Assembly: GCF_951230165.1 (NCBI RefSeq)
Contig: NZ_CATNVB010000027.1
Span: forward strand, 1 to 33,051
Length of the DNA stretch: 33,051 bases
Source: Lentilactobacillus sp. Marseille-Q4993
GTDB lineage: Bacteria; Bacillota; Bacilli; Lactobacillales; Lactobacillaceae
Direction of reading: 5' to 3'
The number at the start of each line of letters is the position of its first letter. Position 1 is the stretch's first letter. Shown piece after piece: positions 1-33,051 of the stretch. The notes under the pieces were generated by a model. It did no database searches. It had not been told where the DNA came from and saw only the letters and a list, made by a program, of their open reading frames with translations. The translations under genes and the position numbers were made by a program.

Positions 1-118
1 CATCAATGATAAAGAAATTCAGGGCTATGCCACTAAGTTGAACAAGCGTCCTCGTAAATGTCTAGGCTGGAAAACACCATATGAGTCATTCTTTAACGTT
101 GCGTTGCACTTAATTTGA
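1..118 (+). CDS. IS30-family transposase, C-terminal end (partial)
   Basis: The open frame enters from the left edge (first full codon at base 2) and stops with TGA at 116-118, giving 38 residues. The motifs RPRKCLGWKTPYE and a final ALHLI are typical of the C-terminus of IS30-family (DDE) transposases, which cut and join insertion-sequence ends. The catalytic core lies outside the window, so whether the element is intact cannot be judged. The stop codon lies within or against what looks like the terminal inverted repeat, as is usual in this family. Confidence 0.8.
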   Translation, partial: INDKEIQGYATKLNKRPRKCLGWKTPYESFFNVALHLI

Positions 119-130
119 CAATTCAAGGTC
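1..130 (+). mobile_element. Right end of an IS30-type insertion sequence
   Basis: The transposase C-terminus is followed at once by the sequence ACTTAATTTGACAATTCAAG (about 109-128), which resembles the terminal repeats of IS30-type elements in lactobacilli. The left end is outside the window, so the repeat pair and target duplication cannot be checked and the exact border is approximate. Confidence 0.6.
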
Positions 131-137
131 ATAATGT

Positions 138-166
138 TTGAAACATGAAGCGAAAATTAGTATATT
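138..166 (+). promoter_or_regulatory. Promoter downstream of the insertion sequence
   Basis: A -35 box TTGAAA (138-143) and a -10 box TATATT (161-166) are separated by 17 bases. Transcription would start near 173. It would drive the possible small RNA that ends at the terminator at 357-392. Confidence 0.5.
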
Positions 167-172
167 ATAGGT

Positions 173-392
173 GAAAGGTGAATGACTAATCACCTGTATG
201 GCAAACGAGGGAGAAGATGTAGATACGTTCATCACCGAGTCAACGTGCTTGGATCCGCGTAGTTTGTTAGTAACCACAGAGATTTTATAGAACGAATAAC
301 AAAAAGCGACCCAATAGGGTCAATGATTGGTCAGTACCTTTCATGCTAAGTTTGACAAAGCTCTTCGTCGTGAGACGAGGAGCTTTTGTTTT
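173..392 (+). ncRNA. Possible small structured RNA, unknown family
   Basis: The stretch between a well-placed promoter (138-166) and a strong rho-independent terminator (357-392) holds no convincing open frame. Local hairpins are visible: GGTGA/TCACC near 177-195 and GACCC/GGGTC with an AATA loop near 308-321. I do not recognise the family. It could be a trans-acting small RNA or the 5' leader of the downstream transcript. It shows no T-box, SAM, yybP or c-di-AMP signature that I could identify. Confidence 0.4.
357..392 (+). terminator. Rho-independent terminator of the possible small RNA
   Basis: A 13-bp stem (357-369 paired with 374-386, one G-U pair) with loop GTGA is followed by TTTTGTTTT. 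It separates the upstream transcript from the leader-peptide promoter at 454-482. Confidence 0.85.
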
Positions 393-453
393 ACTGCTTA
401 TATCTGGCTCTTTAAGTCTAATTACTGGTGGGATTAGTTCTAAAAGTTTCTAA

Positions 454-482
454 TTGACAAATCACCACCACTCCATTAGTAT
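454..482 (+). promoter_or_regulatory. Promoter of the aromatic leader-peptide/attenuator transcript
   Basis: A consensus -35 box TTGACA (454-459) and a -10 box TAGTAT (477-482) are exactly 17 bases apart, so transcription should start near 489-490. This leaves a leader of about 230 nt before the membrane protein gene at 718. Confidence 0.75.
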
Positions 483-514
483 TAGTCTCAACATATTCTA
501 AGGAGTTTTTAATT

Positions 515-580
515 ATGAAATTAATCGCAAAAACTCAATTGAATACCCGCAACTTTTGGTTCTGGTTTTTTGACAACTGA
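515..580 (+). CDS. 21-residue leader peptide with Phe/Trp run
   Basis: ATG at 515 is preceded by an excellent ribosome binding site AAGGAG (500-505, 9-base spacing) and the frame ends with TGA at 578-580. Residues 13-21 read NFWFWFFDN, so codons 14-19 are six consecutive Phe/Trp codons (four Phe, two Trp). The short length, the starvation-sensing codon run and the mutually exclusive stems just downstream match the leader peptides of ribosome-mediated attenuators such as E. coli trpL and pheL. The peptide itself probably has no function beyond being translated. The downstream gene is a PTS_EIIC_2-family membrane protein, not a biosynthetic gene. I do not recognise a published name for it. Confidence 0.75.
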   Translation: MKLIAKTQLNTRNFWFWFFDN

Positions 581-693
581 TCTGTCAATGCCAGAACGTT
601 TTCGCATGAACCTGGCCGCGCAGATCAGTAATCGACTGCGCGGGTGATAATACCTACCCATCCTCGCAGTCTCACTGGCTTCGGGGCTTTTTT
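576..693 (+). promoter_or_regulatory. Attenuator-like set of competing RNA stems
   Basis: Four segments pair in a chain. Segment 1 (576-584) pairs over 9 bp with segment 2 (621-629). Segment 2' (616-623) pairs over 8 bp with segment 3 (636-643). Segment 3' (634-640) pairs over 7 bp with segment 4 (665-671), helped by GGGT/ACCC inside (642-645/656-659) and CAGT/ACTG outside (626-629/674-677). A fifth, weaker hairpin, 668-673 with 683-688 (two G-U pairs), sits flush against the T-run 688-693. Segment 1 overlaps the stop codon of the Phe/Trp leader peptide. Stem 3:4 ends about ten bases before the T-run, so either 3:4 or 4:5 may be the terminator and the sign of control is uncertain. Confidence 0.7.
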
Positions 694-717
694 ATTACTA
701 AAAATGAGGTGAAGAGA

Positions 718-1767
718 ATGGATAGAATTAGACTAGATAAGAGGATTGTATTAAACACGTTGAATGGGTTATCGATGGGGATCATTATTGCTTTGATTCC
801 CAGTGCATTACTGAATGAGTTGGTCAAGGTGTTAATGCCTTCATACCCGCAACTTTCGGTGGTGTTAACGATGACTAACCTCGCGATGGTAACCTTGCCT
901 GCAGTTAGTGCTTTGTGTGTGGGAATGCTGGGCAAGTTTTCTCCAATTCAAACTGGAGCTTTAGTTTTAGCATCTGTGATGGGAGCTGGCAACTTTAAAA
1001 TGGTAGGGGATCACTTCGTGGCTGCCGGTACAGGAGATGTTATCAACATTGCCCTTACGATTATGGTGGGTTATGTTTTAATTGCGGTTCTTGGCCAAAA
1101 ATTAAAAGCGTACACCATCCTACTTGTCCCAGCGATCGTAATGTTGGTTGCTGGTGGAATTGGGATGATGACGCTTAAACCAGTTGCTAGTTTTACTAAA
1201 ATATTAGGAATTGGGATCAATCAACTAACTGAGCTCCAACCGCTATTGATGGGAACATTGCTTGGTATTGTGTTTGCGTTGTTGATTGTTTCACCAGTTT
1301 CATCGGTTGGAATTGCTACGGCAATCGGTTTGACGGGCGTTGCTGCTGGGGCTGCTAACTTAGGAATCGTGGCAGCAGCGTTCTCGCTTGCTATTTATGG
1401 CTGGAAAGCTAACACCGTTGGCACTTCATTAGCTCATTTCCTCGGCTCACCTAAAATGCAAATGGCAAACCTAATGGCGAACCCCAAATTACTATTGCCA
1501 GTGATGATAAACGCTGGAATAATGGGATTCTTGGCATCGTTATTTGGAATTACGGGAACTCCAAGCAGTGCTGGCTTTGGCTTTGCGGGACTGATTGGGC
1601 CGATTGCTGCGGTAAATGGGATGGAAGAAGTGACGGTTGTTGGTTTGCTATTAATTGTTACTTTGTTTGTCATCGTCCCAGTGATTCTTGGCTTAGTATC
1701 AAATGCTCTTTTCAACCGGCAAATGAGCTATTTCCAAGCCAAGGATTTTGAACTAGATTACCGTTAG
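718..1767 (+). CDS. PTS_EIIC_2-family integral membrane protein
   Basis: The 349-residue, very hydrophobic protein has about eight to ten membrane segments and repeated Gly/Ala-rich stretches (for example the MGAGNFK and AGFGFAGLIGPIAAVNG regions). It resembles the PTS_EIIC_2 group of stand-alone permease-like proteins (Pfam PF13303 from memory). No IIA or IIB domain is present or nearby, so sugar phosphorylation is not implied and the substrate is unknown. I choose ATG 718 because AGGTGA (707-712) lies five bases upstream; an in-frame GTG at 709 has no ribosome binding site. The gene follows a Phe/Trp leader peptide and attenuator, which points to control by aromatic amino acid supply and perhaps to transport of such a compound (inference). 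Its stop overlaps by four bases the stop of the convergent histidine kinase gene. Confidence 0.8.
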   Translation: MDRIRLDKRIVLNTLNGLSMGIIIALIPSALLNELVKVLMPSYPQLSVVLTMTNLAMVTLPAVSALCVGMLGKFSPIQTGALVLASVMGAGNFKMVGDHFVAAGTGDVINIALTIMVGYVLIAVLGQKLKAYTILLVPAIVMLVAGGIGMMTLKPVASFTKILGIGINQLTELQPLLMGTLLGIVFALLIVSPVSSVGIATAIGLTGVAAGAANLGIVAAAFSLAIYGWKANTVGTSLAHFLGSPKMQMANLMANPKLLLPVMINAGIMGFLASLFGITGTPSSAGFGFAGLIGPIAAVNGMEEVTVVGLLLIVTLFVIVPVILGLVSNALFNRQMSYFQAKDFELDYR

Positions 1768-2798
1768 TCTTTTGGCAAACTGATTTTAAAAGTACTGCCG
1801 ACACCGAGAGTGCTGGAAACACTCAGCTTTCCACCAAGTCGTTCGATAAGATCCTTGGCAATGTAGAGGCCAAGACCGTGCCCACCAGTTGTCATATTTC
1901 TTGATTCTTCGACCCGGTATAGCCGATTAAAGATTTTAGCCTGTTCGGCGTTAGGAATCCCAATGCCCTCGTCAGCAATTTTGATTATGATGTTTCCAGT
2001 TTGGATAGCGCTACTAATGTTGATTGCCGTTCCTGGTTGGGAATACTTAAACGCATTATTTACGAGATTAAAGATTACCCGAGATAACTTATTACCATCG
2101 GTTACCACTTGGTTTGCGTTATCGGCAATGTTAACGCTGATATCCCTGTTCTCACGGTCAATTTGAACCTGGAAACCAGAAAGAACGTTGATAATAAGTT
2201 TGTCTAACAGAATTGGTTCTCGTTTAATTTCGTAATGGTTTTCGTCAAACTTACTTGAACGAATATAATCTAACTCTTCAACCAGTTGATTTAGCCTAGT
2301 GGTCTGGCTGTCAATGGTTTCAAAGTAGTTTTGGTACTGGTCGGGGGAAATGACCCCATCCATAATCGCTTCAATGGTGGCCTTGATTGAAGAAATTGGC
2401 GTTTTGATATCGTGGGATAGTTGCGCAATCATCATGTCCTTTTCGCGCTCACTATCCTTTAGTTTAGAAAATGTTTGATCCAGACTAACCGTCATTTGAT
2501 TAAAGTCATTGGCAAGTTCCTTAAACTCAGATGGGCTTTTGACCCCGGTAATGGGATTGAACTTGTTCTCAGCAATGTTTTTACTCAGAGCTTTGAACTT
2601 ATCCAATGAGCTGAATGTTCTGTGAAGGAGCAACATTGCCACGATGATTCCAATAATACTGGCTGCCACCGTGATTTCGATAATTATGGTGGCACTTTTA
2701 TTATCGATCACCATTTTGTTGACTGCCCAAATAACGGCTGTAATGGTGATTCCAATTGAAATTAGGTAGCTGAGGATGACTAGATATCTTAGTTTCAT
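1764..2798 (-). CDS. Sensor histidine kinase
   Basis: The 344-residue membrane kinase would autophosphorylate and pass phosphate to the adjacent regulator. Two membrane helices (about residues 5-27 and 36-58) enclose an outside loop of only about eight residues, the layout of intramembrane-sensing kinases. A HAMP-like linker (about 60-115) follows. Then come the H box SHDIKTPISS with His129, the N box NLVNNAFKYS, and the G boxes DEGIGIP and GGHGLGLYIAKDL of the ATPase domain. Its ATG overlaps the stop of the regulator gene by four bases, so the two are translationally coupled. With no extracellular sensor domain, the signal may be membrane stress or a partner membrane protein; the substrate-like signal is unknown. 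Confidence 0.93.
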   Translation of the reverse strand: MKLRYLVILSYLISIGITITAVIWAVNKMVIDNKSATIIIEITVAASIIGIIVAMLLLHRTFSSLDKFKALSKNIAENKFNPITGVKSPSEFKELANDFNQMTVSLDQTFSKLKDSEREKDMMIAQLSHDIKTPISSIKATIEAIMDGVISPDQYQNYFETIDSQTTRLNQLVEELDYIRSSKFDENHYEIKREPILLDKLIINVLSGFQVQIDRENRDISVNIADNANQVVTDGNKLSRVIFNLVNNAFKYSQPGTAINISSAIQTGNIIIKIADEGIGIPNAEQAKIFNRLYRVEESRNMTTGGHGLGLYIAKDLIERLGGKLSVSSTLGVGSTFKISLPKD

Positions 2799-3496
2799 TG
2801 CGGTTCCTCCAGTTTATACCCCACACTCCAGACGGTCTTTAGGACTGGGGTCTTGTCAGTTCCCACTTTGGTAAGCTGGTTTCGAATATCGTGCACATGA
2901 ACGTTCAGGGTATTGGCATCGTCAACAAAGTCTTCTTGCCAAACTAGGTCATAGAGTTCGGACTTCGAAAAAACTCGTTTTGGGTTTTGAGCTAAAACCC
3001 ACAGCAAGTCGAATTCCTTGGCAGTTAGAGTTAGTGACTGGTTATTGATGGATGCCTCCCTAGCGTCGTGGTCAACAACAAGGTCGCCAATCGAAATCTG
3101 GTTTGCGTTATTGGTTTCCTTTCCACCATTGACCCGTTTCAAAATGTTGGTGATTCTTAAAACTAGTTCGCGGGGACTAAATGGTTTGGTAATATAGTCA
3201 TCTGCCCCGAGGGTTAGCGAGTAAATTTTATCCTGATCCGATGTTTTTGCCGTGAAGAACAGGAATGGTTGGTCAGGATTTTTATCGATTACTTCGTTAA
3301 TGAAATCGTAGCCGTCTAGTTCGGGCATCATGATGTCAGTTGCGATTAGGTCGACTGAATGGTTTTCCAACCAATCAAGGGCTTCAATTCCGTTGGTCGA
3401 AGTTTGGACGTCATAGCCAGCTCTAGTTAGGTACTTTGCGTTAATATCAGTGATTGATGGTTCATCGTCTACCAAGAGAATTGTTTGGCTCATCAT
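2795..3496 (-). CDS. OmpR/PhoB-family response regulator
   Basis: The 233-residue regulator has a receiver domain with acidic pocket D10/D11, phosphoacceptor D54 (in ATDIMMPELDG), T82 and K104 (in ITKPF), followed by a winged-helix DNA-binding domain from about residue 133 to the end (SLTLTAKEFDLLWVLAQN, NVHVHDIRNQL, TVWSVGYKL). ATG 3496 follows AGGAGG by six bases; ATG 3493 is an alternative. It forms an operon with the histidine kinase. The ribosome binding site directly follows the U-run of the upstream gene's terminator, leaving no room for a separate promoter, so expression probably depends on read-through from the secreted WxL-like gene. Phased repeats in that gene's promoter are candidate binding sites for this regulator. 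Confidence 0.95.
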   Translation of the reverse strand: MMSQTILLVDDEPSITDINAKYLTRAGYDVQTSTNGIEALDWLENHSVDLIATDIMMPELDGYDFINEVIDKNPDQPFLFFTAKTSDQDKIYSLTLGADDYITKPFSPRELVLRITNILKRVNGGKETNNANQISIGDLVVDHDAREASINNQSLTLTAKEFDLLWVLAQNPKRVFSKSELYDLVWQEDFVDDANTLNVHVHDIRNQLTKVGTDKTPVLKTVWSVGYKLEEPQ

Positions 3497-3508
3497 TGAG
3501 CACCTCCT

Positions 3509-3559
3509 AAAAAAACAAGCGAAGTTATACTTTTAAAATAAGTATATCTTCGCTTGTTT
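3509..3559 (-). terminator. Terminator between the WxL-like gene and the regulator gene
   Basis: A near-perfect 20-bp inverted repeat (3513-3532 with 3540-3559, one mismatch, 7-base loop) is followed on the minus strand by seven T residues (3515-3509). The regulator's AGGAGG begins immediately after the T-run. The element can both end the WxL-like transcript and meter read-through into the two-component operon. Confidence 0.85.
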
Positions 3560-3579
3560 AAATTCAAAGAATTTTGGCT

Positions 3580-4500
3580 TTAGCTTAAGTCGCTAGGAGT
3601 TCTCATTGCGTTGGCATTGGCTTTTGAGGCACTTGCGTTGGCATTGTTAGCGAGGGTAAATACCAAGTTGGCTTGGTAGGTACCAGCCTTGACGTTCTTA
3701 GCCTTGGCGAAGAGAAGTTTAACGTCTTTCTTTGAGATTTTGACCATTGCTTCGCCCTTTGCACCAGCTTTGCCAGTTAGGATTGCTTTAGCTTTACCAG
3801 TGCTTGAGTATAATTTGGCACTAGTTCCCATGGCATCCTTAGCTCCCCTAGTATTGATCGATAATCTGGCTTTTGAAAGGGTCTTACCCATCGAGTTCTT
3901 GAACGATGAGAGGGAGGCAAATAGCTTGTAGCCATTGTTGGTGTCCATTCGGTTAGCGTTGACTTTGATTGCGCCCATTGAGTTACCGTCATACGCCATC
4001 TTGCCAGCACTTGCTCCTTTATTTACCGTATAGCCCATCAAACTAGCTGTCTGGTTCATCTTTGCTAGTTTCATTTTGCTTAACCCAGTAAAGCTTAAGT
4101 TAGGAACAGCGTCCAAACGAGGACCAACCCCTGGTTGCTTTCTTGTCGTGGTATTAGTCTTGATAGTTTTGATTTTATAGGTTTTGCCCTTTTTTGTATC
4201 GGAAACCTTAACTTGGATGGTTGAGATTGCGGCTGCGGCACTCTTACCATTCCGGGGGCCGAGGTACTTAGTTCCACCTGAGTAGTAACCTGCTCCGCTC
4301 ATTCCGTCGGCGATGTTGTATCCCTTATTTGAGGTGTAAGTAACTGATCCCATTGGGTCGAGTTCGTTGTGAGCGATGCCCTTGTATGTTGGAAATGAAG
4401 CAGCTGCCTTAGCGGTTTGGTTTCCCCCGGCAATACTTAGTCCAACTAATCCAGAAACTGAAGCTGCCCCAACCAATAATACTTTCTTTAAGTTCTTCAT
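3580..4500 (-). CDS. Secreted WxL-like cell-surface protein
   Basis: The 306-residue protein starts with a Sec signal peptide (basic MKNLKKVLL, hydrophobic core, cleavage near TAKAA-A at about residue 34). There is no LPxTG motif. The C-terminal half (GYKLFASLSSF, LSKARLSINTRG, KAKNVKAGTYQANLVFTLAN) has the spacing and ending of WxL domains, which bind peptidoglycan non-covalently, but the defining Trp-x-Leu is replaced by YKLFASL. This makes it a degenerate or divergent WxL member. The mature protein is rich in Lys, Asn and Ala. ATG 4500 has a strong AGGAGGA upstream. The promoter carries 11-bp-phased repeats fitting control by the neighbouring OmpR-type regulator. Function beyond surface attachment is not known. 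Confidence 0.65.
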   Translation of the reverse strand: MKNLKKVLLVGAASVSGLVGLSIAGGNQTAKAAASFPTYKGIAHNELDPMGSVTYTSNKGYNIADGMSGAGYYSGGTKYLGPRNGKSAAAAISTIQVKVSDTKKGKTYKIKTIKTNTTTRKQPGVGPRLDAVPNLSFTGLSKMKLAKMNQTASLMGYTVNKGASAGKMAYDGNSMGAIKVNANRMDTNNGYKLFASLSSFKNSMGKTLSKARLSINTRGAKDAMGTSAKLYSSTGKAKAILTGKAGAKGEAMVKISKKDVKLLFAKAKNVKAGTYQANLVFTLANNANASASKANANAMRTPSDLS

Positions 4501-4545
4501 GATGATTCCTCCTAGAATGTTTTCTTTTTTTACTACGCTGAAAGA

Positions 4546-4598
4546 ATAACACTAGGAGTTTAACTAACTTGCTGGAATTTCTTAACTATCCCTTAACT
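4546..4598 (-). promoter_or_regulatory. Promoter with phased response-regulator repeats
   Basis: Read on the plus strand, CTTAACT occurs at 4581-4587 and 4592-4598 (11-bp period), and TTTAACT at 4559-4565, exactly two further periods away. Direct repeats at 11-bp spacing are the usual operator form of OmpR/PhoB-family regulators. On the minus strand a -10-like TGTTAT (4551-4546) lies 17 bases from a poor -35 (CAGCAA, 4574-4569). The repeats lie upstream of and around this weak -35, as in activator-dependent promoters. Confidence 0.55.
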
Positions 4599-4657
4599 GA
4601 TAATTATGAATTTATGATATTGATGAAAGAGTTGATGTATCAGTGGTTGAAGTAAAT

Positions 4658-4700
4658 AAAAAATCCTTAATCGATTCGTTTCTGAATGATTAAGGATTTT
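4658..4700 (-). terminator. Terminator of the QueT-family gene
   Basis: A perfect 13-bp inverted repeat (4660-4672 with 4688-4700) is followed on the minus strand by TTTTTTATTT. It lies just after the stop of the transporter gene. Confidence 0.85.
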
Positions 4701-4703
4701 ATC

Positions 4704-5222
4704 TTACTTCGTTAGGTCAATTGAAAGGTTAATAAAGTAAATTACGATAGCACCAAGCGCCATTGATCCAAATTCGCTGATTGCTAGGGATGCATAGCTA
4801 GCCCAGAAGGTTGGCCAAAATGCACCACTTCCAATGAAGGCAAGTTCGAACGCAATGATGAACATGAAGAACGTTCCAATCAGAACTGATAAAACTAGTT
4901 TGGCTGGAACCGAACTGATGTGTTTGGTAACTAAGTTAATCGTCAGCAACGCAATGAAAGTTTCAAAGGTTCCGATGAGCATGTCGATTGGGCCATTAGG
5001 TGAGGTCATGTTGGAGATGAAACAACCAAGAGTAATCGCCACAACATAGCGCTTATTAAACGGAGCAAGGTTATTAAGTCCCTCCGAAAGCCGGAATTGA
5101 ATGGGACCATAACTAAAGGGTGCCAAGACCATCGTCATTACGATGTAGAGTGCAGCAACAACGGCAGCCTTAACTAAATCAAGTAGGCTATCGATGCCAA
5201 ATAAAGTCGTCTTAGAATTCAT
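4704..5222 (-). CDS. queT: QueT-family transporter (queuosine precursor ECF S component)
   Basis: The 172-residue protein has about five membrane helices. Motifs AALYIVMTMVLAPFSYGPIQFRLSEGLN, FISNMTSPNGPIDML-like (NGPIDMLIGT) and GSMALGA match the QueT family, substrate-binding subunits of energy-coupling-factor transporters thought to import queuine or preQ1-like precursors. It would need the shared EcfAA'T module, which is not in this window. The start is ATG 5222 with AAGGAAGG upstream. It lies 75 bases downstream of the purine permease gene on the same strand, so both may be co-transcribed. I looked for a preQ1 riboswitch in the gap and did not see one. Confidence 0.85.
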   Translation of the reverse strand: MNSKTTLFGIDSLLDLVKAAVVAALYIVMTMVLAPFSYGPIQFRLSEGLNNLAPFNKRYVVAITLGCFISNMTSPNGPIDMLIGTFETFIALLTINLVTKHISSVPAKLVLSVLIGTFFMFIIAFELAFIGSGAFWPTFWASYASLAISEFGSMALGAIVIYFINLSIDLTK

Positions 5223-5297
5223 AAAAATTCCTTCCTTTAAGATATTCAGTTTTAAACAACCATATAACCTTACCCCAAAATTAGCGATGGGTCAAAG

Positions 5298-6605
5298 TTA
5301 CTTTGCCTCTAGGATCCAGAGGAAGATAACGAAGATAACTGCTAGGGCGTACATCATTGGGCCAACTTCTTTACCTCGTTTGGCAGCGATCATTGTGATT
5401 GGGTAAGTAATAAAGCCAAGAGCGATACCATCGGCGATACTGTATGTGAACGGCATACCAACCAATGTGATAAAGGCTGGCGCAGCAATTTCAAACTGTT
5501 CCCAGTGAACGTTTTTAAGTGATTGAGCCATCAAAACACCGACAATAATCAGTGCAGGGGCGGTAACTTGGCTGGTAATTACAGTCAACATTGGTGAGAA
5601 GAAAGCCCCGATTACGAAGAGAATCCCGACAATGATGGTAGTAAAACCAGTCCGGCCACCAATAGCGATACCGGCTGATGATTCAACGAAAGCCCCCATT
5701 GGTGATGTACCAAGAATTGAACCGACCATCATTGTTGAAGAGTCAGCTACAAGTGCTTTACCAATGTTAGGGATTTTATTGTTTTTGATAAAGCCGGCTT
5801 GTTCAGCTAGACCAACTAAAGTTCCTGCGGTATCAAAGAAGGTAACTAACAGGAAGGTTAGGACAACAACAATTAACTGAATTGAGTTGATGTCTGGAAC
5901 ATGGGCGATTGCAACCCCGAAGGTTGACTTGATGCTAGGCATTGCTGAAACGATTTGGTGAGGAACTGGAATCAATCCAGTAAATAAACCAAGAAGTGAG
6001 TTTAAAACCATTCCGATGAAAATAGCACCAGGGACTCTCATACTCATTAATACTAAGGTTACAAGCAGACCAAACACAGTTAGCCATGTAGTACCCGTAA
6101 AGGCGCCAAGACCCACAAGTGAGTCCTTATTGCTGACGATGATGCCACCTTCTGATAAACCGATTAGGGCAATGAATAGACCGATACCACCACCGATTGC
6201 TGACTTGAGATCAGCTGGAATGGCATCGATGATTCTCTCTCGAACCTTAGTTGCAGTTAGGATCACGAAAATGAATGAAGCAAGGAACACGCCGGCAAGG
6301 GCAGTTTCCCAAGGAACCTTCATTCCAATACATACTGAGTAAGCAAAGAATGCGTTTTGGCCTAAACTGGCAGAAATCGCAATTGGGTAGTTAGCTAAAA
6401 CGCCCATTACAAAACAACCAAAGGCTGATGCGAGGGCGGTCGCAGTGAACACGGCCCCCTTATCGATTCCTGAAGCGCCTAAAATATTAGGATTAACAAA
6501 TAGAATATATACCATTGATACAAAGGTAGTGATTCCCGCTAGGGTTTCCGTTTTGAAGTTGGTTCCCCGTTCCTCAAAACCGAAAAATTTACTGATTGAA
6601 TTCAC
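5298..6605 (-). CDS. NCS2-family hypoxanthine/guanine permease
   Basis: The 435-residue membrane permease of the AzgA/PbuG-PbuO branch of NCS2 imports hypoxanthine, guanine or adenine with protons. Diagnostic stretches are FFGFEERGTNFKTE-type N-terminus, AGITTFVSMVYILFVNP, SASLGQNAFFAY, FFDTAGTLVGLAEQAG and SPMGAFVESSAGIAIGGRTG. The length is normal for the family. The start is a GTG at 6605, supported by AAGGAG eight bases upstream; the next Met is about 30 residues in and would cut the first helix. A TATAAT (minus strand, 6698-6693) could be the -10 box, with a weak -35. No purine riboswitch was recognised in the leader. The exact purine cannot be chosen from sequence. Confidence 0.92.
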   Translation of the reverse strand: MNSISKFFGFEERGTNFKTETLAGITTFVSMVYILFVNPNILGASGIDKGAVFTATALASAFGCFVMGVLANYPIAISASLGQNAFFAYSVCIGMKVPWETALAGVFLASFIFVILTATKVRERIIDAIPADLKSAIGGGIGLFIALIGLSEGGIIVSNKDSLVGLGAFTGTTWLTVFGLLVTLVLMSMRVPGAIFIGMVLNSLLGLFTGLIPVPHQIVSAMPSIKSTFGVAIAHVPDINSIQLIVVVLTFLLVTFFDTAGTLVGLAEQAGFIKNNKIPNIGKALVADSSTMMVGSILGTSPMGAFVESSAGIAIGGRTGFTTIIVGILFVIGAFFSPMLTVITSQVTAPALIIVGVLMAQSLKNVHWEQFEIAAPAFITLVGMPFTYSIADGIALGFITYPITMIAAKRGKEVGPMMYALAVIFVIFLWILEAK

Positions 6606-6823
6606 AATAACAGCTCCTTAATAATAGTTCGGAAATAATAAAAAAATACCGTGATAATACTAACATTTTAAAGTTAATTATTCAATACACGAATTATATA
6701 TAAGCAGCAAGGGATTTCGTTAACTAATTTGAATCCGTTTTCTTCAATTGAAATTCACTTTTTGAAATTACGGCGGTTTATGGTTAAACTTAATGTATAG
6801 TAAGATATATAAAGGAAAGTTTA

Positions 6824-7381
6824 ATGAAAAAAATTCTATTACTTAGTAATGAATCACCGGCAGCGGTGGAGGTTGAACGCCAACTAAATACTGAGTCTCA
6901 ATTTGACGTAATTAAGTTTAAGGGTGATTTTGAATCCGTTTCTGATTATCAAAAAACTATTGGTGCAGTTGACGGAGTTATTTCAGTGTTGGGGCCAAAC
7001 GACGTTGATTTAGCTTTTGATGCCTTGTTTGATGCATACTATGAACTAATGCCAGCGATTGAACGGTTTATTATGGTGACGGTTTCTGGTCTTGATGATG
7101 AGGTTCAACCACCTAGGACTTATGAGGGAGTTGCTGATCAGCGGGAGTTTATCAAACAACAACGCTATGCCGCGAAGATTGTTGATGAGTCGGAAATTCC
7201 ATACACGATTATTAGGGCTGGTCGACTAATTTCTAAAACAGATAGCGAATGGCAACTATTCAAGGAAAATGAGCCAATGCCTAATGGTGAGGTTAGTGAT
7301 AAGGTATTAGCAAAATTCATTGTTAGTTTGGTAATCAATAATGATCACTTGAATGAATCGGTTGGAATTCTTAATAAGTAA
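6824..7381 (+). CDS. NAD(P)-binding, atypical short-chain dehydrogenase-like protein
   Basis: The 185-residue protein has a Rossmann-like start (MKKILLLSNESPAAVEVERQL), a core strand VDGVISVLGPND, the FIMVTVSGLDD strand and the YTIIRAGRLISKT segment that are typical of NAD(P)H-binding, NmrA/SDR5-like small proteins. The usual GATGxxG nucleotide loop is replaced by LLSNESPAAV, so cofactor binding may be altered. The substrate is unknown. ATG 6824 is preceded by AAAGGA. The next gene begins 19 bases downstream and probably shares the transcript, which ends at the terminator at 7766-7800. Confidence 0.75.
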   Translation: MKKILLLSNESPAAVEVERQLNTESQFDVIKFKGDFESVSDYQKTIGAVDGVISVLGPNDVDLAFDALFDAYYELMPAIERFIMVTVSGLDDEVQPPRTYEGVADQREFIKQQRYAAKIVDESEIPYTIIRAGRLISKTDSEWQLFKENEPMPNGEVSDKVLAKFIVSLVINNDHLNESVGILNK

Positions 7382-7400
7382 GCGATGGGGAGGGACATGA

Positions 7401-7763
7401 ATGACTGTAAAGTTAGATGAAGCAGAGATAGTAAATTTGAAAAAACAATTGTTTGAGGCAAACAGAGTCTCGCGGTTTGTGATTATTCAGGCAACCACGA
7501 AGTCAAATAAGACTCAAACTGAAATTGTAACTGACTATCACAATTATAAGGATATAAAAGAAGCAAACAGTGAAAACTTTGAATTCCAAATTCTGAGGGA
7601 TATTCTGCCAATTACTAATAATTTGGTTTATTGGGCAGTTGCTCAGCAGAAGCTTCATCAGCTTGTTGAAGAGAACTCTCCGGATAAGGACGAAGCAATT
7701 GATGACCTTCAATATTATACCGAGAAGGTAATGGAAGAGAATAAGGTTCATACTGCTAGTTAG
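7401..7763 (+). CDS. Small protein of unknown function
   Basis: I do not recognise the 120-residue, acidic, largely helical protein. It has no signal peptide, membrane segment or known catalytic motif. An alternation of charged helices (LDEAEIVNLKKQLFEAN; EENSPDKDEAIDDLQYYTEKV) suggests a soluble helical fold. GGGGAGG lies seven bases before ATG 7401. It is 19 bases behind the NAD(P)-binding gene and shares its terminator, so the two probably form an operon. Confidence 0.7.
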   Translation: MTVKLDEAEIVNLKKQLFEANRVSRFVIIQATTKSNKTQTEIVTDYHNYKDIKEANSENFEFQILRDILPITNNLVYWAVAQQKLHQLVEENSPDKDEAIDDLQYYTEKVMEENKVHTAS

Positions 7764-7765
7764 GC

Positions 7766-7802
7766 AAAAAGGCGACAACCAATAGGGTTGCCGCTTTTTT
7801 AG
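7766..7802 (+). terminator. Rho-independent terminator
   Basis: The imperfect stem AAAAAGGCGACAACC / GGTTGCCGCTTTTTT with loop AATAG follows the stop of the unknown gene by three bases and ends in six T residues. Confidence 0.85.
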
Positions 7803-7822
7803 TAAACTTTAATAGCTTATAT

Positions 7823-7851
7823 TTGTAACCAAATGAGCAATTAATTATAAT
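7823..7851 (+). promoter_or_regulatory. Promoter of the first fibro-slime surface protein
   Basis: TTGTAA (7823-7828) and a consensus TATAAT (7846-7851) are 17 bases apart. Transcription would start near 7858, about 50 bases before the gene. Confidence 0.65.
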
Positions 7852-7906
7852 TAAACTAGTTGTATGTAACTATTAGTTTACGTTTATTTCCAGGGGGGAT
7901 TTAAAG

Positions 7907-9175
7907 ATGGATAGATTTGAGGAAAAAGTTCCGACTCACTATCGGATGTATAAAAAGGGGAAGATGTGGCTGTTTAGCTGTGCATTTGTGCTAACACTTG
8001 GGGCTGCAGGATCGGCAACTGCGACTGCTGATACAACCAACACTAAGACTGACAATCAGCCAGCCACGTACACGATTGCTCAGCCAAATGAATCGAGTGA
8101 TTCTAGTGATTCTAATGAAGCTAGTTTGGATGTAGTGGATCCGGACCAAACTCAATCACAGACGCAAGAAACAACTCAGTCTGATTCATCAGTAACTTCG
8201 ACTACTGATACCGAGTCAACTGAAGCACAACCAGCTCAAACGGTAACTAACAACCAGAACGAAGCCAACGTACATACGGAAAGCAGCCAAGCTGAAGCAA
8301 CCGCAAGTACTGATAACAATGTTCAGGCCACTCAACCAGCTAGTCAAGCACCAGTTCAAGCTGAACAGGCTACTAGAACAGTTGCACCAAAGGTCACAAA
8401 ATCAACACCTAAATCGATCAAAGCTGTTAAGTCAACTAAGGGTGCCAAAAGTACCAAGGTAACAACTAAGCGGGTGGCTAAGCATGCGGTAAAGAGAGCG
8501 GCTGTTAAGAAGGCTAGTGTGCGAGTGCTGAAGCACACCAATAAGTTGTTTAAAGATACTCGCAATCTTATTAACAAGAAGTACATTAAGTATTATGAGA
8601 TCCACGATAAGGATAGCAACCAATTTGGCCGGGTCTTAGTTAACCTGAAGGGTAGTTGGTATGAGGTTGATACTTCTAATCCAGATCAACCAGCATCCTT
8701 AATTACTGATAATAATGATTTAAATGAGATCAAAACTGCGTATGATCAAGGAAAAGTTGACTACTACGCAATGCCTACCAATCTATTGAATGAGTATTTG
8801 GGAACTACTCTGAATAAAGATGGACTTTATAAACCGATAAACGGAACCTTGTATAAGGGCTACGAAATCGTCACAACCAATAGTGATCTTAGCGCCATCA
8901 GAGATCAGTACAAAATAAGTGATGAAGTTCTGAAGGATATGGGTGTTTATAATGCCAGTTTGACTTATCATGGGCTGGAGAATTTGGTGTTACCCGTTGT
9001 TGGTAAGACTCAATACACAGCTACAAAGGTAAATGGTGATAGTCAAAAACGGACGATTCTTATTAAGAATGAAAATGATAAAAAAGGCGTTGTCTATGTT
9101 CAAGATAAAAACGGAAACTTTGTGACTGATAAGTCAATTCAGAAAGAATATGACTCAGGTGCAAAAATGTTTTGA
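7907..9175 (+). CDS. Fibro-slime LPxTG surface protein, N-terminal part (frameshifted)
   Basis: These 422 residues are the front part of a cell-wall protein. They hold a KxYKxGKxW signal peptide (MYKKGKMWLFSC, residues about 14-25, cleavage near residue 40), a Ser/Thr/Gln-rich stalk (about 45-155), a strongly basic Lys/Ala/Val segment (about 160-205) and a mixed domain with NGSWYEV-like strands. The frame ends in TGA at 9173-9175 right after an A5 run (9163-9167), and the matching rest of the protein continues in the -1 frame (9172-11661). A paralogue at 11880 is intact and has the same order of parts. Adding one A to the run would join both halves into a protein of about 1,250 residues. As written, this half would be secreted without any anchor. 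The ribosome binding site GGGGGG lies upstream of ATG 7907. Confidence 0.85.
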   Translation: MDRFEEKVPTHYRMYKKGKMWLFSCAFVLTLGAAGSATATADTTNTKTDNQPATYTIAQPNESSDSSDSNEASLDVVDPDQTQSQTQETTQSDSSVTSTTDTESTEAQPAQTVTNNQNEANVHTESSQAEATASTDNNVQATQPASQAPVQAEQATRTVAPKVTKSTPKSIKAVKSTKGAKSTKVTTKRVAKHAVKRAAVKKASVRVLKHTNKLFKDTRNLINKKYIKYYEIHDKDSNQFGRVLVNLKGSWYEVDTSNPDQPASLITDNNDLNEIKTAYDQGKVDYYAMPTNLLNEYLGTTLNKDGLYKPINGTLYKGYEIVTTNSDLSAIRDQYKISDEVLKDMGVYNASLTYHGLENLVLPVVGKTQYTATKVNGDSQKRTILIKNENDKKGVVYVQDKNGNFVTDKSIQKEYDSGAKMF

Positions 9176-11661
9176 CGGATGAATATATGCCAGTAAGCAG
9201 TAGTGATCCTAAAGCTGTTACTTTGGATAGCATCTACAAAAAATATTCTGATGATATTGTTGATTATGTAAATAGTACTGGTAAAATTGGTGATTTATAT
9301 GATTTAAATGGTACCAGTACTGGGTACATGGTGTACTTTGACCCCAAAAACCCAATTACTGATGGTCGAGTTAGCGCGGCAAATAAACAGTACGTTAAAA
9401 CAATCGAGAATCCAAATGATCCAAATAAAAAAGAAGCAGTTTCATACGTTACCCCAAGTGATGCAAGTTATAATGATCCACAAACTAAAAAGTATGCTGT
9501 TGCTGTAATTGATGGTGTTTACTACTTAGTTAAAGGCAATCAACTGGTCGCTCTGAAGCAGGGAGATAAAACTACTGGTAAAGACTACGATACGGTTTTA
9601 GGGGCTATCAAAGACGGGAAGCTTACTGCGGATGAAACGGTGAGTGTTAATAAGGTAGTCACAAAAGATACCAGTGGCAATGATATTCAAAAAGGATTAA
9701 AGAAAGCTGTCGATAGTAATCAAAGGGCATTTAAAGTTAATGGTGAATGGTATTTAGCAGTTACCCAGAATGAGTTAACTGGTAAAGACAAAATCAGTGG
9801 GGATGCAATTACTTATAAAAAGATATCTGAACCGCTCCAACAGACTGGAGCTACCAAGGATGATAAAGGGCGACTTCCTGTTATTCAGGATGGCTATTTA
9901 ATTCCTGATCAAAAGGACGGCACAATGGGATTAATTAACACCGTCAATCCAGGATTCAACGTAACGATTTCTGACTTTACGACTACTCCTGATGAGTCCA
10001 GAGAAACTTATGAATCAGGAATTAATAATGGTCACGCAATTGTTTTCTCACACGGAAACGGAGCTGAATCAAAACAAGCGTATAATCAATATAGTTCTGC
10101 TAACGATGGTGCTTATAAGAATATTGTTCAAAAGAAGCTGGGCCTCGATGGCTACCCAGTGACAAACCCATTATATGCAGAAAACTCAACGGTTCCTGAA
10201 AATGAACGGCCAGTCGGGTATTTAAAGACATCTGCTAGTGTCGGGGATTATCCTGATGGTCAATCACTTGATTACTTATTCAATAACCAAAGTTCAAACT
10301 ATTCTGATAAGTATGAATTAACACCTGACAATGCTAAGCTATTTATTTCTGATGGTAATGGCGGCTACATGTTTGATAGTTCCAAGTATTATGCCCAATA
10401 TAATAAAGAGATAGGTAAAATTCTGGTTTATAACAAAGCGGATACTATGGTGAATGGAAAGGGACAATTCTTCCCATTAGGAGATCCAAATTCTGCCTTT
10501 AATATTAAGCCAGGGGTATCTTTACCAACAAAAATGAATCAAACAGTTAGTTTCGGCAAAGACAAGGACGTTCAAACAACAAATTATGCCGTTAATGGAG
10601 CTAAAAATGATCATTACTTTGGGGTGAAAATGTCAACTGGATTCACAATTCCACCTTATGGAAAGGTAAATGGCAAGGTCGATGGCAAGGATATGACATT
10701 TTCCTTCAGTGGGGATGATGATTTCTGGCTATATATTGATGATAATTTGGTCCTTGACCTAGGTGGTATTCATAGTGCGATTTCCGGTAAAATTAATTTT
10801 GCGACAGGTGAAGTAACTACCACTAATAGAAAAGGAGAACAATATACGACGAGTTTGGATGACATTCTTGGTGCTGGGGCAAAAGATAATAAAGGGAATG
10901 ACGTCGATCTCAAACCAAGTGCATCGTATAGCGGGACTCATACATTAAGCCTATTCTACTTGGAACGAGGTAATTACCAATCGAACCTTAAGTTGGAGTT
11001 CAACCTTGATACGACACAGAGCTATTACGCAGTGCCAGTTTCTGAGTTTGGAACTCAACCTGCTATAAGCCCTTACCCAATCTTTATGTACGGAGTAAGA
11101 TCTAATTACTACTCAACACCAACTCAAAGCTATGCACTAGGAGTTCAACAACGGTATGGTGTTGATGCTGAAACGCCAGGTGGTGGCGTTCCACCAGAAA
11201 CTCCAAACAACAACGTCCCACCACTAACACCACCAACGGATACTCCTAAGGTACCAGGTGAGGATGTTCCACCTTTAACCCCACCAACGGATACTCCTAA
11301 AGAGCCGGGTGAGGATGTCCCACCAACAGATACTCCTAAGGAACCTGGCGAGGATGTTCCAAAGACTCCAGGAGATTCAAAGACACCTGGCGACAATGGT
11401 GAAACTCCTTCTAGAGGTAATATTCCAGGCCAAAACGTTTCTGGAGTTACCAAAACTAGTTCGAATATGGCAACTTCAACTCCTACCCAAATGGTGGTTG
11501 CAAAGAGTTCAATGGTACCTGGTGTTGGTAGTGAAGCAGAACAAGCTAAATTGCCACAAACAGGTGACAAAAAGAATGTGGCAACTACGATTGTTGGAGC
11601 AATTATGTTAGGAATTTCACTCTTTGGTCTTGGAAAGATCTTTAAGAGACGAGAGAACTAA
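9172..11661 (+). CDS. Fibro-slime LPxTG surface protein, C-terminal part (frameshifted)
   Basis: The 829-residue frame lacks a signal peptide and opens with a TTG that overlaps the previous stop, so it is best read as the rest of the gene begun at 7907. It contains a fibro-slime/PA14-like domain (about residues 470-640) with the acidic signature SFSGDDDFWLYIDDNLVLDLGGIH and LFYLERGNYQSNLKLEFNL. A Pro/Thr-rich wall-spanning region with PPTDTPKEPGEDV repeats (about 680-745) follows. It ends with a sortase signal: LPQTG (794-798), a hydrophobic helix and the basic tail FKRREN. Fibro-slime domains occur in bacterial surface adhesins and are thought to bind carbohydrate or matrix. If the frameshift is real, this half stays in the cytoplasm or is not made, unless recoding occurs. 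Independent starts at TTG 9172 or ATG 9187 are weakly supported (AGGTG at 9158-9162). Confidence 0.85.
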   Translation: MTDEYMPVSSSDPKAVTLDSIYKKYSDDIVDYVNSTGKIGDLYDLNGTSTGYMVYFDPKNPITDGRVSAANKQYVKTIENPNDPNKKEAVSYVTPSDASYNDPQTKKYAVAVIDGVYYLVKGNQLVALKQGDKTTGKDYDTVLGAIKDGKLTADETVSVNKVVTKDTSGNDIQKGLKKAVDSNQRAFKVNGEWYLAVTQNELTGKDKISGDAITYKKISEPLQQTGATKDDKGRLPVIQDGYLIPDQKDGTMGLINTVNPGFNVTISDFTTTPDESRETYESGINNGHAIVFSHGNGAESKQAYNQYSSANDGAYKNIVQKKLGLDGYPVTNPLYAENSTVPENERPVGYLKTSASVGDYPDGQSLDYLFNNQSSNYSDKYELTPDNAKLFISDGNGGYMFDSSKYYAQYNKEIGKILVYNKADTMVNGKGQFFPLGDPNSAFNIKPGVSLPTKMNQTVSFGKDKDVQTTNYAVNGAKNDHYFGVKMSTGFTIPPYGKVNGKVDGKDMTFSFSGDDDFWLYIDDNLVLDLGGIHSAISGKINFATGEVTTTNRKGEQYTTSLDDILGAGAKDNKGNDVDLKPSASYSGTHTLSLFYLERGNYQSNLKLEFNLDTTQSYYAVPVSEFGTQPAISPYPIFMYGVRSNYYSTPTQSYALGVQQRYGVDAETPGGGVPPETPNNNVPPLTPPTDTPKVPGEDVPPLTPPTDTPKEPGEDVPPTDTPKEPGEDVPKTPGDSKTPGDNGETPSRGNIPGQNVSGVTKTSSNMATSTPTQMVVAKSSMVPGVGSEAEQAKLPQTGDKKNVATTIVGAIMLGISLFGLGKIFKRREN
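11230..11358 (+). repeat. Tandem Pro-rich coding repeat
   Basis: Three copies begin with CCACCAACGGATACTCCTAA-like sequence at 11230, 11281 and 11320 (51 then 39 bases long). They encode PPTDTPK(V/E)PGEDV units of the wall-spanning region. Confidence 0.8.
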
Positions 11662-11692
11662 TAGTTACAATTAATTAAATATAGATTAGACG

Positions 11693-11734
11693 AAAACTAC
11701 CTATGACAATTTGAATTGCCATGGGTGGTTTTTT
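11693..11734 (+). terminator. Terminator after the first surface protein
   Basis: A long stem (11693-11705 with 11720-11732, two G-U pairs, continued by CAATT/AATTG inside) is followed by a T-run to 11734. Confidence 0.85.
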
Positions 11735-11879
11735 GTTTTTAGTAAAAACATTTAGTTATCCGACAGTTATGGGTAAAGTGTTGTTCAATTACTAAACAGT
11801 TTTGAAATATAATACACAGTGTAGTCATAATAATTACTATGTAATGTAACATTAAATATATTGGGAGGAATTAGGGGTA

Positions 11880-14800
11880 ATGAACAACAAGTCTAATCGA
11901 GTACCATCACGTTTTAAAATGTATAAGAAGGGGAAAATGTGGCTATTTGGCTGTGCCTTCATTCTGACGATCGGTGGGGCCAGTTCCGTTTCTGCGAGCG
12001 AAGTAAAGTCAGATCAAGTTAACGAAAGTGCACAAGCGGAAATTTATTCAATTTCCAAGGCTGATAGTGAAAATGCAGAAGTTCAGACTCAGACTCAGAC
12101 ACAAAATACTGAACAAATTGTAGAATCTAAAAAGCAAGTAGAAGATTCCGTACATACACCAAGCTATGTTGCAAAAAGCGAAAGCAAGCCAGCTAAAGTT
12201 CAAAGTGACGATGATATAGATGCAGCAATTGAGAGTGGTGTTCAAAAGACCCGTAAAGTTGAATATCATCAAGCAAATTCACAAACCGCAACAAATACTA
12301 ATAGCGAAGTTAAAAAAGCAGGAACAGCACTAAGTGTACAATCTCCCAAGAGTGATAAAACACCTAATGCTGATTCTGCTAAGAAAGATAATGAAAGTTT
12401 CGCAAATCGATACGATAAGGATGATCAAAGTAAGAGCTACCTTGATTACGACAAGTTACCAGATGCTGTGAAGAACGAAGCTAACAGTAGTAAATACGGG
12501 AGAATTGTCTTTAAATCAGCTGACGGTAAATATATGGAATATGATAAGAAAACGGGTAAGACTTCTATAATCAATGAGAAGCAAGTTCAAGAAATAAACA
12601 ATGCAGCCAAAGCTGGTCATGTAGATACGTATTTCCTTGGTGATATGGCTAAAATTAAAGATACTGTTGACAAAAAGCAAGATAATGTTGGCGGTTATCG
12701 AATAGTTCACTTTAAAAATGAGGCCGAATTAGAAGCATTTGCAAAAGATCATGGACTTGATTCAGCACAATTGAAAAACGTTGGCTATGTTTTTGTTCCT
12801 ACGCCAACAGAAAAAGATTTAAAGGCAATGGCAACTCAGGCAGAATCAGTAATTAAAAATGATTTGACCGCTGTTGATAAGCCTTTATCATATACAGACC
12901 AGAATGGTAATGTGTTTACCTATAAGGTTAAGCTGACTAACAAAGATGATAAAAACGCATCATTTTCAATTACACTGGATGATGAGTTCAACTACGGTAA
13001 AGCTGGTCAGTTAGCAAATACTATTACGGTTTTCAAAGACGGAGATACATGTTATACGGTTACCAAGGAAGCCGGCCAAAAAACTAAAATAGACAAACTA
13101 GATCCAAAGAATGCCGCTGATAAAAAAATCATTGATATGATTAACAATCCAAATAATGATAATGTAAACAGCGATTCATCCAATGAAGTATATAAGGGTG
13201 AAGATGCCGCTGAACTCATTAAAGCTGCTCTCGATGCTGGCGATAACTATTTTATCGGTAGTGATGGAAATGTGTATACAATTCAGAACGTTACGGATGA
13301 GACAGGGTTAAAAGAAGGAACTGGTTTCTATTTTGATTCGGAAAACACAGTCACGACAACACCGACTAAAAATAATGGTAGTATCTTAGAGAATACTGAT
13401 AATGCCGGATTTACGATTAATATCAATGACTATACGATTAAAAATGATGGTAATGGTCACGATCTTGAACCATCTGGATCATACGAAGGAATTAATGCGC
13501 ACCACGCTTTGCAGTTTACTCACGGTGAGCATTATCGAGGGGAAGGAAATTCAAGTTCTGCTCAGGTTACCACTGGAATTGTAGGCTCTGATTTAGTAGA
13601 TGGTTTCCCTGTTTTAAACCCTAAAGGACCTATCAATTCTTCAGAATCACTTAAATATTTATTCGAAAACAGTTCTGATAGTGATAGTGTCAAACATTAT
13701 AAGGTGTCAAATGGGGGCTTATTCTCTGTAGATGAGAACGGTAACTACAAGTTTAACAGTGCTAACAATTTTGCTAGTTTTAATAAAAAGACTGGCACGA
13801 TTACCATTGATAGTAAGCCTGGAGTTGTAATTGATGGTAAGAGTGGTCAATTCTTCCCATTTGCAGATGATATGGAAGCTCACAATGGTAGTTTTGATGC
13901 TAACAGTGTTGGTGACACTGCTAAGAATTTGGACCATTACTTTGTGATGAGTATGAAGGGCAAATATGTTATGCCAGAAGGTGGAAATGTTACTGGAGCT
14001 GATGGTAAAAAGGTGCCAATGACATTTACGTTTAGTGGTGATGATGACTTTTGGCTGTACATTGATGGCCATTTGGCACTTGATCTTGGCGGAATTCACG
14101 GAATTCAAAAAGGGACAATTGATTTTGCGACTGGTACCGTCACAGTTAATGGTAAGGTAACAACCTTGAGTAAGGATTTGCTTAAAGCTGGATCACACGA
14201 TATGAGTGTGTTCTATCTGGAAAGGGGTAATTATCAATCAAACCTTTCATTGCAGTTTAACCTGCAAACCCAAAAATATTACTATGGAACTAAAGCTGAT
14301 AAGAGCTTTAGCTATGATAACCAAGTACAAAAATATAAACTTGAGACTCCATCAACTACCGATAGTTATGTCGCCGTTCAGGATAGATACGGAGTTGAAG
14401 TTGTAACGCCGGCTCCAGTAAATCCAGGAGATAACACCCCAGGAAACCATGGTGATACACCAACACCAGATACGCCAACAGATACACCAGATATTCCTGG
14501 TACACCGGAAACCCCAAGTACTCCAAACACTCCTGACGAGCCACATAACCCGGTAACCCCAAATACACCTAATATCCCGGACCAACCACATAATCCATCG
14601 ACACCAAATATTCCGAATGGACCAGAAAAAGTGGTTGCAGTTCCTGATGAACCACATAATCCTAGTTCACAAGTTGGTACGCCAATTAATTCGGACGTAA
14701 CTACTGGAGAAGAAAACCAGAACCCAATGCCTCAGCCGGTATCTGCAACTAATGATTTTGTGAATAACGATCAGTCTAAATTACCCCAAACGGGTGACCA

Positions 14801-14897
14801 ACATAGCTCATTATCATCAATTGTTGGGATTATCTTGTTAGGACTATCAGTTTTTGGTCTTTTAAGTATGTTTAAAAAGAGAAATATAAAAGAATAA
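11880..14897 (+). CDS. Fibro-slime domain LPxTG surface protein (intact paralogue)
   Basis: The 1,005-residue cell-wall protein has a KxYKxGKxW signal peptide (FKMYKKGKMWLFGC, cleavage near SVSA-SE at about residue 41). A Ser/Lys/Gln-rich stalk runs to about 180, followed by repeated mixed domains (about 185-470). A fibro-slime/PA14-like domain (about 500-810) carries FTFSGDDDFWLYIDGHLALDLGGIH and SVFYLERGNYQSNLSLQFNL. The Pro-rich wall region (about 835-950) has TPxxPDEPHNP repeats. It ends with LPQTG (968-972), a hydrophobic helix and the tail FKKRN. KxYKxGKxW signals mark large, often glycosylated adhesins, sometimes exported by SecA2/SecY2; those genes are not in this window. GGGAGGA precedes ATG 11880. 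Its paralogue at 7907-11661 is broken, so this copy may carry the function alone. Ligand unknown. Confidence 0.9.
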   Translation: MNNKSNRVPSRFKMYKKGKMWLFGCAFILTIGGASSVSASEVKSDQVNESAQAEIYSISKADSENAEVQTQTQTQNTEQIVESKKQVEDSVHTPSYVAKSESKPAKVQSDDDIDAAIESGVQKTRKVEYHQANSQTATNTNSEVKKAGTALSVQSPKSDKTPNADSAKKDNESFANRYDKDDQSKSYLDYDKLPDAVKNEANSSKYGRIVFKSADGKYMEYDKKTGKTSIINEKQVQEINNAAKAGHVDTYFLGDMAKIKDTVDKKQDNVGGYRIVHFKNEAELEAFAKDHGLDSAQLKNVGYVFVPTPTEKDLKAMATQAESVIKNDLTAVDKPLSYTDQNGNVFTYKVKLTNKDDKNASFSITLDDEFNYGKAGQLANTITVFKDGDTCYTVTKEAGQKTKIDKLDPKNAADKKIIDMINNPNNDNVNSDSSNEVYKGEDAAELIKAALDAGDNYFIGSDGNVYTIQNVTDETGLKEGTGFYFDSENTVTTTPTKNNGSILENTDNAGFTININDYTIKNDGNGHDLEPSGSYEGINAHHALQFTHGEHYRGEGNSSSAQVTTGIVGSDLVDGFPVLNPKGPINSSESLKYLFENSSDSDSVKHYKVSNGGLFSVDENGNYKFNSANNFASFNKKTGTITIDSKPGVVIDGKSGQFFPFADDMEAHNGSFDANSVGDTAKNLDHYFVMSMKGKYVMPEGGNVTGADGKKVPMTFTFSGDDDFWLYIDGHLALDLGGIHGIQKGTIDFATGTVTVNGKVTTLSKDLLKAGSHDMSVFYLERGNYQSNLSLQFNLQTQKYYYGTKADKSFSYDNQVQKYKLETPSTTDSYVAVQDRYGVEVVTPAPVNPGDNTPGNHGDTPTPDTPTDTPDIPGTPETPSTPNTPDEPHNPVTPNTPNIPDQPHNPSTPNIPNGPEKVVAVPDEPHNPSSQVGTPINSDVTTGEENQNPMPQPVSATNDFVNNDQSKLPQTGDQHSSLSSIVGIILLGLSVFGLLSMFKKRNIKE

Positions 14898-14901
14898 TAT
14901 T

Positions 14902-14934
14902 AAAAAGTCTTCCAAATTTTGGAAGACTTTTTAC
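14902..14934 (+). terminator. Terminator after the intact fibro-slime gene
   Basis: A perfect 12-bp stem, AAAAAGTCTTCC (14902-14913) with GGAAGACTTTTT (14921-14932), follows the stop codon. Confidence 0.9.
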
Positions 14935-14951
14935 TTTAATGACAACTATTC

Positions 14952-14980
14952 TTGCCCGGACCATTGTTTTTTCATAGAAT
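14952..14980 (+). promoter_or_regulatory. Promoter of the metallopeptidase gene
   Basis: TTGCCC (14952-14957) and TAGAAT (14975-14980) are 17 bases apart, about 26 bases before the ribosome binding site of the next gene. Confidence 0.55.
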
Positions 14981-15012
14981 TAAGAGGTAATTAAGGACTG
15001 GGGGAGCACCTT

Positions 15013-15894
15013 ATGAAAGCAAAGAAGATAGTCGCACCGGTAATTTTGGGAATACTGGTAACAGGAATTAGTGGTTTTTGGTTTGAAGTCAAGATTGCAA
15101 AAGCTGATGATATTAAGCCGACATCAGCGTTATTGACGAAAGGAAACTCATTTTATCTTCAGAATAAACAATCACTCGCGGATAAATACTTACTTAACTA
15201 CGCCTCAATGAATGGTTTAGACAATAAGGGCAAAGTATATATTTACGATGTCACTAAAAATAAGGAACTCCGAAAGAGTTTGGATTTGGCAATGGACTAT
15301 TGGAATAGCAAGCTGGGTACCAAGGTGTTTTTACTGGGAACAAATAAACACCATACCATAAAGTTTTCGGTTTCTAATTCAAAAGTTACGAGTACTGATC
15401 GGAGTGATGCATGGTGGTCGCCTTCAAGAAAGGAAATCCAAATTCGGAGCTCATATTTTGTTAGTGCGCCAAAGCGAATGGCAAGGCTGGTTTTACAGAA
15501 GAGTATTGAAACAGAAACTGCACGAGATAATCGGTTGATTGATTCATTTCGTGCTAAAAATGTTGATACTAATAAGTTGTCCAAGTATCGGAATGATTTA
15601 GTCAAAAAGACGGAAAAAGAGATTAAACTTCAGAAAAGGGTAATTGATAAGGAAAATCTTGATGTAAAAGCTCGACGATTTGAATATGCCAGTACTTTAA
15701 CCCACGAAATGGGCCACATGTTAGGGCTGAATCATTCCCCTAACAAAAACGATGCAATGTATTGGGCAAACGATGTCCCAGAAATTTATGTATATAGTAA
15801 GTTGAAGGCCAGCAAAAATGGCTTTAATCCGTTAACCTCAACGGATGTTAACCGGGCTAAGTTAAGTTTGCAGGTTTATAAAGCAACTCACTAA
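15013..15894 (+). CDS. Secreted matrixin-like zinc metallopeptidase
   Basis: The 293-residue protein has an N-terminal signal sequence (KAKKI, hydrophobic core to about residue 25, cleavage near AKA-DD at about residue 32). A C-terminal zinc site HEMGHMLGLNH (His231, Glu232, His235, His241) fits the HExxHxxGxxH consensus of the metzincin clan, with DAMYW providing the likely Met-turn. The preceding AMDYWNSKLG segment is common in small matrixin-like (M10-type) peptidases of lactobacilli. The middle part is rich in Lys and Arg (about 150-225). It has no cell-wall anchor, so it is probably released or membrane-held by an uncleaved signal. Lying between LPxTG adhesin genes, it may process surface proteins (inference). 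GGGGGAG lies seven bases before ATG 15013. Confidence 0.87.
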   Translation: MKAKKIVAPVILGILVTGISGFWFEVKIAKADDIKPTSALLTKGNSFYLQNKQSLADKYLLNYASMNGLDNKGKVYIYDVTKNKELRKSLDLAMDYWNSKLGTKVFLLGTNKHHTIKFSVSNSKVTSTDRSDAWWSPSRKEIQIRSSYFVSAPKRMARLVLQKSIETETARDNRLIDSFRAKNVDTNKLSKYRNDLVKKTEKEIKLQKRVIDKENLDVKARRFEYASTLTHEMGHMLGLNHSPNKNDAMYWANDVPEIYVYSKLKASKNGFNPLTSTDVNRAKLSLQVYKATH

Positions 15895-15900
15895 TAAATA

Positions 15901-15933
15901 AAGGCTAACCTCATTTTGGAGTTGGCCTTTTTT
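15901..15933 (+). terminator. Terminator of the metallopeptidase gene (first copy of a duplicated segment)
   Basis: The stem AAGGCTAACCTC / GAGTTGGCCTT (one bulge) is followed by a T-run. A close copy lies at 18791-18823. Confidence 0.8.
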
Positions 15934-15968
15934 GGTTAATTCTATTTTTGGGGAACATAAGGTGATAA

Positions 15969-16034
15969 TTAAGCGAAGTTAATCCCACTGCCAACGATGA
16001 ATAACTAACCAGTAATGTAATCAGATTTAGAATC
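15969..16034 (-). pseudogene. Relic of the 3' end of a short-chain dehydrogenase gene
   Basis: Read on the minus strand, these bases give DSKSDYITG, a TAG stop, then LFIVGSGINFA and a stop. The intact gene at 18860-19621 ends [21 protein letters not shown], so a Gln codon has become TAG and three further residues have changed. Homology stops near 16034. This is a decayed duplicate, not a gene. Confidence 0.8.
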
Positions 16035-16120
16035 TAAACACTGGATTTAAAGTTCAAAATATCAGAAAACATATGATAAATTAACGCAGAGCTTAATGTT
16101 ATTTAGAGAACAATCAATCA

Positions 16121-16129
16121 TGCTATAAT
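16121..16129 (+). promoter_or_regulatory. Extended -10 promoter of the MucBP adhesin
   Basis: TGCTATAAT (16121-16129) is an extended -10 element. The -35 region (ATTTAG/TTTAGA near 16101-16107) is weak. The start of transcription would be near 16136, about 50 bases before the gene. Confidence 0.5.
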
Positions 16130-16187
16130 TAATTTGTAAACATATTGACCATTTATTAGTGTCTATTTTTTATCCTGGGGGGGATTT

Positions 16188-18701
16188 ATGATGGAAACGA
16201 AGAAAAGATTCAAAATGTATAAAGCTGGTAAAAAATGGCTCATTGCCGGTATCGCATTTGCTGGTTTCTCATTGTATTGTGGAACGGCTCAAGCTGCAAC
16301 AACAGATACAACCACACCGACTATTGCTACAGAGGCCAAGGCGGCTACACCAATTCAGACAGTTGATAACTCTGCAACTGAATCAGCTGACGCATCTGCA
16401 GTACCAGCAAGCACAACTACGACAGTAGATAATACTCAAGCACCCGCAAATGATTACAAATCAACGACCAGCACGGCTACTCCTGGATACACAGGCAATA
16501 CCGCAACAGAAGCTAATAACACAAATGTGACAACGGCCACTAGCAACACATATGATACAAAGACCAATGCTGGCGATACGGCAACAGTCACGCCTGACAC
16601 AACTAGCACGACTACTTCTGCGTATTCAGACAATCCAGCAACTGCTAATTCAGCTGCTAACACGAATGTGACAGCGCCTGCTGGGGACTCCGCTGTTACT
16701 AAAACTAATGCTGACAATACAGCAACGGTGACACCTGATACAACCAATACGGCCAATACAGAACCAACTAGCAACGCATATGATGCTAAGGCTTACGCAG
16801 CCGACACGCCACAGCAGTATTCCGCTGCTAGTGATAATGTCGCTGCTTCTGCCAATCATGTTGCCGATCCGAAAATCGACGAAAATACTGAGGGCATGAC
16901 CACAGACACACTTCCAGAACCGACAGAAGATCAAGTTAGAAGTCAGATCACAATCATTGATCACGACACGAACCAAGCCTTATACAACAATTACGATCGG
17001 CTTGGTAAAGGATCTCCCATGTCTCCCATCAATAAGAATAATGCTCAGGCTGTCATTGACAGTCTTTTAGGCACTGGCTTTATCTATCTTGACCAATCAG
17101 TCAACAACGATAAACGGACTGAAGATGGTCAAGCAATCAATACCTCTAATGATTTCAAGATATATCTATACGTTCAGGTGCCTCAGGATAAGCCCACACC
17201 ATCTAATGTCGCCGCAGGTTCTAATGCTGTTGAATGGGGCCCTAACGCTGGTAATTATGGCTGGCCACTTCGAGTAACCTATATTGTTGATAAAGACACT
17301 GGCGAGACAATCTTTCAAAGTTATGATCGGTTTGAGCCTGCTGGTCAACCTCAAGAATTAAAAGATTCTGATATGCAAGGCTGGCTCAAAAAATTAACAG
17401 GCCATTACAATTACGAAGGCTACGCTGTTAATAACGTGTCCGTTAAGCAAGGTCAAAACTACAGTATTGATACTGATCGAAATGGTCATATCGCGATTTA
17501 TGTTTCTCGCAACCTCATTACAAGGTGGGACTTCATCGGTGGTATCACAGGCCGGATGTATGATGATGAAAATCAAACACCACAGTACAAAGACTGGCAA
17601 CCAAGACTTGGCCTGCTAACCAAAAACGACCATGATGGTAGTGTTACTGAATACATCAACATTCCTAATGGTGAAGGTTATTATACAGGTACTTTCGTTC
17701 CTGAAGGATCTGATAAACCAGAATATGGCTTTGATATCGTCAATAATGCTAGCAAAAAAGGAACTTACTATTATAGCCTGACTGAAAAAGGCGCAGCATA
17801 TGTCAAAGAGCAGTTGAAAGATAAATATGATTTTGGCACCAATTTAGGCGAACCACAAAGTTATGTTCAGATCTTACAAGGATATACCATTACAGTGTAT
17901 TACAAGGATGTTGATAGTGGTGCCATAATTGGCAGTCAAACTATTAAGAACATTCCTAATACTAAATATGACATTCAAGCTCCTGAGATAAAAGGTTATT
18001 TCCCAGGTAATCCACAAGAAATTGTGGGTACCTTTACTAATAAGAATCAAGAATTCACAATATTGTATAAATCGGGACCAAAGCCAGAATTACCAGAGCC
18101 TGTTCAACCGGGTCCTGAAGAATATCCAAAGCCAGAATTACCGGACCCAGTTCAACCAGGGCCTGATGAATATCCAAAACCAGAGTTACCAGATCCTGTT
18201 TACCCAGATGGTTCAGAGACTGGTTCAACAACCGATAATCCTGATGATAATGGATCTTCTCAAGATAAGCCTGCTGAAAATATAGATAAACCTACTGAAA
18301 ATGTAGATAAACCTGCTGAGAATACAGATAATCCAGCAAACAAAGAAACGACTACGAATACAACCAAAAATCCTGGCAGTGTTAAAAATAATGTAACTGA
18401 TAAAAAAGCAACTAATCTTGATAATCGTGGAAACTATGCTGATTCTACCTTCAATCCATCAGTTACCAACTGGAGTACTGATTCATCTGCTAAAACAGAT
18501 GACGCGTCTACTTCAATTGAAGCAGCTTCGTTAATCCCAGTTTCAGCTAATACTGATACCGAAACAGAAACCGAGACAACAGCAACTAAATTACCACAAA
18601 CTGGTGACAAGAAGAATGCTGCAACTACAATTGTTGGCGCAATTATGTTAGTAATTTCACTCTTTGGTCTTGGAAAGATATTCAAGAGAAGGGAAAACTA
18701 G
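16188..18701 (+). CDS. MucBP-type LPQTG adhesin
   Basis: The 837-residue cell-wall protein has a KxYKxGKxW signal peptide (FKMYKAGKKWLIAG, cleavage near AQA-AT at about residue 36). A long Thr/Ser/Ala/Asn stalk (about 37-245) contains an imperfect ~40-residue repeat. Two mucin-binding-like beta modules follow (ITIIDHDTNQALYNNYDR, about 250; VTYIVDKDTGETIFQSYDR, about 364), then a canonical MucBP repeat (ITVYYKDVDSGAIIGSQTI ... GYFPGNP, about 565-630). Next come 16-residue PKPELPDPVQPGPDEY repeats (about 631-670) and KPAENxD repeats. It ends with LPQTG (802-806), a hydrophobic helix and FKRREN. MucBP proteins bind mucus or host glycans. ATG 16188 and ATG 16191 are both possible after GGGGGGG. 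The gene sits between two copies of a duplicated segment, and its 3' end is nearly the same as that of the gene ending at 11661. Confidence 0.9.
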   Translation: MMETKKRFKMYKAGKKWLIAGIAFAGFSLYCGTAQAATTDTTTPTIATEAKAATPIQTVDNSATESADASAVPASTTTTVDNTQAPANDYKSTTSTATPGYTGNTATEANNTNVTTATSNTYDTKTNAGDTATVTPDTTSTTTSAYSDNPATANSAANTNVTAPAGDSAVTKTNADNTATVTPDTTNTANTEPTSNAYDAKAYAADTPQQYSAASDNVAASANHVADPKIDENTEGMTTDTLPEPTEDQVRSQITIIDHDTNQALYNNYDRLGKGSPMSPINKNNAQAVIDSLLGTGFIYLDQSVNNDKRTEDGQAINTSNDFKIYLYVQVPQDKPTPSNVAAGSNAVEWGPNAGNYGWPLRVTYIVDKDTGETIFQSYDRFEPAGQPQELKDSDMQGWLKKLTGHYNYEGYAVNNVSVKQGQNYSIDTDRNGHIAIYVSRNLITRWDFIGGITGRMYDDENQTPQYKDWQPRLGLLTKNDHDGSVTEYINIPNGEGYYTGTFVPEGSDKPEYGFDIVNNASKKGTYYYSLTEKGAAYVKEQLKDKYDFGTNLGEPQSYVQILQGYTITVYYKDVDSGAIIGSQTIKNIPNTKYDIQAPEIKGYFPGNPQEIVGTFTNKNQEFTILYKSGPKPELPEPVQPGPEEYPKPELPDPVQPGPDEYPKPELPDPVYPDGSETGSTTDNPDDNGSSQDKPAENIDKPTENVDKPAENTDNPANKETTTNTTKNPGSVKNNVTDKKATNLDNRGNYADSTFNPSVTNWSTDSSAKTDDASTSIEAASLIPVSANTDTETETETTATKLPQTGDKKNAATTIVGAIMLVISLFGLGKIFKRREN
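16530..16780 (+). repeat. Imperfect tandem coding repeat in the adhesin stalk
   Basis: Two diverged copies of about 125-130 bases (from about 16530 and 16660) encode NTNVT...TKTNAxxTATVTPDTT. They lengthen the Thr-rich stalk. Confidence 0.6.
18078..18200 (+). repeat. 48-bp tandem repeat encoding PKPELPxPVQPGPxEY
   Basis: Copies start at 18078, 18126 and 18174; the third is partial. They form the proline-rich wall-spanning part of the adhesin and could change in number by slippage. Confidence 0.9.
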
Positions 18702-18710
18702 TAGTTACAT
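18590..18710 (+). repeat. Sortase-signal segment nearly the same as 11550-11670
   Basis: The bases encoding LPQTGDKKNxATTIVGAIML...GLGKIFKRREN and the first bases after the stop (TAGTTACA) are close to identical at 11550-11670 and 18590-18710, while the upstream coding regions are unrelated. This suggests exchange of 3' ends between the genes. Confidence 0.7.
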
Positions 18711-18784
18711 CTAGGCAGGGATTACAAGAGAGATCTTAATGGTTTTCGACAACAGATATCGTAGAACTTACAAAGCAATCGTTA

Positions 18785-18925
18785 ACAAATAAAGGTCAAC
18801 CTCATTTCGAGGTTGGCCTTTTTGGGTGAATTCTATTTATTGGGTAGATAGGGTAAAGCTTAAGCGAAGTTAATCCCACCATCAACGATGATTGACTGAC
18901 CAGTAATATAGTCCGATTTTGAATC
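18785..18925. repeat. Second copy of the ~140-bp duplicated segment (intact side)
   Basis: This copy contains a terminator (18791-18823), a short spacer and the true 3' end of the reductase gene. It matches 15895-16034. Bases 18744-18783 may also match the end of the metallopeptidase gene (a TACAAAGCAA stretch against TATAAAGCAA), which is less certain. Confidence 0.75.
18791..18823. terminator. Bidirectional-type terminator between adhesin and reductase genes
   Basis: The stem AAGGTCAACCTC / GAGGTTGGCCTT with loop ATTTC is followed by T residues on the plus strand; A residues on the other side allow some use in both directions between the convergent genes. Confidence 0.8.
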
Positions 18926-19621
18926 CGCTAGGAATGAAACCAGATTTGCAACGTCCGCAGGCTCTTCGCCTCGACCTAAAGCAATTGATTCAATGTTCTT
19001 CTGCAAACTCTGACCAATTGGAACGTTGTAAATCTTAGCCATTTCCTTATCAATCTGATCCCACATTGGGGTTAATACAATTCCTGGGCAGTAAGCATTA
19101 ACGGTGATTTTATCCTTAGCTAGTTCCTTTGCGGCAACTTGGGTTAAACCGCGAACCGCAAACTTAGTTGCAGAGTATGCGCCAAGTAGTTCAAAGCCCT
19201 CGTGACCGGCAATTGAAGAAGCACTGATAATTTTGCCGCCCTTACCCTGTTTCTTCATTTGATCAGCTGCGGCTTGAATTCCATAAAACGCGCCTTTGAT
19301 ATTAACATCCAGAATTTTGGAAAGGTCATCCTCACTAGTTTCTGTGATTTGACCAATTTTAGCAATTCCAGCGTTATTAACCATTACGTTTAGTTCCCCT
19401 AAATCGCTAACCACATGCTTAACTAAGTCAAAAACACTTTGCTTATCGGCAACGTCAACAAAGTAACCCTTTGAGTTGTTGCCAATATCAGTAGCGACTT
19501 TTTGGGCATTTTCCTCGTTTAGATCAGCGACAGCGACTGTAAAACCGTCTTGAGCAAGTTGGCGAACGATTCCCTCGCCAATCCCTTGACCACCACCGGT
19601 TACGATTGCAACTTTTGCCAT
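18860..19621 (-). CDS. butA: Diacetyl/acetoin reductase (short-chain dehydrogenase)
   Basis: The 253-residue classical SDR has the cofactor loop TGGGQGIG (8-15), NNAG (82-85), and catalytic Ser136, Tyr149 and Lys153 ([13 protein letters not shown]). The stretch [26 protein letters not shown] and the C-terminal [12 protein letters not shown] fit the (S)-acetoin-forming diacetyl reductase / 2,3-butanediol dehydrogenase group, which uses NADH to reduce diacetyl and acetoin. The exact substrate and stereochemistry cannot be fixed from sequence. The start ATG 19621 is preceded by a GGGG-rich ribosome binding site. A structured RNA ending in a terminator lies about 120 bases upstream on the same strand and may be its leader. 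A copy of its 3' end is found at 15969-16034. Confidence 0.88.
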
Positions 19622-19742
19622 GATAGTTCCCCCTGTAATAAAATGTTTTGCTTATAATTAACGTCATTAACTATAAGCTCACGTTCATTAAACCATTTTT
19701 ATTTATTGTGCACAATTAAATGCTTTTTTATTATCGGGGAAT

Positions 19743-19768
19743 AAAAAAGCCGGCAACAACCATGCCGG
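19743..19768 (-). terminator. Terminator of the minus-strand structured RNA
   Basis: Stem CCGGCA (19768-19763) with TGCCGG (19755-19750), a 7-base loop, then C and six T residues on the minus strand. Confidence 0.85.
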
Positions 19769-19905
19769 ATTATCGTATTTAACTTATGTACCGCCTGGGT
19801 TGCCCCAGGCGTCTTTAGGAGTTGGAACTACCAATTGTTTTAAAGATATATTGGGGTAGATCAAGATATTTACTTCATCGTGAAGTGATATTGATAGTTC
19901 CAGAA
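19743..19905 (-). ncRNA. Structured RNA ending in a terminator, upstream of the reductase gene
   Basis: On the minus strand a 12-bp closing stem (19901-19890 with 19835-19824) contains one U-G pair that would be a C-A mismatch on the plus strand. It encloses a perfect hairpin ACTTCA-CGA-TGAAGT (19886-19872). Next comes a perfect 8-bp hairpin CGCCTGGG/CCCAGGCG with a GCAA (GNRA) tetraloop (19811-19792), then a terminator. These details favour the minus strand. The 5' end is not known and no clear promoter was found. I do not recognise the family. It may be a free small RNA or a cis-regulatory leader of the acetoin reductase gene. Confidence 0.55.
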
Positions 19906-20091
19906 CAAGATCAATGCAAGCGAAAAGCCTTCATTAATTTTATCAAGTGGATGCTTTTTCAAACATCCATAAACTAATGATAAAACATTTCTATGATTCT
20001 TCAATAAAAAAGCACTTTCAGTTTTCCACTGGATAATAGTCTATATTTGTAACCGTTATGGTAACATTAAAGCATATGTGGGGTGATTTTG

Positions 20092-23000
20092 GTGACATTA
20101 AAATTTATAGTTTCCAAGGCGGGATACGATGGTAATCAAGAGATTGCGACCGCTTTAAAAACGGATATGATGGAAAAACCCAATGATCGATTTTTCTATT
20201 TAGTACCAAACCATATGAAGTTCGAATCAGAAATTGATACGCTGGCGAAGGTTGGCAATGGGGGTGACGTTACCGCTGAGTCTAACTTGCAGGTATTATC
20301 CTTTTCACGTCTTGCTTGGTACTTCCTTCGGGGAACGGCTGAGTATCAGCGCCAACGAATTTCACCGGCCGGAATAAATATGCTGTTGTACCAGGTTATC
20401 AATGACAGCAAAGATGATTTATTTCTGTTTGATCAAGAAGTCAATCATGCTGGCTTTTTGGATCAATTGTCGCGACAAATCACTGAGTTTCAATCCGGAA
20501 ATGTTACGCCGAGTGATTTGTTCTCGATAACCAAATCGGACGCTGACCTGACCAATGATTTGCAGGATAAATTGCATGATTTCGGGATTATATATGACCG
20601 GTTTCAAACTGAGATTGAAAGTCGCTATTTCGATAACCATAACGGGCTTAACCTGTTAAGCGACTATCTAGACAGTCATGAGATTAAGGGAACCCACTTC
20701 TTTATTAGTAATTTTTCAAAGCTAACCGCACAGGAGCTTCGATTGGTTGAAACGCTAATCGTGAAAGGGGATTCCGTTACTGTTGGCTTAACCCTTGATA
20801 GGGCTTATCCAACTGACCTGCCAAATAGTGATAGCTTGTTTTATGCTCCCGCCAAGTTATTCCACCGCTTGTATCAGTTTGCAGCGGCAAACCAAGTTCC
20901 GTATTTAGGGACAACTGTAGCTGATAATCCTAGGGTGAATTCAGACTTATTAAGACTGGAACAATATTGGCAACAATCATCTTCGATGGAACAGATTACG
21001 GCTCCAAACAAAATTCAGGATGATTCCGTGCAAATCATAAAAACCGACAGCCGCTACACTGAACTTGATCAAGTAGCGACTAAAATCCGGCAATTAGTTG
21101 CAACCAAGGGATACCGTTACTCCGACTTTTTAATAGTTACGAGAAAATTGGCTGCATACCAGAATGTTTTACAACCCGTGTTTGAGAACGCTGAGATCCC
21201 CTATTTTGAAGATATTCAAAAATCAATGGCTGATCACCCACTAGTTGAACTGCTAGACGCACTATTTTCAATGGTCGATCCTAATCGCCGGCGCAATTAC
21301 ATGTATGATGACGTAATGAGATTTCTCAAATCGGAGTTGGTCTTGCCAAAGACAGATGACGGGTACCTCGAAATTGATGAGTTTAGACAAGATTTGGCGT
21401 TGGCTGAAAACCTGGTTTTAAAAAACGGCTTTGAGGATCAGAAATGGCTTCAATCTGACGACTGGCAGTACGTGTGGGTCCAAGATGGAGATGAAGAAGT
21501 ACTGAAAACCGAAAGGAACGAACGATTATCCGCAAGGGTCAATGTTGTTCGGCATCTAATCAAAGATAACCTCCCTCGGTTTTATAAACGCTTATTTAAA
21601 GCTTCAACTAACACTGAAGCCGCCACGATTATCTATAATTTCCTGACTGATATGGGGGTTTTTGATCAGTTAGTGGCTTGGCGTGACCGCGCTAATAATG
21701 CCGGGGATATCAACCGGGCAGATCAAATTGAGCAGGTCCATAAAACGTTTGTTAATTTGCTAGATGAAATGGTTTCGATTTTAGGTGACCGGCAGTTTGT
21801 GGCTGATGATTTTTGGAACTTGTTATACTCGGGGTTTGTGGGGGCAACATACTCGTTGGTACCAACAACTCTTGATCAGGTTTCCGTTTCAGAAAGCGGA
21901 ATGGTTCAGATGAATAACCGGAAAATCACGTTTATCATAGGGGCAACTGATGATAATATGCCAATGGTGTCAGTAAATGAGAGCCTGTTTGGTGACGATG
22001 ATGTTAATCAGCTCGAAACGGTATTACCCGATGAAAAATATTTAAATGATCCAAGTGATGCTCAAATTGCCTTTGAGCCTTATTTGAATTACCTTAGCTT
22101 TTTAAGTGGTAGTGAAAAGCTTATTTTCACGTACTCAGAAGGTGAAGGCGAAGAGAATGCAATAAAGCTGTCTCCTTACGTTGCCAGAATTGCTAATTAT
22201 TTCCATATCAAACCGGAGGAAGTAAGTTCGGTTCCGGCTAATAGTGATGACGTAGATAAATATATCGGTACGTTGAGAAGTAGTTTGCACCACTTGATTC
22301 AAGTCAGCCAAGCATCAGCTAAGGCCAATGAATCACTGGCTCCAAGCTGGCAGTACACATTAAATAAAATTAAATCTGATGGTCGGTATACCTTCCTTGT
22401 TGACCGATTACTAGCAAGTTTAGACTATAAAAATGAGGTTCATTCTCTGGACAAGGAAATAGTGACCGATTTATATAACGGTGAACTCAACATTTCTATT
22501 TCCCAATTAGAGTCGTTTTATCAAAACCCATATGAGTACTTCTTGCGTTATGGTCTCAAATTACAAGAACGTGATGAGTTCAAGCTGTCACCACAATCAA
22601 CTGGGCAGTTCTTTCATGAAGCTCTTGAGCGGATTGTGGACAATTTCAGGCAGAACAAGATTGAACTGAGTGAGCTTGGTGACGACGAAATCAAGAAATT
22701 AGTTTCCGATACGGTTTCCACTATGGTGACTAATCCAGATAATTTTGCTTACGTTATCCTCCAAAGCTCGAATCGGATGAAATACATTACCAATGAACTT
22801 CAAAAAACGCTCATTCAAATGGTAACCGTTTTGAAGGAGCAGCAAACGCGAACACCGATGAGACCAAAGCAAACGGAATTAGTGTTTGGTCAACCTGGTG
22901 GCTCAAACCTAGCTGGACTTGAATTTGAATTACCAGATAATAATAAAATCCACGTTCGGGGACGGATCGACCGGATCGATGAACTAGATATTCCTGAAAA

Positions 23001-23643
23001 GAAGTACTTTGCGGTTGTTGACTATAAGTCTTCGGAGCGGGATTTTGATTTTTCTAAAGCATATTCTGGGTTATCGATGCAGTTGATGACCTATTTAGAT
23101 GTGGTTAAGAAGAACCTCGATAAGTTGTCCGATAGTGATGAAAAGGCGTTGCTAGCTGGAGTTTTATATCTGCATATCAAGAATTCGATTGTAAAGCCGG
23201 AAGAATTAGCGAAGGATAAAATAAAGGGCGATATTAATAATTTTCTGTTAGATGACCATAGGTATAATGGATTGTTAGTTGAGGACATGGATTTACTGAA
23301 GCACGTAGATACATCGCATGATAAAGATAACCCGCTTTATCTGCCGTTTGCGTTGAAGAAGGATGGTACACCAACTGCAAAAAGTAGCCTAATTACTCCA
23401 GAGGACCTGGATCGCTTCTTAAACCATACCGAGAACTTGATTGTGGAGGCAGGTACCCAAATATTTAATGGAGATATTAAGTTAGCCCCATTTAAGGATG
23501 GGAAGGCAACCGCCCTGCAATTTTCGCCCTATAAATCAATCATGAACTTTGACCCATTGTTACCTGAAAATAGATATAACGTGATTGAAAAGTTAAAAGC
23601 TGAAGAAGTAATTGCTCGCTTGAAGGAGGAACATAAGGAATGA
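20092..23643 (+). CDS. rexB: ATP-dependent exonuclease subunit B (AddB/RexB)
   Basis: AddB/RexB pairs with AddA/RexA to resect double-strand breaks for recombination. The 1,183-residue protein is of normal length for this subunit. It has the C-terminal RecB-type nuclease motif GRIDRID ... VVDYKSS with a following SMQLMTYLDVV. The N-terminal inactivated helicase region begins LKFIVSKAGYDGNQ. GTG 20092 is the likely start, since GGGGTG (20080-20085) lies six bases before it; GTG 20083 is in frame but lies inside the ribosome binding site. The protein contains no cysteine at all, so the four-cysteine iron-sulfur site known in Bacillus subtilis AddB is missing. Its stop overlaps the ATG of the next gene. 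Confidence 0.95.
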   Translation: MTLKFIVSKAGYDGNQEIATALKTDMMEKPNDRFFYLVPNHMKFESEIDTLAKVGNGGDVTAESNLQVLSFSRLAWYFLRGTAEYQRQRISPAGINMLLYQVINDSKDDLFLFDQEVNHAGFLDQLSRQITEFQSGNVTPSDLFSITKSDADLTNDLQDKLHDFGIIYDRFQTEIESRYFDNHNGLNLLSDYLDSHEIKGTHFFISNFSKLTAQELRLVETLIVKGDSVTVGLTLDRAYPTDLPNSDSLFYAPAKLFHRLYQFAAANQVPYLGTTVADNPRVNSDLLRLEQYWQQSSSMEQITAPNKIQDDSVQIIKTDSRYTELDQVATKIRQLVATKGYRYSDFLIVTRKLAAYQNVLQPVFENAEIPYFEDIQKSMADHPLVELLDALFSMVDPNRRRNYMYDDVMRFLKSELVLPKTDDGYLEIDEFRQDLALAENLVLKNGFEDQKWLQSDDWQYVWVQDGDEEVLKTERNERLSARVNVVRHLIKDNLPRFYKRLFKASTNTEAATIIYNFLTDMGVFDQLVAWRDRANNAGDINRADQIEQVHKTFVNLLDEMVSILGDRQFVADDFWNLLYSGFVGATYSLVPTTLDQVSVSESGMVQMNNRKITFIIGATDDNMPMVSVNESLFGDDDVNQLETVLPDEKYLNDPSDAQIAFEPYLNYLSFLSGSEKLIFTYSEGEGEENAIKLSPYVARIANYFHIKPEEVSSVPANSDDVDKYIGTLRSSLHHLIQVSQASAKANESLAPSWQYTLNKIKSDGRYTFLVDRLLASLDYKNEVHSLDKEIVTDLYNGELNISISQLESFYQNPYEYFLRYGLKLQERDEFKLSPQSTGQFFHEALERIVDNFRQNKIELSELGDDEIKKLVSDTVSTMVTNPDNFAYVILQSSNRMKYITNELQKTLIQMVTVLKEQQTRTPMRPKQTELVFGQPGGSNLAGLEFELPDNNKIHVRGRIDRIDELDIPEKKYFAVVDYKSSERDFDFSKAYSGLSMQLMTYLDVVKKNLDKLSDSDEKALLAGVLYLHIKNSIVKPEELAKDKIKGDINNFLLDDHRYNGLLVEDMDLLKHVDTSHDKDNPLYLPFALKKDGTPTAKSSLITPEDLDRFLNHTENLIVEAGTQIFNGDIKLAPFKDGKATALQFSPYKSIMNFDPLLPENRYNVIEKLKAEEVIARLKEEHKE

Positions 23644-26600
23644 ATTATACAGCCGATCAAGAAAAAGCGATAACTGAGCGCCCCCAAGGCAACATTCTGG
23701 TTTCTGCTTCTGCGGGCTCAGGGAAAACTAGGGTCTTAGTTGACCGAATTATTAATCTAATCGGAAACCATAACGTGAATGTTGACCAGTTATTAGTGGT
23801 TACATTTACCAATGCGGCCGCCAAGGAAATGCGGGAAAGATTAGCCAGTTCACTGCGAGAAAAGTACAACGAAGCTAGTGATTCCGCAGAAAAATCACGG
23901 TTATTAACCCAGATTCAAAAAGTTAATATTGCGGATATTACCACGATGGATTCCTTTTGTCAGAAGTTGGTTAGCCGATACTACTACGTTTTGGGAATTG
24001 ATCCTAACTTTAGAATCTTGGCTGATACGACTGAAATGGAACTGTTACGCGAACAGGTTTGGGATGATGTGAGAGAAGAGCTGTACCTCAATGATGATGA
24101 TGGTTCTTTTGCGGCCTTAACGGAAAACTTTAGTAATGACCGAAGCGATGATGGTTTAACTGAGTTGATTTTTAAGATGAATGATTTTGCTGGGGTTAAT
24201 GATGATCCAGAGAAGTGGCTTCAGAGCGCAGCTGATTATTATGAGCTAGACAACGAGGAGATTGCTAAGAGTAGTTTCTTTAAACAGAAAATCCTTCCTG
24301 ATATTTTGAGAAAACTAGAAAACCTGATGTCGCAATTAAAGTTGGCAAAGTCACTCTCTGAAGATGGCCAGAATGATAAGGATATTATCTTCTTTGCTGA
24401 CCAAATCAAACTGGTTGAAGATTTAGGAGCTACATTACCTAGCTTGAGTTTTGATGAAATGAGAACGAGGCTGACCGACTTTAAATTAGGTAGAGCTCCA
24501 GCAATGAGCAAAAAGAACTCCGAACCTGAACAAATTGATATTCACAAGCGGTCACTGGATGTTTTGGGAGAGGCAAAAAAAGTTATTTCTAAGTATATTC
24601 TTCCTAGCTACTTCACTCTCAATGAAGATGACGCAAACCGAATCATGCAACTTTCAAAGAAACGCATCACCAAATTGATCAGTGTGGTCTTTGATTTCCG
24701 GCAAGCATACTCCAAGGAAAAACAGCGCCGTCATTTGATGGAGTTTAACGATATTGAGCATGCGGCTTATGACTTGCTGACTAGTACTGATGAGAAGGCA
24801 ATCAAGGTTCAGGAGCGAATCAAGAGTCAGTATACTGAGATAATGACGGATGAGTATCAGGATAATAACCGGCTTCAAGATGCAATATTGAACCAAATCG
24901 CAAACCAGAACCGATTTATGGTGGGTGATGTGAAACAGTCGATTTACCGGTTTAGATTAGCAGACCCAACGATGTTTGTTGATAAACAGAATAGCTATGG
25001 GGATGCAACTAACGATAACGAGCTTATTACGCTGGCCGAAAACTTCCGGTCTACGGAGAATATCGCTAACTTTGCTAACTTGATATTTAATCAGGTGATG
25101 GATGAAGAACTTGGGGCGCTGAATTATCATGACCAGGCGCAACTTAAGTTTGGGGCAGAGTATTATCCAAAGGATTTAAACAGCCAAATTGAGGTAATGA
25201 TCTATTCGCCTGACGAAGGAACAAAGCAACCAGTCAATGAGGACGAGGATGCGATTGAAGAGTCTAATGATGGCGAAGTTATAATGATTGCGCAGAAGAT
25301 TCGAGAGCTAGTCGATAATCAAGAGCTGATTTATGATCGGGACTCTAAGCAGACCCGACCAATTCAGTATGGTGATATTGCGGTAATTTCTCCTACTAGG
25401 GGAAATGATTTGATGATCCTGGATCAGTTTGGTAGCTATTCGATTCCGGTTGTAGTTAACGGAGCAAGCAGCTACTTTAAGACGACGGAAATTCAGATTA
25501 TGATGTCGCTACTTTCAATAATTGATAACCCGTACCAGGATATCCCCTTGGTTTCCGTTTTGAGGTCACCAATCGTGGGGCTTGATGAGAATGAACTAGC
25601 GTACTTGAGAATCAATAAGAATACTGGTGATTATTTTCAAGCGGTTCTGGACTTTTATAACCAACATGATTACGTCGAATCAAGTCAATATGCTGAGCGG
25701 TTGTATCCTAAAATCGAAACTTTTCTGAAACAACTGGATCACTTTAAGAATATTGCCCAACAGGATGGAATCGTTGATTTGATTTGGGCGATCTATAATG
25801 AAACTGGATTTTTGGATTACGTTGGTGGGATGCCATCAGGTCACCAGCGACAGGTCAATTTGCATGCCTTGTACGAAAGAGCAGCGGACTATGAGAACAG
25901 TGGTTTTAAAGGCTTGTTTAGATTTGTTCAGTTCATTAACAAGATGCAACAGCGTGATGAAGACCTTGAGAGCGCTGACGCCACCACGACGGAGGATGCG
26001 GTTCACGTAATGACGATTCATGGTAGTAAGGGGCTACAATTCCCGGTCGTCTTTTTGGGCGGAATGTCTAGGAGATTCAATAAAAGGGACTTAACTGGGA
26101 AATACATCATGAATGACCAATTTGGAATTGGGATATCCTATTTAGAAAACGACACGAGAATGATATTTGATCCCCTTCAAAAACCAGTTATAAAGTCGGT
26201 TACTAATAACGCTAGTTTGAGTGAGGAAATGCGAAAGCTTTATGTAGCGATTACCCGGGCGGAGCAGCGGCTTTACGTTGCTGGCCATTCAAATGCCAAC
26301 AAACCGGTAATAATTGATGATTTGATTGAGAAATGGCGTTCCGTGGTTGATCCAACCCAACTAGTAATTCCGCTCTCGGCAAGGGAAAACAGTAGCACAT
26401 ATATGGATTGGATTGGCGCCGCAATTGCTCGGCATCCGGCCGTTACGGAAGCATATGGATATGAACAAGACCGAAAGTTCTTAGCTGATGATAAGGCTAA
26501 ATTTAGTCTAACTTTGAAAACTGAGAGTGATATCAAGAAAAAAGCGACCGAATTGCTTGGACAACAAGTGGAGACTAGCAATTGGGTAGAGGATACGCTG

Positions 26601-27398
26601 GCAGCTAGTCTGAATGTTGACAAACTCGATAATGAAATGAATCAGGCTCAAATTGACAGGGTATTAACTTTTAAATATCCCTTCCAAGCAGCAACTCAGA
26701 CTACGGCCTACCAATCAGTTTCTGAAATTAAGCGAGCATTTGACGATTCGGATAATTTGCGGATGGCCGCAAACCCAAGCTTGAAAATTGGTGACAGTCT
26801 TCATGCTAATAGGGTGTTAAGCAGTAGTTTGCCAACGCCAAAATTCATGCAACAGGAAACGGGTAGAAAACCACAACCAACTGAAATTGGAACGGCGACC
26901 CATTTGCTGCTCCAGCAGATTGCAATTGATCATAAGCCGACTGAAGATGACTTTCAGGAGTTGCTAGCTAAGCTGGTCAAGCAGGGGGCGATCGAAGAAT
27001 CTGTTGCCCAATACATTGATATTCAGGATGCTGTTGCTTTCTTCGATACGGAAGTTGGGCAACGGGTAATTGCTAATCCAACTAATACGTTCCGTGAAGT
27101 TCCGTTTTCGTTATTGATTCCAGCGGACCGAATTTTCGTTGACCTTCAGGGTGATTCAGACCAAAAACTACTGATTCACGGAATTATCGATGGCTATGTG
27201 ATTGCTGACGATGGGGTTTATCTGTTTGACTATAAGACGGACCATATTACTCCCAAACACGGGGTGGAGGATGTTGTTGATCGTTATCGTGGTCAAATCA
27301 ACCTGTATGCTTTGGCTTTGGAGAACATCCTTAGTAGCCAAATTACTAATAAGTCGTTATACCTAATTTCTAAGCATGAATTGATAAGTATCGATTAA
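23640..27398 (+). CDS. rexA: ATP-dependent helicase/nuclease subunit A (AddA/RexA)
   Basis: The 1,252-residue protein is a UvrD/Rep-type helicase with a C-terminal nuclease domain. Visible motifs are Walker A SASAGSGKTRVLVDR (about 17-31), VVTFTNAAAKEMRERL, the Walker B region MTDEYQDNN, GDVKQSIYRFRLADP, VMTIHGSKGLQFPVVFLGG, RKLYVAITRAEQRLYVAG and the nuclease motif YLFDYKTDHI near the end. It unwinds and degrades broken DNA ends together with AddB. ATG 23640 overlaps the addB stop (ATGA) and follows AAGGAGG, so translation is coupled. The order addB-addA and the overlap are usual for the pair in Firmicutes. Confidence 0.97.
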   Translation: MNYTADQEKAITERPQGNILVSASAGSGKTRVLVDRIINLIGNHNVNVDQLLVVTFTNAAAKEMRERLASSLREKYNEASDSAEKSRLLTQIQKVNIADITTMDSFCQKLVSRYYYVLGIDPNFRILADTTEMELLREQVWDDVREELYLNDDDGSFAALTENFSNDRSDDGLTELIFKMNDFAGVNDDPEKWLQSAADYYELDNEEIAKSSFFKQKILPDILRKLENLMSQLKLAKSLSEDGQNDKDIIFFADQIKLVEDLGATLPSLSFDEMRTRLTDFKLGRAPAMSKKNSEPEQIDIHKRSLDVLGEAKKVISKYILPSYFTLNEDDANRIMQLSKKRITKLISVVFDFRQAYSKEKQRRHLMEFNDIEHAAYDLLTSTDEKAIKVQERIKSQYTEIMTDEYQDNNRLQDAILNQIANQNRFMVGDVKQSIYRFRLADPTMFVDKQNSYGDATNDNELITLAENFRSTENIANFANLIFNQVMDEELGALNYHDQAQLKFGAEYYPKDLNSQIEVMIYSPDEGTKQPVNEDEDAIEESNDGEVIMIAQKIRELVDNQELIYDRDSKQTRPIQYGDIAVISPTRGNDLMILDQFGSYSIPVVVNGASSYFKTTEIQIMMSLLSIIDNPYQDIPLVSVLRSPIVGLDENELAYLRINKNTGDYFQAVLDFYNQHDYVESSQYAERLYPKIETFLKQLDHFKNIAQQDGIVDLIWAIYNETGFLDYVGGMPSGHQRQVNLHALYERAADYENSGFKGLFRFVQFINKMQQRDEDLESADATTTEDAVHVMTIHGSKGLQFPVVFLGGMSRRFNKRDLTGKYIMNDQFGIGISYLENDTRMIFDPLQKPVIKSVTNNASLSEEMRKLYVAITRAEQRLYVAGHSNANKPVIIDDLIEKWRSVVDPTQLVIPLSARENSSTYMDWIGAAIARHPAVTEAYGYEQDRKFLADDKAKFSLTLKTESDIKKKATELLGQQVETSNWVEDTLAASLNVDKLDNEMNQAQIDRVLTFKYPFQAATQTTAYQSVSEIKRAFDDSDNLRMAANPSLKIGDSLHANRVLSSSLPTPKFMQQETGRKPQPTEIGTATHLLLQQIAIDHKPTEDDFQELLAKLVKQGAIEESVAQYIDIQDAVAFFDTEVGQRVIANPTNTFREVPFSLLIPADRIFVDLQGDSDQKLLIHGIIDGYVIADDGVYLFDYKTDHITPKHGVEDVVDRYRGQINLYALALENILSSQITNKSLYLISKHELISID

Positions 27399-27481
27399 GG
27401 GCACTATGTGATAATTTATCTATTTGATGAAATGCGTTATTATCTAGTTAATGCTTTTAAATAATTTAAGGTGAATGACGG

Positions 27482-28063
27482 ATGAAGAAAAAAATACTCG
27501 CCGTTATTGCGACGCTCAGTTTGATTGTGCTTTCCGCATGTTCAAGTCAGGGAAAAGCAAAAAATCAGAGTGATAATAATGGCCAACCGAGAACTGAACA
27601 AAAACAAGAAGCTCAGTCCCCACAAATAAATTGGACAAAACCGTCTGAGGATAAGCCATACCCGAAAATTACTCCTAATAGTGGGCGGTATCTGCGAGTT
27701 TCAATAGCTCAGCAAAGAGTATTTGTAATGAGCCATGATAATAATGTTCTGTACACGATGTATGCATCAACTGGGAAAAACGACTCAACTCCAAAAGGAA
27801 GCTTTCAAATTCAGCCAGAACATGGTAACTTTTTCTATAACCAATCTTCTGGTGAGGGTGCAAAGTACTGGACTTCGTTTAAGGATCACGGAATTTATCT
27901 ATTTCATACGGTCCCGACTGACGAATATGGCCGGTTTATTAAATCGGAAGCTAGACAGCTTGGTAAGGAAGCTAACTCTCATGGGTGCGTTCGGTTATCG
28001 ATTCCAGATGCAAAGTGGATCAATCGAGCAGTACCAGTAGGGACAAAAGTTATTATTAGTTAG
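27482..28063 (+). CDS. Lipoprotein L,D-transpeptidase (YkuD family)
   Basis: The 193-residue protein begins with a lipoprotein signal peptide (MKKKILAVIATLSLIVLSAC, lipobox LSAC, lipid-modified Cys20). A short polar linker follows to about residue 60, then a YkuD catalytic domain: strands RYLRVSIAQQRVFVMS, the YASTGKNDSTPKGSFQIQ region, the LFHTVP histidine, and the SHGCVRLS motif with the catalytic Cys. Such enzymes cross-link peptidoglycan at L,D positions or attach proteins to it. AAGGTG precedes ATG 27482. The next gene begins ten bases downstream, so both may be co-transcribed, though their tasks are unrelated as far as I can see. Confidence 0.9.
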   Translation: MKKKILAVIATLSLIVLSACSSQGKAKNQSDNNGQPRTEQKQEAQSPQINWTKPSEDKPYPKITPNSGRYLRVSIAQQRVFVMSHDNNVLYTMYASTGKNDSTPKGSFQIQPEHGNFFYNQSSGEGAKYWTSFKDHGIYLFHTVPTDEYGRFIKSEARQLGKEANSHGCVRLSIPDAKWINRAVPVGTKVIIS

Positions 28064-28073
28064 GAGAGGTTTT

Positions 28074-29219
28074 ATGGTTAAGTTCAATACGTTGTTAGTC
28101 CGCGGCGGTGCGGTCGATGATAACAACACTGGGGCGGTTAATGTCCCAATTTACAATTCATCAACTTATCGTTACCCTCACTTGGGAGACCAAGTAGAGT
28201 ACGATTATGAACGGTCGGGAAACCCGACTAGAGCAGCGGTTGAAAAGGTCTGTGCTGAGCTAGAAAACGGTGACCGTGGATTTGCATTCTCTAGTGGGAT
28301 GGCAGCGATTCATGCAGCCCTAGCTCTTTTTAAGCCAGGTGACCATATCCTTATTGGGGATAATATTTATGGTGGTACGTTTAGACTAATTAATGACTTT
28401 CTTAAGCCCCGTGGTGTTGAATTTACTGAGGTCGATACAACTAGTCCGGATGAAGTAGAGGAAGCAATTCAGGACAATACTAAGGCAATTTATTTTGAAA
28501 CATTGACTAACCCGCTACTTAGAGTTTCTAGTGTGAAGGATATTGCTGCGGTTGCCCATGAAAATGGTTTGTTGACCATCGTGGATAATACGTTCTTATC
28601 ACCTTACTTACAACAACCGCTTAACTTGGGTGCTGACGTGGTCGTTCATTCTGCTACCAAATATTTGGGTGGCCATTCAGATTTCGTTGCCGGAATCGTT
28701 GTCACTAAGACACCTGAGCTTAGTAAGCAAATTTACGATGTTCAAAATACGATTGGTGCGGTGTTGGCTCCCCAAGAAGCTAACTTATTAAGACGAGGAA
28801 TCCAAACTCTAAATTTGAGAATGGATCGTCATCTTAGTAATACTCAAAGAATCATTGAATACTTAGAAACTAGTTCAAAGGTTGCTAAAATCAATTATCC
28901 AACTGTTGATAAAGAGTCTGCTGATTATCAAATCGTTGAAGATGAAACAAATGGGGCTGGTGGCGTTCTTTCGTTTGAGCTCAAAGAAGGACTCGATGTT
29001 AAGAAGTTCGTCAATAATCTTCATCTGTTTATCCTTGCGGTTTCACTTGGAGCGGCTGAAAGTTTGATTGAAGTACCTGCCTTCATGTCTCACTTTGAAA
29101 TTCCAAAGCCTGAACGGCTTGAAATGGGAATCAAGGATGAATTGATTCGGGTTTCAGTTGGCTTGGAAGATGCTGATGATTTGATTGCGGATTTGGAACA
29201 AGCGTTCAAACTGATATAA
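28074..29219 (+). CDS. Cys/Met metabolism PLP enzyme (cystathionine beta/gamma-lyase or gamma-synthase type)
   Basis: The 381-residue enzyme of the transsulfuration family shows VPIYNSSTYRYP, YDYERSGNPTRAAVE, FSSGMAAIHAAL, the TNPLLR strand and the PLP-lysine site SATKYLGGHSD with Lys196. The C-terminal SLGAAESLIEVPAFMSH and IRVSVGLED are family hallmarks. It is either a cystathionine beta-lyase, gamma-lyase or gamma-synthase; these cannot be separated by eye, and beta-lyase is a common assignment in lactobacilli. AGGAGAGG lies five bases before ATG 28074. No T-box or SAM riboswitch is upstream, and the gene seems to share the transcript of the L,D-transpeptidase. Confidence 0.9.
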   Translation: MVKFNTLLVRGGAVDDNNTGAVNVPIYNSSTYRYPHLGDQVEYDYERSGNPTRAAVEKVCAELENGDRGFAFSSGMAAIHAALALFKPGDHILIGDNIYGGTFRLINDFLKPRGVEFTEVDTTSPDEVEEAIQDNTKAIYFETLTNPLLRVSSVKDIAAVAHENGLLTIVDNTFLSPYLQQPLNLGADVVVHSATKYLGGHSDFVAGIVVTKTPELSKQIYDVQNTIGAVLAPQEANLLRRGIQTLNLRMDRHLSNTQRIIEYLETSSKVAKINYPTVDKESADYQIVEDETNGAGGVLSFELKEGLDVKKFVNNLHLFILAVSLGAAESLIEVPAFMSHFEIPKPERLEMGIKDELIRVSVGLEDADDLIADLEQAFKLI

Positions 29220-29252
29220 AAAAACGGATTCCAAAATGGAATCCGTTTTTTG
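29218..29252. terminator. Terminator between convergent PLP-enzyme and hydrolase genes
   Basis: A perfect stem AAAAAACGGATTCC / GGAATCCGTTTTTT with loop AAAAT is flanked by A and T runs, so it can act in both directions. Confidence 0.9.
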
Positions 29253-29258
29253 TTTGGG

Positions 29259-30050
29259 CTAATTTAGATATTTATCGAAAAAGGCAAGGGTTGAACCAAT
29301 CGCATCATCGAAGTAGGCATTCCCGTGACGGCCACCTGCCAGCGTCATTATCTCAGTTGGGACATTGAACGCAGTGGCCTGGGCGAAGATATCAAACACA
29401 CCGCTCATTGGGACTAGTTCATTTAACGAATTAGCAATCATCATTGGCCCAGTAGTGGTGTCGATGCGGTATGCCGGGGATGCCTGCTTTAGTTTGGCAG
29501 TATCTCCGCCTACGTAATTCAAGACAAACCACTTGTAATAGGGGTCATTTGAACCATCCTGATCGATTTTGTCACTAGGAGTATTTGGGTCAGGGGCATC
29601 TTTCTTGGATGCAACGATGTTTTGATGCTGAGCGATCCATTTATCTAGGTCAATGATTCCCGACCATGATGCAATTGGGATATGGCGGTTGATTGCAAGT
29701 TCGATTGCTAAATTCCCGCCAGCGGACATACCCAGTGCCCCGATTCGTGCCTTATCAAATTGATAATCACTGGCCACTATCCAGTCGTACACGGTCAGTA
29801 CGTCCTCTTGGGCAGCTGGATAAAGATAGTCGGGGGCAAGTCGATAATTTGGAACGAAGACGAAATAACCCTTGTTACTAAGATATTCCGCAATTGTAGC
29901 CTGCTTTTTCTTATCTCCTTGATACCACCCGCCACCATGAATGAGGATAATTGCCTGCTGATTTGCAGTTTCTACGTTGGGTTCGTACACGTCTAGAGTT
30001 TGTCCTGTTTTTGAATCGTAGATGATATCGTTGGTAATGTTTGCTGCCAT
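29259..30050 (-). CDS. Alpha/beta hydrolase (esterase, BD-FAE/HSL type)
   Basis: The 263-residue protein has the oxyanion motif ILIHGGGWYQGDK, the FVPNYRLAPDYLYPAAQEDV segment, the nucleophile elbow GALGMSAGGNLAIE, an acid residue region around NSLNELVPMSG and a late His in AGGRHGNAYF. This is the layout of bacterial carboxylesterases of the hormone-sensitive-lipase or BD-FAE groups; natural substrate unknown. It has no signal peptide and is probably cytoplasmic. ATG 30050 is chosen because GGGGAG is well placed before it; a GTG at 30059 would lie too near the ribosome binding site. Confidence 0.87.
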   Translation of the reverse strand: MAANITNDIIYDSKTGQTLDVYEPNVETANQQAIILIHGGGWYQGDKKKQATIAEYLSNKGYFVFVPNYRLAPDYLYPAAQEDVLTVYDWIVASDYQFDKARIGALGMSAGGNLAIELAINRHIPIASWSGIIDLDKWIAQHQNIVASKKDAPDPNTPSDKIDQDGSNDPYYKWFVLNYVGGDTAKLKQASPAYRIDTTTGPMMIANSLNELVPMSGVFDIFAQATAFNVPTEIMTLAGGRHGNAYFDDAIGSTLAFFDKYLN

Positions 30051-30107
30051 TGTTATCACTCCCCGTATTTGTTAGAGCCATTATATTGCCAAACGTAAAA
30101 AAATGCA

Positions 30108-30132
30108 GAAAAAAAGACCGCCGTGGCGATCT
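30108..30132 (-). terminator. Terminator of the small membrane protein gene
   Basis: On the minus strand GATCGC / GCGGTC with loop CACG (30132-30117) is followed by seven T residues. Confidence 0.7.
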
Positions 30133-30135
30133 AGA

Positions 30136-30327
30136 TTATGATACGAACGTTAGAGTAACGAAAATCACCAACATAATAGCAATAATTGCCGAAATAGCGA
30201 TCGATGATTTTGTCCAGAAACGTTGATTTAGTTTGGCTAGTAAAAACATAACTGCTAGCAAAAAAACGGTGCCAATCCCGTACATAATTAGTAGGGCCAA
30301 GCGGACATGAAGATCAGATTGAAGCAT
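30136..30327 (-). CDS. Small two-helix membrane protein of unknown function
   Basis: This 63-residue protein has two clear membrane helices (LALLIMYGIGTVFLLAVMFLL and a C-terminal IAISAIIAIMLVIFVTLTFV) joined by a short basic loop LAKLNQRFWTKSS. ATG 30327 is favoured because GAGGTGA lies about seven bases upstream; ATG 30333 is in frame but directly touches the ribosome binding site. It has its own terminator at 30108-30132, which supports a real transcript. I do not recognise the family. Confidence 0.6.
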   Translation of the reverse strand: MLQSDLHVRLALLIMYGIGTVFLLAVMFLLAKLNQRFWTKSSIAISAIIAIMLVIFVTLTFVS

Positions 30328-30368
30328 GTTCATTCACCTCTACATGGATTCTAACCAATAACGGTAGA

Positions 30369-30902
30369 TTAATCAATTAGTAGTTGGTACGCGAACCGTG
30401 GGGTTTGTTTGCCTGGCTTTTCTTCCATGTATATAACGCCACGCTTTTCAAACCCATTTTGCTTGATAACCTTTTGCATTCCTAGGTTATCTGGGTGAGT
30501 ATCAATTCGGATATCTTTATAGCCAAGAACACTGGAAATAGTGATTAGACCAGTCATCATTTTTTCTGATAGGTGTTGCCCTCTGAAACCAGATGACATG
30601 GCAATTCTATGGATTGCGGTGTAGCGTGCTTCCACCCCGTTGACCCAGTCGCCATCATGGATGTTAAGGTAGTTAATATCTAATCCTTGGTGTAGTGCGG
30701 CTGTGGCGGCGATTTTGCCGTCGATTATCAATACGTAGGTAATACCGAATTTAAGGTCTTTTTCAAGGTCCTCTTCGGTTGGGTATCCGTCCTGCCACTG
30801 ATCAATTCCTTGATCCTTCAGGAATCCCTTTGCGTCAGCGATAATCTTTTTGATCTCTGGCAGGTCGTTGTTGTTTGCTTGCCGTAAGTATGTTGTTGTC
30901 AT
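30369..30902 (-). CDS. GNAT-family N-acetyltransferase
   Basis: The 177-residue protein has the GNAT core: YVLIIDGKIAATAALHQG (strands 4-5 region), IHRIAMSSGFRGQHLSEKMMTGLI (the acetyl-CoA loop R/Q-x-x-G-x-A form is here RGQHLS), and IRIDTHPDNLGMQKVIKQNGFEKRGVIYME (the C-terminal acetyl-CoA-binding part). The acetyl acceptor is unknown. ATG 30902 follows GGGGTG by about ten bases; an upstream in-frame ATG at 30956 would add a hydrophobic stretch that does not belong to the fold and lacks a ribosome binding site. Confidence 0.88.
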   Translation of the reverse strand: MTTTYLRQANNNDLPEIKKIIADAKGFLKDQGIDQWQDGYPTEEDLEKDLKFGITYVLIIDGKIAATAALHQGLDINYLNIHDGDWVNGVEARYTAIHRIAMSSGFRGQHLSEKMMTGLITISSVLGYKDIRIDTHPDNLGMQKVIKQNGFEKRGVIYMEEKPGKQTPRFAYQLLID

Positions 30903-31038
30903 TTGCTGGTAACACCCCTTTTTGAAATAACTAATTATAATCATTAGTAAAAACACATTTGAAAAGTATAAAGCAATTAGTTTTCAACTTCAACTATAAT
31001 ATAAAAATTTGAGCGTGTTAACTAAGGGATGTTTTTTG

Positions 31039-31104
31039 ATGGGCAGATATCCTTATTTGTATAGAAAAAAGGCTACGTCAACTTCTCTTTTGAAATTAAC
31101 ATAA
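31039..31104 (+). CDS. Possible 21-residue peptide
   Basis: The ATG at 31039 has AAGGGATG about eight bases upstream and a TATAAT -10 at 30995-31000, with no good -35. The peptide starts MGRYPYLYRKKA and is basic with three Tyr. No relatives are known to me; it may be chance. Confidence 0.25.
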   Translation: MGRYPYLYRKKATSTSLLKLT

Positions 31105-31139
31105 CCCTTTCGTATTGATGTTTATTTAGTTGTGAATGA

Positions 31140-31337
31140 CTATTCGCCATCCTTCTTATCCATAAAATCGTTTACCTTTTCAGCAGCCTTGTCCTTAACT
31201 TCTTCAGCTTTGTCCTTAGCTTGGCCTGCAAGATTTTCTACTTTACCCTTTAACTTCATGCTTTCGTCGTCGGTTGCTTCACCAGCGCCTTCTTTAACTT
31301 TGCCCTTTACTTGTTCGGCTTTGTTCTTTAAACTCAT
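31140..31337 (-). CDS. CsbD-family stress protein
   Basis: The 65-residue, Lys/Glu/Ala-rich hydrophilic protein has the CsbD motif start MSLKNKAEQVKGKVKEGAG, then KLKGKVENLAGQAKDKAEEV. CsbD proteins are abundant small stress proteins of unclear mechanism. ATG 31337 is preceded by AAAGGA; an upstream in-frame GTG at 31346 would only add three residues. The gene lies alone between an unassigned stretch and the thiolase gene. Confidence 0.88.
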   Translation of the reverse strand: MSLKNKAEQVKGKVKEGAGEATDDESMKLKGKVENLAGQAKDKAEEVKDKAAEKVNDFMDKKDGE

Positions 31338-31421
31338 TTGATCCACATCCTTTCTCTTTATACCCTTATGTTAACTAGTTTGTTATCAAAAGGTCAAAAA
31401 TAAAGATTGTGAATGTAATGG

Positions 31422-32588
31422 CTACAGCTTCTTGATTGCAATAGCTGCACCCATGCCACCGCCCATGCATAGTGAGGCAATGCCATAAGTTTTGTTAGTT
31501 AGATTTAAATTATTGATTAACGTTGAAACGATTCTGGCACCTGAATCACCTAACGGGTGACCAAGAGCTAAACCACCACCCAGAATGTTGAGTTTCGCAA
31601 AATCGATATGAAGATCACGAGCGACAGCAACAACTTGAGATGCAAAAGCTTCGTTGATTTCGAATAAGTCGATGTCACTAACTTCCATTTTTAAGTTATC
31701 TAGTAGTTTGCTAATGGCGTAGTAGGGAGCATAACCCATATAATTAGGGTCGGTTCCAACTTCTGTGTATCCAATTATTTCGGCCGTGGGTGTAGCGGCT
31801 GTATCAATGTCTGCCAGTTTCTCGTCCGTGGTGAGCAATAGGCCGGCCGCACCGTCGTTCAATCCGGCTGCGTTCCCTGCCGTCACCGTTCCGTTTTCTT
31901 TGAATACCGGTTTGAGACCAGCAAGTTTTTCTAAACTAGTGTCGAACCTAACTGATTCATCGGAGGTCATGTTCGTTCCCGCGATGTTAATTGGAATCAA
32001 TTCATCTTTAAATGATTCATCGTTGATAGCCTTTTTAGCTAGAACGTGGGATCGGAGGGCCAGTTCGTCTTGCTCCTCACGGGATACGTGGTACTTTGCC
32101 GCTACGTTTTCAGCTGTGATTCCCATGGGTTGGTTAGAGAATGCATCATCTAAACCATCCTTACTTAAGCCGTCTGCTAGGATTTGATTACCAAACTTGG
32201 TACCCTTTCTTCTATTGAGATCGTAGAACGGGACGTTTGACATACTTTCAGTTCCACCCGCAAGGATAAGCGAAGCCTCATTCAGTTGAAGAGCTGAGTG
32301 AGCTAGGTGGATAGCCTTCATACCAGAGCCACAAACCTGATTTACGGTGAATGCGGTTCTAGAATTTGGAATATTGCTGTTAATAAGAATCTGGCGGGCG
32401 GGGTTTTGACCATTTCCCGCTTGAATCGCATTGCCAAAGATAACTTGGTCTATTTGGTTTGGAGTTGTTTGGTTCAGTAACTCTTTGGCGACCGTAGTTC
32501 CAAGTTCAACTGCTGAAAATGAGCTAAGCTTTCCGTTGAGTTTGCCGATGGGGGTCCTCTTTGCATCGAGGATCAGCGTTTTAGCCAC
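31422..32588 (-). CDS. Acetyl-CoA C-acetyltransferase (thiolase)
   Basis: The 388-residue thiolase condenses two acetyl-CoA to acetoacetyl-CoA (first step towards mevalonate) or the reverse. Active-site motifs are NQVCGSGMKAI with nucleophile Cys86, the central NEAFASQVVA, the catalytic His in NILGGGLALGHPLGDSGARI, and the second Cys in SLCMGGGMGAA. The start is GTG 32588 with AAAGGGAG about eight bases upstream. It is transcribed alone; no mevalonate-pathway partner lies nearby in the window. An inverted repeat AGTGCT/AGCACT lies in its promoter region (about 32616-32643). Confidence 0.93.
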   Translation of the reverse strand: MAKTLILDAKRTPIGKLNGKLSSFSAVELGTTVAKELLNQTTPNQIDQVIFGNAIQAGNGQNPARQILINSNIPNSRTAFTVNQVCGSGMKAIHLAHSALQLNEASLILAGGTESMSNVPFYDLNRRKGTKFGNQILADGLSKDGLDDAFSNQPMGITAENVAAKYHVSREEQDELALRSHVLAKKAINDESFKDELIPINIAGTNMTSDESVRFDTSLEKLAGLKPVFKENGTVTAGNAAGLNDGAAGLLLTTDEKLADIDTAATPTAEIIGYTEVGTDPNYMGYAPYYAISKLLDNLKMEVSDIDLFEINEAFASQVVAVARDLHIDFAKLNILGGGLALGHPLGDSGARIVSTLINNLNLTNKTYGIASLCMGGGMGAAIAIKKL

Positions 32589-32713
32589 AATGATGACTCC
32601 CTTTCTATATATAGTGCTCAGTACAGTATACAGAGTTTAGCACTTTATTTGTTAGCTTTTGTTTTCTCCTTAACGGTAATTTACGATTATTTGAAAATAA
32701 ATTCAAAAAGTTG

Positions 32714-32742
32714 TTGACGTGGAGGTGAATAGCTAGTAATAT
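32714..32742 (+). promoter_or_regulatory. rRNA operon promoter P1
   Basis: TTGACG (32714-32719) and TAATAT (32737-32742) are 17 bases apart. The bases after it (TCGTTGCTTAA) recur after P2, as in tandem rRNA promoters. Confidence 0.65.
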
Positions 32743-32800
32743 TTAACTCGTTGCTTAACAGCGATGACCAAGATATACCAATTCAGATTAAAACTTCTTG

Positions 32801-32829
32801 TTGACATTTGAAATTGAGCGTTATATAAT
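32801..32829 (+). promoter_or_regulatory. rRNA operon promoter P2
   Basis: A perfect consensus promoter: TTGACA (32801-32806), 17 bases, TATAAT (32824-32829). Transcription should start near 32836. Confidence 0.85.
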
Positions 32830-32835
32830 AATTAT

Positions 32836-33051
32836 CGTTGCTTAAAAGCAAGACGCATCAAGCGGTTGCGACGAACACGACGTGTTCGGACGACAGCGAA
32901 GATCATCTTGGCAACAATGTAGGCCTTTGAAAACTGAACAAAATTTTCGACAAACAAATGTGTAGGGTCCTCCAATCATTTATGGTTGGAGACAAACATT
33001 TGCGAAGTCAATTCGTGAAATAATCAATAAAACAAATAATCATGAGCTAAC
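32836..33051 (+). other. Leader of an rRNA operon (16S gene just beyond the window)
   Basis: After P2 the sequence has no reading frame. It carries CTTTGAAAACTGAACAAAA (from about 32925), the boxA-like antitermination sequence of Firmicutes rRNA operons, and a TTTTCGACAAACA... stretch with the inverted repeat CCTCCAATCA/TGGTTGGAG. The final bases (AACAAATAATCATGAGCTAAC) look like the approach to the 16S 5' end, but the gene itself, usually beginning near GAGTTTGATCCTGGCTCAG, is not inside the window. Confidence 0.75.

What the first reader, a model, noticed from the sequence alone, without database searches (positions are those of the whole stretch)
454..1767. Phe/Trp leader peptide and attenuator-like stems controlling a PTS_EIIC_2-family membrane protein
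Seen: a consensus promoter, a well-initiated 21-codon frame with six consecutive Phe/Trp codons, then segments that pair 1:2 (9 bp), 2:3 (8 bp), 3:4 (7 bp plus side stems), a weaker 4:5 hairpin touching a T-run, and then the membrane gene at 718. Known: this is the plan of E. coli trpL/pheL attenuation, whereas Firmicutes normally use T-boxes or TRAP for aromatic amino acids. Inference: the permease-like protein is controlled by charged tRNA-Phe/tRNA-Trp and may move an aromatic compound. If 3:4 terminates, starvation turns the gene on (import). If 4:5 terminates, starvation turns it off, which would suit an exporter.
Basis: partly seen in the sequence, partly recalled or inferred. Interest (0 to 1): 0.88.

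Follow-up and report, generated by a model that had tools for sequence, protein, structure and literature searches.

The report
Aromatic leader-peptide attenuator in lactobacilli
A short peptide gene packed with phenylalanine and tryptophan codons, followed by RNA stems that can switch shape, probably turns on a membrane transporter gene when these amino acids run short, and the same device sits before aromatic-amino-acid genes in many lactobacilli.

Summary
Window 515-580 encodes MKLIAKTQLNTRNFWFWFFDN*. Five overlapping, competing helices follow and end in an intrinsic terminator (662-693) before a stand-alone PTS_EIIC_2 membrane protein (718-1767). The same genome has a second copy (leader ...YYFWFF...) before a class I aminotransferase and a D-2-hydroxyacid dehydrogenase. 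In relatives aminotransferase, dehydrogenase and EIIC often share one operon behind such a leader; 36 of 46 Lactobacillaceae EIIC operons examined have one, against 6 of 225 control genes. Both alternative folds are kept across 26 leaders. The 5' arm of the first antiterminator lies on the leader stop codon, so the likely logic is: ribosome at stop gives terminator and OFF; ribosome stalled on Phe/Trp codons gives antiterminator and ON. Mechanically this is E. coli his/trp-type attenuation (recalled), so it is a new member of a known kind, in a T-box-rich genome; ten paper searches showed no report of it. Beyond the known are a likely role for an orphan 'PTS sugar' permease and a conserved Q-L-N motif before the aromatic run, hinting at a nascent-chain part. 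Nothing was tested experimentally.

The parts
454..482 (+). sigma-70-type promoter-like site TTGACA-17-TAGTAT
   Evidence: consensus scan only
500..505 (+). Shine-Dalgarno AAGGAG of the leader
   Evidence: largely conserved in the alignment
515..580 (+). leader peptide MKLIAKTQLNTRNFWFWFFDN*
   Evidence: homologous leaders
536..544 (+). QLN codons of the leader, conserved motif [QH][LM]N
   Evidence: (40 of 58 leaders, 1.4 expected)
554..571 (+). six control codons F W F W F F
559..597 (+). hairpin P1 (559-565/591-597 and 570-575/583-588)
576..629 (+). antiterminator helix AT1 (576-585/620-629); its 5' arm contains the leader stop codon 578-580
616..643 (+). hairpin P2 (616-623/636-643), overlaps AT1 and AT2
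634..671 (+). antiterminator helix AT2 (634-640/665-671), overlaps P2 and the terminator
662..693 (+). intrinsic terminator hairpin 662-686 with U-run 688-693
718..1767 (+). PTS_EIIC_2 (PF13303) membrane protein, EIIC-like fold, no EIIA/EIIB part

Best explanation
A ribosome-mediated transcription attenuator. RNA polymerase transcribes the leader while a ribosome translates it. With enough charged tRNA-Phe and tRNA-Trp the ribosome reaches the stop codon and covers the 5' arm of AT1; P2 then forms, the next arm is free, and the terminator stops transcription before the EIIC gene. When charged tRNA-Phe or tRNA-Trp is short, the ribosome stalls on codons 14-18, breaks P1 and leaves the AT1 arm free; AT1 forms, its 3' arm can no longer make P2, AT2 forms, the terminator cannot, and the gene is read. 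The EIIC protein is most likely a transporter of an aromatic 2-keto or 2-hydroxy acid or a related aromatic compound that works with the co-regulated aminotransferase and D-2-hydroxyacid dehydrogenase; import for salvage fits starvation-ON best. Shown by sequence: leader, helices, their covariation, the stop-codon overlap, the paralogous copy and the shared operons. Inferred: that it terminates and is relieved in vivo, the direction of transport, and the substrate.
For: Leader and stems in the window. Second copy in the same genome (73% identical over its match) with YYFWFF before aminotransferase and dehydrogenase. On 26 leaders: ON fold 92.1% of cells paired (slid 25-42%); OFF fold 96.7% (slid 35-53%), 58 doubly changed cells against 19.7 shuffled, 0 of 500 shuffles. 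AT1 arm on the stop codon better than shuffles at p<=0.05 in 29 of 58 leaders, including unrelated sequences. Terminator hairpin in 58 of 58 (L074 misplaced there, better placed). Folding: P2 favoured at stop over stall in 16 of 56, reverse 0; terminator arm more sequestered when stalled in 23 of 58, reverse 1. Window: AT1 0.98-0.99 for stalls on codons 14-17; P2 1.00 at stop against 0.58 stalled. Strict leader before 36 of 46 Lactobacillaceae EIIC operons (L117's looks spurious) against 6 of 225 control genes of all 80 loci. Aminotransferase and/or dehydrogenase next to EIIC in 33 of 80 loci.
Against: No experiment. In the window itself equilibrium folding separates the states weakly at the last step (terminator arm sequestered 0.88 stalled, 0.78 at stop, 0.88 without ribosome), P2 is more stable than AT1, and P1 does not hold AT1 off without a ribosome (AT1 0.99). 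29 of 58 leaders show no significant AT1 by this test, among them most of the bee Lactobacillus group. The structures were drawn from members of the alignment; two of five covariation measures of the ON fold do not beat shuffles. Aminotransferase plus dehydrogenase could as well run towards aromatic lactates, which would suit induction by excess. 10 of 46 Lactobacillaceae and 33 of 34 other EIIC operons lack a strict leader.
Confidence: 0.75

Rival explanations
1. Same RNA switch, but the stall is caused by the nascent peptide when an aromatic amino acid or metabolite is abundant (TnaC-like), so the operon is induced by excess for breakdown to aromatic lactates and export.
For: [QH][LM]N is present in 40 of 58 leaders (1.4 expected) with four synonymous Leu codons plus Met; the four codons before it are free (pN/pS 0.95) and the motif is not (0.17, biased because leaders were picked for the motif). 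Aminotransferase plus D-2-hydroxyacid dehydrogenase plus exporter would be a breakdown set.
Against: Motif missing in 18 of 58 leaders; runs of up to 7 aromatic codons are what codon sensing needs; shared ancestry inflates the motif count; I recognise no known arrest sequence (recalled, not searched).
Confidence: 0.15
2. Starvation-OFF attenuator for an exporter, as in the second branch of the first reader.
For: The terminator is the last hairpin, and this would follow if the stalled ribosome masked segment 1.
Against: Stop codon 578-580 lies in the AT1 5' arm 576-585; with the assumed footprint, stalls on codons 14-17 end before 576. Folding goes the other way, 23 against 1 of 58 and 16 against 0 of 56.
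Confidence: 0.06
3. Metabolite riboswitch or protein-bound leader in which the short ORF is incidental.
For: Weak full-length match 617-698 to Rfam trpB motif (24.2 bits, cut-off 59), whose authors call it a riboswitch candidate but do not exclude an attenuator (PMC11109978, passages).
Against: Aromatic runs kept while sequence and helices change; the trpB model fires at many sites, 55 of 60 relatives at E<=1 and 8 of 60 over its cut-off.
Confidence: 0.04

Closest known systems
E. coli his and trp/phe leader attenuators (recalled)
   Same: short peptide with a run of codons for the regulated amino acid; ribosome position chooses between alternative stems; his has the same six-arm relay A:B, C:D, E:F against B:C, D:E
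   Different: no Rfam leader family matched here; mixed Phe/Trp/Tyr run; controls a permease and an aminotransferase-dehydrogenase operon, not a complete biosynthetic operon; in Lactobacillaceae
Rfam RF01743 leu-phe_leader of Lactococcus lactis (table entry in PMC2864571, passages seen)
   Same: leader-peptide attenuator in lactic acid bacteria (by its name)
   Different: no match in the window at gathering or E<=10; in 60 relatives none over cut-off, two weak ones at E<=0.01; of 14 control genomes only Lactococcus lactis matches
uORFC-13-1, Phe uORF before aroF in Acholeplasma (PMC8632094, passages and one section)
   Same: Phe codon(s) in a short ORF before a terminator at an aromatic-pathway gene
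   Different: other bacteria, other target gene; at least one Phe residue rather than a mixed run of six
His leader peptides in Firmicutes (PMC2965389, PMC9413887, passages)
   Same: regular leader-peptide attenuation replacing T-boxes in Firmicutes
   Different: histidine; in Lactobacillales the second paper reports His T-boxes instead

Membership tests
ribosome-mediated (trp/his-type) transcription attenuator | short translated ORF rich in codons of the regulated amino acid | tested here: met
   58 leaders with 4-8 aromatic residues; translation itself not shown
ribosome-mediated (trp/his-type) transcription attenuator | mutually exclusive antiterminator and terminator | tested here: met
   (by sequence and covariation)
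ribosome-mediated (trp/his-type) transcription attenuator | ribosome position relative to the arms can select the fold | tested here: met
   stop codon inside the AT1 arm in the window; 29 of 58 significant; model; weak at the last step in the window
ribosome-mediated (trp/his-type) transcription attenuator | read-through rises when the cognate tRNA is uncharged | not testable with these tools
   needs reporter or term-seq
Rfam leu-phe_leader RF01743 | score over the family cut-off | tested here: not met
Rfam trpB motif RF04312 | score over the family cut-off of 59 bits | tested here: not met
   24.2 bits
T-box (RF00230) | T-box model match at the leader | tested here: not met
   the genome has 43 matches elsewhere, 14 over cut-off
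PTS EIIC permease | EIIC fold | tested here: met
   (one hit at E<=0.001, PtsG model; other PTS IIC entries weaker)
PTS EIIC permease | associated EIIA and EIIB | tested here: inconclusive
   none fused; window neighbours 1764-6605 are kinase, regulator, WxL, QueT and permease; rest of the genome not searched

The most novel reading that the evidence does not exclude
A family-wide aromatic attenuator of Lactobacillaceae in which control codons are joined to a conserved nascent-chain motif (Q/H-L-N) that tunes or causes the stall, so that one RNA switch reads both tRNA charging and a free aromatic metabolite, and by which an orphan 'PTS sugar permease' is revealed as the transporter of an aromatic 2-keto/2-hydroxy acid cycle.
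Probability: 0.15. Interest if true: 0.85.

Novelty: new member of a known kind. Interest (0 to 1): 0.6.

Why it matters
It indicates that classical leader-peptide attenuation for aromatic amino acids is common in a bacterial family better known for T-boxes, and both appear in one genome: a T-box lies about 1.9 kb upstream of trpF on the same strand. It gives a testable function to PF13303 permeases, which the plasmid records listed name sugar transporters, and ties them to enzymes likely to make or use phenyllactate and indolelactate, compounds of interest in food and gut microbiology (recalled).

Tried and rejected
Known riboswitch, T-box or leader family at the window: no gathering match, nothing convincing at E<=10. 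Rfam regulators at 25 EIIC loci, most of them without a detected leader: tRNAs and one glycine riboswitch about 1 kb downstream of EIIC in L137, none upstream of EIIC. Auxotrophy test: PheA (PF00800) is absent from G000 and present in 19 of 201 family genomes; among the 29 genomes with the closest EIIC (E<1e-100) 4 have it, so no depletion, and the salvage idea is neither helped nor hurt. TyrA, TrpA and TrpF are present. A tree of 79 EIIC proteins leaves the window's branch unresolved and long (0.59) inside a set of 35 rows, 29 with leader; the leader label, which I assigned, needs 8 changes (26.7 when shuffled). The trpB Rfam model was dropped as unspecific. The short frame at window 2-115 gave no Pfam match.

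The 58 leaders are my selection from those detected. Left out: L014, L016, L018, L023 (group), L036, L037, L041, L044, L050, L051, L056, L058 (copies of named species), L069, L073, L075, L077, L088 (near-copies), doubtful hits (L112, L117) and loci without a detected leader. One search was a first terminator pass that misplaced several hairpins (the window's among them); one search misplaced at least L002's; one search repeats it with a stricter rule and misplaces L074's. One search was a misregistered alignment, replaced. In one search the motif copy counted for L074 and L039 is an extra one further upstream.

Full report
WHAT IS THERE. The window is a whole contig (33,051 bases) of a 2.28-Mb genome. 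Its relatives G021, G008 and G022, listed as the same genus, carry leader peptides identical to those of Lentilactobacillus sunkii, L. kefiri and L. otakiensis, so I take the organism to be a Lentilactobacillus (inference). A promoter-like site (454-482), an SD and ATG (500-517) and a 21-codon frame with FWFWFF at codons 14-19 precede five helices. By chance such an ORF is rare: 3 of 150 shuffled windows hold one with six aromatic codons in a row. The leader RNA folds 4.2 sd better than its shuffles.

A SECOND COPY AND A REGULON. The genome has one more copy at E<=0.001, 73% identical over the match: L002, leader MQINNVIQLNNTYYFWFFGQ*, before a class I aminotransferase (AT) and a D-2-hydroxyacid dehydrogenase (HADH). 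Among solved structures the AT is nearest to 4my5 (425.9 bits), then to entries named aspartate and aromatic aminotransferase. The HADH of Lacticaseibacillus zeae (L070) is nearest to D-lactate dehydrogenase 4xkj (371.9 bits), with D-2-hydroxyisocaproate dehydrogenase 1dxy at 184. An exact pattern for the P2 element occurs in 24 of 397 family genomes, its backward control in none, and only this genome has two. In the same genus the leaders found precede the AT; in G008, G021 and G022 EIIC follows some 2.4 kb further down.

EIIC IN THE FAMILY. 99 of 201 family genomes encode an EIIC relative at E<=1e-20. Of the 30 best loci, 15 have an aromatic leader within the 1.5 kb held upstream. From named genomes the best 80 of 241 loci were kept. 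Labels come from BLAST to three reference proteins. Fourteen are AT-HADH-EIIC, 7 AT-EIIC, 2 EIIC-AT-HADH, 2 HADH-EIIC and 8 EIIC-HADH, so AT and/or HADH adjoin EIIC in 33 of 80; the rest have neither next to it. With a strict rule (SD, at least 5 aromatic residues, 3 in a row) a leader precedes 37 of 80 EIIC operons and 6 of 225 other genes of the same loci; the looser rule gives 42 and 19. Within Lactobacillaceae it is 36 of 46 (that of L117 looks spurious), elsewhere 1 of 34 (grouping by record titles). Examples: Pediococcus RYYFWFF, Lacticaseibacillus FYFWFF, bee Lactobacillus KYYFWYF, Fructilactobacillus FYFYFAWY, Liquorilactobacillus YYYFYFF, Agrilactobacillus RYYYFWFF. Outside the family Jeotgalibaca (FYFSYYF) passes the strict rule. 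Bifidobacterium xylocopae carries AT, HADH and EIIC behind a leader FSYWW and a GATCTGT/GCAGATC pair; it passes the loose rule only, and its pair is not better than shuffles (p 0.25). It suggests transfer of the whole unit (inference). The Clostridium, Exiguobacterium and Vagococcus loci show no strict leader.

STRUCTURE. On 26 leaders, mostly of the RYYFWFF type (A4), the read-through fold AT1+AT2 has 92.1% of cells paired (slid controls 25-42%) with 13 doubly changed cells against 6.5 in shuffles. Two of its five measures do not beat the shuffles (pairs with double change 405 of 500, pair types 294 of 500); many of its pairs hardly vary. The termination fold P1+P2+T has 96.7% paired (slid 35-53%), 11 doubly changed pairs, and 58 doubly changed cells against 19.7, with 0 of 500 shuffles on all five measures. 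The structures were drawn from members of the alignment, which favours them. Beyond that group, the arm at the stop codon finds a better partner than in shuffles at p<=0.05 in 29 of 58 leaders and p<=0.01 in 20, also with different letters: AGCATCTGTG/CACAGATGCT (L093), CTAATCTGTA/TGCAGATTAG (L095), GTATCTAA/TTAGATAC (L091 p 0.035; L087 and L099 p 0.06). In the 29 significant cases the arm starts 9 to 0 bases before the stop codon. All 58 have a terminator hairpin by the rule.

LOGIC. With a footprint to 12 bases past the first base of the A-site codon (recalled value), a ribosome at TGA 578 covers to 590 and hides the AT1 arm 576-585. Ribosomes on codons 14-17 end at 566-575 and leave it free. 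Folding with these limits: before the P2 3' arm is made, AT1 forms with 0.98-0.99 for codons 14-17, 0.69 for 18 and 0.38 for 19; once that arm is made, P2 is 1.00 at stop and 0.58 when stalled (window). P2 is favoured at stop in 16 of 56 leaders and when stalled in 0; the terminator arm is sequestered more when stalled in 23 of 58 and less in 1 (differences over 0.2). The remaining leaders do not discriminate in this equilibrium model, and in the window the last step differs little (0.88 against 0.78). The direction, starvation gives read-through, is therefore supported but modelled, not measured.

WHICH SIGNAL AND WHICH CARGO. The window's leader is the only one of 58 without Tyr. The genome has a cluster with TyrA and other shikimate genes (names from sequence and recall), TrpA and TrpF, but no PheA by PF00800 (draft of 75 contigs, 99.57% complete). 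A T-box at C10:60736-61000 lies upstream of trpF on the same strand, so both sensing systems occur together. EIIC has an EIIC-type fold (pLDDT 88.9; only the PtsG model passes E<=0.001, other PTS IIC entries follow). Its company suggests aromatic 2-keto or 2-hydroxy acids. Import for salvage fits starvation-ON; export of aromatic lactates would need induction by excess. This choice is open.

A CONSERVED PEPTIDE MOTIF. [QH][LM]N occurs in 40 of 58 leaders (1.4 expected after residue shuffling), with Leu written TTG, TTA, CTG or CTT and Met in five of the copies counted (for L074 and L039 an extra upstream copy was counted). Before it the peptide is free (pN/pS 0.95); in it 0.17; in the first four codons of the aromatic run 0.28 (leaders chosen for the motif, so biased). 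Shared ancestry inflates the count. If real, it is not expected from codon sensing alone and points to the nascent chain.

LITERATURE. Ten searches of the held library showed, in the listings seen (often the top 12-20 of many), no report of aromatic leader peptides in Lactobacillaceae. The one paper holding PF13303 was not opened. Most subscription papers are not held. Opened: PMC2965389, PMC9413887, PMC11109978, PMC2864571 (passages), PMC8632094 (passages and one section), PMC3616900 (term search, no hits). Precedents are the leu-phe_leader of Lactococcus lactis, His leaders of other Firmicutes and a Phe uORF in Acholeplasma.

VERDICT. Real, conserved, and very probably a regulatory leader of the classical attenuation kind. 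New, as far as searched, are its place, its regulon, the function it suggests for an orphan permease, and the QLN hint.

Noticed in passing
window 2-118: Open frame ending ...LNKRPRKCLGWKTPYESFFNVALHLI* looks like the C-terminus of an IS30-type transposase (recalled; no Pfam match); the contig begins here, so a mobile element may lie just upstream of the attenuator and EIIC.
   Followed up: partly
L092, about 2390-2560: Bifidobacterium xylocopae carries a leader with FSYWW and an AT-HADH-EIIC gene order, possibly a transfer of a complete regulated unit into Actinomycetota; its antiterminator pair is not better than shuffles.
   Followed up: partly
L011, L013, L017: In three leaders of the same genus the TGA inside the AT1 arm is lost and the peptide runs on to a later stop, a natural variant for testing the role of the stop position.
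   Followed up: no
L199 3833-5242: An amino acid permease (PF13520, 203 bits) follows aminotransferase and dehydrogenase in the window's genome after a gap of about 130 bases.
   Followed up: no
L002 636-759: Lacto-3 / Ref68 small RNA (101.8 bits) lies about 760 bases upstream of the second leader.
   Followed up: no
L003, L004, L005, L012: Here the aminotransferase start lies roughly 150 to 510 bases beyond the terminator instead of close behind it.
   Followed up: no
plasmids collection: 234 plasmid records, 153 of them Enterococcus, encode homologues of the EIIC protein, 233 of them under 60% identity; the 12 listed are annotated PTS sugar transporter subunit IIC.
   Followed up: no
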